The notes beneath the pieces are model-generated. The model saw only the letters and a list, made by a program, of their open reading frames with translations, was not told where the DNA came from and made no database searches. Source: Sporanaerobium hydrogeniformans (GTDB lineage: Bacteria > Bacillota > Clostridia > Lachnospirales > Cellulosilyticaceae). From it: a stretch of 64,000 nucleotides of DNA. Shown one piece after another: positions 1-64,000 of the stretch. The stretch is from positions 1 to 64,000 of the forward strand of contig NZ_PEDL01000009.1 in the NCBI RefSeq assembly GCF_002735925.1, in the 5' to 3' direction. Every line of letters starts with the position of its first letter. Position 1 is the stretch's first letter. A program made the position numbers and the translations under genes.

Positions 1-9
1 ACAGTGCAG

Positions 10-202
10 AGCAAGAAAGAAGGCTTTTCGCAGGTTTCCTCCACAGACTTTCGCAAAGTCTTGGTGAAGGCCTGTAGGCTGCCTTTAGGGACGTTATCGC
101 AAGCGTTCTTCTTGCGATAGGTAGGACCGTTAGTCTACAGGACTGAACCTAGAGTTTGCCAAGGCGAGGACCCAGAAACCGGAGAAAAACCTTCTTTCTT
201 GC
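10..202 (+). ncRNA. Structured non-coding RNA candidate, family not assigned
   Basis: This stretch is much richer in G and C than its surroundings and has no plausible reading frame. A perfect 13-bp closing helix joins 10-22 to 190-202. Inside it are GGUUUC (34-39) with GAAACC (175-180), a 7-bp hairpin around AGACUUU/AAAGUCU (45-61), CCUGUAG (71-77) with CUACAGG (135-141), and a 9-bp hairpin UAUCGCAAG/CUUGCGAUA (95-119). This nested, multi-helix architecture is typical of a stable functional RNA. I do not recognise the family; it lacks the signature sequences of RNase P, tmRNA and SRP RNA. The plus strand is preferred only because no promoter is visible on the minus side, and the 5' end may lie before the window. 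Confidence 0.55.
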
Positions 203-312
203 GGCCGCGCCGACACTTCTTCTTTTTCTTGACTTTCAAATTCCTAAGAGCACCCCAACAAACTGAAATTTATAACTCTCATATCTCCATGCTAGTTCAA
301 GATTTGTCTACT

Positions 313-385
313 AAAAAATACTAAAGGAGCTAAATAGTGCATAACTAATCATCTGATTAACTATGCATTATCTAACTCCTTTTTT
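313..385. terminator. Bidirectional terminator downstream of cca
   Basis: AAAGGAG (323-329) pairs with CTCCTTT (376-382), with an inner AGTGCATA/TATGCAT stem. There is a T-run on the plus side (380-385) and an A-run at 313-318 that gives a U-tract on the minus strand. It can end cca from the right and any transcript from the left. Confidence 0.75.
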
Positions 386-398
386 GTATACTTATTTA

Positions 399-1760
399 TC
401 AATGCTTTAACTTCTCATAATACTTTAAGCTATATGCAAGTAATACCTCTTTCGTGTTTATCTCTGGCTTTTTCATTACTTCTAAAAGAACTTGGTCTAA
501 TATTTGTCCTAAAAGCGCTCCTTTAGGGATGCCTACTTCTATCAAATCTTGCCCTGTTATAGCTAACATCTTCTTGTTATAGCATTCATTCTTTGCAAGG
601 ATTTCTTCCTTTAATTTTCTCTGTTCCTCTATAGCCTTTAACTTTTTTGCAAGCTTCTCTGGGTTTTGTGCTCTTACATCTGCTGCTTGAACTTCTATGA
701 GCTGGTCGAATAGCTCTGACCCCATCACACTCATTACTTCTTTGATGCTAAACTTAGATATTTTTTTTGTAAGATGATAATCATGATACTCTATAAGTAA
801 GCTTACAGATTTAATGGTTTCATTATCTAGACGCAAATCCTTGAGCACCTTTTTTCCAATCTCTACAGATTTTTTAGAGTGGTCATAAAAGTGGTCTATT
901 CCTTTTTTATCTACTGTATGGGTATAAACCTTGCCTATATCATGTAAAAATAGGGTTAGCCTTAAAAGGACAGTTGGAGCTGTATACTCCATTGCTACAA
1001 GCGTATGTTCCGCTACATTGTAGATATGGTGTGGATGATTTTGTCTCATATGATATGCTTTTATAAAATCTGGACAGATAAATTTTAATAAATCAAGTTT
1101 ATACAACTCAGTGATATAGCTAGGACGTGGTGAAAGGCAAATCTTAAGAAATTCATCTCTTATTCTTTCCTTACTTATGTGAATCAAAAGCTCCTTACAA
1201 ACTTCTATCCCTTCAATCGTCTGAGCTTCTATTACAAAACCAAGCTGTGCCGCAAAGCGTACACCTCTTAAAATGCGAAGGGCATCTTCCTCAAAACGTT
1301 CCTTGGCATTTCGTACCGAACGAATACAGCCTTTCTTTATATCTGTAATCCCTCCATAAGGGTCTACGAAACCTCTTTCTGGATGATAAGCAATGGCATT
1401 CATCGTAAAATCTCTACGAGATAAATCCAGATTGATATCCTCTACAAAGTCCACATTTTCAGGACGTCTAAAGTCTTTATATTCTCCCTCTATGCGGTAA
1501 GTTGTTACCTCATAATGTTCTTTATTTAAGATAATCGTTACTGTCCCATGTTTAATACCTGTATCATAAGTACGATTAAAAATTTTCTTTATTTGTTCAG
1601 GTCTTGCAGAAGTTGTAATATCCCAATCATTTGGCTCTCTGTGCATCAACATATCTCTTACACATCCACCTACAATATAAGCCTCAAAACCTGCTGCCTC
1701 TATGGCCTCTATGATGGCTATTGCATCGCTGGGAATAAGTGCATTATATTTTTTATTCAT
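399..1760 (-). CDS. cca: CCA tRNA nucleotidyltransferase with HD domain
   Basis: This enzyme adds or repairs the 3' CCA end of tRNAs in the cytoplasm using CTP and ATP. The 453-residue protein has the class II nucleotidyltransferase core: VGGCVRD (30-36), then the metal-binding acidic pair in NDWDI (D45, D47), and the SRRDFTMNAIAY motif near 113. The RNA-binding helical region follows, and an HD phosphohydrolase-type domain has FLHDIGK near 272. Length and order match bacterial CCA-adding enzymes of the Bacillus/Clostridium type. It stands alone, reads toward the terminator at 313-385, and is divergent from the ABC transporter on its other side. A poly(A) polymerase role is possible in this superfamily, but Gram-positive members are normally CCA enzymes. 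Confidence 0.93.
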   Translation of the reverse strand: MNKKYNALIPSDAIAIIEAIEAAGFEAYIVGGCVRDMLMHREPNDWDITTSARPEQIKKIFNRTYDTGIKHGTVTIILNKEHYEVTTYRIEGEYKDFRRPENVDFVEDINLDLSRRDFTMNAIAYHPERGFVDPYGGITDIKKGCIRSVRNAKERFEEDALRILRGVRFAAQLGFVIEAQTIEGIEVCKELLIHISKERIRDEFLKICLSPRPSYITELYKLDLLKFICPDFIKAYHMRQNHPHHIYNVAEHTLVAMEYTAPTVLLRLTLFLHDIGKVYTHTVDKKGIDHFYDHSKKSVEIGKKVLKDLRLDNETIKSVSLLIEYHDYHLTKKISKFSIKEVMSVMGSELFDQLIEVQAADVRAQNPEKLAKKLKAIEEQRKLKEEILAKNECYNKKMLAITGQDLIEVGIPKGALLGQILDQVLLEVMKKPEINTKEVLLAYSLKYYEKLKH

Positions 1761-1855
1761 CCGTTTTCCTCTCCTCTATTTATTATAGCATACCCTATTT
1801 AAAGAAGAATTAAAATGAATTATTAACATTTTAGGTATAAGTTTTAAAAAGGTTA

Positions 1856-1884
1856 TTGACTTTATCGCTTTATCATACTAAACT
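1856..1884 (+). promoter_or_regulatory. Sigma-A promoter of the amino acid ABC transporter
   Basis: TTGACT (1856-1861), a 17-bp spacer and TAAACT (1879-1884) lie about 50 bp before the first gene of the transporter operon. No riboswitch-like leader is seen between promoter and gene. Confidence 0.6.
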
Positions 1885-1937
1885 AATACTGTGAAATTCA
1901 TATTTATGTAAAATTATAGATTGAAGGGGATTTTATT

Positions 1938-2834
1938 ATGAAAAAAAATCAATTTTTAAAAATTATGACTACACTTTGTTTAACAGGGGTATTTGCACTT
2001 GGTATGGTAGGTTGCGGTAGCAAAACTCCTGAAAATGCACCTGTTTCCAGTGAAACTCCTGCTGCTGAAAAAACTGAGGCCCCAGCTACTGACTTACAGA
2101 ATGTTACATCAAGTACACTTGATAGTACACTTGATAAGGATACTCTCATCATTGGTTTAGATGATACTTTTGCTCCTTTAGGCTTTAGAGATACAAACGG
2201 AGAGCTCACAGGCTTTGACGTAGAAGTAGCAAAAGCAATCGGTGAAAAGCTTGGTAAAGAAATAACTTTCCAACCTATTGACTGGTCTATGAAGGAAACT
2301 GAACTTAATGCAGGTAATATCGACCTTATCTGGAATGGCTATACTATTACAGAAGAAAGAAAAGAAAAAGTAAGCTTTTCTAAACCCTATCTAAAAAATA
2401 CACAAGCTATCGTTACTTTAGCTGATTCTACAATCGCTACTAAAGCTGATTTAGCAGGTAAAAAGGTAGGAGCACAAAATGAATCAAGTGCTATTGATGC
2501 AATGGAAGCTGAACCAGAGGTTTATGCAAGCTTTGAAAGTGGTGAAGCTTATACTTATGAAGATAACAACCAAGCACTTATGGACCTTGAAGCAGGTCGT
2601 ATTGATGCTGTTGTAGCTGATGAAATCCTTCTTCGCTACTATTTATCTTTAAAAGGCGCTGAAAAATACAACGTATTAACTGAAAATTTTGGTGATGAAG
2701 AATATGGTGTAGGTATGCGTAAAGATGACCAAAAAATGGTTGATGCTTTTAACAAGGCTTATGATGAATTAAAAGCTGAAGGTACACTTGCTGAAATTTC
2801 TACTAAATGGTTTGCAAGTGACATTACACAATAA
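1938..2834 (+). CDS. Polar amino acid ABC transporter, substrate-binding lipoprotein
   Basis: This is the extracytoplasmic binding protein of a three-gene amino acid importer. An N-terminal lipoprotein signal ends in the lipobox MVGC, so Cys26 would be lipidated and anchor the protein to the membrane. A Ser/Thr/Glu-rich linker (27-60) follows, then a SBP_bac_3 fold beginning at LIIGLDDTFAPLGFRDTNG. The 298-residue length fits the family. Gene order (binding protein, permease, ATPase) with short gaps indicates one operon from the promoter at 1856. The substrate cannot be told from sequence; cystine, glutamine and general polar amino acid transporters all share this architecture. Confidence 0.88.
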   Translation: MKKNQFLKIMTTLCLTGVFALGMVGCGSKTPENAPVSSETPAAEKTEAPATDLQNVTSSTLDSTLDKDTLIIGLDDTFAPLGFRDTNGELTGFDVEVAKAIGEKLGKEITFQPIDWSMKETELNAGNIDLIWNGYTITEERKEKVSFSKPYLKNTQAIVTLADSTIATKADLAGKKVGAQNESSAIDAMEAEPEVYASFESGEAYTYEDNNQALMDLEAGRIDAVVADEILLRYYLSLKGAEKYNVLTENFGDEEYGVGMRKDDQKMVDAFNKAYDELKAEGTLAEISTKWFASDITQ

Positions 2835-2857
2835 TTTTGAGATAAGGAGGATTCCCC

Positions 2858-3520
2858 TTGACAGCGCTTACAGATTTTATTAACTATATTATTGCTTTTA
2901 TTCCACAAGTTTTACAGGCTCTTGTTATTACCTTACAGGTTTTTGGAGGAACCCTCATTCTTTCCTTACCCCTAGGCATTGTAGTTGCCATGTGCAGACT
3001 ATCTAAATTTAAACCTTTAAGCGCTCTAATGAATAGCTATATACTCATTATGAGAGGTACTCCTCTTTTACTTCAAATTATCTTCTTCTACTTTGGTTTT
3101 GGAGCGATCAAAATTCCTATCCCAAGGATGCCTGCTGTGCTTCTTGCCTTTGTACTTAACTATGCGGCTTATTTTGCTGAAATATTTAGGGCTGGTATTA
3201 GCTCTATTGATAAAGGCCAATATGAGGGAGCTGAAGTGCTTGGTTTATCTAGTAAAGATACCTTCTTTCGCATTATCCTTCCTCAAGCCTTCAAGAGAGT
3301 TTTACCTCCTGTAGGAAATGAGATTATTACTTTAGTAAAAGATACGGCTCTCGTTAATATTGTCGGTTTTAATGACTTGATGAAGCTTGGTAAGGGTGCT
3401 TGTAATCGTGATGCTTCTTTGGTACCACTCATTGTCATTGGGGTTGTTTATTTGGTTATCGTCTGTGTATTAACCGCCATTATGAACCGTGTGGAGAAAA
3501 ACTATAACTACTATCAGTAA
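2858..3520 (+). CDS. Polar amino acid ABC transporter, permease
   Basis: This integral membrane subunit belongs to the HisM/GlnP family. The 220 residues hold about five hydrophobic segments. The EAA loop that docks on the ATPase is visible as GAEVLGLSSKDTFFRIILPQ near residues 128-147. The start is a TTG codon, chosen because AAGGAGG lies at the correct distance upstream and the product then begins directly before the first membrane helix. It lies 23 bp behind the binding protein and 12 bp before the ATPase. A single permease gene implies a homodimer in the membrane. Confidence 0.88.
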   Translation: MTALTDFINYIIAFIPQVLQALVITLQVFGGTLILSLPLGIVVAMCRLSKFKPLSALMNSYILIMRGTPLLLQIIFFYFGFGAIKIPIPRMPAVLLAFVLNYAAYFAEIFRAGISSIDKGQYEGAEVLGLSSKDTFFRIILPQAFKRVLPPVGNEIITLVKDTALVNIVGFNDLMKLGKGACNRDASLVPLIVIGVVYLVIVCVLTAIMNRVEKNYNYYQ

Positions 3521-3532
3521 GGAGACTAGACT

Positions 3533-4228
3533 ATGTTAAAAATTAGAAACCTATATAAAAGCTTTGGTAAGGTAGAGGTTTTAAAAGGAGTCGACTTAGA
3601 TGTAGTAGAAGGTGAAATCCTCGTTATTGTAGGTCCTTCTGGTGGTGGAAAGACCACCTTACTCCGTAGTATTAACTGTCTTGAACGTTGTGAAGCGGGT
3701 AGTATTGTCATTAATGGTAAGGAACTCTTCAAAGATGGACACTACGCTTCTAAAAAAGAACTAACTGCTATTCGTAAAGATATCGGTTTAGTTTTTCAAG
3801 GCTTTAACCTTTTCCCACATCGTACTGTATTAGAAAATATTATAGAAGCTCCTACTAGGGTTTTAGGGAAAACAAAAAAAGAGGCTACTGAATCTGCCTT
3901 AGAAATTTTAGGTTTTCTTGGTCTAACAGATAAAGCAAACAATTATCCTTTTGAGCTTTCTGGTGGTCAAAAACAACGTGCTGCTATCGGTAGGGCTCTC
4001 GCTATGGACCCTAAACTTATGTGCTTCGACGAACCTACTTCTGCCTTAGATCCTTCTCTTACAGATGATGTAGCCAATGTCATTAAGAGCCTAAGTACTC
4101 AAGGTATGGCAATGCTCATTATCACCCATGATATGGATTTTGCTAAAAAAGTAGCTGATCGCATTGTATCTATGAATAATGGCATTATCCTAGAACAACA
4201 TATTTATGAAGTCGCTGAAAACGACTAA
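3533..4228 (+). CDS. Polar amino acid ABC transporter, ATP-binding protein
   Basis: This is the cytoplasmic ATPase that powers the importer. The 231 residues show Walker A GPSGGGKT (about 35-42), Q-loop VFQGFNLF, signature LSGGQKQR, Walker B LMCFDEPTSALDP and the switch histidine in IITHD. The sequence is a full-length GlnQ/HisP-type domain with no C-terminal regulatory extension. It has its own AAGGAGA ribosome site. The operon ends at a hairpin (4241-4284). Confidence 0.9.
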   Translation: MLKIRNLYKSFGKVEVLKGVDLDVVEGEILVIVGPSGGGKTTLLRSINCLERCEAGSIVINGKELFKDGHYASKKELTAIRKDIGLVFQGFNLFPHRTVLENIIEAPTRVLGKTKKEATESALEILGFLGLTDKANNYPFELSGGQKQRAAIGRALAMDPKLMCFDEPTSALDPSLTDDVANVIKSLSTQGMAMLIITHDMDFAKKVADRIVSMNNGIILEQHIYEVAEND

Positions 4229-4240
4229 AAGATAAAATAA

Positions 4241-4284
4241 GGCTACTAGCCCAGCTAATCTAAATGATTAATGGGCTAGTAGCC
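4241..4284. terminator. Terminator hairpin between convergent genes
   Basis: A perfect 13-bp stem, GGCTACTAGCCCA with TGGGCTAGTAGCC, has an 18-nt loop. It sits between the ABC operon and the oppositely oriented sensor kinase and can serve both. The T-runs are weak on both sides. Confidence 0.6.
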
Positions 4285-4343
4285 TCTTGTAATTATTCCC
4301 TTTATAATACTTCTGTTTGAAAGCATAAACTGCTCTGAATTTA

Positions 4344-6605
4344 TTATTCTATATAAAGATCCGATAATTCAATTTTGATGGCAGACATATTATTACGAAT
4401 AAGGGGGTGATATTCTTTGATTTCTTGTTCTCGTACCCTTTGAATAGGCAATTGGACTGTTACGATAGTCCCCACACCCATAGTACTATTCATTTGAATA
4501 ACCCCTTCATGCTGTTCAACGAGAGATTTAACGAGGCTTAAGCCTAAACCACTTCCCTCCACTTGTGTATGTTGCTCTTTATTAATACGCATAAAACGAT
4601 TAAATATATAAGGTAACTTTTCTTTTGGAATACCTAATCCAGTATCTTCTATTGTAATAAGGATTTTTTCATCCTGTACTTTAATCGTTACAAAAATTTG
4701 TCCCTCTCTTTTATTATACTTAATAGCATTAGATAATAGGTTTAGCATAATACGTTCAAACTTTTCAATGTCAATACTCACAATTAACTCCTCTATCTCC
4801 GTATCAAAAGTAACCTCTATATGGTTGGCCTTTGCATATTCTACAGTAGAAAGAGTAAGCTCTTCTATAAGTTCAACAATATTGCAATTTTCTTTATAGA
4901 GCTTTAAATAACCAGTCTCTATTCGCGTGGTATCAATGATGTTATTTACCAGTCTTAAAAGTCTATATGAATTTTGACGCATTACTTTAATTGATTTATT
5001 AATAATGTTTCTAGATATCTGTTCTTCTTTGTATGTATCTAATAACTGAATACTACTTAATAAGATATTAATAGGTGTTTTAAGTTCATGTGATAAATCT
5101 GTAAAAATTTGTGTTTTTATTCTATCTTTTTCTTGACTTTCATAAAAAAGCTGCTTATAAGAAATATCATCTAACAAAAGGGTAATTGTTCGCTCATCAC
5201 CTTCTTTATCTGTCATAAACCAACAAACCTCTACTTCTTTTATTTGATTATCTAGGCTTTTTATTTTATTTTTTATAAGGCAAAAATCCTCCGAAATTTT
5301 TTGGAATTCTATTTTCTCTACAAACATGTTCATAAATTTAAAATAATCGATTTCTCGTGGATGTTCAACGCCTAAAACTGTCATGCCTTCCCTATTAATA
5401 AATTTTATTTGATACTCTTGCAATACTATAACTCCTACTGGCATAGCTTCTAATAGAATTCTATATTCATCCTTAGACATTTTTAATTTCTTATCTATGC
5501 TTTTTACTCTTACTACACTAATCACTAAAACATATCCAATAATGATGAATAAAAAAATACCTTCTATTATTAAGTAACCTAACATTCCTCTATCTAATTC
5601 ATAGTAAGCTATATCCTTGTTTAGGAGTTCTATATCTTTAGGTAAACTTGAAATATCAATACCATATTTCTTTGCTGCTGCAACATCAATTATCTTTTTT
5701 TCTTGTTGCTCTATTAATTGAAGATTTTTTAAAGTATTACTCTCTAACATAATCATGGCCTCAGTAGCCACTTTTATACCATCTTCATAGGAAGAGTAAA
5801 CAACACCTCCTACACTTCCTTCCCCTACATATATTTTATCTTGAACATAAATAGGACCTTTATAAATTTTCTTTACATACTCTATGTACTGGGAATATTT
5901 TATATTTTGATGATTACTCTTTTGATTAAACCCAGGGAGAAACATTGCTGTATTATTATTATTATAAAATCTATACTCCTCTATATCATCTAAGCATATG
6001 GGCTCTATATGAATACTGTATTGATGCGCATATCTATTAATTGTTTCCCTGAAACTTTCACTATCCATCCAATCTTTATAAATAATATAAAGCTTTTTAA
6101 GTCCTAAGTGATTTTTCTTTATAAATTCAATATTGTGAGCTATATTGCTAAGTTGCATCATACCTATATCTGCATCTTCTACATTTATTTCCGTATTTAT
6201 GGGCTTGACCACTCCTAAAACAGGAACTTGTGGGAAAATTTCTACACCCTCTTCTTTTATAAATTCAAGAGCAGGTCTATCAATAGTAATGATAAGGTCT
6301 AATTTTATTTCTTTATACTTCAGCTGTAAATAGTTTTTAATACCTTTATTAAGATCATCATCTTGCAGCTTACTTTCTGCTCCTCCTAACTCTTCTTTAA
6401 ATATGCTTACTTCTGATTTTTCATCAATGAACACATTTTCCATGCCTCGAATGATTTCATTATCTTCTAGCCATCCTCTTTCCCATGACTCTAAAATAAG
6501 TATTTTTTTTGCCTTTTTTACATCTTGCCCATAAAGTGTTCCTGCAACTAGTAATAGTATGCTACTTATAATCGCAACCTTTGCCATCTTCTTATACTTA
6601 CTCAT
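4344..6605 (-). CDS. Membrane sensor histidine kinase with periplasmic-binding-like sensor
   Basis: This is a sensor kinase of 753 residues. A signal/anchor helix (about 8-26) is followed by roughly 300 extracytoplasmic residues resembling the ABC sugar/peptide-binding fold (for example KKILILESWERGW and LDLIITIDRPALEF). Next come a membrane helix near 343-366, a PAS-like region (about 380-460), the HisKA domain with phospho-acceptor His in DLSHELKTP (about residue 505), and a full HATPase_c with N-box LLNLLSNAIKYN, G1 EDTGLGIP and G2 GSGLGLSLV. All catalytic motifs look intact. No response regulator lies beside it, so it is an orphan kinase. The neighbouring amino acid transporter is a possible functional partner, by position only. 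Confidence 0.88.
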   Translation of the reverse strand: MSKYKKMAKVAIISSILLLVAGTLYGQDVKKAKKILILESWERGWLEDNEIIRGMENVFIDEKSEVSIFKEELGGAESKLQDDDLNKGIKNYLQLKYKEIKLDLIITIDRPALEFIKEEGVEIFPQVPVLGVVKPINTEINVEDADIGMMQLSNIAHNIEFIKKNHLGLKKLYIIYKDWMDSESFRETINRYAHQYSIHIEPICLDDIEEYRFYNNNNTAMFLPGFNQKSNHQNIKYSQYIEYVKKIYKGPIYVQDKIYVGEGSVGGVVYSSYEDGIKVATEAMIMLESNTLKNLQLIEQQEKKIIDVAAAKKYGIDISSLPKDIELLNKDIAYYELDRGMLGYLIIEGIFLFIIIGYVLVISVVRVKSIDKKLKMSKDEYRILLEAMPVGVIVLQEYQIKFINREGMTVLGVEHPREIDYFKFMNMFVEKIEFQKISEDFCLIKNKIKSLDNQIKEVEVCWFMTDKEGDERTITLLLDDISYKQLFYESQEKDRIKTQIFTDLSHELKTPINILLSSIQLLDTYKEEQISRNIINKSIKVMRQNSYRLLRLVNNIIDTTRIETGYLKLYKENCNIVELIEELTLSTVEYAKANHIEVTFDTEIEELIVSIDIEKFERIMLNLLSNAIKYNKREGQIFVTIKVQDEKILITIEDTGLGIPKEKLPYIFNRFMRINKEQHTQVEGSGLGLSLVKSLVEQHEGVIQMNSTMGVGTIVTVQLPIQRVREQEIKEYHPLIRNNMSAIKIELSDLYIE

Positions 6606-6745
6606 TCATTATTCCCCAATCTTAATTATTCCCCAGTGCTATATTATTTACTCTCATTGTATTACTTAAATTTTACTTTTTCAATTATTTTTAATAAACC
6701 GACAAATATCTCCAAAAATATTTTATTTGAAGCTCTTAAATCTAT

Positions 6746-7204
6746 CTATTTAATGGAAGCTGGAGGCTCCGTTATTACCTTAAAACTTTTAGTTGCACCA
6801 TCTAATTTATATGTTACTTTGATCTCTTCCTCCTGCTCAGAGTCTATCTCAATAACTAATTCACCTTCCACCACCCGCTGTGGTTCTATTTTGTTAGTTT
6901 CTAAAAGAGTATTTTTAATGGGTGCAATGACTCTACTTCCTTGAATTATTTCTATTTCTAAATCCTTTTCAGTATCAATAGGCTGCGCACCTATATTAGT
7001 AAATTTCAGCTCTAAATCAACTTGTGATAGCGTGTTTTTATCTACTTGCAGATTAGTACCATAGCTAATAACTTCTATCTTTATCGCCTTATTAAAAGGA
7101 TTACCTATTTTAAGCTGATAAATATTCTCATCTGTTTTATTGCACCCCATTATTCCCAAAGTAATACCTACTATAAGAAAGAAAACAATTCTTCTTTTTA
7201 ACAT
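6746..7204 (-). CDS. Small putative lipoprotein of unknown function
   Basis: I do not recognise a named family. The 152-residue protein starts with a lipoprotein signal whose lipobox is GIMGC (Cys21). The rest is rich in alternating hydrophobic and charged residues suggesting a beta-sandwich, as in secreted immunoglobulin-like domains that modulate cell-surface proteins. It lies 141 bp upstream of the sensor kinase on the same strand, so the two may be co-transcribed, and the lipoprotein could be an accessory to the kinase. That last point is inference from order only. Confidence 0.6.
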   Translation of the reverse strand: MLKRRIVFFLIVGITLGIMGCNKTDENIYQLKIGNPFNKAIKIEVISYGTNLQVDKNTLSQVDLELKFTNIGAQPIDTEKDLEIEIIQGSRVIAPIKNTLLETNKIEPQRVVEGELVIEIDSEQEEEIKVTYKLDGATKSFKVITEPPASIK

Positions 7205-7334
7205 ATTTTCTACGCCTTTCTTTACCTGTTTCTTAAAACATTTGTTTTATGATTCACTCTTATTATTTGATTTTATTACATTCTCATACCACTTAAAAAT
7301 ATTACTTGTAAATTAAGAATTTTTATATGATAAA

Positions 7335-7377
7335 AAGGCACCTTTTAACGGTTTTAAACGCCGTCTCAAGGTGCCTT
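7335..7377 (-). terminator. Terminator of metY
   Basis: AAGGCACCTT (7335-7344) pairs with AAGGTGCCTT (7368-7377), with an inner AACGG/CCGT stem. On the minus strand the hairpin is followed by CCTTTTTATC. It lies 70 bp after the metY stop codon. Confidence 0.75.
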
Positions 7378-7447
7378 GTTCTCTTTCTATTCTATTTTTA
7401 TTTCAGTAATGTAGTATTCTAAGTAAAGCTCTTATCCTATCCATTTC

Positions 7448-8725
7448 TTAGATTTGAGAGAGTGCTTGCTCGATATCTGCAAGAATATCTTCAACATCTT
7501 CAATACCAATTGATAAACGAATCATTTCTTTGCTAACTCCTGCCGCAACTAATTCTTCTTCTGTAAGTTGTGAGTGAGTTGTACTAGCTGGGTGGATTGC
7601 TAGAGATTTAGCATCGGCAACATTGGCAAGAAGTGAAAAAAGTTCAAGCTTTTCTGTAAATTTCCTTGCCGCCTCTTCACCAGCTTTTACCCCAAAGGTA
7701 AAGATAGAGCCTGCACCTTTTGGTAAATACTTTTGTGCTAAATCATAGTATTTATCCCCTTTAAGGGATGGATAGCTTACCCATGCTACTTTGGGATGAT
7801 TGGATAAATACTCAGCTACTTTTTTAGCATTTTCTACGTGTCTTTCTACACGAAGCGATAGGGTTTCAAGTCCTTGTAAAAATAAGAAGGCATTAAATGG
7901 ACTAAGCGTTGCTCCTGTGTCACGAAGTAAGTTTACACGTGCTCTTAAAATAAAAGCTAACTCACCAAAGGCTTCTGCTGGTACAAGTCCATGATAGCTT
8001 GGATCTGGAGCTGTAAAATCTGGAAATCTCCCGCTTGCTGCCCAATCAAAGTTCCCCCCATCTACGATAATACCACCGATGCTTGTGCCGTGGCCACCAA
8101 TAAATTTAGTTGCAGAATGTACAACAATATCTGCACCAAACTCAATAGGTCTTACAAGATAAGGTGTACCAAAGGTATTGTCTACAATAAGTGGCAATTT
8201 ATAGTGATGTGCTAAAGTGGCAATGGCTTCGATATCTGCTACATTGGTGCGTGGGTTACCAATCGTTTCTATATATAAGGCTTTTGTTTTATCATTAATC
8301 TTACCTTCAAAGTCTTCTATGCTATCAGGATTTGCAAAATGAGTAGTAATACCATATTTGGTCAAAGTATGGGCAAAAAGATTGTGTGTACCACCGTATA
8401 AGGTATTCGCTGCTACAATTTCATCTCCTGCACCTGCAATATTGATAATTGCATAAGTAATGGCTGCAGAACCAGATGCTACAGCAAGAGCTGCTTTACC
8501 ACCTTCAAGAAGAGCTATACGCTTTTCAAAAACATCTGTCGTTGGATTCATAATACGCGTATAAATATTACCTGGTGTCTTAAGCCCAAAAAGATCTGCA
8601 CCATGCTGAGCATCATCAAATACATAAGATGTCGTTTGATAAATAGGTACTGCCCTTGATTTAGTAGTAGGATCTACTTCTTGACCGCCGTGAACTTGTA
8701 GTGTATTAAATTTGTAATCTGCCAT
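7448..8725 (-). CDS. metY: O-acetylhomoserine sulfhydrylase
   Basis: MetY is a PLP enzyme that joins O-acetylhomoserine with sulfide to give homocysteine, or with methanethiol to give methionine directly. The protein has the Cys/Met-metabolism PLP fold; the Schiff-base lysine is in [10 protein letters not shown]. Its length of about 425 residues and the insertion-rich middle separate MetY from the shorter cystathionine gamma-synthase family. The start is taken at the ATG for MADYKF. An in-frame ATG 18 bp upstream overlaps the AGGAGG ribosome site and is rejected. Expression is governed by the SAM-I riboswitch at 8793-8934. Position beside a nitrogenase-like cluster suggests a role in capturing methanethiol. 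Confidence 0.93.
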
Positions 8726-8792
8726 TTTAAAATTCCTCCTCATTAATGTGATTATTTTTATAAATCCACCCTATCCATTCTCTCTTTAGATA

Positions 8793-8934
8793 ACAAAAAC
8801 CCTCTTCCTAAGAAGAGGGTGCTCTATTTACAAGCAAACCTTATCTCTCAGGATTTCCTGCTGGAATTAGCACCTTGCATTTACTGCTGGTTGCTGGGTT
8901 TCATGGGGCCAGTCCCTCCACCTCTCTGGATAAG
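8793..8934 (-). promoter_or_regulatory. SAM-I riboswitch (S-box) upstream of metY
   Basis: Read on the minus strand, the aptamer starts CUUAUCCAGAGAGG at 8934. It contains the GGGACUGGCCC and AAACCCAGCAACC core elements and GGUGCUAAUUCC, and closes with GAUAAG near 8840. A terminator hairpin (8799-8820, CCCTCTTC loop GAAGAGGG) with a U-tract follows. High SAM should stabilise the aptamer and terminate transcription of metY. Confidence 0.95.
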
Positions 8935-8954
8935 TTTTTCGATTTATTTAATTC

Positions 8955-8983
8955 ATTGTATTCCTATAACTTTACTATGTCAA
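8955..8983 (-). promoter_or_regulatory. Sigma-A promoter of the metY leader
   Basis: On the minus strand TTGACA (8978-8983), a 17-bp spacer and TACAAT (8955-8960) precede the SAM-I aptamer by about 20 bp. It has the same -35, -10 and spacing as the promoter before the metN leader. Confidence 0.75.
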
Positions 8984-9020
8984 TACTTTTTAGAAAAAAA
9001 TAAATATTTTTATAGGTATA

Positions 9021-10208
9021 CTAGGTTTTATTTCTTACTTGTAATATAGCCCCCTCCAACTGGATAAGAGCTTTCTCTAGTATTTGGCGGGGACAAGCAA
9101 TATTTATACGTTCAAAATCTTCTCCTGATTTACCAAAGAGTGCACCTTCATCTAACCAAAGTTTTGCCTTATTTACTATTAAATCTTGCCTCACCTTTGG
9201 GTTTAACCCTAAGCCATTACAATCAATCCACACTAAATAAGTCCCTTCTGGCTCTACTAATTTAAGCTCTGGAAGTCGTCTCTCTAAAAAACACCTCACA
9301 AAGGCAAGGTTCTCAAAAAGGTATCTTTTTAACTCCTCTAACCATTCTTCTCCATAGGTATAAGCTACCTCACAAGCTTTAAGCCCCATTATATTAAGTT
9401 GACTATAAGCATTTTTTTGTAATTCTTTCTTAAATTGCTCTCTAAGCATTTTATCTTGTATAAAAATATTGGATACTTGTAAACCTGCCAAATTAAATGT
9501 TTTACTGGGCGCTGTACACGTTATAGTATGCTGTGCATACTCTGGCTTAATATTAGCAAAAATACTATGTTCATGACCTTCATATACAAAATCAGAGTGA
9601 ATTTCGTCTGCTACGATATAAACATTATGTTTGATGCAAATATCTCCTAATCTACTAAGCTCCTCCTTCGTCCATACTCTACCTACTGGATTGTGAGGAC
9701 TACAAAGCACTAAAAGTTTTACCTTATTAGTAATAATTTGTTTTTCCAAAGTCTCAAAATCCATCGTATATTTATTATTTCTATAAATCAATTCATTTTT
9801 AATAAGTCTTCTATTATTAGCCTTAATAGTTTTAGCAAAAGGGTAATAAACAGGCTCTTGAATCATCACTGCATCATTTTCTTGTGTGAGTGCTCTAATA
9901 GCTACCGCAATAGCATAAACAACTCCTGGCGTTTTAACAAGCCAAGAAGGTTCTACCTTCCATCCAAAGCGCCTTTCATACCAACTCGCTACTGCTAGAA
10001 AGTAATCATTTTTTTGTTCTGAGTAACCATAAATACCATGTTCGCTTACCTTTATTAGTGCTTCACGTATCTCTGGCAAGGTTTGAAAATCCATATCTGC
10101 AACCCATAGGGGTAAAATATCTACGGGCTTTCCATTTTCTTCTATAAAATCATACTTAATAGAGTTAGTATGTGACCGATTAATAAGCTCATCAAAATTA
10201 TATTTCAT
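9021..10208 (-). CDS. MalY/PatB-type aminotransferase, putative C-S lyase
   Basis: This class I/II PLP enzyme belongs to the MalY/PatB subfamily, whose members cleave cystathionine or other cysteine S-conjugates to a thiol, pyruvate and ammonia. The N-terminus LPLWVADMDFQ is typical, and the PLP lysine lies in APSKTFNLAGLQ. The 395 residues match the family. AGGAGG precedes the ATG. It follows the NifK-like gene by 82 bp with a hairpin in between, and precedes the metY promoter. In this setting a C-S lyase releasing methanethiol or homocysteine is likely, but the substrate is not shown by sequence. Confidence 0.85.
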   Translation of the reverse strand: MKYNFDELINRSHTNSIKYDFIEENGKPVDILPLWVADMDFQTLPEIREALIKVSEHGIYGYSEQKNDYFLAVASWYERRFGWKVEPSWLVKTPGVVYAIAVAIRALTQENDAVMIQEPVYYPFAKTIKANNRRLIKNELIYRNNKYTMDFETLEKQIITNKVKLLVLCSPHNPVGRVWTKEELSRLGDICIKHNVYIVADEIHSDFVYEGHEHSIFANIKPEYAQHTITCTAPSKTFNLAGLQVSNIFIQDKMLREQFKKELQKNAYSQLNIMGLKACEVAYTYGEEWLEELKRYLFENLAFVRCFLERRLPELKLVEPEGTYLVWIDCNGLGLNPKVRQDLIVNKAKLWLDEGALFGKSGEDFERINIACPRQILEKALIQLEGAILQVRNKT

Positions 10209-10230
10209 CTTGTATGCCTCCTATTTAACA

Positions 10231-10262
10231 AACAATCCCCCTTCCTAAGAAGAGGGATTGTT
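10231..10262 (-). terminator. Hairpin between the NifK-like gene and the C-S lyase gene
   Basis: AACAATCCCCCTTC and GAAGAGGGATTGTT form a stem of about 14 bp with a CTAA loop. The minus-strand tail, TTGTTAAAT, is a poor U-tract, so termination is probably partial. The core CCTCTTCTTAGGAAG also occurs in the metY riboswitch terminator. Confidence 0.6.
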
Positions 10263-10289
10263 CTCACCTTCAAAAGATAAGCTATTTAG

Positions 10290-11624
10290 TTAATTGTAGC
10301 TACTTAAGACTACATCATAAATGTCTTCAATGAGTCTTAATCCTCCTTTAAACCCTACATAACCTGTTGTGAGTACCAAACGATAAGGTGATGGATTTTC
10401 AATGGATAAGAAATCATAATCTTTTTCTTTAGCTAAATATTTATCCCAACCTGCGCCTAAGATAAGGCCTCTTCCTGGATGTTGGATTTCTCTAATTTTC
10501 TCCTGTGCCTCACCACCACTTGGCGTAAAGTAGAGAGGGATTTCCTTTTTATCAGAAGTAGACTTTAAGATCTCTTCGATATAGCCTTGCTGTGACTTAG
10601 GTGTTTTATCCGTAACAAAAACCTCTTTAGGTACGATGCCTACCTCATGAAGTAAAAATTTAGACAAACCTAATACATAACTGGAATCACCTATAATATG
10701 TGCAAAACTAGGGAGCCCATAACGGAACTCTGTAAGGAAGGTTGCCAAACTATCGATTTCTGCATAGTAGGCCTTTTCTTCTCTTTTAATAAATGCTAAA
10801 GCTTTCACCTCGTCTAAGTCTGCACCTTTCTCATTAGCAAATGCTAAAAGTTCTTGTAAAAAGCGAGTAGTTTCATTAGCCCCAATAGGTAAAAAAGGAA
10901 ATTCATAATAGGGTTGTTGGTACTTTTTCTCCAGATTCTTGACAATCTCCTTACCAAACCAAGGCGATACAAGAATATTGAAATTAGCTTCAGGAATAGT
11001 CTTCCATTCAGCCACCCCATTAGAGTAAGGTCCAAATAAAATATTGACTTCTAATCCAAGCCCCTCTAGTAAATACTTAAATTCAAATAAATTACCCTTC
11101 CAAAACTGATCTTGATAAGGAATAGAGGCAAATAAATTAACTAATTTTTTATTCTTTACTTTCTTTCTATCATAAAACTTATCTACAAATTGATCAATAA
11201 TAGCATTCACTACTTTGCTGTGTGCCACGATATTACTTGAAGTAAATCCCGCTGTTTCTACTTGAACGATAGGCTTATCTTCTTCTGCAAACTCACTTAC
11301 TACAGATTCAATGTCATCTCCTACAATAGCAGCTGTACAGCCCGTGAGTACCACTTGAAGGTCTGTATCTAATACTCTGTACGTATTTTTGATATTTTCT
11401 CTTAGTTTATCAAGTCCACCAAATACGACCTCTTTCTCCGAGAAGTTCGTACAAGGTGCTGTATTTCCTCCTGCATAACCTGTTGCTCTTTCAAAAAAAC
11501 GACTCACCATCATGCCACACCCTGGACCAGCGTGCAAAATAGGTACAGCTTTCTCTATAGCCGTAACGGTCTGCAATGCTCCAATAGCACAGGTGATACG
11601 TTGTTGCTCTATTGTATTAGCCAT
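10290..11624 (-). CDS. Nitrogenase component 1-like protein, beta (NifK-like) subunit
   Basis: This protein belongs to the nitrogenase component 1 family (444 residues) and is shorter than NifK, lacking its N-terminal extension. Cysteines at the three P-cluster positions are present: C12 (RITCAIGAL), C36 (AGPGCGMM) and C96 (TGCTAAIVGDD). Their spacing of 24 and 60 is close to NifK's 25 and 58. Its start overlaps the end of the NifD-like gene by 8 bp, indicating translational coupling and a heterotetramer. No nifE or nifN is present, so this is not a conventional nitrogenase. By content and context I favour a methylthio-alkane reductase (MarK-like) role; other group IV nitrogenase-like enzymes remain possible. 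Confidence 0.8.
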   Translation of the reverse strand: MANTIEQQRITCAIGALQTVTAIEKAVPILHAGPGCGMMVSRFFERATGYAGGNTAPCTNFSEKEVVFGGLDKLRENIKNTYRVLDTDLQVVLTGCTAAIVGDDIESVVSEFAEEDKPIVQVETAGFTSSNIVAHSKVVNAIIDQFVDKFYDRKKVKNKKLVNLFASIPYQDQFWKGNLFEFKYLLEGLGLEVNILFGPYSNGVAEWKTIPEANFNILVSPWFGKEIVKNLEKKYQQPYYEFPFLPIGANETTRFLQELLAFANEKGADLDEVKALAFIKREEKAYYAEIDSLATFLTEFRYGLPSFAHIIGDSSYVLGLSKFLLHEVGIVPKEVFVTDKTPKSQQGYIEEILKSTSDKKEIPLYFTPSGGEAQEKIREIQHPGRGLILGAGWDKYLAKEKDYDFLSIENPSPYRLVLTTGYVGFKGGLRLIEDIYDVVLSSYN

Positions 11625-13095
11625 TTTGTTTTCCTCCTAAAAGCTTACCCGATTCTTGTTCTAACCACCATTTGGTATAGGGATTCATAGCATGTTTAGA
11701 AAAATTCTTTACAAATTCATCATTTTCTATCACTTCTATAAGTCTTTTACCATAACGTACAATGCCTTCATAACCCATAGAATAGTGTTCATCCCCTATT
11801 AGCAAGGAAGGAATACCCAACTTAGCCCCCCATAAAGTCATCCCACCATGACGAGCAAGAAGAACATCTGGCCTTACCTTATTTAAGGAATTCACCAATT
11901 GATACTCTTGCTTGTTACATACATTATAATGTGGTACGTCACCATAGTCCTCTACTACATGAGCAAGAGCATCCGCCTCCACTGACTCATTGTCATAGAG
12001 TGGATCATGGTGAAAAATGGCTGCACCTACTGCTTTCATTCCTAATTCACTTAAAATAGCAACAAGAGAATGCCCATGAGAAGCTCCTCCTGTTACATAG
12101 GCTGTCTTACCTTCTAATTTTTTTCTTATCTTTGCAATCTGAGGAAGCCATTCTTCTTTTTGTATCTTGAGGAAGTCTTCTACCTCTGCTTCTTTATGCG
12201 TTATTTTTCCTAATTCACGGAACCATCTATCTGTTTGAGGAATACCGTAAGGAGCTGAGGTTTTAATCTCTGGCACCCCATACTTTTGTTCTAGAGCTGC
12301 TCCTAGATAAGAGCCTAATGTGGCACAAATCTGCACACTAGCTATTGCTTCTGAGCTTCTGCTAAGCTGTTCCACTGTAGAATAAGGTGTTACATAATTA
12401 GGCTTAAGTCCTAATTCTTTAAACCATTTTCCAAAGACGTCTGAACCCCAAAAGTTAATGACATTGACCCTATCCTCTTGTTTTTTCTCAGGAGCTTTTA
12501 TCAGCTTTCTAGCAATGGCATGGTAGCCGGCATCAAAGCCTGTCGTCCAAATCTTAGAGCGAAAACCCTCACAGTAAATCCCGATAACAGGGATGCCTAA
12601 TTCATCTGCCATTTCATCGGTAATAGATTCTACATCATCTCCGATAATCCCTACTGCACAAGTGGTTGCCACAAAAATCACTTTAGGGTCGACCTTTTCA
12701 TAAACCTCTTTAATAGCTGTTCGTAGCTTTTGACTTCCTCCATAAATCGTATCCTTTTCCTCTATATCCGTTGAAAAAAGCTTACGTTGAGTAGGGTTTG
12801 CTACTCCTCTTAAATCACCATTTTGCTGATACGTAAAGTCAAATTCGTGTAAACAGCCTAAGCACCCTATAGGCCCATGACTAATAACTGCTGCATCTTG
12901 AATCATAACTACCGTACAAATCGCTTGTGCGACTGAACACCCTATTGTTTGGTTAAACTGATGATTTCCCTCCTTCAGCTTACCGCATCTCGCATGACCT
13001 ACTAGTTCCTTTGCACTTCCGCAATAACCCGTGATAGATCCTAGCCTGGTTTCACGAATGGCTACCTCTGGTAAATCTAAATTTAATTTACTCAT
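11617..13095 (-). CDS. Nitrogenase component 1-like protein, alpha (NifD-like) subunit
   Basis: This is a NifD-like catalytic subunit of about 492 residues. Numbered from the chosen start, P-cluster cysteines are C53 (TIGCSVAQ), C78 (GPIGCLGC) and C146 (ATTCAVGIIGDD). Spacing of 25 and 68 matches NifD's 26 and 66. C257 (VQICATLGSYL) lies where NifD carries the cofactor-binding Cys275, and YCEGFRSK matches NifD's CEGFRG segment. The NifD His442 position is not clearly conserved; a histidine occurs a few residues further on in GDEHYS. The start was set at the second in-frame ATG because GGAGGAG lies just before it. The likely role is the cofactor-bearing subunit of a Mar-type reductase; substrate assignment is inference. 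Confidence 0.8.
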   Translation of the reverse strand: MSKLNLDLPEVAIRETRLGSITGYCGSAKELVGHARCGKLKEGNHQFNQTIGCSVAQAICTVVMIQDAAVISHGPIGCLGCLHEFDFTYQQNGDLRGVANPTQRKLFSTDIEEKDTIYGGSQKLRTAIKEVYEKVDPKVIFVATTCAVGIIGDDVESITDEMADELGIPVIGIYCEGFRSKIWTTGFDAGYHAIARKLIKAPEKKQEDRVNVINFWGSDVFGKWFKELGLKPNYVTPYSTVEQLSRSSEAIASVQICATLGSYLGAALEQKYGVPEIKTSAPYGIPQTDRWFRELGKITHKEAEVEDFLKIQKEEWLPQIAKIRKKLEGKTAYVTGGASHGHSLVAILSELGMKAVGAAIFHHDPLYDNESVEADALAHVVEDYGDVPHYNVCNKQEYQLVNSLNKVRPDVLLARHGGMTLWGAKLGIPSLLIGDEHYSMGYEGIVRYGKRLIEVIENDEFVKNFSKHAMNPYTKWWLEQESGKLLGGKQNG

Positions 13096-13161
13096 TTTCT
13101 CCTCCATCTATCTTCTTATTCTCAGCCTTAAACCTCTTTTTTTAACAAAAACCTTTGGCTT

Positions 13162-14061
13162 TTAGCCATGCGAAAAGGTTTCTACCACCTCTTTATCATA
13201 GAGTTCCTTATGTAAGCTTTGTCCTTTGCCTGGTATGCCACATGCATCTGCCCTACAGTGTTTGCAGTGTCTAAATACCTCTAAATACTCGCTAGCTTCC
13301 TTTCTCACCCGTTCTAATAGCATACAACTGGGTGCCTTAATATCAGCTAGTTCGTGTTGAGGAATGAGGGGAATAATATTTAAAAGGGATGCACCTAGTT
13401 CCTTAGTGACCTTGGCAATCTCCTTCACATGTTCATCATTAATACCAGGGATAAGTACTGTATTAATTTTAACCAATATCCCTAGTTCTACGGCCTTTTT
13501 GATGCCTTTTAGTTGCGCTTCAATAAGCTTGTTTGCCCCTTGAAGCCCAGTCAGTTTTTTACCCTTTTCATCAATGACATAAGCAATTATTTGGCTTAAA
13601 ATATCTGGTTCTACAGCATTTACCGTTACTGTAATAGTCTCCACACCTACTTCTTTAAGCCTCTCTACCTTATCATATAGCTTTAAGCCATTAGTGCTTA
13701 AGCAGCTAATAAGCTCAGGATATGTCTTTTTCATAATGGCAAATGTCTCTAAAGCGTAATCTGTAGCTAATGTATCTCCTGGCCCTGCTATCCCTACTAC
13801 TTTTAGCTCAGGACAAAGTGTCAAGGCTTTATCTACTATAGCTGGCGTCTCTTCAGGCTTAAGAAGAAGAGAACTTACTCCTGGCCTGATTTCTCCTTTA
13901 TTAAATCCTCTTTTGCAAAATCGGCATTGAATATTACAACTTGGACTTACAGGTAAATGGATCCTTCCACTCTTGTGGTGTGCCTCCTTGCTTAAGCAGG
14001 GATGATTTTTTACTAAATGATCAAACTGATTAGCGTGCTTATGACCTCCTATTTGAGTCAT
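13162..14061 (-). CDS. NifB-like radical SAM cofactor-assembly protein
   Basis: NifB fuses iron-sulfur clusters and inserts carbide to make the 8Fe precursor of nitrogenase cofactors. This 299-residue protein has the radical SAM motif C42-x3-C46-x2-C49 (CNIQCRFC), the NifB hallmark HPCLSKEAHH (C22, H28, H29), RPGVSS, GPGDTL, and the C-terminal C-x2-C-type segment HCKHCRADACG. It is a stand-alone core NifB without the NifX-like tail; a separate NifX-like gene sits directly upstream. Its presence without NifEN suggests that the partner reductase uses the NifB product (8Fe cluster) itself, as proposed for Mar. Confidence 0.87.
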   Translation of the reverse strand: MTQIGGHKHANQFDHLVKNHPCLSKEAHHKSGRIHLPVSPSCNIQCRFCKRGFNKGEIRPGVSSLLLKPEETPAIVDKALTLCPELKVVGIAGPGDTLATDYALETFAIMKKTYPELISCLSTNGLKLYDKVERLKEVGVETITVTVNAVEPDILSQIIAYVIDEKGKKLTGLQGANKLIEAQLKGIKKAVELGILVKINTVLIPGINDEHVKEIAKVTKELGASLLNIIPLIPQHELADIKAPSCMLLERVRKEASEYLEVFRHCKHCRADACGIPGKGQSLHKELYDKEVVETFSHG

Positions 14062-14104
14062 CTCTATCCCTCACTTTCTATCTAGGATTCTTCTTTATTA
14101 AAAG

Positions 14105-14440
14105 TTATTTTCTATTTGTCCTTTTTAGATTCTCTAATATTTCTTGTACCTCCCTAGACATTTCATAGGCTTCTATCCCATGCCTTCGGAGTTCATCATA
14201 GGCTCCTGGCCCTATCCTTGAAACAAATACAAATTTACAATCACTAATTATCCCAATAGTCTTTTCCAAGGCTTCTATACTATGTTCAAACTCTTGGCAA
14301 GACGGTGTATTACTTCTTTCTTCTATGAACGTCACTTGCTCTGCACTTTTAATCTCATAAACTTGAAATTGGGGTGTTCGCCCAAAGTGCTGATTAACCA
14401 CAATGCCATCACTACTTGCAAATGCTACTCTGTAGGCCAT
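14105..14440 (-). CDS. NifX/NafY-family iron-molybdenum cofactor-binding protein
   Basis: This small 111-residue protein has the dinitrogenase iron-molybdenum cofactor fold: VAFASSDGIVVNQHFGRTPQFQVYEI near the N-terminus and GPGAYDELRRHGIEAYEM near the C-terminus. Relatives (NifX, NafY, the NifB C-terminal domain) bind or carry cofactor precursors. Placement between the NifH-like and NifB-like genes supports a carrier role for the NifB product. It starts 12 bp after the nifH-like stop codon, with GGAGG upstream. Confidence 0.85.
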   Translation of the reverse strand: MAYRVAFASSDGIVVNQHFGRTPQFQVYEIKSAEQVTFIEERSNTPSCQEFEHSIEALEKTIGIISDCKFVFVSRIGPGAYDELRRHGIEAYEMSREVQEILENLKRTNRK

Positions 14441-14451
14441 GTTTTCTCCTC

Positions 14452-15333
<882 letters not shown>

Positions 15334-15365
15334 TCATTTTCTTGTTTTATTTTTTATATCCTTTT

Positions 15366-15413
15366 GCAACCTTGAAGCCCTACCTACCTTTATCAATGGT
15401 AGAGCTTCGTTGC
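15366..15413 (-). other. Intercistronic hairpin between metQ and the nifH-like gene
   Basis: A GC-rich imperfect stem pairs GCAAC/GAAGC/CTACC on one side with GGTAG/GCTTC/GTTGC on the other, about 11 bp beyond the metQ stop codon. The minus-strand tail is AAAAGGATAT, without a U-tract. It is therefore more likely an RNA-processing or stability element, or a leaky terminator, than a full stop. Confidence 0.5.
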
Positions 15414-15423
15414 TTTTCACTAT

Positions 15424-16293
15424 TTATTTAGCTGGAATAACAGCCCCATTGTATTTCTCTTCGATAAAGGTTTGAATCGCATCACTACGAAGTGCCTCTA
15501 CTAAAGCTTTAATGGCGGGATCATCCTTCTTTTCTTCCTTAACCGCCACAATGTTTGCATAAGGTGAATCTGCTGCTTCTCTAAAAAGGTATTTAGTCGT
15601 ATCTACACCTGCTTCAAGTGCTTTGTTGGTGTTGGTGATATACACATCAAAGTCTTGTGCTAAGCCTATAATTTGAATGGAGTCAATCTCTACAATTTCA
15701 ATGGGCTTAATGTACTCTATGATATCTTTAACAGAAGCCTTAAGCTCTTTTAAATTCGGATCTAACTTAATAAAACCTGCTTGCTCTATAATTTTTAAAG
15801 CACGGTATGCGTTGGTTGCATCATTAGGGATAATAAACTTGGCATGCTCAGGTATTTCTTCTGTTTTGGTGTACTTAACCGAGTAAGCTGCAATAGGTTC
15901 TACATGGATGTTTCCTACATTAGCAATCTTTGCACCATTAGTCTCGTTATATTCTTCTACATAAGGCCAGTGAGCAAAAAAGGCAAAGTCTACTTCTCCA
16001 TTATTTAGCTTATCTAACCAAGTGGCATCTGAAGCTGTTGAAACAATTTCTACCTCGATCCCCTTTTCTTTTAGAATAGGTTTAACCTCATTCATCAAAT
16101 CATTATGAGGTACGAGGTCTGCTAAACCAATGAGCTTACTTCCTTTTGCCTCCACTGACTTTGCTTCTTCCTGCTTCTGTACCTGTGGGATAGGGCTTGA
16201 AGTAGCCGTTTCTTTTTGACCTACCCCATTGCAACCTACTAATGCTCCAATTAATCCTAAGCTTACTAATGTAACCCATACATTTTTCTTCAT
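15424..16293 (-). CDS. metQ: Methionine ABC transporter, substrate-binding lipoprotein
   Basis: MetQ is the NlpA-family binding protein that delivers methionine to MetNI. A lipoprotein signal ends at the lipobox ALVGC (Cys21). The mature domain starts with KLIGLADLVPHNDLM and keeps the NlpA pattern (NGEVDFAFFAHWPYVEEYN, IPNDATNAYRAL, DVYITNTNKAL). The 289 residues are slightly longer than usual because of a Glu/Lys-rich linker. It is the third gene of metN-metI-metQ. In this operon the true ligand might also be a related methylthio compound; sequence cannot decide. Confidence 0.9.
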   Translation of the reverse strand: MKKNVWVTLVSLGLIGALVGCNGVGQKETATSSPIPQVQKQEEAKSVEAKGSKLIGLADLVPHNDLMNEVKPILKEKGIEVEIVSTASDATWLDKLNNGEVDFAFFAHWPYVEEYNETNGAKIANVGNIHVEPIAAYSVKYTKTEEIPEHAKFIIPNDATNAYRALKIIEQAGFIKLDPNLKELKASVKDIIEYIKPIEIVEIDSIQIIGLAQDFDVYITNTNKALEAGVDTTKYLFREAADSPYANIVAVKEEKKDDPAIKALVEALRSDAIQTFIEEKYNGAVIPAK

Positions 16294-16340
16294 ATCTCAT
16301 CTCTCCTTTTATTTTGATTTTTAAATTTTAAAATTTTTAT

Positions 16341-17132
16341 CTATTCACTTATATCTGTATTTACCTTTAAAACTGACGTTAGCCATTTCTTAAGACCAGA
16401 TTTATTTTTTCTTTGAACTTCACCTATTAAATACCATTTCTTTAAAAATAGTTTAGAAACAAAATCACCTACCCCTTGCACCACTTGAACAATTAGGATA
16501 AGTACCAACACTGTTGCAAGTAGTACATCGTGTTGAAATCGGTTAAAGCCAAACCTTACAGCAATGTCTCCAATTCCTCCTGCACCAAAGTTACCTGCTA
16601 GGGCTGTCATAGAAATCACTGCAATAACAGCGACGGTAAAGGCTCTTATTAGTGAAGGAAATGCCTCTGGTAACATAACCGACAGTAAAATTCGAAGGTT
16701 TCCTGCTCCCATTGCTTTTGCTGCTTCAATCTTTCCTTTAGTGACTTCTAAAAGGCTACTTTCAACTAGTCTGGCAAACATGGGTACACAGCTTGCTACC
16801 AGTGCAATAATACAAGCATTAGAACCATAAGCTTTACCTACTAAAATCCTTGCAATAGGAAGCATTAGTATAATAACAATCATCTGAGGCAACGAACGTA
16901 AACAATTAATCACTATTCCCAAGCCTTTATTGAGCCACCCAATGGGATTCAAACCTTCTGGACTTGTAAGTACTAAGATTAGTCCTAAAAGAACGCCAAT
17001 AATGAGTGTAAAGAGTGTGGATATTGCCACCATGTAAAGTGTATCTCCAATAGCTGGCCACAGCGTCTCCCATACTGGTTTTGTAAAAGCGTTTTTAAAG
17101 ACTTCCCAAAAGGAATATTTATATAAACTCAT
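16341..17132 (-). CDS. metI: Methionine ABC transporter, permease
   Basis: This is the membrane permease of the MetNIQ importer. The 263 residues have about five hydrophobic helices and the EAA docking loop around AAKAMGAGNLRILLSVMLPEAFP. N- and C-terminal tails are longer than in E. coli MetI (217 residues): the first 20 residues and a Lys-rich C-terminal tail (about 230-263) are extra. The start codon overlaps the metN stop codon as ATGA, indicating translational coupling. Confidence 0.9.
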   Translation of the reverse strand: MSLYKYSFWEVFKNAFTKPVWETLWPAIGDTLYMVAISTLFTLIIGVLLGLILVLTSPEGLNPIGWLNKGLGIVINCLRSLPQMIVIILMLPIARILVGKAYGSNACIIALVASCVPMFARLVESSLLEVTKGKIEAAKAMGAGNLRILLSVMLPEAFPSLIRAFTVAVIAVISMTALAGNFGAGGIGDIAVRFGFNRFQHDVLLATVLVLILIVQVVQGVGDFVSKLFLKKWYLIGEVQRKNKSGLKKWLTSVLKVNTDISE

Positions 17133-17920
17133 ATTCCCTCACCTTCTTCCACCCACTGCTTCTGTTGGAACTCAGAATGAATCTTTATAAAAAGCTTACC
17201 TGTATGACTATGAGGATTTAGAAAAACCTCTCTTACTGTACCTTGCTCTGTTATCTCACCCTGCTCTAGAATAGCCATGTTGTTGCAAATGTACTTAATT
17301 GCCTCCAATTCATGCGTAATAAGAATAATAGTTATCCCTAATTTTTGATTAATTTCCTTTAATAAATCTAGTACAGATACCGTTGTTTGAGGATCTAATG
17401 CACTGGTCGCTTCATCACTTAAAAGTACATCTGGATTATTAGCAAGCGCCCGAGCAATCCCTACTCTTTGCTTTTGTCCCCCTGAAAGCTGCCCAGGGTA
17501 AGCATGTATTTTATCACTCAGACCCACTAGTTCAAGGATTTCTTTAACCCTTTCTTTCATTTGCCTTTTTTCATACTGGGAAAGCTTTAAAGGATAGGCT
17601 ACATTTTGATAGACTGTTTTAGATTCAAATAAGTTAAAGCTCTGGAAAATCATACCTATCTTCTGCCTTTGGATATTAAGTTCTCTTTTAGTGAGCTTTG
17701 TCATCTCTTGCTGACCTATTCTAATGCTTCCTTTATCTGGTTCCTCTAGACGATTAAGACACCTAACTAAAGTAGATTTACCTGCCCCACTAAAACCAAC
17801 TATCCCAAAAATATCGCCTTTAGTTATTTTTAAATTGATCCCTTTTAAAACCTCTATATTTTGATTTGTGCTATAAAAGGTTTTGTGTAAATCCTTTATT
17901 TCGATAAACACCTCTTCCAT
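17129..17920 (-). CDS. metN: Methionine ABC transporter, ATP-binding protein
   Basis: MetN powers methionine import. Walker A is GFSGAGKS, the signature LSGGQKQR, Walker B VLLSDEATSALDP and the switch His in LITHE. The usual C-terminal ACT-like (NIL) regulatory domain of about 90 residues that mediates trans-inhibition by methionine is missing: the protein ends at about 263 residues. Control therefore seems to rest on the SAM-I leader just upstream. The start is set at the ATG for MEEVFIEIKDLHK because AAAGGAGGAG directly precedes it; an in-frame ATG 21 bp upstream would contain the ribosome site. Confidence 0.9.
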   Translation of the reverse strand: MEEVFIEIKDLHKTFYSTNQNIEVLKGINLKITKGDIFGIVGFSGAGKSTLVRCLNRLEEPDKGSIRIGQQEMTKLTKRELNIQRQKIGMIFQSFNLFESKTVYQNVAYPLKLSQYEKRQMKERVKEILELVGLSDKIHAYPGQLSGGQKQRVGIARALANNPDVLLSDEATSALDPQTTVSVLDLLKEINQKLGITIILITHELEAIKYICNNMAILEQGEITEQGTVREVFLNPHSHTGKLFIKIHSEFQQKQWVEEGEGI

Positions 17921-17944
17921 CTGCTCTCCTCCTTTAAACAAAAT

Positions 17945-18105
17945 AAAAAACTACTTCTTTGTATAAGAAAGTAGTTTTGCAGAAAATCTATGGCTACTCT
18001 CTTATCTTTCAAACCTTATGGTTTGTAGGAATTAGCACCTTGAATAACTAAGTTATCCTGGTTGCCGGGCGTCATTGGGCCAGTCCCTCCGCCTCTCTGG
18101 ATAAG
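17945..18105 (-). promoter_or_regulatory. SAM-I riboswitch (S-box) upstream of metNIQ and the nitrogenase-like genes
   Basis: On the minus strand the aptamer begins CUUAUCCAGAGAGG at 18105, with GGGACUGGCCC, GCCCGGCAACC and GGUGCUAAUUCC, and closes with GAUAAG at about 18001-18006. A terminator stem AAAACTACTT/AAGTAGTTTT with a U-tract lies at 17945-17978. It is a transcriptional OFF switch responding to SAM, and it heads the whole metN-to-C-S-lyase gene string. Confidence 0.95.
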
Positions 18106-18149
18106 AATTTAAAACGTTTTTAATTTCCTAGTATTACTATATGTTTAGT

Positions 18150-18178
18150 ATTGTATTTCCATTACATTACTTTGTCAA
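18150..18178 (-). promoter_or_regulatory. Sigma-A promoter of the metN operon
   Basis: On the minus strand TTGACA (18173-18178), a 17-bp spacer and TACAAT (18150-18155). The start of transcription would fall near 18143, about 40 bp before the SAM-I aptamer. Confidence 0.75.
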
Positions 18179-18270
18179 TATATTTTTTATATTTTGCTTA
18201 TTATTTTTAGTAATAGGTCTACCTCTTTGTTGCATAGAGTAATAACACCAAGCAAAAAGGAGCTATCACT

Positions 18271-19590
18271 ATGGAGGATCCTAGAAATGATAACCTACTA
18301 TCAGAAGCACTCTGCCAATATAAAAAATGGGTACAACAAGAGTATTTAAATTGTCTCCCTAACTTTTGTGCTTGTCCTCCTCCAAATTGCTCTTATCCTA
18401 TTACACTATTTAAAATTGAGCTCCTCCCGAAGTCTATAAATCCTTCCTTTTTTACCTTTATCCTAAATGCTCTAGGAAATCTAAAAGATGTCTTTGGATA
18501 CATCTTAGAATCTTCTTCTAATGCCCTTCAATTTTATATAGGTCTAAAAACAATAAGTGACACTTCTAGTTCTGTTAAACTACTTACAAATGGACTTTTA
18601 AGCACCTTTCCTGGTGCCGTGTTTTATCAGCTATCTCCTCAAGATAGTAAGCTTCTTTTAAAAAAATGGTTTAATCCTAACCTTTACGATACACTGAGCT
18701 GTAGCTTGGTTATCCCCAATACTACAGATAGTACACATTCACCTATTAATGAAAAGTTTTTATCGCTTATGAAACAGGAGGAATTTCTAGCTTTTTTCTT
18801 AGCTATTCCTTTTACTTACTGCGAAATCAAATGTCTGATTGAACAATTAGAAACCTTATCTCAAACACTTTCTTCATTCTCTCAGACTAATTATAGTTTT
18901 TCTTGTAACACTTCTAAAAGTATTGCTTTACATCGTTCTAACACTATTTCCAAAGCTAATGGTTCTTCTTGTACCTGTACCACTGGCTTTACAGAAGCTC
19001 GCAATAGTTCTAACTATGTCCTTATCACGCCATCTACTTCTTTTCCCCTCACCGGTACTCGTTCCCTAAATCTTAGTGTTTGTCGCAACGAAACAAAAGG
19101 CTGTGTGGATACAGATAGTAAATCTACTGCAGAAGCTACGAATAAGACAGATACACTCTCCAATGGTACAATTCATCAAAAAAATACTCAAACTGCTAAC
19201 AATGATGTTATTTTATTTTCTAATCAAAATAAGGCAGTTAGTGAAGCCCTCTCTCGATTAAATATGCTTATTTCACGCCTTGTAGCAGCCTCACAAGGAC
19301 CCATGTTTGCTTTTAGTTCTTACTTTTTATCTCCTTCTAAAGCAACAAGTATACGAGCAGCTTATACCTATACAGGATTAGCTAAAGATCCGACTGCCAA
19401 CTTACAAGATAGCTTTGTTATCACTTGGGATAAGGAGGAACCTTGTTTTTCCCTTCTCTTAGAAACCTTGCAAACTTTTACACCTCTACATTTTCGTCCA
19501 ACTCATGAAGCATCAGATGTTGTTACTAGTTCCGTTCTTATTACCTGTGCAGAGCTTTTAAATAGCTTTTATTTTCCATCCCCCTCTTAA
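18271..19590 (+). CDS. Unrecognised 439-residue protein with Ser/Thr/Asn-rich linker
   Basis: I do not recognise this protein. It has a good ribosome site (AAAAAGGAG, 9 bp before the ATG) and is closed by a terminator. The N-terminal part (1-200) looks folded and has a cysteine-rich segment near 29-40 (CLPNFCACPPPNC). Residues about 205-305 form a low-complexity Ser/Thr/Asn/Cys-rich stretch, and 310-439 look folded again (VSEALSRLNMLISRLVAASQ). No signal peptide or membrane helix is evident. The plan vaguely recalls the N-terminal half of large HerA/VirB4-like ATP-binding proteins that carry a similar Ser/Thr-rich linker, but no P-loop is present. It is a monocistronic gene between the methionine leader and mccB. 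Confidence 0.55.
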   Translation: MEDPRNDNLLSEALCQYKKWVQQEYLNCLPNFCACPPPNCSYPITLFKIELLPKSINPSFFTFILNALGNLKDVFGYILESSSNALQFYIGLKTISDTSSSVKLLTNGLLSTFPGAVFYQLSPQDSKLLLKKWFNPNLYDTLSCSLVIPNTTDSTHSPINEKFLSLMKQEEFLAFFLAIPFTYCEIKCLIEQLETLSQTLSSFSQTNYSFSCNTSKSIALHRSNTISKANGSSCTCTTGFTEARNSSNYVLITPSTSFPLTGTRSLNLSVCRNETKGCVDTDSKSTAEATNKTDTLSNGTIHQKNTQTANNDVILFSNQNKAVSEALSRLNMLISRLVAASQGPMFAFSSYFLSPSKATSIRAAYTYTGLAKDPTANLQDSFVITWDKEEPCFSLLLETLQTFTPLHFRPTHEASDVVTSSVLITCAELLNSFYFPSPS

Positions 19591-19601
19591 TTTTTTGTAA
19601 G

Positions 19602-19633
19602 AAGACTGTTTGTTCTTGAACAGTCTTTTTTGT
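19602..19633 (+). terminator. Rho-independent terminator
   Basis: AAGACTGTT (19602-19610) pairs with AACAGTCTT (19619-19627) and is followed by a long T-run. It lies 12 bp behind the unrecognised gene. Confidence 0.85.
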
Positions 19634-19682
19634 TTTTTTAATCTTATATTTAAATTGGACTTGCATGAAATCATGAGAACAA

Positions 19683-19738
19683 AAATATAATACCAAGTAA
19701 ATAAACCTATTTACTTGGTATTATATTTGTTGTATACT
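19683..19738 (+). promoter_or_regulatory. Large inverted-repeat operator and promoter of mccB
   Basis: A perfect 21-bp inverted repeat (19683-19703 with 19708-19728, 4-bp centre; core ACCAAGTAAATA/TATTTACTTGGT) overlaps a likely -35 (TTTACT, 19710-19715). A -10 (TATACT, 19733-19738) follows after 17 bp. No T-run follows the repeat, so an operator is more likely than a terminator. The binding protein is not identifiable here; CymR-type control of cysteine genes is one possibility. Confidence 0.6.
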
Positions 19739-19798
19739 TTGATTTAATTCAAAGAAATTTTCTTTCTATTTTGTCTAAACCTTAAAGGAGGTATAAAT

Positions 19799-20890
19799 AT
19801 GCATTTTAATTCAAAAGTCATACACGGTGGTATATCAGAAGACGCGGCAACAGGTGCCGTAAGTATTCCTATTTATCAAACTTCAACCTATAGGCAATCA
19901 GCTATTGGTCAACACAAAGGCTATGAATACTCTCGAACAGGTAACCCTACACGTGAAGCTCTAGAAGCACTCATCACTGAGTTAGAAGGGGGTGTTGCTG
20001 GCTTTGCCTTTGCTTCCGGTCTAGCAGCCTTATCTACTGTGCTTATGCTCTTCCAAACAGGTGACCATATTCTTTTATCCGATAATGTCTATGGAGGAAC
20101 TTTCAGAGTGGTGGATAAGGTTTTTGCTCCATTGGGTCTTACTTATTCTTTAGTAGACACTTCTAACTTAGAAGAAGTGGAAAAAGCCATTACTCTTCAA
20201 ACAAAAGCAATTTTTATTGAAACACCTACTAATCCTTTAATGAAATTAACAGACTTATCTGCTCTTGCTGCTCTTGCAAAAAAATATCAACTTTTATCCG
20301 TAGTAGATAATACATTTTTAACCCCTTATTTACAACGTCCTATTGAGCACGGCATTGATGTTGTCGTTCATAGTGCCACCAAATATCTCGGGGGGCATAG
20401 TGATTTGGTTGCTGGTCTAGTAGTTGTAACTACACCTGAACTTAAAGAACGCCTCCATTTTTTGCAAAATGCAGTAGGTGCTATATTAGGACCACAAGAT
20501 AGTTGGCTTCTCATGCGAGGTATTAAGACACTTGCTGTTCGTCTAGATAAGGCTCAGGAAAATGCCAAGAAAGTTGCTGATTTTTTAAATACTTTACCTG
20601 AGGTAAAAAAGGTCTATTATCCTCATATAGGAGCTATGCTTTCCTTTGAATTAGATACACCAGAAAGAGCAGCCAAACTAGTGGAAAAGGTCCAAATGAT
20701 TGCTTTAGCTGAAAGTCTAGGTGGTATCGAAAGCCTTATTTGTCTTCCCGCTGCTATGACACATGCCTCTATCCCTAAAAAGCAACGTGAAAAGCTAGGA
20801 ATTAAGGATAGTTTACTTCGCCTATCTGTTGGTATTGAGGATAGTGAAGATATCATTAATGACCTCAAGCAGGCACTTGGATATATCTAA
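19799..20890 (+). CDS. mccB: Cystathionine gamma-lyase / gamma-synthase family enzyme
   Basis: This Cys/Met-metabolism PLP enzyme would, beside an MccA-like partner, cleave cystathionine to cysteine (reverse transsulfuration). It may also act as a gamma-synthase. N-terminal VIHGG, EYSRTGNPTR and the PLP lysine in HSATKYLGGHSD are typical. The protein has 363 residues, about 15 fewer than relatives. The loop normally running from VYYPG...HP to GFGGMLSF is reduced to VYYPHIGAMLSF near residue 271, so roughly 16-17 residues are missing in frame. All other motifs look intact. AAAGGAGG precedes the ATG. The fused MccA/methyltransferase gene follows after 24 bp. Confidence 0.85.
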   Translation: MHFNSKVIHGGISEDAATGAVSIPIYQTSTYRQSAIGQHKGYEYSRTGNPTREALEALITELEGGVAGFAFASGLAALSTVLMLFQTGDHILLSDNVYGGTFRVVDKVFAPLGLTYSLVDTSNLEEVEKAITLQTKAIFIETPTNPLMKLTDLSALAALAKKYQLLSVVDNTFLTPYLQRPIEHGIDVVVHSATKYLGGHSDLVAGLVVVTTPELKERLHFLQNAVGAILGPQDSWLLMRGIKTLAVRLDKAQENAKKVADFLNTLPEVKKVYYPHIGAMLSFELDTPERAAKLVEKVQMIALAESLGGIESLICLPAAMTHASIPKKQREKLGIKDSLLRLSVGIEDSEDIINDLKQALGYI

Positions 20891-20914
20891 ATAAAAATAT
20901 AAGGAGGCTTTAAA

Positions 20915-22492
20915 ATGCATTATATAAATGATATCCGGGATTTAATTGGCAATACCCCTTTACTTAAGTTAAACCATCTTGCTCCAGAAATAGAGGCCAA
21001 TATCTTTGCTAAATTAGAATATTTAAATCCTGGTGGTAGTGTGAAAGACCGAGTAGGTCTTGAAATACTTGAAGCTGCTGAAAAGGAAGGAAAGCTTCTA
21101 CCTGGTTATACCATTATTGAAGCAACTGCTGGTAATATGGGAATTGGCCTTGCCATGGCAGCCTTTGAAAAGGGCTATGAAGTGAAGCTCGTTGTACCTG
21201 CTAAATTTGCTCTTGAAAAGCAAATTCTTATGAAAGCTTTGGGTGCAGAGATTATTATTACCCCTACTGAGGAAGGGATCGAAGGTGCTATTCGCAAAGC
21301 TAAAGAACTAGCAGATACTATCCCTTCTTCCTTCACCCCTAGCCAGTTTGAAAATAGACATAATATTTATGCTCACTTCAAAACAGGCAGAGAAATCTAT
21401 GAGGCTTTAGATGGACAAATTGACATCCTTGTAGCTGGTGCTGGTTCTGGTGGAACGGTTATGGGTATTGCCACCTATCTTAAAGCTCAGAATCCAAAGA
21501 TTAAAGTAGTACTTGCAGACCCTGTAGGCTCTATCCTAGGTGGTGGTGAAGAAGGAAGCTATCACATCGAAGGTATTGGTAATCACTTCATACCTAGTAT
21601 CTTTGACCCTTCCGTTATTGATGAGGTAGAAAAAATTTCTGATGAAGAGGCCTCTTATTATGTTCAGCTCCTTGGTAAAAAAGAAGGTGTTTTAGTAGGA
21701 GCATCCTCCGGTGCTGCCGTTGCTGCTTCCATTAAGCAAGCCTATAAAGCTCAAAAAACTGTTAACATTGTTACAGTCCTTCCAGATAGAAGCGATCGCT
21801 ACTTTAGCCAAAACCTCTACGACTTTGATCTTCGCCTTTCTGACTTTCGCTTTAAAGCTTTATTTGATAACTGGGCAGATGCTTATGACGGCACTATTAT
21901 GGCTTCTACAGGAGAATACCTAGAAGTTTTCGAAAATTACGATAGTATTCTTAAGGATACTGTCGCTGCCATTCATAAGCCAGAAGGGGCTTTGGTCTTA
22001 GACCTTGGTTCAGGAACAGGTAATCTTGCTCATCAAGCAGCTCTTGCAGGTTATAGGGTATTAGGCATTGAACCTAATGAACGCATGCGTCAAATCGCTA
22101 AGGCAAAATACCCCTCTATTACCTTCCTAGAGGGTACCTTCCTCAACCTACCTCACTCAGATGAACAAGTAGATGCCATTATCAGTAGCTATGCCTTCCA
22201 TCATCTATCTGATCAAGAGAAGGGGGCTGCTATTAAACTCTTTGCTAGCAAGCTTAAAAACCATGGTAAAGTTATCTTTGCCGATACTACCTATGCCTCT
22301 GTCGAAGCACAAAAATCTCTCTTACAAGAGGCTGAAGCCAAAGGTTATAAATCGCTTACTCGTGATTTAAAAACAGAATTCTATACCACACACCAAGTGC
22401 TTGAAAAGCTCTTTAAAAATCAAGGTTTTAGTATTCAGTTCGTCCAAAAAAATAAGTTTGTATGGATTTTAATTGCTACTAAAGAAACTTAG
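20915..22492 (+). CDS. Fusion: cysteine synthase/cystathionine beta-synthase (MccA-like) with YrrT-like methyltransferase
   Basis: Two enzymes lie in one 525-residue chain. Residues 1-305 are a PLP beta-replacing enzyme (NPGGSVKDR with Lys44, GAGSGGTVMG phosphate loop, GASSGAAVAAS). Residues about 312-525 are a class I SAM-dependent methyltransferase close to YrrT: FDNWADAYD, GEYLEVFENYDSIL, motif I VLDLGSGTGNLA near 360, and SYAFHHL. In B. subtilis yrrT and mccA are separate genes of one methionine-to-cysteine operon; here they are joined. The substrate loop reads TAGNMG where TSGNTG is usual, so Met75 replaces Thr. No stop or frameshift separates the halves. A direct channel from SAM-derived homocysteine to cystathionine is inferred. 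Confidence 0.88.
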   Translation: MHYINDIRDLIGNTPLLKLNHLAPEIEANIFAKLEYLNPGGSVKDRVGLEILEAAEKEGKLLPGYTIIEATAGNMGIGLAMAAFEKGYEVKLVVPAKFALEKQILMKALGAEIIITPTEEGIEGAIRKAKELADTIPSSFTPSQFENRHNIYAHFKTGREIYEALDGQIDILVAGAGSGGTVMGIATYLKAQNPKIKVVLADPVGSILGGGEEGSYHIEGIGNHFIPSIFDPSVIDEVEKISDEEASYYVQLLGKKEGVLVGASSGAAVAASIKQAYKAQKTVNIVTVLPDRSDRYFSQNLYDFDLRLSDFRFKALFDNWADAYDGTIMASTGEYLEVFENYDSILKDTVAAIHKPEGALVLDLGSGTGNLAHQAALAGYRVLGIEPNERMRQIAKAKYPSITFLEGTFLNLPHSDEQVDAIISSYAFHHLSDQEKGAAIKLFASKLKNHGKVIFADTTYASVEAQKSLLQEAEAKGYKSLTRDLKTEFYTTHQVLEKLFKNQGFSIQFVQKNKFVWILIATKET

Positions 22493-22534
22493 AACTTCTT
22501 TGTACAAAACAGAGAAGATTATGCCATAAAATAC

Positions 22535-22574
22535 AAAAATCGATAGACTCACTTAAGTGAGTCTACCGATTTTT
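22535..22574. terminator. Bidirectional terminator
   Basis: AAAAATCG and CGATTTTT flank TAGACTCACTTAAGTGAGTCTA, a nearly perfect 40-bp palindrome between convergent genes. It has A- and T-runs on the outside and so serves both strands. Confidence 0.85.
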
Positions 22575-22615
22575 GTTTCATAACTATATTTATTCTACCT
22601 AATTAAGTATTTAAT

Positions 22616-22798
22616 TTATTTTTGAGCCGTTAAAGTTTCGATTACTTCTATCACTTCATCTATGCAAGAGCCACAAGCCATACCTACTCTTGTTACTTCT
22701 TGTACCTCTTCTAATGTGGTGGCGCCATTATCGATAGCATCTTTTATATCTTGCACAGTAATGCCAAAGCAAGTGCAAACCATATCTTCCATGTTCAT
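22616..22798 (-). CDS. BFD-like [2Fe-2S]-binding protein
   Basis: This 60-residue protein is a complete BFD/NirB-type [2Fe-2S] domain. Cysteines in VCTCFG (C8, C10) and ACGSC (C42, C45) make the CxC...CxxC cluster site. Stand-alone members, such as bacterioferritin-associated ferredoxin, pass electrons or handle iron. GGAGG precedes the first ATG. It is monocistronic; the promoter region lies within 22800-23000. Confidence 0.88.
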   Translation of the reverse strand: MNMEDMVCTCFGITVQDIKDAIDNGATTLEEVQEVTRVGMACGSCIDEVIEVIETLTAQK

Positions 22799-23005
22799 AG
22801 TGAACCTCCTCCAAACTTATTACATTATACCCTAGTCTCTATCTTGAAACGCCATTCGAACCATACTCTTTTATTATTTACTTATAGGTCCTCATCCATT
22901 GCTTCATTCAGGGATTTTTTATTCATTCTTAGTTTAACGAAAGTCTTTTTTGTTCACAAGAAGGCACTTTTTCGTAATGTAGTATCTTTTTTGATACTCT
23001 AAAGA

Positions 23006-24451
23006 CTACCTATCTGCTTTTGTCACGCGACGCAGCCGTCCTTTTATAGGTGTTGTTTGAAGCGTCCTTAGGACCTTATCCCCCTTATTGTTAAGGATTT
23101 CCACAAAGGTGGATACATCTAAAATATTAATAATCCCTATATCTTGAGCTGTTATCCCTGGTAAATTACAAAGAGTACCTACAATATCTACTGGACGCAT
23201 CTTTGTTTTTTTACCCGCATTAATGTGCAGCTTCATGATTTCCTCATTAAGTTTCGTACCCTTTTCCTCTACATGTTCTAGCCTCGTATACATCTTAAGT
23301 TTAAAATCTTGCCTTTGCTTTTCTACTTCTTCTTGATCGGGGAAAGTTCCCTGCGAAATAGAATAGCCAACGTACTCTTCTATATTCTTTAAATAGTAGT
23401 GATCTCTTGGACTTACAAAAGTAATAGCTTTTCCTTTTTTATTACCACGTCCTGTACGACCAATACGATGAACATAACTTTCTTTATCCTCTGGCAAATC
23501 ATAGTTCACTACATGTGTTACATGGTCAATATCAATCCCTCTAGCTGCTACATCTGTTGCTACTAAATAACGAAAAGAACCTTTTCTAAAATCCTCCATC
23601 ACTTGAAAGCGTTCCTTTTGCTCCATTCCACCATGAATTTTTTGAACCCTATACCCCTTACTTATTAAGTCCTCATAAACTGCATCTACCTGTACTTGAG
23701 TATTGCAAAAAATCATACAGCTTTCAGGATTTTCTAAAATAGTAAGTTGCTCAAGTAAGTTTATTTTTTCCTCTTCCAAAATGTCATAACGATATTGTGC
23801 TACTTGATCAGATGCCACACTAGCTGCCTCTATCTCTATAAGAGTTGGTTCTTTCATATATGCTCTACTAAGGTCCTTTATATCTTTTGGAAGTGTAGCC
23901 GAAAAAAGTAAGGTTACTCTCTCTTTTGGTAATTGATTAATAATGCTTTGTACTTCCTCCATAAAACCCATACGAAGCATTTCATCTGCTTCATCAATGA
24001 CCAAGTACTGAATTTCTGAAGTATCCCATGTGCCTTTTTCTAGATGGTCTAAGGTACGCCCTGGTGTGCCTACCACTACATGGGTTTTTTGTTTCATTTG
24101 CTTAGCTTGGAGGTGAAAAGGTGCCTTGCCGTAAAGGGCTACTACCTTAATACGCTTAAAACGTCCAATATGAAAAAAGTCTTCACTCACTTGTGTTGCT
24201 AACTCCCGTGTAGGCGTAAGTATTAATGCCTGTGGTTTATTTTCCTCCCAATTTATCCTTTCACAAATAGGGATTGCAAAGCTAGCTGTTTTCCCACTTC
24301 CTGTCCTCGACTTAACAATAATATCCTTCCCTTCTAATACATGAGGTAGGGTTTGTTCTTGAACAGGAGTTGGTTCTTTATAGTTTAAAAGCTCAATGGC
24401 CTTTAAAAGGTCTTGGGATAAATTATACTCATTAAATGATGGTGCTTTCAT
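23006..24451 (-). CDS. dbpA: DEAD-box RNA helicase, DbpA/YxiN type
   Basis: This is an ATP-dependent RNA helicase probably acting on 23S rRNA during large-subunit assembly. The 481 residues carry SRTGSGKT (motif I), PTRELATQ, TPGRTLDH, DEADEM (motif II), SAT (III), VATDVAARGID and HRIGRTGRG (VI). After residue 400 a DbpA RNA-binding domain is visible (AGKKTKMRPVDIVGTLCNLPG...), the module that recognises 23S hairpin 92 in B. subtilis YxiN. Length equals YxiN (about 479). The gene lies 23 bp after the Crp/Fnr gene, so both likely share a transcript. Confidence 0.92.
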   Translation of the reverse strand: MKAPSFNEYNLSQDLLKAIELLNYKEPTPVQEQTLPHVLEGKDIIVKSRTGSGKTASFAIPICERINWEENKPQALILTPTRELATQVSEDFFHIGRFKRIKVVALYGKAPFHLQAKQMKQKTHVVVGTPGRTLDHLEKGTWDTSEIQYLVIDEADEMLRMGFMEEVQSIINQLPKERVTLLFSATLPKDIKDLSRAYMKEPTLIEIEAASVASDQVAQYRYDILEEEKINLLEQLTILENPESCMIFCNTQVQVDAVYEDLISKGYRVQKIHGGMEQKERFQVMEDFRKGSFRYLVATDVAARGIDIDHVTHVVNYDLPEDKESYVHRIGRTGRGNKKGKAITFVSPRDHYYLKNIEEYVGYSISQGTFPDQEEVEKQRQDFKLKMYTRLEHVEEKGTKLNEEIMKLHINAGKKTKMRPVDIVGTLCNLPGITAQDIGIINILDVSTFVEILNNKGDKVLRTLQTTPIKGRLRRVTKADR

Positions 24452-24474
24452 AGGTTCATCTCTTTCTTTTGAAT

Positions 24475-25113
24475 TTATAAGATACGAATTTTACCTCTTT
24501 CTAAGGCAACAATTCCCTTCTTCTCAAAGCCTTTAAGTATTCGGCTAACCACTTCTCTTGAAGAGCCTATATCAATGGCTAACTTTTCATGGGTTGTATA
24601 AATAATATTTGTTTTTGAATGTTCTTTATAGGCATCTAAATAATCTAAAATGCGTTTTTCAATGCTATCAAAAGTAATCTTTTCTAAAGTATTTACAACG
24701 CTATCAAACTTACCATATAGATTCTGAAAACTATATTTTAAATAATTAACATCATTTAATAAATAGTGTTCAAAAATAGATATAGGAACAATAGCTAAGA
24801 TAGCCTCCTCCTCTACCTCAGCAAAAGCAAAGGTTGGTTGATGTGTTAAAGCGCAGAGTATGGTCATAAAACAACTATCTCCTTTTTTAAGGCGATAGAG
24901 AGTGACTTCCCGTCCTTCTTCATTGATACGGTATACCCGAAGTGTTCCCTGTAAAATAAAAGAAAATCCACAGCAAACCTGCTCACTGTTAATCAGTTTA
25001 TAACCGGCTTTATACTTTCTTTCACAAAGGCTTTGTTCAATGATATGTTGTACCTCTTCAGATAAGGTGTTTAAAAAAGCATAGTCCTTCTTTAACTCTT
25101 CTAATAGCTTCAT
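24475..25113 (-). CDS. Crp/Fnr-family transcription regulator
   Basis: This is a cyclic-nucleotide-binding-fold regulator with a C-terminal winged helix. The N-terminal beta-barrel runs from about 15 to 130 (GYKLINSEQVCCGFSFILQGTLRVYR). The recognition helix is IGSSREVVSRILKGFEKKGIV. No FNR-type four-cysteine cluster is seen; CC near residue 47 is not enough. The start was moved to the ATG for MKLLEEL because AAAGGAG lies just before it. Upstream is a candidate leader RNA or sRNA with terminator (25192-25319). Neighbouring CoA-disulfide reductase and rhodanese genes suggest a redox or sulfur signal, by position only. Confidence 0.82.
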   Translation of the reverse strand: MKLLEELKKDYAFLNTLSEEVQHIIEQSLCERKYKAGYKLINSEQVCCGFSFILQGTLRVYRINEEGREVTLYRLKKGDSCFMTILCALTHQPTFAFAEVEEEAILAIVPISIFEHYLLNDVNYLKYSFQNLYGKFDSVVNTLEKITFDSIEKRILDYLDAYKEHSKTNIIYTTHEKLAIDIGSSREVVSRILKGFEKKGIVALERGKIRIL

Positions 25114-25191
25114 AGCCTCTCCTTTTACCAATCCCCATTTTGATTGTATTATTACTATTTACATTTATAGTAGTACTTATAAAAATTTCAT

Positions 25192-25319
25192 AAAAAAACA
25201 GTAGCCCCCTTACCCGCAAATGGTGTGCTACTGTCTTTATAAGCAATACTAAAAGAGTTCTGCCAGTTGCCTAAGCAACTAGAATCGTATAAAGAAGGAC
25301 GTTCTCACATCCTTCTTTT
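25192..25319 (-). ncRNA. Candidate leader RNA or small RNA with terminator
   Basis: A promoter at 25326-25355 would start a transcript near 25319. Three successive hairpins follow on the minus strand: AAGAAGGA...TCCTTCTT (about 25290-25318), AGTTGC-TTAG-GCAACT (about 25264-25281), and a terminator ACAGTAGC...GCTACTGT (25198-25234) with seven Us. The roughly 128-nt RNA ends about 80 bp before the Crp/Fnr gene. It could be an attenuating leader of that operon or an independent small RNA. I recognise no known riboswitch family. Confidence 0.55.
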
Positions 25320-25325
25320 TCTTAT

Positions 25326-25355
25326 AGTATATCACAATCTTTTTCTTTTCTTCAA
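25326..25355 (-). promoter_or_regulatory. Sigma-A promoter of the candidate small RNA / crp leader
   Basis: On the minus strand TTGAAG (25350-25355), an 18-bp spacer and TATACT (25326-25331). Confidence 0.6.
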
Positions 25356-25375
25356 GAGGATAATGTTTAACTATC

Positions 25376-27022
25376 CTATTTTTCTATAAATCCCAATGCT
25401 TCTAATGTTTTATAACCCCCTGTAATGTTTTTACATTTAAAGCCATTTTGTTTAAGGATCCTTTCTGCTATATAAGCCCTTATGCCTACAGCACAGTATA
25501 TCCAGTATTCCTTTTGTGGGTCTAATTCACTTAAACGTGTTCGAAGTTCATTGACATTAATGTGCACCGAATGAAGCACCTTTCCTCTTGCTCTTTCACC
25601 TGTTGTACGTACATCTAAAACAACTACTTGAGGTTTATCCTGAAGCGTATATAATTCACGTGGATGTATCTCTTCGCTTCTTCCAGCTAAAATGTTTTCT
25701 GCCACATATCCAGCAAAGTTAACCGGATCTTTAGCCGATCCAAAAGGTGGTGCATAGCAAAGCTCTAGCTCTGTTAAATCATAAACAGTTCCTCCTAATC
25801 GAAGGGTTGTAGCAAGAACATCGATACGTTTTTCTACTCCCTCATACCCAAAGGCTTGTGCGCCTAAAATAACACCTGTAGCATCAAAGATGAGTTTAAG
25901 GGTAATGGCTGTAGCTCCTGGATAATAACCTGCATGATTATTAGGATGCAAGATGATAGCATGATGCTCGATACCTAGTTTATCTAACTGCCTCTCATTA
26001 TTACCTGTTGCTGCAAAGGTAAGATCAAAAACTTTTATAACAGATGTTCCTTGTGTGTTTTTATAAGTACTCGGTATACCTGCTAAATTATCAGCGATAA
26101 TGCGTCCTTGCTTATTAGCAGGTCCAGCTAAAGGAATAGCTGTTTCTTGCCCTGTTACAAAATCGATCACCTCTACTGCATCACCACCTGCATAAATCCC
26201 CTTCATATTTGTTTCCATATGCTCATTAGTAAGGATGTGACCCCTACTACCTAAATGAATACCTGAATCCTTTAAAAAAGATGTATCGGGTGTTACTCCT
26301 ATTGCTGTTACTACAAAGTCTGCCAGCTCATAGCTTCCATCTTGAAGTTCCACTTTAACTTGATGTGCTTCTTCATGAAAAGCTTTAACCCCATTATTTA
26401 AAATAAGGTGAACTCCGTTTTCACGTAACTTTCTTTCTGCACTTACTACTATATCCTCGTCAAAAGGGGCTAGAATATGGGGAGCTGCTTCAATAAGGGT
26501 GACTTTCTTTTCAAGATGCCTTAGATTCTCTGCTAATTCAACACCAATATAGCCTCCACCTATAACAATAATAGATGCAGCTTCCTTAGTAGCTTCCTTT
26601 ATTTTATCTGTATCACTTATATTTCTAAGAGATAGAATCTTTTCATTTACAATACCGGGAATAGCTGGCTGTATGGGCTTTGCTCCTGGTGCTAAAACAA
26701 GTCCCTCAAAATCCTCTTCATAAAACTGTCCATCATGCGTACGTACTTTAACTTTTTTAGCTACTGGATCTACACTCACGACTTCACTTTGAACCCTTAC
26801 GTCAATACCAAATCGCTCCTTCATAAGAGTAGGTGTAGCTACTAATAACTTTTCCCTTTCTTGAATCACATCTCCTATATAATAGGGCAAGCCACAATTA
26901 GCAAAAGAAATATGTTCTCCTTTTTCAAATAAAACGATTTCTACCTTTTCACTCAGACGTCTTAAACGAGCAGCAGCAGATGCTCCTGCTGCTACCCCTC
27001 CTACAATCACTACCTTTTGCAT
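25376..27022 (-). CDS. CoA-disulfide reductase / NADH oxidase-like flavoprotein with rhodanese domain
   Basis: This is a flavoprotein that reduces CoA disulfide or persulfide using NAD(P)H. The FAD site is VIVGGVAAGASAAARLRR at the N-terminus. The single redox cysteine is C43 in SFANCGLPY, as in CoADR, and the NAD site is IVIGGGYIGVELAENL. Residues about 450-548 are a rhodanese domain with the active Cys in IYCAVGIRAY. The 548-residue length equals CoADR-Rhd fusions (about 550), which act on CoA persulfide or polysulfide. It precedes a second stand-alone rhodanese in the same direction and probably forms an operon with it. Confidence 0.9.
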   Translation of the reverse strand: MQKVVIVGGVAAGASAAARLRRLSEKVEIVLFEKGEHISFANCGLPYYIGDVIQEREKLLVATPTLMKERFGIDVRVQSEVVSVDPVAKKVKVRTHDGQFYEEDFEGLVLAPGAKPIQPAIPGIVNEKILSLRNISDTDKIKEATKEAASIIVIGGGYIGVELAENLRHLEKKVTLIEAAPHILAPFDEDIVVSAERKLRENGVHLILNNGVKAFHEEAHQVKVELQDGSYELADFVVTAIGVTPDTSFLKDSGIHLGSRGHILTNEHMETNMKGIYAGGDAVEVIDFVTGQETAIPLAGPANKQGRIIADNLAGIPSTYKNTQGTSVIKVFDLTFAATGNNERQLDKLGIEHHAIILHPNNHAGYYPGATAITLKLIFDATGVILGAQAFGYEGVEKRIDVLATTLRLGGTVYDLTELELCYAPPFGSAKDPVNFAGYVAENILAGRSEEIHPRELYTLQDKPQVVVLDVRTTGERARGKVLHSVHINVNELRTRLSELDPQKEYWIYCAVGIRAYIAERILKQNGFKCKNITGGYKTLEALGFIEK

Positions 27023-27058
27023 GATTCATTCCTCTCTTTCCTTGTTCTATTTATTCCT

Positions 27059-27409
27059 CTATTTATTCCCTTTTTCAATTTCATAGGGCCATGAAGCTAT
27101 CCCACCTAAATTATAGACATCTGTATAGCCCATTTGAGTTAATAAACTACAAGCTCTTGCACTTCTTCCTCCACTTAAACAATATACGTAAAGTGTAGTA
27201 TCTTTATGAGGGACTACTTGTTCTATTTCTTGTTTAAGCCTATTAACTGATAGATTTTTTGCGTGTTTAATATGTGAAAGAGCAAACTCTTCTTTTTCTC
27301 TTACATCTAAAAGAACAATCTCTTTATTTCTTTGTAAATTTTGATATGCATCTTGTGGGCTGATCTCTTTTATATCACGATTGCCCCATAGGGCTTCAAA
27401 TAATTTCAT
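27059..27409 (-). CDS. Rhodanese-like sulfurtransferase
   Basis: This is a single-domain rhodanese of about 116 residues that would carry sulfane sulfur as a cysteine persulfide. The active-site loop is YCLSGGRSAR. The ending YNLGGIASWPYEIEKG is typical of GlpE/PspE-like proteins. The start was placed at the ATG for MKLFEALWG because AAGGAG lies 9 bp upstream; an upstream TTG is less likely. It lies 36 bp before the CoA-disulfide reductase gene and is probably co-transcribed with it. Confidence 0.87.
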   Translation of the reverse strand: MKLFEALWGNRDIKEISPQDAYQNLQRNKEIVLLDVREKEEFALSHIKHAKNLSVNRLKQEIEQVVPHKDTTLYVYCLSGGRSARACSLLTQMGYTDVYNLGGIASWPYEIEKGNK

Positions 27410-27555
27410 CTTTAACAACTCCTTGCCTATCTCTATTTTAACTCCTTATAAAGTTTTCCTTTATAACTTAATTATATGTATAAATTTCTTCTTGTTCTGT
27501 AATTAAGTCACATAACTTATTTTATGAGTATCATTATATGCCCTTTTCAATAAAA

Positions 27556-27609
27556 AAAATAGTAGCTCCTCTCCCAAGATTTCCTCTTGTAAGATTCTGC
27601 TACTATTTT
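27556..27609 (-). terminator. Terminator of the small cysteine-rich protein gene
   Basis: AAAATAGTAGC (27556-27566) pairs with GCTACTATTTT (27599-27609). On the minus strand an inner CAAGAGG/ATCTTG region and a U-tract follow. It slightly overlaps the stop region of the gene. Confidence 0.75.
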
Positions 27610-27927
27610 TTATTCAAATTCAATACTTGCAGTCTTTGGTAATGCTAATTTACATTCTACTTCCATGCATTTAATAATTCCTGCTAAAGCAGGGCAAGAT
27701 GCATGTCCAGGAAAATTTTTAGATGCATACTCATAAAATTCCCCTGTACCAGGTTTTGCGAGGCATACTTCAAAGGCATCAAATGTATTTCCTAACTCCG
27801 CAAACATCTTATTAATACTTGCGCAGCCAGATTTTACTTGTACAGTTACCTCTTGTTGGTCCTCAGATAGAGCTGTTACAGTCGTTATCAATCCACAAAT
27901 ACCCGGATTAATTTTTACTTTTGTCAT
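27610..27927 (-). CDS. Small conserved cysteine-containing protein (DUF6951-like)
   Basis: A 105-residue cytoplasmic protein with no membrane helix and six cysteines, in PGICG, SGCAS, EVCLA, ASCPA, IKCME and VECKL. The pattern is like small Firmicutes proteins I recall as DUF6951; the function is unknown. It has an AAGGAG ribosome site and its own terminator, so it forms a single-gene unit near rhodanese and CoA-disulfide reductase genes. Regular cysteines suggest metal or persulfide binding, which is inference. Confidence 0.6.
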   Translation of the reverse strand: MTKVKINPGICGLITTVTALSEDQQEVTVQVKSGCASINKMFAELGNTFDAFEVCLAKPGTGEFYEYASKNFPGHASCPALAGIIKCMEVECKLALPKTASIEFE

Positions 27928-28079
27928 CCTACCATCTCCTTATTTAATGTGTTACCAATGAGTATACACTATTTTTAGAGAGGATTCTTGTACTCTCTTA
28001 TTATTTTTTGTAGTCTTTTTTAATTTTCTAATCATTATTTACAGCTTTATATTTTACTATTAAAAATTTAAAAAATATA

Positions 28080-28142
28080 TTGACAATTATTCCTCAAAAC
28101 CTTAATATTTTATTTATGACTATTAATATATTTTTAGTCATA
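28080..28142 (+). promoter_or_regulatory. Promoter and dyad operator of the MacB-like exporter operon
   Basis: TTGACA (28080-28085), 17 bp, TAATAT (28103-28108). Directly downstream is the dyad TATGACTA-N12-TAGTCATA (28115-28142), well placed for repression. The TetR regulator encoded as the last gene of the operon is the obvious candidate to bind it. Confidence 0.65.
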
Positions 28143-28187
28143 CATTTTATATGAATTGTTTAATTTTTTAAATAAGGGAGGGATGGT

Positions 28188-28886
28188 ATGTTTTTAGAGG
28201 TTCAAGATTTAGTAAAGAGCTATCAAACTGGTGAAAATGCATTTTTTGCTGTAAATCAAGCTACCCTTAAAATGGAAGCTGGTGAAATCGTAGTAATATT
28301 AGGCCCTTCTGGTTCAGGAAAATCTACCCTACTGAATCTTATTGGTGGCTTAGAGAAAGCAACCTCTGGCAGTATTAAAATCGAAGGGAATGAAATTTGC
28401 AACTTATCAAGTAAACAGCTTGGTATTTATCGTAGAAACTTTGTAGGCTTTGTCTTTCAATTTTATAATCTTATTCCTAATCTCACTGTTCGTGAAAACA
28501 TTGAGATATGTGCTCATTTAGGTAAAAACCCTCTAGCTATTGATACTCTCATTGATAAAGTAGGTCTTCATGCAGAAAGTCATAAATTCCCTTCTCAGCT
28601 TTCTGGTGGTCAACAACAACGGGTAGCTGTTGCTAGAGCTTTAGTTAAAAACCCTAAACTCCTTCTTTGTGATGAGCCTACAGGTGCCCTCGATTATAAA
28701 ACCTCTAAAGAGGTTTTAGAGCTTTTTGAAGAAATCAACAAAACTTACAATACAACAATGCTTATGATTACACACAATGATGCCATTAAGGATATGTCTC
28801 ACCGTATCATTCGAATCAAGGATGGTCGCATTACCCATAACACACTTAATACTCACCGTAAGCACGCTAAGGACATTGATTGGTAA
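28188..28886 (+). CDS. ABC transporter ATPase, MacB/LolD type
   Basis: This ATPase belongs to the FtsX-coupled (type VII) ABC transporters. The 232 residues show Walker A GPSGSGKS, Q-loop VFQFYNLIPNLTV, signature LSGGQQQR, Walker B LLLCDEPTGALD and switch MITHN. GALD after Walker B is typical of the MacB/LolD group. It is first in an operon with an FtsX-like permease, a lipid-anchored adaptor and a TetR regulator, which together suggest export of a peptide, lipid or drug rather than import. Confidence 0.9.
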   Translation: MFLEVQDLVKSYQTGENAFFAVNQATLKMEAGEIVVILGPSGSGKSTLLNLIGGLEKATSGSIKIEGNEICNLSSKQLGIYRRNFVGFVFQFYNLIPNLTVRENIEICAHLGKNPLAIDTLIDKVGLHAESHKFPSQLSGGQQQRVAVARALVKNPKLLLCDEPTGALDYKTSKEVLELFEEINKTYNTTMLMITHNDAIKDMSHRIIRIKDGRITHNTLNTHRKHAKDIDW

Positions 28887-28913
28887 GTATATTTATAAGA
28901 GTAGGTGAAATCT

Positions 28914-31169
28914 ATGAATTTAAAAAGACTCCTTCGTGATTTAAGTCATAATAAGGTTAAAAATATAAGCTTTATTTTGCTCATCATCCTCAGTATTACA
29001 GTTATTATTGGTTTTAATCGTTCTATGGGTAGTTATATTAAAGCCGTTAATCATTTCTATGATACTCACTTAGCAGAAGATGCTCAGTTTACTTTGCAGG
29101 GTGAAATCAGCAAACGAAAGGAAGCTTATCTTGAGAGTCATTTTAAGGTTCTTATTGAGAAGTCTAAATCCTTGGATGCAAATTTAGATAAGTCCTCTAT
29201 TACTAAAGAAAATAAGAGAGTTGTTCGTCTTATTATCCAAGATAAAGTGCTCAACCAACCCACTCTTATCCAAGGTGCTCCTTTAAGTGAAAAAAATGAT
29301 ATCTGGTTAGACCCCAAGTTTGCTGCAGCTAATGGCTACCAAGTTGGTGATTATATAATCCTTCTTGATATCCCGTTCCATATAGTTGGTTATGGCATCT
29401 CCCCTGACTACGTTTATACTCTAAAAAATAAAAACGATATGCTCAACGCACCCAATACCTTTGGTGTTGGTTATATTACCAATGAGGCTTACAAAAAACT
29501 TGAGTCGAATAGATCCATTACAACTACTTATAGCATCAAAAGTCAAGAAGGAGAGTTAAATAACTTAAAAAAATATTTAGAAAAAAATACAGAGCTCTTA
29601 GAATTTGTGCTTCGTAAGGATAATCCTCGACTTAATACTGTCTTTAATGATGCAGAAGGTCCTAAACAAATGGGAATAGTCATCGGTACTATGCTCATCA
29701 TGGTGGTTGCCTTTATCATCTCTATCTCTATAAAAAATAATATTACTGCTGAAAGTCAAACGATTGGTATTCTTTATGCTCAAGGCTTTAATAAAACTGA
29801 ACTGCTCTCTTACTATATGCTTCTTCCGTCTCTTCTTATTATTATAGGCCTCTTTGTTGGATATAGCTGTGGTATTATCCTTTCTGAAGTACTTATCCGT
29901 TTTATGGAAGTCCAGTATACTATGCCCTATGTACCTCTCCAAAATAGCTCTCAGCTTATGTTCTTTGGTATTATACTACCGTTTATACTCACTGTTTTAA
30001 TTACTTATCTTTCCATCTCTAACGCACTTAGCAAGACACCTCTTTCCCTCCTTAGAGGTCAATTTTCTAAAAATAATGTTTCTTTTTTAGAAAAAAAGCT
30101 AACCCTTAAAAAACTTTCTTTTTTAAGCCGTTTTCGTATAAAAGATATGGCAAGAGAATGGACCAGTATGCTTGCACTTATACTAGGTGGTTTTATTGGT
30201 GTTTTCATACTCTTTACTGCTTTTTATTTTAATGATTCTATAAAAGGGTATATTAATGATTTAAAAAACAACCTGCCTTATGACTCACTTTATACCTTTA
30301 TAAATCCTAAAGATCTTAATAAATATAGCAAACATGGTGAACTCACTAGTCTAAAAAATGTAAAGTTTAGTATAAATGGTAAAGAAAAATCTGTCCCTAT
30401 CCAAGGTATTATACCAAATAGTGATTTTTTCAATATACCAGCATTAAACACCTTACAGGGTAATGAAGTACTTATGACTTCTTCATTTAAAAATAAGTAC
30501 AAAATTGAAGTAGGCTCTTTCATCACATTGAAGGATGAAATGAAAGCTAAAGAATATATCGTATCTATTGTTGGTATCGCTCCTTATGATTATGGCCCCT
30601 ATCTTTTTACAAGCATGTGGAGCTTCAACCAGATTTTTAACCTGCATGAGCAAAGCTATAATGCCCTATTTACACATGCTCCCTTAAATATTCCTAGTAA
30701 AAAGCTCGCTTCTAAAATAAGTCACTCCGAAACCATTACTTCTGTAACAAATATGATGGATATGATGAATGTTATGATCATTATTCTCATTATCTGTGGT
30801 ATAGGGATCCTTATTACCGTTGTTTATCTGTTACTACACATGATTATTGATAAAAGCAAGATTAATATTTCTATGGTTAAAATATTTGGTTATAACGACC
30901 AAGAAGTCAGTAAGCTTTACTTAAAAGGTAATTTTATATTTTTATTCATTAGCTTTTTAGTTGCCTTACCTAGTGGCTATCTCCTTACCAACTACTTTTT
31001 TACTAATATTTTTCAGGATATGCAACACTATTTTATGCCTGTCATCACCTTGCGTTCCATGGGTATTTGCTTAGGGATTTTAGCTTTAAGTTATCTCGGG
31101 GCCAAGCTGCTTCTTAAGAAAAGTGTTAATAGGATTGCTTTAACAGAGGCACTCAAAAACAGAGAATAA
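28914..31169 (+). CDS. FtsX-like ABC permease
   Basis: A permease of about 751 residues with two MacB/FtsX units. The N-terminal helix (about 20-40) is followed by an extracytoplasmic domain to about 255. Three membrane helices (about 255-375), another helix near 415, a second external domain, and a final block of helices (about 620-745) follow. This is the two-repeat layout of large Gram-positive FtsX permeases. The ATG was chosen over the upstream GTG because AGGTG lies 6 bp before it. It works with the ATPase 28 bp upstream. Confidence 0.87.
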   Translation: MNLKRLLRDLSHNKVKNISFILLIILSITVIIGFNRSMGSYIKAVNHFYDTHLAEDAQFTLQGEISKRKEAYLESHFKVLIEKSKSLDANLDKSSITKENKRVVRLIIQDKVLNQPTLIQGAPLSEKNDIWLDPKFAAANGYQVGDYIILLDIPFHIVGYGISPDYVYTLKNKNDMLNAPNTFGVGYITNEAYKKLESNRSITTTYSIKSQEGELNNLKKYLEKNTELLEFVLRKDNPRLNTVFNDAEGPKQMGIVIGTMLIMVVAFIISISIKNNITAESQTIGILYAQGFNKTELLSYYMLLPSLLIIIGLFVGYSCGIILSEVLIRFMEVQYTMPYVPLQNSSQLMFFGIILPFILTVLITYLSISNALSKTPLSLLRGQFSKNNVSFLEKKLTLKKLSFLSRFRIKDMAREWTSMLALILGGFIGVFILFTAFYFNDSIKGYINDLKNNLPYDSLYTFINPKDLNKYSKHGELTSLKNVKFSINGKEKSVPIQGIIPNSDFFNIPALNTLQGNEVLMTSSFKNKYKIEVGSFITLKDEMKAKEYIVSIVGIAPYDYGPYLFTSMWSFNQIFNLHEQSYNALFTHAPLNIPSKKLASKISHSETITSVTNMMDMMNVMIIILIICGIGILITVVYLLLHMIIDKSKINISMVKIFGYNDQEVSKLYLKGNFIFLFISFLVALPSGYLLTNYFFTNIFQDMQHYFMPVITLRSMGICLGILALSYLGAKLLLKKSVNRIALTEALKNRE

Positions 31170-31183
31170 GGGAGGATTTAAGC

Positions 31184-32341
31184 ATGAAAGGATCTAAAAT
31201 AAGTATACTTAGCTTTAGCGTATTACTCTTAACAGCTTGTTCTAGTGAGCAAGCTATATCTAGCCAAGCAGTCACTACTAAGAGTGCCCCTAGTAGCCTC
31301 GTTTTTTATGGAGAAGTAAAAGCTCATACAAAGGAAGAAATTTTATTAGATTTTCCTGCTAAGGTAATTGCTCTTCATGTAGAAGATGGGCAGAAGGTTC
31401 AAAAAGGTACCCCTCTCGTCTCTCTAGACATAGAGGACTATAAACTCCAAATCGCCACCAAAGAAAAAGAATTAGAAATAAATGAGGTAAATCTCAAACA
31501 ATTATTAGGCAATGATAATGCCCAATATGCTGGGCTCTCTGCCATTAAAGACCAACTCAAACTAAAGGAAGGCTATATTAAAGAGGGGACAGACCCCGAC
31601 CTGCTTTCTCTTAAAAACATGCTTCCTTCCTTAGAAAAAGAGGTAGCTCTTGCTAAACAGCTCTATGAAACCAACTTAAGTCTCTTTGATGCCCATAGTC
31701 TCGCTTCACACGAGTTAGAAATAAGCAAACAAACTTATGAAGCCAAACTTCAAGAATTAGAAAATACCAAGCTTGCTATGAACAAAATCAAATCTACCTT
31801 AGAACTAGAAGTGGCTACTCTTAATAGCCAGCTTAAAAGTACCCAGATACTTTCCTCTAATACTGATATTGAAAAACGTACCCGTATCGAAATGCTAGAA
31901 CTCAAAATAGAAGCTGACAAACTCGTCCTTGATAACATGAAACAAAAGCTTAAACAAGATTATTTAAAGGGAAGTGACGTAGTTGCACCTAATGATCATT
32001 TAATTGTTTATGACATTCAGTGCTCGAAAGGCTCTTATATCACTGGCACAGAAGGCTTTAGTCCTACTCCTCTTCTCAAAACCATGTCACAAGATAGCCT
32101 TTATATCCTTGCAGATATTCCTGAAGAATCTCTTTCCAACATACAGGTAGGTGCTGATGTTACTATTATTCTTGCAGATGATCATGAGAAATTACCTACA
32201 CTTTTTGGTATAGTGGCTCAAATTTCTGAGCGTGCTGTTGTAAAAGATGGTGATACTGTAGTAGAAGCAACTATCGAGGTGCAGGATGGTCTAGACTACT
32301 TAAAGCCTGGATTATCTGTTGATGTTACCTTAACACCTTAA
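31184..32341 (+). CDS. Lipid-anchored membrane fusion protein (HlyD/MacA-like)
   Basis: This is the periplasmic-adaptor type subunit of the exporter. A lipoprotein signal with lipobox LTAC (Cys19) replaces the usual membrane anchor. A biotinyl-lipoyl-like half motif (VIALHVEDGQKVQKGTPLVSLD), a long coiled coil (about 85-250), the returning lipoyl strand and a beta-barrel (about 275-385) follow. In Gram-positives such adaptors link FtsX-type permeases to external substrates. GGGAGG precedes the ATG; the gene follows the permease by 14 bp. Confidence 0.87.
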   Translation: MKGSKISILSFSVLLLTACSSEQAISSQAVTTKSAPSSLVFYGEVKAHTKEEILLDFPAKVIALHVEDGQKVQKGTPLVSLDIEDYKLQIATKEKELEINEVNLKQLLGNDNAQYAGLSAIKDQLKLKEGYIKEGTDPDLLSLKNMLPSLEKEVALAKQLYETNLSLFDAHSLASHELEISKQTYEAKLQELENTKLAMNKIKSTLELEVATLNSQLKSTQILSSNTDIEKRTRIEMLELKIEADKLVLDNMKQKLKQDYLKGSDVVAPNDHLIVYDIQCSKGSYITGTEGFSPTPLLKTMSQDSLYILADIPEESLSNIQVGADVTIILADDHEKLPTLFGIVAQISERAVVKDGDTVVEATIEVQDGLDYLKPGLSVDVTLTP

Positions 32342-32416
32342 ATAATCGCTATTATAATACTTAGATAAACATGTTATATTATGAAATAACCATATAATAC
32401 AAAAGGGGGAAGACCT

Positions 32417-33004
32417 ATGGCAACAGCCTTTAGTGAACATGAAAAAGAAATGATTCGTAAAGCCTTAAAAGCTTGTGCATTAGAATATATGAGTAAGTAT
32501 GGCATCAAAAAAACAACGGTTGAACAGCTCGCCCTTGGTGCCAATATCTCTAAGGGTGCTTTTTATAAATTTTATACTACAAAAGAAGAACTTTTCTTTG
32601 AGGTCATTGAAGAATTTCATGAAGTCATTTACGCTAAAGCTTTGCATATACTCTGTACTCGTACAGACCTATCAGATGCAGAACGCTTAGAAGAGGCTTT
32701 CTTTCAGGCCTGTAAATTAGCAAAATCCTATGCCATTATGGAGGTTCTGGAAACGGAAATGAACTATCTTATTCGCAAGCTTCCTCCTCATTTACTAGAA
32801 GAGCATTTGAATCGTGATTCAGAAGGCATTTACAACTTAATTGAAAAGGCCAATATTAAGCTTTCCTGCAATGCAGACCTTATTTCTGCTGTGACTCACG
32901 GCATTATCTGTATGCTCTTTCATACAAAATTAGTAGATGATAAGTACTTTGACGAGGCACTTCGTTTAATCATTCGTGGGGCGTGTAAAGAGCTTGTTAT
33001 TTAA
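32417..33004 (+). CDS. TetR-family regulator
   Basis: A 195-residue repressor with an N-terminal helix-turn-helix (YGIKKTTVEQLALGANISKGAFYKFYTTKEELF, about 28-60) and a helical ligand-binding C-terminal domain. It is the last gene of the exporter operon, 75 bp behind the adaptor, and ends in a strong terminator. Autoregulation through the dyad at 28115-28142 is likely, by context. Confidence 0.88.
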   Translation: MATAFSEHEKEMIRKALKACALEYMSKYGIKKTTVEQLALGANISKGAFYKFYTTKEELFFEVIEEFHEVIYAKALHILCTRTDLSDAERLEEAFFQACKLAKSYAIMEVLETEMNYLIRKLPPHLLEEHLNRDSEGIYNLIEKANIKLSCNADLISAVTHGIICMLFHTKLVDDKYFDEALRLIIRGACKELVI

Positions 33005-33022
33005 AAAGTAACTATTGGCAAG

Positions 33023-33068
33023 GCAATCGGCAGACAGTGCATTTTCACTGTCTGCCGATTGCTTTTTT
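33023..33068 (+). terminator. Strong terminator at the left edge of the GC-richer island
   Basis: A perfect 17-bp stem (33023-33039 with 33046-33062; core GGCAGACAGTG/CACTGTCTGCC) is followed by six Ts. It closes the exporter operon. Confidence 0.9.
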
Positions 33069-33110
33069 ATGCCACAGATTAAGAATTTGGCGGACAAATT
33101 CATTAAGAGA

Positions 33111-34382
33111 TTATGTAGTTGCCTGAAATATAAACCAACCATCCTTGACTGAAAATTGAAATACGCCACCATGCTTTTCCACAATATGCACCATGCTTTT
33201 TGTGCCAAAGCCATGCCCCTTCTCTTTTGATACAGGCAGGCCCTGATGAAATATCGGGTCCAACTGATAGGTGTTGCGAATGTCAATGCACAGCTTCGTA
33301 TTCTTAGAATACATACGCAGTTGGATGATCCGTTTGTTGCTGTCAGGTATCTGCTGTGAAGCTTGTATAGCATTTTCCAAGGCGTTTGAAAGAAGCGAAC
33401 AAAGCTCGGTGTCGCTAAAGGGCAGCGAGTCAGGCAGCTTCGCATCTATCCTCAATAGGATTTCTGATTGTTTTGCCTTGGTATTAAAGGCGGACAAAAT
33501 CAGATTGACGGTTTCGTTCTCGCAAAAGCGCAAAGGCGTGATGGCATCCATGTCGGACTGGGCAGTCTGTAGATATTTTTTGATTTCTTCTATGTGTTCC
33601 TTAGATGCCAGTCCTTGTAAAAGAGCGAAATGGTGGCGCATATCGTGCCGATAGGATGCGGCATTTTGCTGCAACTGCCGCAGAGAAGCAAACTCTGTCT
33701 GTGCCAGTCTAAACTGCGCATCCAGCATATCCCGTTCTCTTTGGAGAGTTACTTGTTTTTGCGTCTCAGCGTAATAAAGGATAACAAACACAAAATAGAA
33801 AACAGAGACTGTTGAGGGCATGAACTGCACCGCCCATTTCGTACCGCGGTAAAGCACATCGGTGTAGATGGTGGTCGTGTAGTCGAACAGGTAGTAAAAA
33901 AGTGGCACCCCTCCTAAAAATAAGCAAGATCTAGTGGACACCTCCATAAGCTGCCGAACGGACCCTGCCACATACCTTTTTAGGAAATAGTAAAACAGAA
34001 ACACCGCCCCAATATAAATAACGTGATCCGCGAGACTACTGTCTAAGGCAGCTCCCCCCATGAAACCAACCCAGCGTGGCGCTTGACAGCAAAGATAACC
34101 AGAAAGCACGCTGACGGTGGATATGAGCCACGGACGTTTATAATATAGGGAAAATATCACTATGAGCGGCAGGTGAATAATCAGCGGATACAGCTTTGAT
34201 GTCAAATCCAAGCCCAAAAGCCTCCAACTGATGGTTTGAACGAAAAGAAAAATGACACAGAGCAAGCCAGCGACTAGCCTGTTTTTCCTTGTGGGTTCTA
34301 TTCCTGCAAAAAGAACGGTCACCGCTATACCAAAGACCAGAGAAAATCCAAATCGTAAGAGTCCTATCACTGTTACTATCAT
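33111..34382 (-). CDS. GHKL sensor histidine kinase (AgrC/VirS-like)
   Basis: A membrane kinase of 423 residues with about six N-terminal hydrophobic helices (to about 205), a dimerisation helix with YRHDMRHHFALLQGL (His near 245), and a GHKL ATPase with LSNALENAIQAS and GHGFGTKSMVHIVEKHGG. This architecture is that of peptide-sensing quorum kinases such as AgrC and ComD, although no precursor peptide gene is visible. It lies 24 bp after the LytTR regulator. Codon use is visibly richer in G and C than the flanking genes, so it may be acquired. Confidence 0.88.
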   Translation of the reverse strand: MIVTVIGLLRFGFSLVFGIAVTVLFAGIEPTRKNRLVAGLLCVIFLFVQTISWRLLGLDLTSKLYPLIIHLPLIVIFSLYYKRPWLISTVSVLSGYLCCQAPRWVGFMGGAALDSSLADHVIYIGAVFLFYYFLKRYVAGSVRQLMEVSTRSCLFLGGVPLFYYLFDYTTTIYTDVLYRGTKWAVQFMPSTVSVFYFVFVILYYAETQKQVTLQRERDMLDAQFRLAQTEFASLRQLQQNAASYRHDMRHHFALLQGLASKEHIEEIKKYLQTAQSDMDAITPLRFCENETVNLILSAFNTKAKQSEILLRIDAKLPDSLPFSDTELCSLLSNALENAIQASQQIPDSNKRIIQLRMYSKNTKLCIDIRNTYQLDPIFHQGLPVSKEKGHGFGTKSMVHIVEKHGGVFQFSVKDGWFIFQATT

Positions 34383-34406
34383 TTTAAAGCACCTCTCTCC
34401 ATTCGC

Positions 34407-35132
34407 TTATTCCCCTTCCATTTGATAATTCAGATATTGCATCTTAACCTCTTTCGCCTTGCCCTGTGCAACAGGGATAGTGGAAAGGGTCTGTAAAGTT
34501 ATCTGATGGTTTTCGATGGTATCCACGTACTGCATATTTACAAGATAGGAGCGGTGGGGTTTCATAAAACACCCATATTTCAGAAGATTATCGCAGACAG
34601 AGGAAAAGGCTTCTGTACATTCGATGACCTTTCCGGAGCGTAGGTGATAGAGCACATTTCTGCCGATGACCTCAGCAAAAACCAACTTGGAGATCAGTAT
34701 TTTTTGAATACCCTCATTACTCTTTACGATAATGGCATCTCCGTCTTTTTCCATTTTTATCTGCTCTAGCACTTCATCAAAGGTGATGAATAGTTTTTCT
34801 TTTGAGATTGGCTTTAGTACATAGTTAATAGCTTTCACTGAATAGCTCTCCAAAGCAAATTCGGGTGATGAGGTAAAGAATAAAATCGGAGCGGTTTTGT
34901 CAAACGTGCGGATCTCCTTTGCGACATCAATCCCCATAAAGCCCGGCATAATAATATCCAGACAGTATATATCAAACCGCTTTCCTTTTTCTAAAGCCGA
35001 AATCAGCTCAAAGCCGTTTGGAAAGACGGCGTATTCGTAGCTAAAATTTTTTGATGCCCTATATAAGTTTATGAGCTTTACCATATTAGATAGCTCGTCA
35101 ATATTATCATCACACACCGCAATCTGCACCAT
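34407..35132 (-). CDS. LytTR-family response regulator
   Basis: This regulator pairs with the GHKL kinase. The N-terminal receiver has CDDN and the phospho-acceptor Asp in YCLDIIMPG. The LytTR DNA-binding domain spans about 140-240 (FAEVIGRNVLYHLRSGK, FMKPHRSYLVN). The start is the ATG for MVQIAVCDD, with GGAGG 7 bp before it. It is divergent from the LemA operon, whose upstream region holds a tandem repeat (35209-35236) that fits a LytTR binding site. Confidence 0.9.
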   Translation of the reverse strand: MVQIAVCDDNIDELSNMVKLINLYRASKNFSYEYAVFPNGFELISALEKGKRFDIYCLDIIMPGFMGIDVAKEIRTFDKTAPILFFTSSPEFALESYSVKAINYVLKPISKEKLFITFDEVLEQIKMEKDGDAIIVKSNEGIQKILISKLVFAEVIGRNVLYHLRSGKVIECTEAFSSVCDNLLKYGCFMKPHRSYLVNMQYVDTIENHQITLQTLSTIPVAQGKAKEVKMQYLNYQMEGE

Positions 35133-35208
35133 AAGCATTCCTCCATTTTTTATAATTCTATTTCTTCAAAATAAGTTTAACATAAAGATTGAATTGCCGA
35201 AACTATGA

Positions 35209-35277
35209 TTCATGTCTTAAAAATCATGTTTCATGTAGCGAACGGTTTTTGAGAGGAATTTCTGCTAGATTGAATAC
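35209..35277 (+). promoter_or_regulatory. Tandem direct repeat and promoter upstream of lemA
   Basis: TTCATGT occurs at 35209-35215 and again at 35230-35236, exactly 21 bp (two helical turns) apart. It lies just upstream of a weak promoter, TTGAGA (35249-35254), 17 bp, GAATAC (35272-35277). Two same-face direct repeats before a poor promoter are the usual design of LytTR-activated genes. Confidence 0.5.
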
Positions 35278-35326
35278 AAGGGAATGTTCCCTGTACACTA
35301 CCCACATATGAATGGAGGAAATGACT

Positions 35327-35881
35327 ATGTTACCAACTTTTATTGTAATTATTGCAATTACTGGAATCATTGTTCTATGGACAATCTCCACACAGCGCAA
35401 ACTGGTCGTGCTAGATGAGAATATCAGTAATGCCATGAGTCAGATCGGAGTGCAGCTATCAAGCCGTTTTGACGCCCTGACAGCTCTTTTAGATTTGACA
35501 AAAGGCTACGCCAAGCACGAAAGTGAAACGCTAATCGAAACCATTAAATCTAGAAGAAGTGTGATTACAGCAAAATCCACACCGAATGATGTACTTCATC
35601 AAGAAGGGGTTATTTCCGAAGCCTTGGGCAGGATTGCCATGGTGACGGAGCAGTACCCTGAGCTCCTGGCAAATCAAACCTATATCAAAACCATGGACGC
35701 AGTACAAACCTTTGAGAACATGGTACGCACCAGTCGCCTCATTTACAACGACAGCGTGACCAAACTGAATCGTGAAATCCGAATGTTCCCCACCACCCTC
35801 ATTGCTGGGATGTTAGGCTTTCAGCAAAGAGACTATTTGGAGGAGCAGGCTGGCAAGACGGATATGCCTAGCATGAAATGA
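35327..35881 (+). CDS. LemA-family membrane protein
   Basis: A protein of about 184 residues with one N-terminal membrane helix (LPTFIVIIAITGIIVLWTI) and a four-helix LemA bundle (VLDENISNAMSQIGVQLSSRFDAL...). The motif VQLSSRFD replaces the common VQLQRRxD. LemA proteins often sit with TPM or DUF2207 proteins, as here. The function is unclear; envelope stress or protein quality roles have been proposed. The start was placed at the ATG 8 bp after GGAGG. Confidence 0.87.
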   Translation: MLPTFIVIIAITGIIVLWTISTQRKLVVLDENISNAMSQIGVQLSSRFDALTALLDLTKGYAKHESETLIETIKSRRSVITAKSTPNDVLHQEGVISEALGRIAMVTEQYPELLANQTYIKTMDAVQTFENMVRTSRLIYNDSVTKLNREIRMFPTTLIAGMLGFQQRDYLEEQAGKTDMPSMK

Positions 35882-35889
35882 GGTGCCCT

Positions 35890-37584
35890 ATGCGCAAAAA
35901 AGTATACGGCCTAATACTATGCATTATTTTGTTACTAGCGTTCCCGCTTTCTACTTATGCTGCAAATCAGATAGATAGTATAGATATTCAGGCTATCATT
36001 TACGAGGATGGCTCTATGCACATCACGCAAAATTGGGAAGGGAGCTTTGATGAAGGAACAGAAAACTACATTCCCATGAATGCGCCTGACTACTTAACGA
36101 TTAGCGAGCTTACAGTCTCCGACCAAAACGGTAGCTATGATACCGTACCGGATTGGAACATTGACTGGAGCTTTGAAGAAAAGGCAGGAAAATGCGGCAT
36201 TCATGTTACAGACAGCGGATATGAAATCTGCTTTGGCATCAGTAAGTATGGGCACAATCGCTATAGCGCTCAATATAAGTTAGACAATGCGGTGGGTGGG
36301 TATACCGACAAAGACGGGGTAAATTTCCGCTTCGTAAACGATAGAATGAATACAACCCCTACCGATGTAACGGTTCGAATTCACTTAGCGGACGGCACAC
36401 CCATCACTGATGAAACCGCCGACGTATGGTGCTTTGGCTTTGAGGGGAATATAGAGTTTGTAGATGGGGGTATCCTTGCCTACACAACTGCCCCCCTCAC
36501 GGCCGAAAACTATGTGACGGTACTGTTTTCTCTGAATAAGGGAATCCTTTCCCCCTCACGGCAAGAGGGAGGGAGCTTTGAGGAAGTGCGAGCAAAAGCT
36601 TTTGAGGGCAGTGACTACGATAACATCGGGGACAGTGGCGAGGAAGTATCTACATTTACAGCACTTATGGTGACACTACTTTCTATCGGACTTCCCATTG
36701 CTCTGATTATTTGGATTCACAAGTTGAAAAAGAAAATGGCACAAAAAAAACGCCAACGATTTTCCAAGCGGTTTGGATATTTTAGGGATATTCCCAATGA
36801 GGGCAGACTGAGTGCCACCTATGCTTTAGGAAGAATGTTTGATGTGTGTGAGGATGGCGCTATACTCGCTACAGGGATACTAAGACTGATCCAGCTGGGC
36901 TGCCTGTCCCCTGTGGAAACTCAAGATGTCGGCTTTATGGGCAAAACCAAAGAAACAGTCAGCCTGCGGCTCATGGGCAGCCATCATCAACAAATGAACG
37001 AATATGATGAGTACCTTTATACGGTACTAGAGAGTGCAGCTGGTTCAGATGCCACCTTGCAGGTGAAGGAACTGGAACGCTTTGCAAATCGAAATGATAC
37101 ACTGCTTCGTGCCTATATAGAAAAGCATGACAGTGCAGGCAGAACCTATTTGAGTCAAAAACACTGTTTAAAAAGGTGGAATGTTCCTGTTAAGCTAACC
37201 GATCTAACGCCAAGTGGTGAACAGGAACTGGGTGAGCTCATGGGACTTAAACGCTATCTGGAGGATTTTTCACTGGTTGCAGAGCGGAGTGTCAAGGAAA
37301 TGCCGATTTGGCAAGAGCTGATGTCCTATGCCATGCTCTTTGGTATAGCCGATCAGGTAGCAGAGCAAATGAAAGCACTCTATCCAGAGCTTTCTTCCGA
37401 GCTGACGGATTACAACCAAAATATGGTTACCGCCTACTCCTACCACTTTTTACTTTATAGCAATATGAAGAAAGCCGAAGAGCAACGCGAACAGGAAAAG
37501 CGCAGTAGCGGCGGAGGCGGATTTGCTTCCCTTGGTGGAGGTGGTGGCTCCATAGGCGGAGGTTCAGGTGGCGGAACGCGATAA
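35890..37584 (+). CDS. DUF2207 membrane protein with Gly-rich tail
   Basis: A YciQ-like protein of about 564 residues. A signal peptide (VYGLILCIILLLAFPLSTYA) precedes an external beta-rich DUF2207 domain (about 25-205). A membrane helix (about 250-272), a basic cytoplasmic stretch and a soluble C-terminal domain follow, ending in a Gly/Ser-rich tail (GGGGFASLGGGGGSIGG). Such tails are common in DUF2207/TPM proteins that partner LemA. Its first possible ATG overlaps the lemA stop; the ATG 12 bp later with GAGGTG upstream is preferred. The GC-rich codon use matches the rest of the island. Confidence 0.85.
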   Translation: MRKKVYGLILCIILLLAFPLSTYAANQIDSIDIQAIIYEDGSMHITQNWEGSFDEGTENYIPMNAPDYLTISELTVSDQNGSYDTVPDWNIDWSFEEKAGKCGIHVTDSGYEICFGISKYGHNRYSAQYKLDNAVGGYTDKDGVNFRFVNDRMNTTPTDVTVRIHLADGTPITDETADVWCFGFEGNIEFVDGGILAYTTAPLTAENYVTVLFSLNKGILSPSRQEGGSFEEVRAKAFEGSDYDNIGDSGEEVSTFTALMVTLLSIGLPIALIIWIHKLKKKMAQKKRQRFSKRFGYFRDIPNEGRLSATYALGRMFDVCEDGAILATGILRLIQLGCLSPVETQDVGFMGKTKETVSLRLMGSHHQQMNEYDEYLYTVLESAAGSDATLQVKELERFANRNDTLLRAYIEKHDSAGRTYLSQKHCLKRWNVPVKLTDLTPSGEQELGELMGLKRYLEDFSLVAERSVKEMPIWQELMSYAMLFGIADQVAEQMKALYPELSSELTDYNQNMVTAYSYHFLLYSNMKKAEEQREQEKRSSGGGGFASLGGGGGSIGGGSGGGTR

Positions 37585-37611
37585 TGATTAATAATATAGG
37601 GAGGAATGAAT

Positions 37612-38520
37612 ATGGGCTTATTTTCTAAAAAACCCCCTTGCCCCATCTGTGGAGGCAAGATTTCCTGGCTCTTACCAGCGAAAATAGAGGGTGAATACAT
37701 CTGCAATGCTTGCTACAACAAAATGGATATGGAAAGCGACAAAGCAATTAATCTAACAATGCAGGAATTCAAGGAATATTTAATGTTTTATGATCAAAAC
37801 CAGTTGCTGAAAGATCAGTTTGTGATTTCTGAACAGATAGATTTTGGTGTTTGGGATACCAAAATCATCTTTGATTACCTAAACAAGCTTTTCTGCATGA
37901 GCAAAAATCTAGATAAAACGGTGTTTGAAGGCAGTCAATTAAAATCTTTTACCATCAAAGAGGACAATGTTCCTCTATTCGAAGGCTCAGCCGAGGGCAT
38001 ACGCCGCTATATCAGCACCGTACCTGAGCGTGCCATGACCATGGCACCCCAAATTTCCCAGTTCATGATGAACAGGCAGATGGCTCGTACCCTTGATAGG
38101 TTGGATGACGGTAAGGCAAACGGTTCGACAACCATGCAGTATTTTGATATTCCTGAACCCTTTCAGGCATTTAATGTGGAGCTGTATTTCGATCACCCTT
38201 ACTGGACGGTGATCAAATGTGACATGGATGGCCCCCGATTTAATAATACCCACCCGGATGTGAACGATTACCTCCGCTCTTACCAACGTAGCATGGAAGA
38301 AATTGAAAAGTTGGTGACTGCACTCAAGACGGTGGCCTTTCCGAGCGCAACCGAGCAGTTTGTCAGTCCTGGCACAGCGGCAACTGGGACGGTACATACT
38401 CCCATGACTCCCTCTGCCGACGCCATCGAGGAAATTAAGAAATACAAGACACTCATGGAGGACGGCATCATTTCCCAACAGGAGTTTGACGCCAAGAAAC
38501 GGCAACTACTTGGAATTTAA
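37612..38520 (+). CDS. DUF4428/SHOCT-domain protein
   Basis: A cytoplasmic protein of about 302 residues. An N-terminal zinc-ribbon (CPICGGK...CNAC, DUF4428-like) is followed by a middle domain of about 200 residues without a family I can name. A C-terminal SHOCT motif (EEIKKYKTLMEDGIISQQEFDAKKRQLL) ends the chain. SHOCT modules occur at the ends of many membrane-stress and LemA-linked proteins. It is the third gene of the lemA operon and has GGGAGG 6 bp before the chosen ATG. Confidence 0.78.
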   Translation: MGLFSKKPPCPICGGKISWLLPAKIEGEYICNACYNKMDMESDKAINLTMQEFKEYLMFYDQNQLLKDQFVISEQIDFGVWDTKIIFDYLNKLFCMSKNLDKTVFEGSQLKSFTIKEDNVPLFEGSAEGIRRYISTVPERAMTMAPQISQFMMNRQMARTLDRLDDGKANGSTTMQYFDIPEPFQAFNVELYFDHPYWTVIKCDMDGPRFNNTHPDVNDYLRSYQRSMEEIEKLVTALKTVAFPSATEQFVSPGTAATGTVHTPMTPSADAIEEIKKYKTLMEDGIISQQEFDAKKRQLLGI

Positions 38521-38581
38521 AAAAACATACTTGTTCTGCTACCAAAGAAGAAATCCAAAGGTTAGAGAAACTTATAGTAGT

Positions 38582-38639
38582 ATACAGAAAAAGTAAGGGT
38601 GGAAACCAATGTCGGTTTCCACCCTTACTTTTTCTGTAT
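38582..38639. terminator. Exceptionally long perfect inverted repeat at the right edge of the island
   Basis: Arms of 26 bp (38582-38607 and 38614-38639) are exactly complementary around a 6-bp loop; the core is GGGTGGAAACC/GGTTTCCACCC with outer AAAAAG/CTTTTT. It works as a terminator for the island operon, but the perfect length is beyond what termination needs. Confidence 0.75.
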
Positions 38640-38741
38640 TTAGTTTATGTTTCCTTAAATTATCTTTATTGTTTACTCTTTAATTCAACTTGAATTTATT
38701 AACTTCTTCTTAAAATATTATACTTTTATTAATTCATCTTA

Positions 38742-39572
38742 TTAAAGTGCTTCTATCTTGTTTACTGCTTGGTCTAGCCAGTTACCTTCTACTTCTTCTA
38801 TTTTACCACTATCACAAAGCTGTGCTACCTTAGGGTCAAGTGGAAGCTTAGCTAATACCTCCAGTTCGTACTCTTTAGCTATTTCTTCAATATGACTTTC
38901 TCCAAATACATAGATTTTCTTATCGCAGTCTGGACATGCCACATAGCTCATATTTTCAACAAGACCTATGATAGGAATATGCATCATCTTTGCCATATTA
39001 ACTGCCTTAGCTACAATCATAGAAACTAATTCTTGTGGAGAAGCCACGATAATAATACCATCTAAAGGAATGGTTTGAAATACCGTAAGCGGCACATCCC
39101 CTGTTCCTGGAGGCATGTCTATAAACATGTAGTCTACATCCTCCCAAATTACATCTGTCCAAAATTGCTTTACAGTTCCTGAAATCACTGGACCACGCCA
39201 TACAACAGGGTCACTATCATTCTCTAATAATAGGTTAACAGACATCAGCTTTAACCCTTTCTTTGTAACAGCTGGAAAGATGCCCATTTCATTTCCTGCT
39301 GCCTTTTCTGTGATGCCAAAAACTTTAGGGATGGAAGGTCCTGTAATATCTGCATCTAAAATAGCTGTTTGATACCCCTTGCGATTCATAAGTGTTCCTA
39401 ACATTGAGGTTACTAAGGATTTTCCTACGCCTCCCTTACCACTTACAACTCCAATGACCTTTTTAATCTGACTCATAGGATGTGGACTTTCTATAAAACT
39501 CGTTGGTTTTCTATCACTACAGCTTTCCTTACAACTACCACACTCATGTGAACAACTTTGACTTTCACTCAT
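38742..39572 (-). CDS. mrp: Mrp/NBP35-family iron-sulfur cluster carrier ATPase
   Basis: A P-loop ATPase (276 residues) that carries and transfers [4Fe-4S] clusters. The deviant Walker A is SGKGGVGKS (44-52), Walker B-like FIDMPPGTGDV, and the bridging CxxC is CPDC near 206. The first 20 residues are cysteine-rich (CSHECGSCKESC), like the N-terminal cluster of NBP35. The start overlaps the end of the DUF134 gene by 8 bp, so the two are co-translated. Confidence 0.9.
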   Translation of the reverse strand: MSESQSCSHECGSCKESCSDRKPTSFIESPHPMSQIKKVIGVVSGKGGVGKSLVTSMLGTLMNRKGYQTAILDADITGPSIPKVFGITEKAAGNEMGIFPAVTKKGLKLMSVNLLLENDSDPVVWRGPVISGTVKQFWTDVIWEDVDYMFIDMPPGTGDVPLTVFQTIPLDGIIIVASPQELVSMIVAKAVNMAKMMHIPIIGLVENMSYVACPDCDKKIYVFGESHIEEIAKEYELEVLAKLPLDPKVAQLCDSGKIEEVEGNWLDQAVNKIEAL

Positions 39573-39927
39573 TTTTATCGTCTCCTTTTGTATTATTTAG
39601 AAATCTACATGCTTTGCACTGCTTCTTTGCTTTGCAACATTCTCTTGCTATTTCATAATTGCCACCGTCTATAGTGATGCCGTTGCCACTCACAAGTGCC
39701 TCAGCTACTTGTTTTCTCGCTGCATAAAGCACTCTTTGCAAGGTGCCTCTTGAAATATTCATACGCTTAGCTGCTTCATCTTGGTCTAAACCTTCTAAGT
39801 CGCAAAGCCGCATCGCTTCAAATTGTTCTATATTAAGAGTCGTATACTTACTACAAGGCTTTTCAGGTTTAAATACTCTATTAGGCGGCTCTTCACATAC
39901 TCTTTTTACTTTGATTTCCCTTGCCAT
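39565..39927 (-). CDS. DUF134 (UPF0251) HTH protein
   Basis: A DNA-binding protein of about 120 residues with a sigma-like helix-turn-helix (GLDQDEAAKRMNISRGTLQRVLYAARKQVAEAL) and a C-terminal cysteine pattern (CCKAKKQCKAC) that may bind a metal or Fe-S cluster. DUF134 genes commonly precede mrp or NifX-like genes. The start is the ATG for MAREIKVKR because AAGGAG lies 7 bp upstream. An extended reading would run into the palindrome at 39942-39969, which is probably its own operator. Confidence 0.85.
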   Translation of the reverse strand: MAREIKVKRVCEEPPNRVFKPEKPCSKYTTLNIEQFEAMRLCDLEGLDQDEAAKRMNISRGTLQRVLYAARKQVAEALVSGNGITIDGGNYEIARECCKAKKQCKACRFLNNTKGDDKNE

Positions 39928-39941
39928 TTTTATCTCCTTAT

Positions 39942-39969
39942 ATTTAAATGTGCATATGCACATTTAAAT
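39942..39969. promoter_or_regulatory. Perfect 28-bp palindrome, operator of the DUF134-mrp operon
   Basis: The palindrome is centred on GTGCATATGCAC with flanking ATTTAAAT arms, 15 bp before the DUF134 start codon. It has no loop and no T-run, which argues for a protein-binding operator rather than a terminator. The encoded HTH protein is the likely ligand. Confidence 0.7.
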
Positions 39970-40116
39970 TTTAAGAGTATTTTTCTTTTTTGTCAACTTA
40001 TAATCGGGTTAGCATTTTATCCTTTGCATCTTTTTTACTTAATTTACATTTTTAGTAACTCCTCTCCTAAATAATTAATATGATATAATAAAACTTTTTT
40101 AAGCGAGGTAGTTATC

Positions 40117-40698
40117 ATGAATATGCTCCCACTATTAGCCTTAGGGCTTCTTACCTATAATTCATATGCTCCAAAAGCTTTAGATGCTTATCCGCGCAAT
40201 GAATCTACTAATGATAATGAAATGATAGATGCTGCTAACTTTCCCCAAGAATTTGTTCTACCAGATTTTCCTCCTTTTAATAACTTCGTTAGCACTAAGT
40301 ATCGCGTCTCTTTTAAATACCCCAATACCTGGGTTAAAAACCCTCGATATGCTGATAAATATGAAGGGAAAACAGGCTTTTTCGAAGTAAGTGACCTCGC
40401 TTCTGCAGAAGGCTCTATTGATAAGGTCGTCCAAGATGAAATTAATTTACCTTATAAACCTTATGGAAGTACACCACGGGTTCTAAAACTCAGGGTCGAT
40501 GGGCAACCTGCTAGACTTATTTATCCTTCTTCTGACCAGCTTGCACCCTTAAGTGATAGAGAAGCAGCCCTTATTGTAGAGTATAAGAAACCTCTAATCA
40601 GTGATGGCATTCCCTACCCCTATGTAGTTGTTTGGTCTGATAAAATACACATGCCTCTTATCATTAAAACCTTTCAATTTGTTGCAGAAGAAAATTAA
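40117..40698 (+). CDS. Uncharacterised protein with PsbP-like region
   Basis: I do not recognise a family with certainty. The 193-residue protein begins with a short hydrophobic stretch (MLPLLALGLL), possibly a weak signal. It then has a segment rich in Pro and aromatic residues, and a beta-rich domain starting at YRVSFKYPNTWVKN. That opening is typical of PsbP/MOG1-like domains that begin with a 'fSFkyPssW' phrase. It is upstream of cfa by 57 bp on the same strand and could share its transcript. Confidence 0.55.
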   Translation: MNMLPLLALGLLTYNSYAPKALDAYPRNESTNDNEMIDAANFPQEFVLPDFPPFNNFVSTKYRVSFKYPNTWVKNPRYADKYEGKTGFFEVSDLASAEGSIDKVVQDEINLPYKPYGSTPRVLKLRVDGQPARLIYPSSDQLAPLSDREAALIVEYKKPLISDGIPYPYVVVWSDKIHMPLIIKTFQFVAEEN

Positions 40699-40754
40699 GT
40701 AGCGATTAGTCTATCTTTTCCTTGGTTATACTCCTACTATAAGGAGTGATTAGA

Positions 40755-41936
40755 GTGCGTTTACAAAAGCTATTCGTAAAAAAATACTTAGAACGTTTTG
40801 ACCAAAGTTCTTTTGACCTAACCTTTGAAACAGGCGAGGAATTTCATGTTGGAGAATTACCTTCTCAGTTTAAAATTACCATGAAGGATTCTATTAGCTA
40901 TAAAGACCTACTTAAAAGTACTACTTTAGCTCTAGGTGAAGCTTATATAGATGGTATTATTGAAATAGAAGGTGATTTATACCAAACGCTTAATGAATTC
41001 CTAAAATACCGTTCTCAATTTAATAAAGATGAGCAGGCTCTCAAGAAACTACTTTACCCCCCTCATTCCACTAAAAATCAAAAAAAAGAGGTTTGTTCTC
41101 ATTATGACCTAGGCAATGATTTTTATAAACTTTGGCTAGATGAAACCCTTAGTTATTCCTGTGCCTATTATCAATCCCTCACAGATTCTCTTTATCAGGC
41201 TCAACTTAATAAAATTGACTATATTTTAAAAAAGCTCAACCTTAAGCCTGGCATGGACTTACTAGACATCGGTTGTGGTTGGGGCTATCTGCTTATTACT
41301 GCTGCTAAAAAATATAAAATCCATGGCCTAGGCATTACTTTAAGTGAAGAGCAATATACTACTTTCCAAAAACGTATTATTGAAGAAGGACTAGAAGATT
41401 ACCTTGAAGTGAAACTGATGGGCTATAGGGAACTAGAAAAGTCTAACCTCTCCTTTGACCGAATAGTAAGCATCGGTATGCTCGAACATGTAGGACGTGA
41501 AAATTATCCCCTCTATTTTAAAAATATAAATGCTATTTTAAAAGATAGTGGCCTTTTTCTCCTTCATTTCATAAGCTCTCTTCAAGAGTCCTCCGGTGAC
41601 CCTTGGATTAAAAAATACATCTTTCCTGGCGGGGTTATTCCTTCTCTTCGTGAGATCATCCACTTATCTGCTAACTTTAATTATCATGTGCAGGATGTAG
41701 AAAATCTTCGCCCACACTATGTTAAAACACTGCTCTGTTGGTATAACCGTTTTGAAGGAAATCTCCCTAAGATTGAACAATTATTTGATGAGCGCTTTAT
41801 TCGTATGTGGCGTATCTATCTTTGTGGCTGCGCAGCAAGCTTTAATAATGGCATTATTGACTTACATCAGATTCTTTTCACAAAAGGAATCAATAATGCA
41901 CTCCCCCTTACTAGGCAATACCTTTATGACAAATAA
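40755..41936 (+). CDS. cfa: Cyclopropane-fatty-acyl-phospholipid synthase
   Basis: This is a SAM-dependent enzyme that adds a methylene bridge to unsaturated acyl chains of membrane phospholipids. The roughly 393-residue protein has the Cfa N-terminal domain followed by the methyltransferase. Visible motifs are CSHYDLGNDFYKLWLD, SYSCAYY, SAM site LLDIGCGWGYLL, and SIGMLEHVG. The catalytic bicarbonate-site residues cannot be judged individually. The start is a GTG, 8 bp behind AAGGAG; an upstream GTG overlaps the ribosome site. Confidence 0.92.
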   Translation: MRLQKLFVKKYLERFDQSSFDLTFETGEEFHVGELPSQFKITMKDSISYKDLLKSTTLALGEAYIDGIIEIEGDLYQTLNEFLKYRSQFNKDEQALKKLLYPPHSTKNQKKEVCSHYDLGNDFYKLWLDETLSYSCAYYQSLTDSLYQAQLNKIDYILKKLNLKPGMDLLDIGCGWGYLLITAAKKYKIHGLGITLSEEQYTTFQKRIIEEGLEDYLEVKLMGYRELEKSNLSFDRIVSIGMLEHVGRENYPLYFKNINAILKDSGLFLLHFISSLQESSGDPWIKKYIFPGGVIPSLREIIHLSANFNYHVQDVENLRPHYVKTLLCWYNRFEGNLPKIEQLFDERFIRMWRIYLCGCAASFNNGIIDLHQILFTKGINNALPLTRQYLYDK

Positions 41937-41958
41937 TAGGCTCTTAGAACCCTTTTTA

Positions 41959-41996
41959 AAAAGAGGCAGGAAGCTTCCATTCTTCCTGCCTCTTTT
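41959..41996 (+). terminator. Terminator behind cfa
   Basis: AAAAGAGGCAGGAA (41959-41972) pairs with TTCCTGCCTCTTTT (41983-41996). It also faces the EAL gene on the minus strand and may serve both. Confidence 0.85.
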
Positions 41997-42051
41997 GGGG
42001 CTTTTGGGGTAGCTATTTCCCCTATGCTATTAATATAGTAGGAATGGTCCC

Positions 42052-42855
42052 TCATCTATCTAGATAAACTCTTTCAAAATCTATCTTTGATAAGGGTTCT
42101 CCATAATAATAGCCTTGAATAAGTGTACATCCCATTTTTTGCAATCGTTCTACTTGCTCTATCTTTTCTACACCTTCAGCTATAACTTCTAAATTTAATA
42201 GCTTAGCTAAAGTAATAATTGTCTGGACAATATTTCTTGTTATTTCCTCTTTTTCTATGTTAGTAATAAAACTCCTATCTAATTTAAGTACATTAATAGG
42301 AAGGGCTTGAAGATGGCTTAAAGAAGAATAACCTGTTCCAAAATCATCTAACCCTATTTTTATACCTAGCTTTTGCAAAGCCTGCATCTTAACAATGACC
42401 TGTTCTATATCTATAAGCACCATACTTTCTGTGAGTTCTATTTGTAGTAAGTGTGCTTCTATTCCTATTTTCTGAATAGTATCCTTAATGATGTCTACAA
42501 TATTACTTTGATAGAATTCTATAGCCGAAAGATTGATAGATAGATGAATCGCTTGATGATATTTATTTTGCCAATCCTTTATTTGCTGACAAGCCTCTTG
42601 TAATACCCATTTACCAATTTCAGTGATGAATCCTGTTTCTTCAGCCAAAGGAATAAATTTCCCCGGCAATATAAGTCCCTCTACAGGATGCTCCCATCTA
42701 ATAAGAGCTTCTGCCCCAACAAGCTGCCTACTGCTACTGTCTATCTTAGGTTGGTAGTAAAGCTTAAATTGACCCTTCTGGATAGCATTTCTTAAATCCA
42801 TAGACACTACTTGATCATCTAATAGCTTTAATTTCTCTTTCTTTTTTCTCTTCAC
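42052..42855 (-). CDS. EAL-domain cyclic-di-GMP phosphodiesterase
   Basis: This single-domain protein of 267 residues would hydrolyse c-di-GMP. The EAL motif is GAEALIRW, and the metal and catalytic residues are kept in NLSAIEF, ELTES, DDFGTGYSSL and the loop KLDRSF. The ending IQGYYYGEPL is standard. The N-terminal 22 residues are strongly basic (KRKKKEKLK), without a sensory domain. No GGDEF partner is in the window. It stands alone on the minus strand. Confidence 0.9.
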   Translation of the reverse strand: MKRKKKEKLKLLDDQVVSMDLRNAIQKGQFKLYYQPKIDSSSRQLVGAEALIRWEHPVEGLILPGKFIPLAEETGFITEIGKWVLQEACQQIKDWQNKYHQAIHLSINLSAIEFYQSNIVDIIKDTIQKIGIEAHLLQIELTESMVLIDIEQVIVKMQALQKLGIKIGLDDFGTGYSSLSHLQALPINVLKLDRSFITNIEKEEITRNIVQTIITLAKLLNLEVIAEGVEKIEQVERLQKMGCTLIQGYYYGEPLSKIDFERVYLDR

Positions 42856-43073
42856 ATTCCTCTCCCCTCTTCCCTCTTGCTCCCTTCTATATATTATGTA
42901 CTTGCCCCCAAATAGTTCAGTTAATTTTATTCAAATAAAAACAACCATGAATTTATAAAAATTTGCTACTTATTTAGATATATTATCAAAAAAATCTTTA
43001 CTATATTGATTTTTTGTTATTTAGTGAGTAAAATAAAATAATTATATATCCTAAAATTGCAAAGGTGGTTAAT

Positions 43074-44159
43074 ATGAACAATAAACTAAGAGTTGGTATC
43101 GTAGGCGGTACAGGTATGGTAGGGCAACGTTTTATAACTTTATTAGATAATCATCCCTTTTTTGAAGTAACGGTCATTGCTGCTAGTAAAAGTTCTGCTG
43201 GTAAAACATATGAAGAAGCAGTAAATAATAGATGGAAAATGAGTACTCCTATTCCTGAAGCAATTAAATCACTTATCGTAAAAGATGCTGCTCATGTAGA
43301 AGAAGTTGCAGCTGAAGCGGATTTTGTATTCTGCGCAGTTGATATGAAAAAAGAGGAAATTAAAGCATTAGAAGAAGCTTATGCTAAAGCAGAAACACCT
43401 GTTGTTTCAAATAACTCTGCGCATAGATGGACTCCAGATGTCCCTATGGTTATCCCAGAAATTAATGATGGTCACTTAGCTATTATTGCTTCTCAAAGAA
43501 AACGTCTTGGTACAACAAGAGGTTTCATTGCAGTAAAACCAAACTGCTCTATCCAAAGCTATGTACCTATGTTATCTGCACTTATGGAGTTTGAACCAAC
43601 CACGGTTGTGGCTTCTACTTACCAAGCGATTTCGGGTGCAGGTAAAACCTTCAAAGAATGGCCAGAGATGATTGATAATGTTATCCCATATATTGGTGGA
43701 GAAGAAGAAAAAAGTGAACAAGAACCTCTCAGAATTTGGGGAACTATCGAAAATGATGAAATTGTAAAAGCACAAGCTCCTGTTATCACTACACAATGTA
43801 TCCGTGTTCCAGTAACAGATGGTCATCTAGCAACTGTATTTGTTTCTTTTAAAAAGAAACCTTCGAAAGAGCAAATCTTAGAAGCTTGGAAAAATTATCA
43901 AGGTAAACCACAAACACTTAACCTTCCAAGTGCTCCAAAACAATTCATCACTTACTTTGAGGAAGATAATAGACCTCAAACAAACATGGACCGTGACCTT
44001 GAAAATGGAATGGGTATCAGCGTTGGTCGCTTAAGAGAAGATTCTCTTTATGATTATAAATTTGTAGGTCTTTCACACAATACTTTAAGAGGTGCTGCTG
44101 GTGGGGCTGTCCTTATCGCAGAGCTTCTTAAAGAAGAAGGTTACCTTACACACAAATAA
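43074..44159 (+). CDS. asd: Aspartate-semialdehyde dehydrogenase
   Basis: This NADP enzyme reduces aspartyl phosphate to aspartate semialdehyde, the branch point toward lysine, methionine and threonine. The protein belongs to the archaeal/fungal-type subfamily: GIVGGTGMVGQRF at the N-terminus, active Cys in KPNCSIQSYVP (about 153) and the His in RVPVTDGHLATVF. The length (about 361) is normal. The start is set at the ATG after AAAGGTGG; a GTG 9 bp upstream overlaps that site. It stands alone. Confidence 0.92.
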   Translation: MNNKLRVGIVGGTGMVGQRFITLLDNHPFFEVTVIAASKSSAGKTYEEAVNNRWKMSTPIPEAIKSLIVKDAAHVEEVAAEADFVFCAVDMKKEEIKALEEAYAKAETPVVSNNSAHRWTPDVPMVIPEINDGHLAIIASQRKRLGTTRGFIAVKPNCSIQSYVPMLSALMEFEPTTVVASTYQAISGAGKTFKEWPEMIDNVIPYIGGEEEKSEQEPLRIWGTIENDEIVKAQAPVITTQCIRVPVTDGHLATVFVSFKKKPSKEQILEAWKNYQGKPQTLNLPSAPKQFITYFEEDNRPQTNMDRDLENGMGISVGRLREDSLYDYKFVGLSHNTLRGAAGGAVLIAELLKEEGYLTHK

Positions 44160-44186
44160 TAAAAAACACTATTCTTAATTATTTTA

Positions 44187-44236
44187 AAAGGACATAAAAA
44201 GGTATCTATTTTTAGGATATACTTTTTATGTCCTTT
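44187..44236 (+). terminator. Terminator of asd
   Basis: AAAAGGACATAAAAAG (44187-44202) pairs with CTTTTTATGTCCTTTT (44222-44237), followed by further T residues. Confidence 0.8.
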
Positions 44237-44310
44237 TTCTTAAACATAATTCACTCCTGTTATGCGTATGCTGATATATAGGGATGTTTCTTTATAGAAA
44301 GGGGAATGAT

Positions 44311-44586
44311 ATGGTTTCAGAAAAAGTTATTGTTTTAAATCCAACTGGTCTTCATGCACGTCCTGCAGCTCAGCTCATCAAAACAGCAGCTCAATTCAAG
44401 TCACACATCATTATCTCAAAAGATAATCAACAAGGCTCTGCTAAATCCTTAATAGCTCTTTTAGGACTAGGTATTCGGCAAGGTACAGAAATTACTGTCA
44501 TGGCTGAAGGACCAGATGAAGAAGACGCTCTTTCTTCACTTATAGAGCTTATACGCTCTGGATTTGGTGAACTCAAATCCTATTAA
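44311..44586 (+). CDS. HPr-family phosphocarrier protein
   Basis: A 91-residue HPr-like protein. The phosphorylatable His lies in PTGLHARPAAQL, and the Ser46-like site is in SAKSLIALL. It lies 34 bp upstream of dhaL and is followed by dhaM. In enterobacteria DhaM is one chain with EIIA, HPr and EI-like parts; here the HPr and EIIA parts are separate genes. A dedicated HPr for dihydroxyacetone kinase is therefore likely. The start is the second in-frame ATG, 6 bp after AAAGGGG. Confidence 0.85.
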   Translation: MVSEKVIVLNPTGLHARPAAQLIKTAAQFKSHIIISKDNQQGSAKSLIALLGLGIRQGTEITVMAEGPDEEDALSSLIELIRSGFGELKSY

Positions 44587-44620
44587 GAACCTATTCATTA
44601 TTCTTTAGGGAGGGAAACTT

Positions 44621-45250
44621 TTGGATAGCTTGGTGTATGCAACAATCAAAAAAATAACAGAAAAAATAGAACAAAATAAAGATTTTTTAACTGATTTAGA
44701 TAGGGAGATTGGAGATGGCGATCATGGTATTAATATGACAAGAGGCTTTACTGCTGTCTTAACCAAAATCAGCCTAGATGATGACCTTGATATAAGCAGT
44801 ACTCTCAAAAAGGTAGGAATGACACTCCTTTCTACAGTAGGAGGTGCCTCAGGTCCCTTATATGGTAGTGCCTTTCTTAAGGCTTCAGCTGCCCTAAAAG
44901 ATATTACTACTCTTACAGCTCCTGTGCTTGGAAAGATCCTTACAGCTAGCCTAACAGGTATCAAGGAGCGAGGTAAGGCAGTAAAAGGTGATAAAACAAT
45001 GGTAGATGCCCTTGAGCCTGCCTGTGATGCTTTTGTCTTTGCTCTTAGTCAAAATGCATCTTGTCTTGAGTGTATGGATCAAGCAATAGCTGCTGCAAAA
45101 CTAGGTGTAGAATATACAAAATCTATTGCTGCTAAAAAAGGTCGTGCAAGTTATCTTGGTGCTAGAAGTATAGGACATCAAGACCCCGGTGCTACTTCTG
45201 TACTAATTATCCTAGAAGCCATACGCGAAGTCATTAATAGAAAGGGATAG
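44621..45250 (+). CDS. dhaL: Dihydroxyacetone kinase, ADP-binding subunit
   Basis: DhaL carries ADP as a cofactor that is rephosphorylated by DhaM and passes phosphate to dihydroxyacetone on DhaK. The 209 residues contain the Mg-ADP motif DREIGDGDHGINMTRG, GGASGPLYGSAF, GDKTMVDAL, and the closing GHQDPGATS. The start is a TTG with AGGGAGGG upstream; no ATG is available nearby. The stop codon is followed directly by the dhaM region. Confidence 0.92.
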   Translation: MDSLVYATIKKITEKIEQNKDFLTDLDREIGDGDHGINMTRGFTAVLTKISLDDDLDISSTLKKVGMTLLSTVGGASGPLYGSAFLKASAALKDITTLTAPVLGKILTASLTGIKERGKAVKGDKTMVDALEPACDAFVFALSQNASCLECMDQAIAAAKLGVEYTKSIAAKKGRASYLGARSIGHQDPGATSVLIILEAIREVINRKG

Positions 45251-45262
45251 GTGAATAACTAT

Positions 45263-45658
45263 ATGGTAGGTCTTGTAATTGTTTCCCATAGTCGTATGCT
45301 TGCTGAAGGAGTGGTGGAACTTGCTTATGAAATGGCTGATAAAGCTTTACATATCATCCCTGCTGGCGGACTTGAAGATGGCTCCATTGGTACAGATGCA
45401 CTACGCATTATGGAAGCACTTCTAGTAGCTGATACAGGTGACGGTGTACTCGTATTAGGAGATATGGGGAGTAGTATCCTGAGTACGCAAATAGCAATTG
45501 ATTTATTAGAAGATGAAGCCCTTAAGCAACGTGTTAAAATATCTCATGCAAGCCTCGTAGAAGGTGCCATCATTGCTGCTATTCAAGCAAGTATTGGTGA
45601 TCCATTAGATGAAGTATTTAATGCCACTCTTCAAGTGAGTTCATTTTCTAAGCTCTAA
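45263..45658 (+). CDS. dhaM: Phosphotransferase subunit for dihydroxyacetone kinase
   Basis: This is the EIIA-Man-type domain that transfers phosphate from HPr to DhaL-bound ADP. The 131 residues start MVGLVIVSHSRMLAEG, with the phospho-His in VSHS, and include GDMGSS. Only the EIIA domain is present, with no HPr or EI-like extension. A GTG 12 bp upstream is an alternative start; the ATG gives the usual N-terminus of the family. Confidence 0.9.
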   Translation: MVGLVIVSHSRMLAEGVVELAYEMADKALHIIPAGGLEDGSIGTDALRIMEALLVADTGDGVLVLGDMGSSILSTQIAIDLLEDEALKQRVKISHASLVEGAIIAAIQASIGDPLDEVFNATLQVSSFSKL

Positions 45659-45674
45659 AGTTTTACTTTAAATC

Positions 45675-45720
45675 TTAAAAGAACCTTAAACCAAGTTCAT
45701 TCGGTTTAAGGTTCTTTTAA
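45675..45720 (+). terminator. Terminator of the HPr-dhaL-dhaM operon
   Basis: A perfect 18-bp stem (45675-45692 with 45703-45720; core AGAACCTTAAACC/GGTTTAAGGTTCT), followed by AAAAAT. The T-run is within the stem end. Confidence 0.8.
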
Positions 45721-45787
45721 AAATTTATAGCTCACATTTTGCACCTTATACTTTTAACATCATTAAGAAACAAATAAATTAATTATA

Positions 45788-45843
45788 TTGACATTTATGA
45801 ATATGATAATTATACTTTAAACATATCGATAAAAATAGATATG
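45788..45843 (+). promoter_or_regulatory. Near-consensus promoter and ArsR operator of the arsenic cassette
   Basis: TTGACA (45788-45793), 17 bp, TATACT (45811-45816). Just downstream lies the dyad CATATC-N10-GATATG (45822-45843), placed to block transcription. The first ArsR gene begins 12 bp later. Confidence 0.75.
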
Positions 45844-45854
45844 AGGTGAATTAA

Positions 45855-46172
45855 ATGACAACAAAATACTCAGATAATGCAAAAATATTTAAAGCTTTTT
45901 GTGATGAAAGTAGGTTTAATATTCTTGAGAGCTTACAAACTGGCGAAAAATGTGCATGTGTATTATTAGAAAATCTCCATATTTCTCAATCTACACTTTC
46001 TCACCATATGAAGATACTAGTAGAAAGCGGTATTGTAGAGTCAAGGAAAGAAGGAAAGTGGACATATTACTTTATTTGTGATAGTGGAGTAACTACTGCC
46101 AAAATGATACTAGATAAAATAACAAAAGTACATTCAACTAGCAAATGTGAAGAAATCTATAAATGTAAATAA
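45855..46172 (+). CDS. ArsR-family metalloregulator (first copy)
   Basis: A 105-residue winged-helix repressor that leaves DNA on binding As(III) or a related metal. The recognition region is ISQSTLSHHMKILVESGIV. The sensor cysteines are in EKCACVLL (CxC in alpha-3), as in classical ArsR (CVC). A C-terminal CEEIYKC pair is extra. It is the first gene of the cassette, behind its operator. Confidence 0.88.
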   Translation: MTTKYSDNAKIFKAFCDESRFNILESLQTGEKCACVLLENLHISQSTLSHHMKILVESGIVESRKEGKWTYYFICDSGVTTAKMILDKITKVHSTSKCEEIYKCK

Positions 46173-46224
46173 TGAAAGAACGAATATTTTTGTAATATAT
46201 TGGCTGAACAAGAATAATATAGAT

Positions 46225-46252
46225 ATATGAGTATATGTTAATATACGCATAT
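46225..46252 (+). promoter_or_regulatory. Dyad operator upstream of the second ArsR gene
   Basis: An imperfect 28-bp dyad runs from ATATG through TATA/TATA to CATAT and lies 8 bp before AAAGGAGG. It resembles AT-rich ArsR sites and suggests separate control of the second regulator and Acr3. Confidence 0.5.
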
Positions 46253-46270
46253 TGCAAAGGAGGTGATTAG

Positions 46271-46609
46271 TTGGTTGAGCTATTAAAAGCACTTGCAGAT
46301 GAAACAAGGTTGCGTATTCTTGCTCAGGTTTTGAAAGGTAAGTTATGTGTGTGTGAAATTGAAAACTGTCTAGTGCTTACACAATCTAATGTTTCTAGAC
46401 ATCTAACAATACTTAAAAGTGCTGGAATACTTAGTAGTTACAAAAAAGCACAATGGACTTATTACATGATTAATGACGATTTTATAAACAATCACAAATA
46501 CTTATATGATTACTTATGTCAGGAAGTTAAAAGACTTCCATCTTATCAAATGGATAGTATTAATCTACAAAAATCCAAGTTTCAAGATTTGTGTCAGTGT
46601 AAAAAATAA
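46271..46609 (+). CDS. ArsR-family metalloregulator (second copy)
   Basis: A 112-residue ArsR-type repressor, clearly different in sequence from the first copy. It has LCVCEIENCL (CxC) and the helix LTQSNVSRHLTILKSAGIL. The C-terminus ends in cysteines (DLCQCKK). The start is TTG, placed behind AAAGGAGGTGA; no ATG lies near. It lies 12 bp before acr3. Two unlike ArsR proteins in one cassette may sense different metalloids. Confidence 0.87.
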   Translation: MVELLKALADETRLRILAQVLKGKLCVCEIENCLVLTQSNVSRHLTILKSAGILSSYKKAQWTYYMINDDFINNHKYLYDYLCQEVKRLPSYQMDSINLQKSKFQDLCQCKK

Positions 46610-46621
46610 GGAGGGTAAAAA

Positions 46622-47677
46622 ATGAGTGAAGAAAAAAATACAGGGATAGGCTTTTTTGAAAGATATTTAACCATTTGGGTTATTTTATGTATGGTGGTAG
46701 GCATCCTCATTGGTAAATTTATACCTGCTATACCAGACTTTCTAGGACAATTTGAATACGCTAACGTTTCTATTCCAATTGCCATTTTAATATGGCTTAT
46801 GATTTATCCAATGATGATGAAGGTTGATTTCAAAAGTATAAAAAATGTAGGAAAGAATCCGAAAGGGTTATTTGTTACCTGGGCTACTAACTGGCTGATT
46901 AAGCCCTTTACAATGTTTGGTATTGCCTGGTTTTTCTTTTATGTACTATTTAAAAACTTTATACCCGTGGAACTTGCAAAAGACTATCTCGCAGGTGCAA
47001 TACTGCTTGGGGCAGCACCATGTACAGCAATGGTTTTTGTGTGGAGTCATTTAACAAAAGGAAATCCAGCCTACACAGTAGTACAGGTAGCAACAAATGA
47101 CTTAATTATATTAATTGCATTTACCCCTATTGTAGCCTTTTTATTAGGAGTAAGCGGCGTATCTATTCCATGGGATACTCTTCTTTTATCCGTTATATTA
47201 TTTGTAGTCATTCCTCTTGCTGGGGGCGTTTTAACAAGGACACTTATAACAAAGCAAAAAGGTGACTACTATTTTACAAATACGTTTATTCCTAAGTTTA
47301 ATAACATAACCATAATCGGTTTATTGTTAACACTTATTATCATCTTCTCATTCCAAGGAGATGTCATTCTTAGTAACCCATTGCACATTATTCTTATTGC
47401 CGTGCCATTAGTTATTCAAACTGTATTTATTTTCTTTATAGCCTATTTAGCATGTAAGCTTTTGAAACTGCCACATAACATAGCAGCACCTGCGGGGATG
47501 ATTGGTGCATCTAACTTTTTTGAGCTATCAGTAGCTGTAGCCATTTCTCTATTTGGAGCAACAAGTCCAGTAGCTCTTGCAACGATAGTAGGCGTGCTTG
47601 TAGAAGTACCCGTTATGTTAGCTTTAGTAAGTTTTGCAAATAAGACAGTGCATTGGTTTCCCAATAAATTGCATTAG
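46622..47677 (+). CDS. acr3: Arsenite efflux permease Acr3
   Basis: This ten-helix membrane antiporter exports As(III). The 351 residues show the Acr3 hallmarks GAAPCTAMVFVWSHLTKGNP (with the essential Cys) and GASNFFELSVAVAISLFG. It is strongly hydrophobic throughout, in the bile-acid/Na symporter fold. AGGAGG precedes the ATG. No intact arsC or arsA follows; a likely relic of arsD does. Confidence 0.93.
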   Translation: MSEEKNTGIGFFERYLTIWVILCMVVGILIGKFIPAIPDFLGQFEYANVSIPIAILIWLMIYPMMMKVDFKSIKNVGKNPKGLFVTWATNWLIKPFTMFGIAWFFFYVLFKNFIPVELAKDYLAGAILLGAAPCTAMVFVWSHLTKGNPAYTVVQVATNDLIILIAFTPIVAFLLGVSGVSIPWDTLLLSVILFVVIPLAGGVLTRTLITKQKGDYYFTNTFIPKFNNITIIGLLLTLIIIFSFQGDVILSNPLHIILIAVPLVIQTVFIFFIAYLACKLLKLPHNIAAPAGMIGASNFFELSVAVAISLFGATSPVALATIVGVLVEVPVMLALVSFANKTVHWFPNKLH

Positions 47678-47717
47678 GAAATATACTTGAATTAAACTAC
47701 TGAAGGAGTGATTACTT

Positions 47718-47770
47718 ATGAAAAAATGGTGATTTATGACCGAGCAGCTCACTTAAAATTCATACTCTAA
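47718..47770 (+). pseudogene. Possible relic of arsD
   Basis: GAAGGAG and an ATG stand 40 bp after acr3, but the frame stops after four codons (MKKW). Moving by one base inside the A-run gives MVIYDRAAHLKFIL and then a stop. MKK...MVIYD is the usual opening of ArsD proteins, whose metal-binding cysteines would follow and are missing here. I read it as a frameshifted, truncated arsD start. The match is short and could be chance. Confidence 0.4.
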
Positions 47771-47800
47771 GAAAAAAACTAGTATGCATATGTATAAAAT

Positions 47801-47852
47801 AAGACCTAATAAACGCTGACTTCTTAAGAAATCTACATTTATTAGGTCTTTT
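47801..47852 (+). terminator. Terminator of the arsenic cassette
   Basis: AAGACCTAATAAA (47801-47813) pairs with TTTATTAGGTCTT (47838-47850), followed by TT. Confidence 0.8.
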
Positions 47853-47929
47853 ATCCACAATTTTTCTGTTTTACTATTTAGTTATCCACGATATAACCCC
47901 TTTTTTCTAATAAGATGTGGATTTTTATC

Positions 47930-48922
47930 TTAATTTTTAAAAGCTGGAGTAGATGCAGGCTCTAGAAGAAGTGACTTAAGCTCCTCATCTAGCTTAAGAA
48001 TTGAAATAGAGAAGCCAGCCATTTCAATGGAAGTCATGTAGTTACCTACAAAAGTCTTCCCTATGCTTATTCCTTTTTCTTTAAGAATTTGATCCACTTT
48101 GCGATTAGCAATAAAAAGTTCCATAAGAGGTGTACCTCCTAAGCCATTAACCATAACGGCTACCTCATCCTGCTGATTAAGTGATAAATCTGCTAAAATT
48201 TTATCCATCAGATGTTCCACTATCTCATCTGCTTTTCTAAGTATCTCTCTATGTGTACCTGGTTCACCATGGATACCAAGGCCTATTTCTACTTCATTCT
48301 CTCCGATATCAAAGCTAGGTTTGCCTGCCTCTGGAACAGTACAAGGTGTAAGGGCCATTCCCATTGTTCTTACGTTTGCAATAACTTTTTCGGCTACTTT
48401 CTTAACTGCTTCAAGGCAGGCACCTTGTTCTGCTTTAGCTCCTGCTATCTTATGTACAAAGAGAGTACCTGCAATACCACGTCTACCAGTAGTCCATGTA
48501 CTATTTTCTACTGCAACATCATCATTTACAATGACTTTATCTACCTTAATGCCATCCTCTGCTGCCATATCTGCTGCCATTTCAAAATTAAGTACATCTC
48601 CTGTATAGTTTTTGATAATTAAAAGTACACCCTTGCCTGTATCTACTGCTTTAATAGCTTCGTATACTTGGTCAGGTGTTGGTGAAGTAAAAACAGCACC
48701 TGCTACCGCTGCATCAAGCATACCTCGTCCTACGTAACCTCCATGAGCAGGTTCATGTCCACTTCCTCCCCCACTTACTAAAGCCACCTTTGCCTGATGA
48801 AGTGTATTTCTCACTACTACATCATACCCTTCAAGACGTCTTAATTCCTGTGGATAAGCAGCTACCATTCCCTCTAACATTTCATTCACTACATGACTTG
48901 CTTCATTTATAATTTTTTTCAT
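47930..48922 (-). CDS. dhaK: Dihydroxyacetone kinase, substrate-binding subunit
   Basis: DhaK binds dihydroxyacetone covalently through a histidine and receives phosphate from DhaL-ADP. About 330 residues. Typical motifs are GGGSGHEPAHGGYVG, NYTGDVLNFEMA and IHGEPGTHR with the active His. The start was placed at the ATG for MKKIINEASHVV because GAGGGGG lies just upstream. It is the last gene of the glycerol operon on the minus strand, whereas dhaL and dhaM are on the plus strand across the arsenic cassette. Confidence 0.92.
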   Translation of the reverse strand: MKKIINEASHVVNEMLEGMVAAYPQELRRLEGYDVVVRNTLHQAKVALVSGGGSGHEPAHGGYVGRGMLDAAVAGAVFTSPTPDQVYEAIKAVDTGKGVLLIIKNYTGDVLNFEMAADMAAEDGIKVDKVIVNDDVAVENSTWTTGRRGIAGTLFVHKIAGAKAEQGACLEAVKKVAEKVIANVRTMGMALTPCTVPEAGKPSFDIGENEVEIGLGIHGEPGTHREILRKADEIVEHLMDKILADLSLNQQDEVAVMVNGLGGTPLMELFIANRKVDQILKEKGISIGKTFVGNYMTSIEMAGFSISILKLDEELKSLLLEPASTPAFKN

Positions 48923-49045
48923 TTTCTTTTCCCCCTCTTCTATCAAAAAGTAGCTATACCCCTCTTAAGTTTACACGTCAGAATATAGCTACCTTTTCTA
49001 ATCTCTGTTTTCAGTTAATCTATCTTTCTATCTGTAAGCTTCTTC

Positions 49046-49750
49046 TTAGAAAATAGCTGCATAAGTTAAACAAGCCACTACACCACCACAAATAGGTGCT
49101 ACAACTGGAATCCATGCATAGCCCCAGTCAGAGCTTCCTTTATTAGGAATAGGTAAGAATGCATGAGCAATACGAGGTCCTAAATCTCTAGCAGGGTTAA
49201 TGGCATAACCTGTAGGTCCGCCAAGAGTAAGACCAATTACCCAGATAACCATACCTACTGCAATAGGACTAATCCCATCTGCCATAGGTGTATTGGCAAT
49301 ACCAAGGATAAAGAATAATAAACAGAAGGTAGCAATGAATTCTGTTAAGAAGTTACCTACTGTTGAACGAATAGCGGGTCCCGTTGCAAAGGTACCAAGG
49401 ATATTAGCTGCATTGGTTTCTTCTTTAAAATGTGGCAAGAAAGCAAGATAAACAAGACATGCACCAAGTATTGCTCCTATCATTTGAGCAATAATATAAG
49501 GTGCTACCTGTGCCCAAGGCAACTTACCAATAGCTGCCATACCTAATGTCACAGCAGGATTAAAGTGTGCACCACTAATTGTTCCGAAAATAAATACTGG
49601 GATGGCTACTGCAAGAGCCCAACCTGTAGTAATAACGATCCATCCACTATTATTACCCTTTGTTTTGCTAAGACATACGTTTGCTACAACGCCATCTCCT
49701 AAAAGTATAAGAATCATTGTTCCTAAAAGCTCAGCGATAAATGTTGACAT
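49046..49750 (-). CDS. glpF: Glycerol uptake facilitator
   Basis: An aquaglyceroporin of 234 residues with six helices and the two NPA loops HFNPAVTLG (about 63) and INPARDLGPR (about 185). The Asp after the second NPAR is typical of glycerol-permeable channels. It lies 42 bp after glpK, with AGGGGGAG upstream. It allows glycerol entry for GlpK. Confidence 0.93.
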   Translation of the reverse strand: MSTFIAELLGTMILILLGDGVVANVCLSKTKGNNSGWIVITTGWALAVAIPVFIFGTISGAHFNPAVTLGMAAIGKLPWAQVAPYIIAQMIGAILGACLVYLAFLPHFKEETNAANILGTFATGPAIRSTVGNFLTEFIATFCLLFFILGIANTPMADGISPIAVGMVIWVIGLTLGGPTGYAINPARDLGPRIAHAFLPIPNKGSSDWGYAWIPVVAPICGGVVACLTYAAIF

Positions 49751-49791
49751 ATAAACTCCCCCTATTTATTGAAATGTTAAACCTTCTTTAT

Positions 49792-51297
<1,506 letters not shown>

Positions 51298-51352
51298 TTA
51301 ATAAATTGTATGCCTTAGAAGGACAGCTTTATAACTAACTTCTATAAAATAC

Positions 51353-51718
51353 TTATTTTTTAGCTACTGACTGAGTTGCTACTATGTTGATGCCTGTCTG
51401 TACGATATTCCTAAATAAAATATCCCCTCTACTAATAGGTGCAGTAACCGCTACATCCTTTAAAGCCTTCATACATTCTTCTATCTTATATTTTGGAATA
51501 GCTTCAGCTGTTTTAACTGCTACTCGTGGATAAATACCATTTAAAACAGGAAAGGTCGTTGTCACAATACGTGTAGGGTTGGTACATTCTTTTTTAGCAT
51601 GATCAATACCTATTTTGCAGCTATTACCTGATACATTTACTACTTCCCCATTTTCTATTTGCACAATAAGGTTACATCCCATAGGACAACCTATACATGT
51701 TATTTCTCTTTGCATCAT
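51353..51718 (-). CDS. DUF1667 protein, partner of the G3P oxidase set
   Basis: A 121-residue protein with an N-terminal CIGCPMGCNLIV motif and further cysteines (C39, C50), suggesting a metal or Fe-S site. DUF1667 proteins regularly follow the FAD/NAD oxidoreductase and GlpO-like dehydrogenase, as here (gap of 2 bp). Together the three likely form an anaerobic glycerol-3-phosphate dehydrogenase complex; the role of this subunit is not established. Confidence 0.85.
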   Translation of the reverse strand: MMQREITCIGCPMGCNLIVQIENGEVVNVSGNSCKIGIDHAKKECTNPTRIVTTTFPVLNGIYPRVAVKTAEAIPKYKIEECMKALKDVAVTAPISRGDILFRNIVQTGINIVATQSVAKK

Positions 51719-51720
51719 AC

Positions 51721-52977
51721 TTAGCTCCTTTCTACTTTAAAGGTAATGGATGTAAGCTTGGGATGCTTTTTAAATAGCTCAGTTGAAAATGTGAGCTCTT
51801 CCATTTCTCCAGGTGTTAAAATACGCTTTTTCTTGTGTACGATTCGTTCTTCATCAAAATAAACTGCTAGATATTTATTACGGTAAACATTATCCACTCT
51901 AAAACGCATAGTAATAGGTGCCTTGGGCTCGTTCTCTACAAATTGGGGGACTGTATAACGTACACCTTCCGTAGCAGTGACAAGTACTGCTTCCCCCTTT
52001 ACCTGCTCCCCTTTTATAAACTCGGCTGCATGTTTAGCCGCTTCATAACTTTCAAGAGTCACATTATCCACTAAATCGTGCACGTGCAATACATTACCAC
52101 AGGCAAAAATCCCAGGTATATTGGTTTCTAAATGTGGTCCAACTATGGGCCCCCATGTTATGGAAGATAACTCCACTCCTGCCTTACGAGAAAGTTCATT
52201 TTCTGGTAAGAGCCCAACAGAAAGTAATAAGGTATCACAAGGGATATATCGCTGAGTATCCATAATAGGTTGACGCTTATCATCTACCTGTGCGATCGTT
52301 ACACCTTGTAAACGATCTTTTCCATGGATTTTTATAACAGTATGACTGAGCTTAAGTGGAATACCATAATCCTCTAGACACTGTACAATATTTCGCTTTA
52401 AACCACTGGAATAAGGCAAGAGCTCTACTACTGCTTCTACCTTAGCTCCTTCTAAAGTCATACGTCTTGCCATAATAAGTCCTATATCTCCTGAACCGAG
52501 TACAACTACTTTTCTTCCAGGCATATAACCCTTCATATTAACTAATTTTTGTGCTGCCCCTGCTGTTAAAATCCCACTGCAACGTGCACCAGGAATCATT
52601 AAAGCTCCTCTAGGCCTTTCTCTACACCCCATTGCTAAAATAATTGCTTTAGCCTGAAGCTCCACTAAACCTTTTTCTGCATTTAAGGCATATACCTTTT
52701 TATCTTCTGTGATATCTAAAACCATCGTATTTAACCAATAGGGAATTTTTTCTTTTACGACTTCCTCTATAAAGCGTTCTGCATACTCTGGTCCGGTAAG
52801 TTCTTCTTTAAAGGTATGTAGCCCAAAACCATTGTGAATACATTGCATCAGTATGCCACCTAACCTAGGCTCTCTATCAATAACAAGTAGGTTAGTGATT
52901 CCTTGCCTCTTAGCTTCTAATGCTGCCCCTAAACCAGCTGGCCCACCACCTATAATAATCAAATCATAAGCTTCCAT
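51721..52977 (-). CDS. FAD/NAD-dependent oxidoreductase of the glycerol-3-phosphate operon
   Basis: A flavoprotein of 418 residues with an N-terminal FAD site (IIIGGGPAGLGAALEAKRQG) and an NAD site (VVLGSGDIGLIMARRM). The single cysteine in MQCIHNGFG is conserved in this group. It resembles alpha-type subunits of amino acid or G3P dehydrogenases. It would pass electrons between the GlpO-like subunit and NAD(P). It starts 12 bp after the upstream gene. Confidence 0.87.
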   Translation of the reverse strand: MEAYDLIIIGGGPAGLGAALEAKRQGITNLLVIDREPRLGGILMQCIHNGFGLHTFKEELTGPEYAERFIEEVVKEKIPYWLNTMVLDITEDKKVYALNAEKGLVELQAKAIILAMGCRERPRGALMIPGARCSGILTAGAAQKLVNMKGYMPGRKVVVLGSGDIGLIMARRMTLEGAKVEAVVELLPYSSGLKRNIVQCLEDYGIPLKLSHTVIKIHGKDRLQGVTIAQVDDKRQPIMDTQRYIPCDTLLLSVGLLPENELSRKAGVELSSITWGPIVGPHLETNIPGIFACGNVLHVHDLVDNVTLESYEAAKHAAEFIKGEQVKGEAVLVTATEGVRYTVPQFVENEPKAPITMRFRVDNVYRNKYLAVYFDEERIVHKKKRILTPGEMEELTFSTELFKKHPKLTSITFKVERS

Positions 52978-52989
52978 TTTGCACCTCCT

Positions 52990-54426
52990 CTACAAATCCT
53001 CTTTATCAATGCCCACCACAAAGCTCGATGCCTTACCAAATTTAGTAACTTCAGTAAAATGCACTCCTAATTCTTGCTCTAAAAGTTCCATATTTCTCAC
53101 TAGGCAAAAACCTCCTTGGCATCTTCCCATACCAGCACGTGTACGCCTTTTGATGCCATCTGTATCTTTTGCACCTAGCGGTCTTGTAATCGCATCTACT
53201 ATTTGTGCTTGTGTGACGCTCTCACATCTACAAACAATTTGCCCATATAAAGGATTTTCTTTAATAAGTGCTCGTTTAGTATCTTCATCTTGCTCACTGA
53301 AGCAAACAATTCCCTTACGCTTAGGATTAAAATAAGGGTTTATTTCTGCTTCAAGTATTTCCTTTATACTCTCTGCTATATATTTTCCAATAAGAGGTGC
53401 ACAAGTAAGCCCCGGAGACTCAATACTCGCTGCATTAATAAATCCTGGTACATCCTTTACTTCACCTAATATAAAGTCATCTTTATCTGTTCGGGCTCTT
53501 AACCCTGTAAAGGAGGTAATCACATTACCTAAAGGAATTGTCCTCACACTTAATAACGCTTTTGCCATGATATCCTCTAAGCCTTCTTTAGTGGTATCGA
53601 TATTGTCTTTGTCTTCTTGATCTACTGCATTAGGTCCTACAATTAGGTTGCCATGAACAGTAGGGGAAACCAATATCCCTTTACCTAATTTCGTGGGAAG
53701 CTGAAACAACGTACATGTCACCATGTCTCCAATATATCTATCAAATAAGTTGTACTCTCCACGTCTAGGAATAATCGTAAACTTCTCTTCACTTACCTTA
53801 TTATTTATCACATCACTATAAACGCCTGCTGCATTGACAACAAGTTGTGTTTCATATTCTTTATTACCTGTTTTGACAATAAAAAAGCCTTCTCCTTTAA
53901 CTATTTCTTTTACTTCTTCATTAAATGCAAATTCTACTCCATTCATATGGGCATTCTCTGCCAAAGCAATAGTTAAATTAAAAGGACAAACAATCCCACC
54001 AGTAGGGGCATAAAGTGCTGCTACTACTTCATCTGTTAATTGCGGTTCCATCTTTCTTACTTCATCTCCTGATAGAATTTGCATATCAGGTACACCATTA
54101 GCTTCTCCTCTTTCCTTTAACTCTTGAAGGGCTGGTTTATCCTCTTCTTTAAAGCACAAAACTAATGAACCATTTCTCTTAAATGGAAAATCTAAATCTT
54201 TAGCTAATTCATCATACATCAAATTAGCTTTTGCATTAAGCTTCCCCTTTAACGTATCTGGTTTAGCATCAAAGCCTGCATGAATGATTGCACTATTTGC
54301 CTTGCTCGTGCCACAACATACATCATTCTCTTTTTCTACTACGATAGTCTTTAACTTATACCGCGATACTTCTCTTGCAATTGCACATCCTACTACTCCT
54401 GCTCCTACAATTACAACGTCATACAT
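52990..54426 (-). CDS. Glycerol-3-phosphate dehydrogenase (GlpA/GlpO-like) with BFD domain
   Basis: An FAD enzyme oxidising glycerol 3-phosphate to dihydroxyacetone phosphate. The 478 residues have DVVIVGAGVVGCAIAREVSRY (FAD), a DAO-type catalytic domain, and a C-terminal BFD-like [2Fe-2S] domain with CRCES (about 398) and GMGRCQGGFC (about 437). It is first in a six-gene string with the oxidoreductase, DUF1667, glpK, glpF and dhaK. GGAGG lies before the ATG. Confidence 0.9.
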   Translation of the reverse strand: MYDVVIVGAGVVGCAIAREVSRYKLKTIVVEKENDVCCGTSKANSAIIHAGFDAKPDTLKGKLNAKANLMYDELAKDLDFPFKRNGSLVLCFKEEDKPALQELKERGEANGVPDMQILSGDEVRKMEPQLTDEVVAALYAPTGGIVCPFNLTIALAENAHMNGVEFAFNEEVKEIVKGEGFFIVKTGNKEYETQLVVNAAGVYSDVINNKVSEEKFTIIPRRGEYNLFDRYIGDMVTCTLFQLPTKLGKGILVSPTVHGNLIVGPNAVDQEDKDNIDTTKEGLEDIMAKALLSVRTIPLGNVITSFTGLRARTDKDDFILGEVKDVPGFINAASIESPGLTCAPLIGKYIAESIKEILEAEINPYFNPKRKGIVCFSEQDEDTKRALIKENPLYGQIVCRCESVTQAQIVDAITRPLGAKDTDGIKRRTRAGMGRCQGGFCLVRNMELLEQELGVHFTEVTKFGKASSFVVGIDKEDL

Positions 54427-54612
54427 CTTTTCTCACCTCCACTTAAAAGCCCTTAGGATACTATGATGATTCAAAAATGGGCTTTGTAGTAGTATATGAT
54501 AAGCTCATCCAAAATAGACATTCCCCCCTCTATTTACTTATTTTTCATAACACCTTAAACATATCTCATAAGCCTAGAGAATATATTGTTAAAAACGAAA
54601 TGAGGTGCCACT

Positions 54613-55599
54613 ATGGATACTTCTTTTACTAATTTAGTTTTTAGTGGTGGAGGTGTCTGGGGGATAGCTTATCTCGGGGTATTAGACTATCTTTACAGTG
54701 AAAATCTGATGGAGAATGTAGAACGTATAGCAGGAACTTCCGCAGGAGCTATTACTGCCTGCTTAACAAGTTTTAATCTTCCCTTTAGTGAGCTTAGAAT
54801 AATTGCGGATTCTCTAGATTACAGTAAGGTTCCTGGACAGGATGAAGTCTTTACTCAGCGTACACTCTCTCCCACTATCAAAAAACAACTTAATAAAGTA
54901 TTTGGAAATATTGATTGTGTTTATCGTTTAATTAAGCAATATGGCTGGTATTCCTCTACCTACATCTATAACTGGCTCCAAACACAAATCGCCATGCAAT
55001 TTGATATTTCCAAAAAACAACCCCCTTACACCTTTGCTGATTTTCAAAATACCTCTATACACAAAAATAATAGACCTTTTTTGGATCTCTATCTATTAGG
55101 AACAGATGTCTCTAATCAAACTTCTGTTGTTTTTTCTGCTGACTCAACACCTTATGTAGAAGTTGCAGAAGCTGTGCGCATCTCTATGTCCGTTCCTATC
55201 TTTTTTGAAGCCATCAAAACAACTGCTCTCACTACTGCTCAAAAAAATAATCCCCTTGTCTTTTCAGATGGTGGATTATTAGCCGTATACCCTATTGAAT
55301 TATTTGATAAAATTTCTCTTGCCCAGCAAACATTAGGCTGTATGTTTACAAGCCCACTTATACCTGAACCTATACAAAACCTTATTGATTTTATAAGTCA
55401 TATTCTTTCTTCTACCACTACCTTGCAAATGGATTACTATCGCCGTGACCCAGAATGTATGAGGAGAAGCATTGATATAAACACAGGTCATACCTCTTCT
55501 CTAAATTTCAATGTTTCAGTAGGTGACCCTACCTACAATTTTCTTTATCAAGCAGGTTACTCTGCTGCCCAAAGTTACTTTACTCCTAAAAAAGGGTGA
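54613..55599 (+). CDS. Patatin-like phospholipase
   Basis: A lipid acyl hydrolase of 328 residues. The oxyanion loop is FSGGGVWG, the nucleophile elbow GTSAG (Ser about 43), and the Asp of the dyad lies in FSDGGLLAVYP (about 219). No signal peptide or membrane helix is seen, so it is probably cytoplasmic or injected. It is divergent from the glycerol operon and precedes a lysine-rich peptide gene by 36 bp. The substrate is unknown. Confidence 0.88.
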   Translation: MDTSFTNLVFSGGGVWGIAYLGVLDYLYSENLMENVERIAGTSAGAITACLTSFNLPFSELRIIADSLDYSKVPGQDEVFTQRTLSPTIKKQLNKVFGNIDCVYRLIKQYGWYSSTYIYNWLQTQIAMQFDISKKQPPYTFADFQNTSIHKNNRPFLDLYLLGTDVSNQTSVVFSADSTPYVEVAEAVRISMSVPIFFEAIKTTALTTAQKNNPLVFSDGGLLAVYPIELFDKISLAQQTLGCMFTSPLIPEPIQNLIDFISHILSSTTTLQMDYYRRDPECMRRSIDINTGHTSSLNFNVSVGDPTYNFLYQAGYSAAQSYFTPKKG

Positions 55600-55634
55600 A
55601 TTTTTATAGCAAATAAGAAAGGAGGTGACGTTAA

Positions 55635-55736
55635 ATGGCTGCCAAAAAACAAGCTAGCAAACCAACAAAAACAACCAAAGTGGATAAAACAAGTAAAAAT
55701 TCTAAAACGACCGCTAAAAGTAAAAAAAGTAAATAG
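55635..55736 (+). CDS. Small lysine-rich basic peptide
   Basis: A 33-residue frame starts MAAKKQASKPTKTTK and ends KSKKSK. It has an excellent ribosome site (AAAGGAGGTGA, 6 bp before ATG) and a terminator right after it. Composition is about 40 % Lys plus Ser/Thr/Ala, like histone H1-type tails. It may bind nucleic acid or anionic lipid. It follows the patatin gene and is probably co-transcribed. Short low-complexity frames can arise by chance, but the ribosome site argues for translation. Confidence 0.6.
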   Translation: MAAKKQASKPTKTTKVDKTSKNSKTTAKSKKSK

Positions 55737-55744
55737 CTTTCATC

Positions 55745-55812
55745 AAAAAAATGCTTTCCCTGTACCCATTACTTGTTCTATTACAAGAAGTACATTAGGA
55801 AAGCATTTTTTT
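55745..55812. terminator. Bidirectional terminator
   Basis: AAAAAATGCTTTCC (55745-55758) pairs with GGAAAGCATTTTTT (55798-55811), with an inner ACTTGT/ACAAG stem. It ends both the patatin unit and the deaminase gene. Confidence 0.8.
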
Positions 55813-56326
55813 AAATCATTTCTACATTAAAATCTAAAACAATCTTAGAAGTTTGTGTCTCTAACCTAGTAAGCTTTACCCCTGCTGCTTCAAACATTTT
55901 CTTAGAAGCCTTAACTACATCTGTCTGGGCATATTTATCCGATAAATAAATAACTTCGTTAATACCAGATTGAATAATCGCTTTACAACATTCATTACAA
56001 GGGAAAAGTGCAACATAAAGCTTTGCACCTACTAAAGATTTACCTTGTGCATTAAGTATAGCATTTAATTCTGCATGTACAACAAAAGGATATTTTGTAT
56101 CTAAAAAATTACCCTCTCTATCCCATGGGAAGTGATCATCCTTGCATCCAATCGGAAAACCATTATAGCCTAAGCTTAGTATTGTATTAGGACGCTGTCC
56201 AACGCACTCTTCACCACTTACAATACAAGCACCTACCTGAGTACTAGGGTCTTTACTCCTTTTAGCTGCCAATAAAGCCATTCCCATGAAGTAATCATCC
56301 CAAGATATATAATCTGGTCTCTTCAT
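55811..56326 (-). CDS. dCMP deaminase-family protein (ComEB-like)
   Basis: A zinc-dependent deaminase converting dCMP to dUMP, feeding thymidylate synthesis. The 171 residues carry the zinc site HAELNAIL (His and Glu) and PCNECCKAII (two Cys). Another motif is STQVGACIV. The middle insertion (GFPIGCKDDHFPWDREGNF) is typical of the dCMP deaminase subgroup. It is monocistronic with AGGAGG upstream. Confidence 0.88.
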   Translation of the reverse strand: MKRPDYISWDDYFMGMALLAAKRSKDPSTQVGACIVSGEECVGQRPNTILSLGYNGFPIGCKDDHFPWDREGNFLDTKYPFVVHAELNAILNAQGKSLVGAKLYVALFPCNECCKAIIQSGINEVIYLSDKYAQTDVVKASKKMFEAAGVKLTRLETQTSKIVLDFNVEMI

Positions 56327-56404
56327 TACCTTACCTCCTAGCCTTATCTTTAGCTTATTATACTATTACTTGTTCAATCTATAAATACACTTTTATAAAA
56401 TTTA

Positions 56405-58144
56405 CTATCTGTAGGCAGTTTTTAAAGCCTTTAATAAGATACGAGGATCCTTTTTATAGGGCGTAACTGGACAAATCTCCTTATCCTGTATGCCAAATAA
56501 AGTATAAATAGCTATACGTGCTGCCCTTACAGAATATTCCTCTGTAAATACCATGTCTTCTGGAATCTCCACAAATTGACTAACCATTGCAAAGTTAGTA
56601 GAACCCTCTGGTACAACCTTAGGTCTGTCGCTCATCTTTCGTGGTTGAAATTGTGCATCAATATAAGGCATCATGCAAGGAATCACATTAATAATAGATT
56701 CTAATATCTCATTCTTATCTTTTTCCATATGCAAATGATGAATAAGCTCAATGAGAATCTCTTCTCCTGTGCAATTTCGCATAGGCTTTCTTATATAATT
56801 ACCAATACGATCCGTATAAAGTCCATATCCCCAAAATATAGTGGTATCCATTGGTTGATTTTTAAAATGAGGTTGAGCTGCTACTACAATGCTCATTAAC
56901 CAGTTGGAATCTTTAAAAGTCATAAGTGCCCCACTGCCTGGAATGTTTCCTGAAAATCGTTCAATAAGCTTAAGTAGCTTGTTTCCTTTACAAGTCACCG
57001 TAAAGCTTTCCCAATTGGTTTCTTCTGGATGATGAAAGAATGGAGCAGGATTTCCTAAGCCTGTCTTTTTCTTAGCTATATTTTCCCAAAGCTCTGCAGA
57101 CATTGGTTTTTCTGGCTTATATTGAGGTGCCATATAAAAATCACCTAAACTTGCATTATCCGTCATACAGCCATTTGTCATAATACATACATCTTGTGGC
57201 CTTAAAGGGATAAGCTTTTTTTGACCTTCCTTATCCTCCAAATGAATACCTGTTACTGTAATCTGCTCTTCTGGTGCAAAATCTAAATCAAAAACCCTTG
57301 CATTTATTTTAAAGTCTACACCTGCACTTTTTAGATAGGCTTTAAGCGGTAAGATCACAGATTCATATTGATTATAAGGTGTGCGTGTTACACCCTCTAA
57401 CGTTTCAATACGAGAAAATTCGAAGATCATACGTTCCATATAACGTTTAAATTCAAATAAACTAGACCATTTTTGAAAAGCAAAGGTCGTTTGCCACATA
57501 TACCAAAAATTTGTTTCAAAGAAGTGAGGTGTATTTATAAACCATTCTTCAATTGTCATATTATCTAACTTTTCTTCTGGGGTAAGCATGAGTTTTCCTA
57601 AAGCAAGACGGTCCGCCGTATTAAAACCCATACTCCTTACATCTAAAATATTTCCCTGCTTATCAATTAATCGGGCTTGTGCATGTGTTGGATGAAGATG
57701 GTCAAAGTTTAAAATCTCTTCTGTTACACTTTTATTAGGAACCTCTAAAGAAGGGATACTTCTGAAAAGCTCCCAAAAGTTTTCATAGGTTTCCTCATTG
57801 AGCATTCGCCCCCCTCGACATACAAAACCATTTTGAGCATTTCCTCCACCATCATTACTGCCTCCTAAAATTTTAAGGCCTTCAATAACATGAATGTTTT
57901 CTCCTTTAAAATGACAATCTCTTATTAAGTAAGCTGCTCCAGCTAAAGAGCCTAGACCACCTCCTATAAAATAAACATGTCTGTCTTTGCTTTTCATGGA
58001 GGGAAGCCTTTTTTGGACTTGCTCCTTTCTACTAGCTACACATGCTTTTTTTCCATTGATCTTCCATATAGCCAGACCCATACCTGCTGTTATTCCCATT
58101 AATAACCATGGGTAGTTATTTTTCTTACGCCTTTTTCTATTCAT
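56405..58144 (-). CDS. ohyA: Oleate hydratase
   Basis: An FAD-binding enzyme (formerly the myosin-cross-reactive antigen family) that adds water to the double bond of oleate or linoleate, giving 10-hydroxy fatty acids. The 579 residues have the FAD motif YFIGGGLGSLAGAAYLIRD (about 55-73) and GGSNDGGGNAQNGFVCRGGRMLNEETYENFW. The first 25 residues are basic and then hydrophobic (YPWLLMGITAGMGLAIW), an apparent membrane anchor not usual in the family. It helps detoxify unsaturated fatty acids. Confidence 0.92.
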   Translation of the reverse strand: MNRKRRKKNNYPWLLMGITAGMGLAIWKINGKKACVASRKEQVQKRLPSMKSKDRHVYFIGGGLGSLAGAAYLIRDCHFKGENIHVIEGLKILGGSNDGGGNAQNGFVCRGGRMLNEETYENFWELFRSIPSLEVPNKSVTEEILNFDHLHPTHAQARLIDKQGNILDVRSMGFNTADRLALGKLMLTPEEKLDNMTIEEWFINTPHFFETNFWYMWQTTFAFQKWSSLFEFKRYMERMIFEFSRIETLEGVTRTPYNQYESVILPLKAYLKSAGVDFKINARVFDLDFAPEEQITVTGIHLEDKEGQKKLIPLRPQDVCIMTNGCMTDNASLGDFYMAPQYKPEKPMSAELWENIAKKKTGLGNPAPFFHHPEETNWESFTVTCKGNKLLKLIERFSGNIPGSGALMTFKDSNWLMSIVVAAQPHFKNQPMDTTIFWGYGLYTDRIGNYIRKPMRNCTGEEILIELIHHLHMEKDKNEILESIINVIPCMMPYIDAQFQPRKMSDRPKVVPEGSTNFAMVSQFVEIPEDMVFTEEYSVRAARIAIYTLFGIQDKEICPVTPYKKDPRILLKALKTAYR

Positions 58145-58229
58145 AACGTCCCTCTTTTCTTTTTACATAATAGCATTTACTATTACCTATAGATTAAGCA
58201 GAGGGTTTTAGAATTATTCAATTCTAAGC

Positions 58230-58266
58230 AAAAAGTGAGTACAGCTTTTATACCGTACTCACTTTT
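58230..58266 (-). terminator. Terminator of the short prolyl-tRNA synthetase gene
   Basis: AAAAGTGAGTAC (58230-58241) pairs with GTACTCACTTTT (58255-58266). On the minus strand a U-tract partly follows (TTTTGCTTAG). Confidence 0.75.
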
Positions 58267-58280
58267 ATTTAAAATATTTT

Positions 58281-59717
58281 TTAGTAGGCTTTACCCCAAT
58301 AAACCATCTTCTTAGCGGGCTTACCACAACAGATACACGTCTTAGCAATTTCTTCTTGTTCAAACGGCATACAACGTGACGTTGCACCTGTTTCTTCTTT
58401 AATTTTGTTTTCACATGCTTCATCGCCACACCACATTGCTTTTACAAACCCTGGTGTTTCTTCTACTGTTTTTGTAAACTCTTCCATAGTAGTCGCAGAG
58501 TAAGTGTGTGCTTCTCTATGGTTTCTGGCTTTCTCTAACATTTCTTTTTGCATAGCTGTAAGTAACTTTGTTACTTCTTCTTGAATATGATCAAGAGATA
58601 CTACCACCTTTTCACCTGTATCGCGTCTTGCAAGAACCGCTTGATTTGCTTCAATATCCTTTGGTCCTATTTCTAAACGTACTGGAACGCCTTTCATTTC
58701 ATGCTCACTAAACTTCCAACCTGGTGATTTGTCACTGTCATCTACTTTTATTCTGCCAACCTCTTGAAGCTTTGCCTTAAGTTCATAAGCTTTATCAAGC
58801 ACACCTTCTTTATGTTGTGCCACTGGGATAATCATCACTTGGACAGGGGCAATAGCAGGTGGTAATACAAGCCCACTATTATCACCGTGTACCATAATCA
58901 GTGCTCCGATAAGGCGTGTGGTCATCCCCCATGAGGTTTGATGGACATATTGTAATTGGTTATTTTTATCTGTGTATTGAATGCCAAAAGCCTTTGCAAA
59001 GCCATCACCAAAATTGTGACTTGTACCTGATTGAAGGGCTTTACCATCGTGCATCAAACTTTCTATAGTATAAGTTGCCTTTGCACCAGCGAATTTTTCT
59101 TTTTCTGTCTTTTGACCTTTTACTACAGGAATAGCAAGGACATTTTCACAAAACTCAGAGTAGACATTAAGCATGCGTACTGTTTCTTCTTCTGCTTCTT
59201 CTGCTGTTGCATGAGCCGTATGACCTTCTTGCCATAAGAATTCAGTAGTACGAAGGAAAGGACGCGTTGTTTTTTCCCAACGTACAACCGAACACCATTG
59301 ATTATAAAGCTTAGGTAAGTCTCTATGAGATTGAATTTCCTTTGCATAGTGATCACAGAATAAGGTTTCTGAAGTAGGACGTACGCAAAGTCTCTCTGCA
59401 AGCTGCTCTTTCCCACCATGTGTTACCCATGCTACTTCTGGTGCAAAACCCTCTACGTGATCCTTTTCTTTTTCTAATAAGCTTTCTGGGATAAACATAG
59501 GCATATAGACATTAACATGTCCTGTTTCTTTAAAACGTTTGTCTAATTGTTGTTGTATAAGTTCCCAAATGGCATAGCCATAAGGTTTAATAATCATGCA
59601 ACCTTTTACACTTGCATAGTCCACAAGCTCTGCTTTTTTAACCACATCGGTATACCACTGTGCAAAATCCTTATCCATATCTGTAATCTCAGATACAAAC
59701 TTTTGTTTTCCTGCCAT
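58281..59717 (-). CDS. proS: Prolyl-tRNA synthetase, archaeal/eukaryotic type
   Basis: A class II aminoacyl-tRNA synthetase charging tRNA-Pro. The 478 residues lack the large editing insertion of bacterial ProRS. They carry the archaeal-type C-terminal zinc-like domain ([20 protein letters not shown]...CICCGK) and end in YWGKAY. Motif 2 is [30 protein letters not shown]. It has no T-box. A second, bacterial-type ProRS lies just upstream on the same strand, separated by a repeat cluster. Confidence 0.93.
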
Positions 59718-59770
59718 TTCTTCTTCTCCTTTTATTTAAACATATTATTTTTATTATAAACATCCCCACA

Positions 59771-60004
59771 CCCTCGTAGGGGACGATTCCATATCGTCCC
59801 TCCTCTTTCCTCATCGTCCCTCAACACCTTATCTCCAAAAACTTTCTCCTCTATCCAAATATAAAATAGCCTTTGGCATAGTTAAAGAAGTAGAGTAGAG
59901 TGTGGATGGATATAAGTTTTAAAACGGATATGAGATTCCGGTTGGATATGGAATCCCAGGTGGATATGGAGTCTCGGGCGGATATGGAATCCGCCCCTAC
60001 GGGG
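59771..60004. repeat. Pair of inverted, hairpin-forming repeat modules (REP/MITE-like)
   Basis: The left module (59771-59801: GTAGGGGACGATTCC then ATATCGTCCC) and right module (59979-60004: GGCGGATATGGAATCCGCC then CCTACGGGG) are inverted copies of one another about 200 bp apart. Each can fold into a hairpin around GGATATGGAATCC-like cores. It resembles repetitive extragenic elements and has no transposase. Confidence 0.6.
59908..59997. repeat. Five tandem 18-bp units
   Basis: Units at 59908, 59926, 59944, 59962 and 59980 each start GGATAT and share the pattern GGATATGGAATCCCAGGT; the first is degenerate. The unit is a multiple of three and derives from the core of the adjacent hairpin module, so it looks like local expansion. 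A 34-codon frame through it (59906-60010) has no convincing ribosome site. Confidence 0.75.
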
Positions 60005-60010
60005 AAATGA

Positions 60011-61729
60011 TTAGAGGTTTGATTTTAATAGTTGTTCTATAAGACTTGTTACTTCTTGCTCAATACCTGCAACAGGTACAAGTTTCTTAACTGACTTATC
60101 TCTTGTTACAAGTTCTACTTTGCCTTCTTTAAGATTTTTTTCTCCGATCACTATACGCACAGGTATACCAAGAAGGTCTGCATCTGCAAATTGAACGCCT
60201 GGTGCTACATTTCGGTCATCCATTAAGACTTCAAACTGCTTATTTAACTTGCTATAAAGATCAAGTCCAATAGCATTTGTATCTAGAGATTTACTCTTAA
60301 GAGCACAGATATGCACTTGCCATGGTGCTACTGATATTGGCCAAATGGGACCCCATTCATCATGTCGTGCTTCAATAATACAAGCCAGTAATCGACCTAC
60401 TCCAATGCCATAACAACCCATAATAGGTGTTTTTGACTTACCGTCTGAGTCGGTATAAGTCATATGCATACTCTCTGAATAACGTGTACCAAGTTGGAAA
60501 ATATTCCCCACTTCTACACCACGTTTAAATTGTAATTTGCCCTGACAATGTGGGCACTCATGTCCTTCATTAACTTGTGCAATATCATAATAAGCTTCTG
60601 GCTTAATATCTCTCTCCATACTAATGCCTTTGATATGATAATCTACCTTGTTTCCTCCTACTACGAGATTTTTCTCATTTCTAAGAGATTCATCAAAAAT
60701 AAGAGTTGCCCCATCTGCTTTTAAATGATAAGGCCCCATGAAGCCATAGCAAAGGTTAGGAGTATCTTCATAACGTTCAAAAGGTCGAATTTGTGCTTTA
60801 ACTACTTTTTGTAGCTTCGACTCATTTACTTGCAGGTCTCCTCTAATAAATACAATAAGAGGTTCTTTTTGCCCTTCTACTTCAAATACACACGCTTTTA
60901 ACGTTTGGTCATTTGTTACACCCAGTAAATTTGCTACTTGTTCAATCGTATGGGCATTAGGTGTATATACTTCTTCTATTTGTCCCTCTATAGTTGTGGC
61001 AACTGGTAATTTAGAAGTAGCTACCTCCATATTAGATTGGTAATCACAGCTGTCACATACTACAATCGTATCTTCTCCAATATCTGTAAGAAGCATAAAT
61101 TCGTGAGCAACCTTTCCTCCCATCATTCCTGTGTCTGATTTCACACAGATGACTTCTGGCACACCCGCCCTTCTAAAGATGGTATGATAAGCTTGCAGAC
61201 ATTCCTCATAGTAACTTTCTAAGTCTTCTTGAGAAGTATGGAAAGAATACGCATCCTTCATAGTAAACTCTCTTACACGAATAAGCCCACCTCTTGCTCT
61301 AGGTTCATCTCTAAATTTAGTTTGGATTTGATAAATCATGAAGGGATATTGACTATAGGACTTGGCTTCTGTACGTGCTAAATGCACAGCTGCTTCCTCA
61401 TGTGTCATACCTAATACCATATCTTTACCTGCTCGATCCTTAAAACGGACCAATTCACTGCCTACTCCTTCAAAGCGTCCTGATTCTTGCCATAATTCTC
61501 CTGGAAGAGCCACTGGAAACAGAACCTCTTGTCCATCAATTTTATCCATTTCTTCCCTGATAATGTTCTCAATTTTAGCTACTACCCTTTTAGCTGGAGG
61601 TAATAAAGAATAAATACCATTCGTTACTTGACGTACATATCCTCCACGTAATAAATAGATGTGACTAATACTCGTTGCATCTCCTGGTTTTTCTTTAAAG
61701 CGTTCACCTAATAGTTTGCTCATTAACAT
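60011..61729 (-). CDS. proS: Prolyl-tRNA synthetase, bacterial type with editing domain
   Basis: A bacterial ProRS of 572 residues. It has the catalytic core (RGGYVRQVTNGIYSLLPPAKRV; motif 2 FRDEPRARGGLIRVREFTMKDAYSF), the editing INS domain in the middle (about 225-400) and an anticodon-binding C-terminus. The frame stays open for another 35 codons upstream, but that part crosses the T-box terminator. The start is the ATG for MLMSKLLGERF, with GAAGAGGA about 10 bp before it. Expression is controlled by the T-box (61769-61968), unlike the other ProRS. Confidence 0.95.
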   Translation of the reverse strand: MLMSKLLGERFKEKPGDATSISHIYLLRGGYVRQVTNGIYSLLPPAKRVVAKIENIIREEMDKIDGQEVLFPVALPGELWQESGRFEGVGSELVRFKDRAGKDMVLGMTHEEAAVHLARTEAKSYSQYPFMIYQIQTKFRDEPRARGGLIRVREFTMKDAYSFHTSQEDLESYYEECLQAYHTIFRRAGVPEVICVKSDTGMMGGKVAHEFMLLTDIGEDTIVVCDSCDYQSNMEVATSKLPVATTIEGQIEEVYTPNAHTIEQVANLLGVTNDQTLKACVFEVEGQKEPLIVFIRGDLQVNESKLQKVVKAQIRPFERYEDTPNLCYGFMGPYHLKADGATLIFDESLRNEKNLVVGGNKVDYHIKGISMERDIKPEAYYDIAQVNEGHECPHCQGKLQFKRGVEVGNIFQLGTRYSESMHMTYTDSDGKSKTPIMGCYGIGVGRLLACIIEARHDEWGPIWPISVAPWQVHICALKSKSLDTNAIGLDLYSKLNKQFEVLMDDRNVAPGVQFADADLLGIPVRIVIGEKNLKEGKVELVTRDKSVKKLVPVAGIEQEVTSLIEQLLKSNL

Positions 61730-61768
61730 AATCTTTTCATCCTCTTCTTTAAAATAGCCTTTATAGTC

Positions 61769-61968
61769 AAAAAAACCCCTATGCATCAATGCATAGGGGC
61801 CATGTAATCTCGGCGGTACCACCCTAATTAACACAAGACCTGCTTATGTTATCTTAGTTACTCTATAACGGGAGTTCCCGCTGCGTTTATGTTTTTGCGC
61901 AGAGCTCCGAGCTTGGACAATATAGCTTAGCTTTAGAAGCCTTTCACCCGGTGAGCTTCCTCTCTTTA
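61769..61968 (-). promoter_or_regulatory. T-box leader of the bacterial-type proS
   Basis: On the minus strand the T-box element AGGGUGGUACCGCC (about 61812-61826) and a terminator with arms CCCCUAUGCAU/AUGCAUAGGGG (61776-61799) and seven Us are clear. The upstream part (61840-61968) has several hairpins, with ACUCCCGUUAUAGAGUAAC before the T-box. The stem I specifier cannot be fixed by eye. Uncharged tRNA-Pro should favour read-through. Confidence 0.88.
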
Positions 61969-62110
61969 TATAATTAAAAGCTAGTTTTATACTGATTTCT
62001 CTTCTCAGCTAATTTACTTATTCTATTTACCTATAAGCATAATCAAAACCCTAAGCCTTGTCAAGATAACCTTAGCATCTCACCACAAACTTCTCTTGCG
62101 TCCTTCTTTT

Positions 62111-62395
62111 TCATTTCTTATTTCTCCATAAAATGATGCTCCCTATAATAGTAAGTCCTAATAAAATAACTATTCCTATTAAAGAACCTAGATTAAGTTT
62201 AGTCCCTACAAAAATAGCTGTTGGTCCATCTGCCCCTCCTATGATACCAACACTTGCCGCTCCAAAATTTTCTTTAATTAACTTAAACATAAAGTACTTC
62301 TTTAATAAAAAAGGAACAACTGTAGTTATTACTAACAACATCCCACTTAAAAGGGTTATAACCTTAATAATTATTAATTTTAACTCTTTTTTCAT
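62111..62395 (-). CDS. Mini-protein resembling part of OadB
   Basis: A 94-residue membrane protein. The segment ASVGIIGGADGPTAIFVGTKL carries the signature of the beta subunit of sodium-pumping decarboxylases (OadB/GcdB), where GGADGPT lies in the ion site. Hydrophobic helices are near 8-30 and 68-88. The full OadB has about 370-430 residues, so only one element is present. It has GGGGGAG before the ATG and stands alone. It may be a regulator or partner subunit, or a relic; similar small proteins occur in Clostridia as far as I recall. Confidence 0.7.
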   Translation of the reverse strand: MKKELKLIIIKVITLLSGMLLVITTVVPFLLKKYFMFKLIKENFGAASVGIIGGADGPTAIFVGTKLNLGSLIGIVILLGLTIIGSIILWRNKK

Positions 62396-62513
62396 ACGCT
62401 CCCCCTACTTGATTCCTATAGACTATTGGTAAACTTGAATTCTTATCCTATTCTATCACTTTGCATTTAACATCACAACATTTCAAATATTTAACCTAGT
62501 AAAACTTAAAAGT

Positions 62514-62542
62514 TTGACAACCTCTAGAGGCTATACTATAAT
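62514..62542 (+). promoter_or_regulatory. Perfect-consensus sigma-A promoter of the thiT leader
   Basis: TTGACA (62514-62519), 17 bp, TATAAT (62537-62542). The spacer contains the palindrome CCTCTAGAGG. Transcription would start near 62549, about 20 bp before the TPP aptamer. Confidence 0.85.
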
Positions 62543-62567
62543 AATTTTGATAATCAAATATTCTTTT

Positions 62568-62700
62568 GCTAGGGGAGCTTTTAGCTGAGAGTGTACATAT
62601 CGTACAGACCCTTATAACTTGCTTACAGATAATGCTGCTGCAAGGAAGCGAATGTGCTCCGAAAATAGTATGAGTCACACATTCGTGTGGCTTTTTATTT
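62568..62700 (+). promoter_or_regulatory. TPP riboswitch with terminator
   Basis: The THI-box elements are in order: AGGGGAGC, GCUGAGAG, ACCCUUAUAAC, GCUUACAGAUAAUGC and GCAAGGAAGC. A terminator (AGTCACAC-ATTC-GTGTGGCT, 62673-62692) with a T-run follows. Bound TPP should terminate transcription before thiT. Confidence 0.93.
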
Positions 62701-62754
62701 TTGTGCATAGATACCTTCTAGCGAAGAAAAATAATCTTTGAAAGGGGTTTTTTT

Positions 62755-63420
62755 ATGTCTCATATTTTTACAAAGCTTTTAGAAATCAGTCCTCTTGTAT
62801 GGACTATTTTGGGTGTCATCGTATTGTTTTCCTTATTAGGTCTTGTTTGGACTTCTAAAAAAGAGGCAAAACAATCTTCCACTTTAACTACAAAGAAAGT
62901 TGTTTATGGTGGTATGTGTATTGCGCTTTCTTTCATTCTCTCCTATATTCGCCTCTATAAAATGCCTCAAGGAGGTTCTATTACTTTAGCAAGTATGTTC
63001 CCTATTATCTTATATTCCATGGTATTTGGTCCTATAGCGGGCATTGTAACAGGTGTAGCCTATGGCTTTCTTCAGCTTATTCAAGACGCTTGGGTACTGA
63101 ACTGGGCACAGCTCCTCTTTGATTACCCCTTAGCCTTTGGTTTCTTGGGGCTTGCTGGTATGGCACCAAGCGCAATTAAAGCAAAAGAACTACGTACCGT
63201 TTTAGCGGTTTCTATCGCACTTTTAGGCAGAGGACTCATGCACTTCTTATCTGGTATCATCTTTTTTGCAGATTCTGCTCCAGAAGGTACAAGTGCTGTA
63301 CTCTACTCTTTAGGCTATAATGCTTCTTACATTATTCCTGAATTAATTATTACCCTTATCCTTTCTGTTATCCTTATTTCAACCCCTATTTATGGAGCTA
63401 TGAAAAAATCTGTTGCTTAA
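62755..63420 (+). CDS. thiT: Thiamine-specific ECF transporter S-component
   Basis: ThiT binds thiamine in the membrane and is energised by a shared ECF module encoded elsewhere. The 221 residues include the ThiT core from about 45 on: GGMCIALSFILSYIRLYKMPQGGSITLASMFPI and GVAYGFLQLIQDAWVLNWAQLLFDYPLAFG (thiamine pocket Trp/Tyr residues). An additional N-terminal helix (about 12-33) precedes the usual six. Control by the TPP riboswitch confirms the substrate. Confidence 0.93.
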   Translation: MSHIFTKLLEISPLVWTILGVIVLFSLLGLVWTSKKEAKQSSTLTTKKVVYGGMCIALSFILSYIRLYKMPQGGSITLASMFPIILYSMVFGPIAGIVTGVAYGFLQLIQDAWVLNWAQLLFDYPLAFGFLGLAGMAPSAIKAKELRTVLAVSIALLGRGLMHFLSGIIFFADSAPEGTSAVLYSLGYNASYIIPELIITLILSVILISTPIYGAMKKSVA

Positions 63421-63448
63421 TTATTAGGCATTCACTTGATAATCAATC

Positions 63449-63484
63449 AAAAAAAGACGCCGGGAGTAGCGGCGTCTTTTTTTT
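63449..63484. terminator. Bidirectional terminator between thiT and glnN
   Basis: AAAAAGACGCC (63451-63461) pairs with GGCGTCTTTTT (63471-63481) with A- and T-runs outside. Confidence 0.9.
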
Positions 63485-63499
63485 GGAGTATCTATGTGA

Positions 63500-64000
63500 T
63501 TATACGTAGAAGAGTAGGTCTACGTATGTTGGAAATGGCCATTTCTCAGCAGGAATCATCGTTTCAAGTTCATCTGCTACAACTCTTAAAGTTTGCATCG
63601 CTTCAAAGATATACTCTCTGTAAAATTTAGCAGCATCTAGCACATCTGAGTAATTCTTTGTTTCAAGTACAAGCTTGTCAAGTTCATCAATTTTACTCAT
63701 TAAGGATTCGGTTAAATTCGAAAGCTTTGTAGCATAAGCTTGCTCCTTTTCTACACTCATATTAAAACCAAGCTCTTGCTTCACTTTAAGGGTCTCAAAT
63801 ATTTCTTTTGAGTAACTAAGAACTACTGGTAAAATTTCCCTCTTCACCATATCTAACATAGTAAGAGCTTCTATATTAATTGTTTTTGAGTAGCCTTCAA
63901 GCATGATTTCACAACGTGATTCAACTTCTGCCTTAGTAAAGATACCATGTTTAACAAAGAGATTAATACTTTTTTCATAAGCAAAAGTTGGAAGTGCTTC
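63500..64000 (-). CDS. glnN: Glutamine synthetase type III, C-terminal part
   Basis: This frame stays open to the window edge (codon GAA at 64000-63998), so the gene begins outside. The visible 166 residues match the C-terminal end of GS type III: EALPTFAYEKSINLFVKHGIF, ESRCEIMLEGYSKTINIE, TMLDMVKREILPVV and YREYIFEAMQTLRVVADELE with the final WPFPTYVDLLF. GS III is the large (about 700 residues) form found in Bacteroides and Clostridia that makes glutamine from glutamate and ammonia. An internal ATG at 63904 is not the start. Confidence 0.92.
   Translation of the reverse strand, partial: EALPTFAYEKSINLFVKHGIFTKAEVESRCEIMLEGYSKTINIEALTMLDMVKREILPVVLSYSKEIFETLKVKQELGFNMSVEKEQAYATKLSNLTESLMSKIDELDKLVLETKNYSDVLDAAKFYREYIFEAMQTLRVVADELETMIPAEKWPFPTYVDLLFYV

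Follow-up and report, generated by a model that had tools for sequence, protein, structure and literature searches.

What does a SAM-dependent methyltransferase contribute to the conversion of methionine to cysteine, and why, in the locus considered here, is it joined to the enzyme that makes cystathionine? In this pathway MccA forms cystathionine from O-acetylserine and homocysteine, and MccB cleaves the cystathionine. The accessible part of one earlier study describes MccA as an O-acetylserine thiol-lyase and MccB as a cystathionine/homocysteine lyase (PMC6522883); YrrT, or UbiG, appears elsewhere as an AdoMet-dependent methyltransferase encoded in the methionine-to-cysteine operon, and the portions of the papers available name no substrate for it (PMC3519770, PMC2940859, PMC9943018). 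A literature search, with subscription papers mostly outside its reach, returned no report of an MccA-YrrT fusion or of a YrrT substrate. The accessible text places the enzymes of Bacillus cereus in a yrrT-mtnN-mccA-mccB operon (BC4369-BC4366; PMC3519770), which resembles the present locus in having the same enzymes, encoded by linked genes, for the same conversion, but keeps yrrT and mccA separate and has mtnN inside the operon, whereas in the present genome pfs (mtnN) and luxS lie on contigs other than that of the fusion (G000:C29 and G000:C11, respectively). The ubiG-mccB-mccA(-luxS) operons of Clostridium likewise combine a SAM methyltransferase with mccB and mccA in anaerobic Bacillota, but as separate genes with the methyltransferase first; they are controlled, according to the passages available, by a T-box-Cys leader or, in C. 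acetobutylicum, by an antisense S-box (PMC2940859, PMC9943018). The fusion provides a single purifiable protein with which acceptors can be sought and the effects of SAM on cystathionine formation measured directly.

The window, a stretch of 64,000 nucleotides, is part of one contig of the 3.74 Mb genome of Sporanaerobium hydrogeniformans, in which a DNA search found the fusion gene in a single copy. The gene occupies positions 20915-22492 (+) and is a single open reading frame of 525 amino acids with an ATG start, no internal stop and a stop codon at 22490-22492; the preliminary description of one 525-residue protein without a break is thus borne out. Ahead of the ATG lies a ribosome-binding site (AAGGAGG, 20901-20907), and 24 bases separate the ATG from the stop of an upstream gene of the mccB type (19799..20890, +, 363 aa; Pfam Cys_Met_Meta_PP), and the two genes presumably share one operon. 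The mccB product belongs to the cystathionine gamma-lyase/homocysteine desulfhydrase family, and its best NCBIfam match is the bifunctional enzyme of that name (552.5 bits, below the 594 cut-off). In the fusion protein, a PLP enzyme of the MccA type (cysteine synthase/cystathionine beta-synthase family; residues 1-300, 20915..21814) is followed by a linker of about 12 residues, LYDFDLRLSDFR (about residues 301-312, 21815..21850), delimited by alignments and a start-codon scan and devoid of in-frame start codons, and then by a complete class I SAM methyltransferase of the YrrT type (residues 313-525, 21851..22489). A plasmid search gave 573 records with a match, none of which reached 80% query coverage.

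The names MccA-like and YrrT-like, given to the two halves beforehand, agree with Pfam, alignments and matches to solved chains. Pfam PALP covers residues 7-291 (239.7 bits, profile positions 1-295 of 295), and residues 3-299 align over nearly the whole length of 5xw3 ('O-acetylserine lyase', 313.9 bits), 6ahi ('Cysteine synthase') and 5b1h ('Cystathionine beta-synthase'). These three chains, taken to be O-acetylserine-dependent, have 311-315 residues and, unlike the fusion, no methyltransferase domain. The alignment also places the GGSVKDR lysine site in the MccA half, where K44 is presumably the PLP lysine, to judge from its position in the family. In the methyltransferase half, Methyltransf_25 spans residues 361-451 (67 bits) and a further methyltransferase model extends across 346-507. 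Its best sequence match among the best 60 of 100 solved chains is 3hnr, the probable methyltransferase BT9727_4108 of B. thuringiensis (256 bits, profile positions 11-223), which is also the top Foldseek match, among the 50 listed, of an AlphaFold model of this half alone (pLDDT 80; TM 0.78/0.90). 3hnr is a free-standing protein with no substrate named in its entry, whereas its counterpart here is fused; the other Foldseek matches listed are remote and of substrate types too mixed to indicate an acceptor. In a model of the full-length fusion (pLDDT 68, pTM 0.50), the junction at 292-336 falls below 50, which is too weak to assess domain contacts or to bear on coupling of the halves. PADLOC matched mad2 (78.7 bits) to the methyltransferase part, which we attribute to the likeness that methyltransferases share in general.

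No in-frame ATG, GTG or TTG occurs from residue 295 up to 329 of the window protein, so a methyltransferase that includes the N-terminal FDxWAxxYD part could not be made separately. Synthesis of a separate methyltransferase from an internal start was likewise rejected for the six known MccA-YrrT sequences, in which, over 50 codons scanned, no start is conserved at the junction: there is a TTG at 308 in L053 and L056, a TTG at 325 in L055, an ATG at 319 in L057, an ATG at 329 in the window protein and none in L054.

Both halves keep most of the residues that mark their families. A set of 79 MccA positions was defined by at least 95% conservation among 43 unfused sequences. All six MccA-YrrT proteins retain 71 of them, all six examined proteins of a second fusion with the reverse order, YrrT-MccA (see below), retain 68, and the window protein retains 75. 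Its TAGN loop is that of unfused MccA sequences, whereas TSGN stands in the second PALP gene of Tenuibacillus; the other close PALP gene of the present genome (G000:C11:459605-460507) is 45% identical to the fusion, which itself scores under the cysteine synthase cut-offs (338.2 against 344.15 for cysKM and 333.1 against 350.95 for cysK). By these comparisons the MccA half differs both from the second PALP gene of the genome and from the models for cysteine synthase. The window protein departs from the conserved set at four positions, with M75 in place of T, A99 of S, S247 of F and A263 of S; its clade shares the changes at 99 and 247, whereas M75 and A263 are unique to it within the clade. 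M75 is encoded by an ATG at 21137-21139, in the loop TAGNTGIG, and T occupies this position in each of the 54 other MccA sequences compared (43 of 43 unfused, 5 of 5 other MccA-YrrT and 6 of 6 YrrT-MccA). In relatives the T75 loop contacts the substrate carboxylate; M75 might impair substrate binding and weaken the synthase activity of the window's own protein. It could also be a single base error; T stands in the other five fusions.

The methyltransferase half matches its family over the full length, including the N-terminal FDxWAxxYD and C-terminal NxFVWxxxA ends; in an alignment of 10 sequences F13, F17, D18, W20, A21, Y24, N213, V216 and W217 (domain numbering) are invariant. G365, G367, T368, G369, N370 and E386, which make up the SAM motif of the family (GxGTGN and the acidic residue after strand 2), are conserved in all six MccA-YrrT fusions. 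Of 42 positions at which at least 93% of 45 unfused mcc-linked sequences agree, 40 are kept throughout the six; the other two are E363, replaced by D in all of them, and V328, replaced by I in the window protein. Residues kept well outside the SAM motif include F313, F317, W320, Y324, H429, H430, E488, Y490 and N513. The six reverse fusions all lack the common residue at I345, V516, W517 and A521, and some lack it at 346 or 371.

All 24 genomes of the window's family (f1) were searched, and evenly drawn samples of the wider groups. The intact fusion is present in 6 of the 24 (G000, the window's own, and G001, G016, G018, G019 and G020), with mccB upstream in 6 of 6 loci, and the proteins of the five relatives are 68-72% identical to that of the window over 522-525 residues. 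In G003 (L058 6800-7960), only broken fragments of mccB and of the methyltransferase half were found, with no match left to the MccA half; this is a decayed copy, reflecting decay of the pathway. The other 17 genomes contain no YrrT at E 1e-15 or better. No further MccA-YrrT fusion was encountered in the order (392 genomes), class (391) or phylum (348) samples, and none of the long methyltransferase frames at 14 loci (16 stretches, two refetched longer) has an attached MccA. Among these 14, L101 (G979, frame of 290 aa) has mccB and a partial MccA match as separate pieces. Weaker matches in the three samples are other methyltransferases and were left out of the YrrT counts; rows with E-values above the threshold were left out of these samples and of the Bacilli sample. 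In L062 and L063, a YrrT-like methyltransferase is fused to a MerR-type DNA-binding domain, in frames of near 350 aa.

The reverse fusion was first met in six genomes of the family f236 (Bacilli), in methyltransferase frames of 506-526 aa, within a Bacilli sample of 348 genomes of which 122 have YrrT at E 1e-50. YrrT occupies about residues 5-209 and MccA about 216-501, with some six residues between them, and each of the six proteins is 506 aa long; Pfam found both domains in the two proteins checked, and mccB and luxS follow in 6 of 6 loci read. A scan of 40 codons around the junction found no start in L182 and L183 and starts at varying places in the other four. A family-wide search (at least 502 of 506 query residues) found this fusion in 16 of 101 sampled f236 genomes, comprising 16 of 16 in the genera g655, g708 and g723 and 0 of 85 in g616 and g737, with 65-96% identity to the L182 protein. 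In a YrrT tree of 76 rows, the MccA-YrrT group (100/97) has as its sister the unfused yrrT of G1100 (100/97), and the YrrT-MccA group (100/99) lies across a 99/98 branch from it. In an MccA tree of 55 rows, the fusions again form two groups (100/99 and 100/100; bootstrap unsettled) on either side of a supported branch, and the placement of G1100 as a sister is weak (90/67). Since the two fusions fall apart with strong support whether the tree is built from the methyltransferase or from the MccA half, they are taken to be of independent origin, in opposite orders and in distant groups. That the same partner recurs in both orders is a strong comparative argument that YrrT and MccA are functionally linked. 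The fusion had earlier been thought to tie YrrT to the cystathionine step, and this tie now appears stronger than first claimed.

The reading that we prefer, at about even chances, is that the fusion is a bifunctional enzyme of methionine-to-cysteine conversion, with predicted activities. The YrrT half would be catalytically active, passing the methyl group of SAM to a small acceptor and leaving SAH; SAH would be converted to homocysteine through Pfs and LuxS, encoded elsewhere; the MccA half would trap the homocysteine with O-acetylserine as cystathionine, which MccB, encoded just upstream, would cleave to cysteine. A single chain would keep the SAM-spending entry and the homocysteine-trapping exit at a 1:1 ratio and in proximity. 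What the two halves catalyse, the part of YrrT in turning SAM into SAH and what the fusion is for are all inferred here. YrrT is assigned the entry because it is the sole linked enzyme recognised as able to carry out the SAM-to-SAH step, the one missing between SAM and Pfs among the linked enzymes recognised. The other enzymes are available in the MccA-YrrT genomes: LuxS and CysE are over the cut-off in 6 of 6, and Pfs in 5 of 6, with a weak match in the exception, G016 (73% complete). In the part of the source available, the unfused ubiG-mccB-mccA operon of C. acetobutylicum is expressed at high SAM only (PMC9943018), which fits a SAM-spending step. Channeling from SAH/homocysteine, as suggested in the preliminary description, does not hold as a single step, because SAH needs Pfs and LuxS, both encoded elsewhere in the genome. 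A counterpoint to a role confined to SAH is that Pfs, and not MccA, would then be the natural fusion partner, and this leaves room for an acceptor among the MccA ligands and for gating by SAM.

The surroundings of yrrT in Bacilli bear on these possibilities. One locus per genus was surveyed, over about 5 kb to either side (some 3 kb for L179, L180, L183, L184, L192 and L193). Both mccA and mccB lie near yrrT in 37 of 53 genera (34 of 50 when the three fused genera are set aside), and LuxS or Pfs in 30 of 53 (27 of 50 unfused). Neither mccA nor mccB was found in 16 of 53 genera; distant genes may have been missed, given these stretch lengths and the contig ends that cut short L203, L204, L214, L227 and L238. 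Among nine further genomes chosen by hand, from which G979, G828 and G1088 were excluded for their weaker match, both genes are present in 8. In view of the 16 genera with neither gene in the stretch, YrrT is not confined to the methionine-to-cysteine pathway. In L184 and L186 (f236), YrrT is free-standing, the next listed open reading frame downstream is queH, and mcc genes are absent from the stretch read; this neighbour is a lead to another role of YrrT. Conversely, G1105 has an MccA-type gene (51% identity to the MccA part of L182) and lacks a YrrT match at E 1e-50. Across 42 unfused mcc-linked loci, the gene next to yrrT on the same strand, at most 250 bases away, encodes LuxS/Pfs in 30, MccA in 7 and MccB in 4, with two loci counted twice and three lacking such a neighbour. 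That both fusions are nevertheless with MccA gives a one-sided Fisher value of 0.049 against LuxS/Pfs and 0.040 against LuxS/Pfs plus MccB, a weak bias from small numbers that ignores shared ancestry.

Among the alternatives, it is possible, if unlikely, that the methyl acceptor of YrrT is one of the compounds handled by MccA itself (homocysteine, cystathionine, cysteine, sulfide or O-acetylserine). Surplus homocysteine or sulfide might, for instance, be detoxified or diverted in this way, the two halves drawing on one shared pool. The choice of MccA in both fusions, although LuxS/Pfs is the commoner unfused neighbour, points this way, as does the conservation in fused forms of methyltransferase residues outside the SAM motif. 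DsyB (7wdq), an S-methyltransferase, is a remote fold match (rank 28 of the 50 listed, 17% identity) that carries little weight, because the relatives listed are remote and of many substrate types. Indeed, the solved relatives other than 3hnr, among the best 60 of 100 by sequence and the 50 listed by fold, all have this remote and mixed character, and yrrT stands without mccAB nearby in the 16 genera mentioned above; both observations speak against such an acceptor.

Somewhat more doubtful is a neutral origin, or one that only equalises expression, in which neighbouring operon genes lost the intervening stop without any functional coupling. The raw material for such an event exists: in G1100 the unfused genes follow the same order (mccB, mccA, yrrT), with yrrT overlapping the end of mccA by 4 bases at the longest reading, and the window's fusion could arise from such an arrangement by a small change. 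The adjacency test is also weak (p about 0.04-0.05). However, two independent events have been kept over long divergence (68-72% identity in f1 and 65-96% in f236), and the 12 sequences checked have no conserved internal start.

In animal cystathionine beta-synthase, a C-terminal SAM-binding regulatory tail consists of a pair of CBS (Bateman) domains. Its PLP core belongs to the same superfamily (e.g. 4coo) and, as in the fusion, is joined to a SAM-binding part, but that part is a CBS pair, whereas Pfam finds only methyltransferase models at the C-terminus of the fusion. This raises the prospect, a quite unlikely one in our estimation, of a SAM-coupled cystathionine synthase whose MccA half is gated, or served directly, by SAM binding or turnover in its YrrT partner. 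Homocysteine would then be passed to cysteine only when SAM is plentiful, and the fusions would be a bacterial, twice-evolved counterpart of the SAM control of the animal enzyme, with a methyltransferase in place of the Bateman domain. The stricter version, that the YrrT half is mainly a SAM sensor switching on the MccA half when SAM is plentiful, by convergence with the animal tail, is slightly less probable still. It would account for the joining of a methyltransferase with an intact SAM motif to a cystathionine-synthase core, C-terminally here and N-terminally in f236, and agrees with the high-SAM expression reported, in the text available, for the C. acetobutylicum operon (PMC9943018). Residues well away from the SAM motif are kept whether or not the protein is fused, which points instead to an acceptor site, and a YrrT that stands free, away from mccAB in 16 of 53 genera, is ill-suited to be a pure regulatory tail. 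A sequencing or assembly artefact or frameshift joining two genes, named in the preliminary description as what would undo the fusion, is hardly credible, and is excluded as far as sequence allows by the five open relatives and the reverse-order fusion.

A perfect 20-bp inverted repeat (19684..19727, +) lies upstream of mccB and overlaps a promoter-like site (19710-19738), although such matches are at chance level in this stretch (10 found, 8.2 expected). A related, mostly imperfect palindrome of the ATnCCnAGTAAAT - ATTTACTnGGnTAT type precedes mccB in all six fusion loci and is followed by GTATACT in five; it is a possible operator of some regulator. Behind the fusion gene is a terminator-like hairpin (22544..22565, +; 6 such sites found, 2.5 expected). 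An Rfam search of the region before mccB in the window returned no T-box or other leader, but chance microRNA matches alone, in contrast to the T-box-Cys leader described in the accessible passages on Clostridium operons (PMC2940859, PMC9943018). A T-box is found ahead of the unfused yrrT in L060. The MccB of the window lacks 16 residues after YYPG (20620-20640), as does that of all six MccA-YrrT genomes; this gap was rejected as a mark of the fusion, because it also occurs in the unfused L241 and L242 and not in the six reverse-fusion genomes.

As a whole, the window reads as a sulfur-salvage region. A SAM (S-box) riboswitch (17999..18107, -; Rfam RF00162, 92.2 bits) belongs to divergent metNPQ-like transporter genes, directly downstream of which are nitrogenase-like H, NifX-like, NifB-like, D and K genes (10290-15309, -). 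The H gene is over the nifH cut-off, and the D subunit matches, among solved chains, 9fmg (435.9 bits) and 9d9u (435.4), the next chain scoring 134. 9fmg is described in the accessible part of its source as a methylthio-alkane reductase structure (PMC12552129), and it looks likely that 10290-15309 encodes a system of this type under SAM-riboswitch control. Further along the same strand (7448-10208, -), a PatB-type C-S lyase and an O-acetylhomoserine sulfhydrylase, both over a family cut-off, could convert methanethiol or sulfide to methionine or homocysteine; the sulfhydrylase gene has its own SAM riboswitch (8838-8936). The mccB and fusion genes, in the opposite orientation to these salvage genes, would carry methionine on to cysteine. 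Between the two groups, at 18271-19590 (+), is a 439-aa open reading frame with no match in Pfam, NCBIfam or PADLOC; it is probably a real gene, for sequences about 35% identical to it adjoin the mcc locus in L057 (9233-10546) and L058 (5146-6522).
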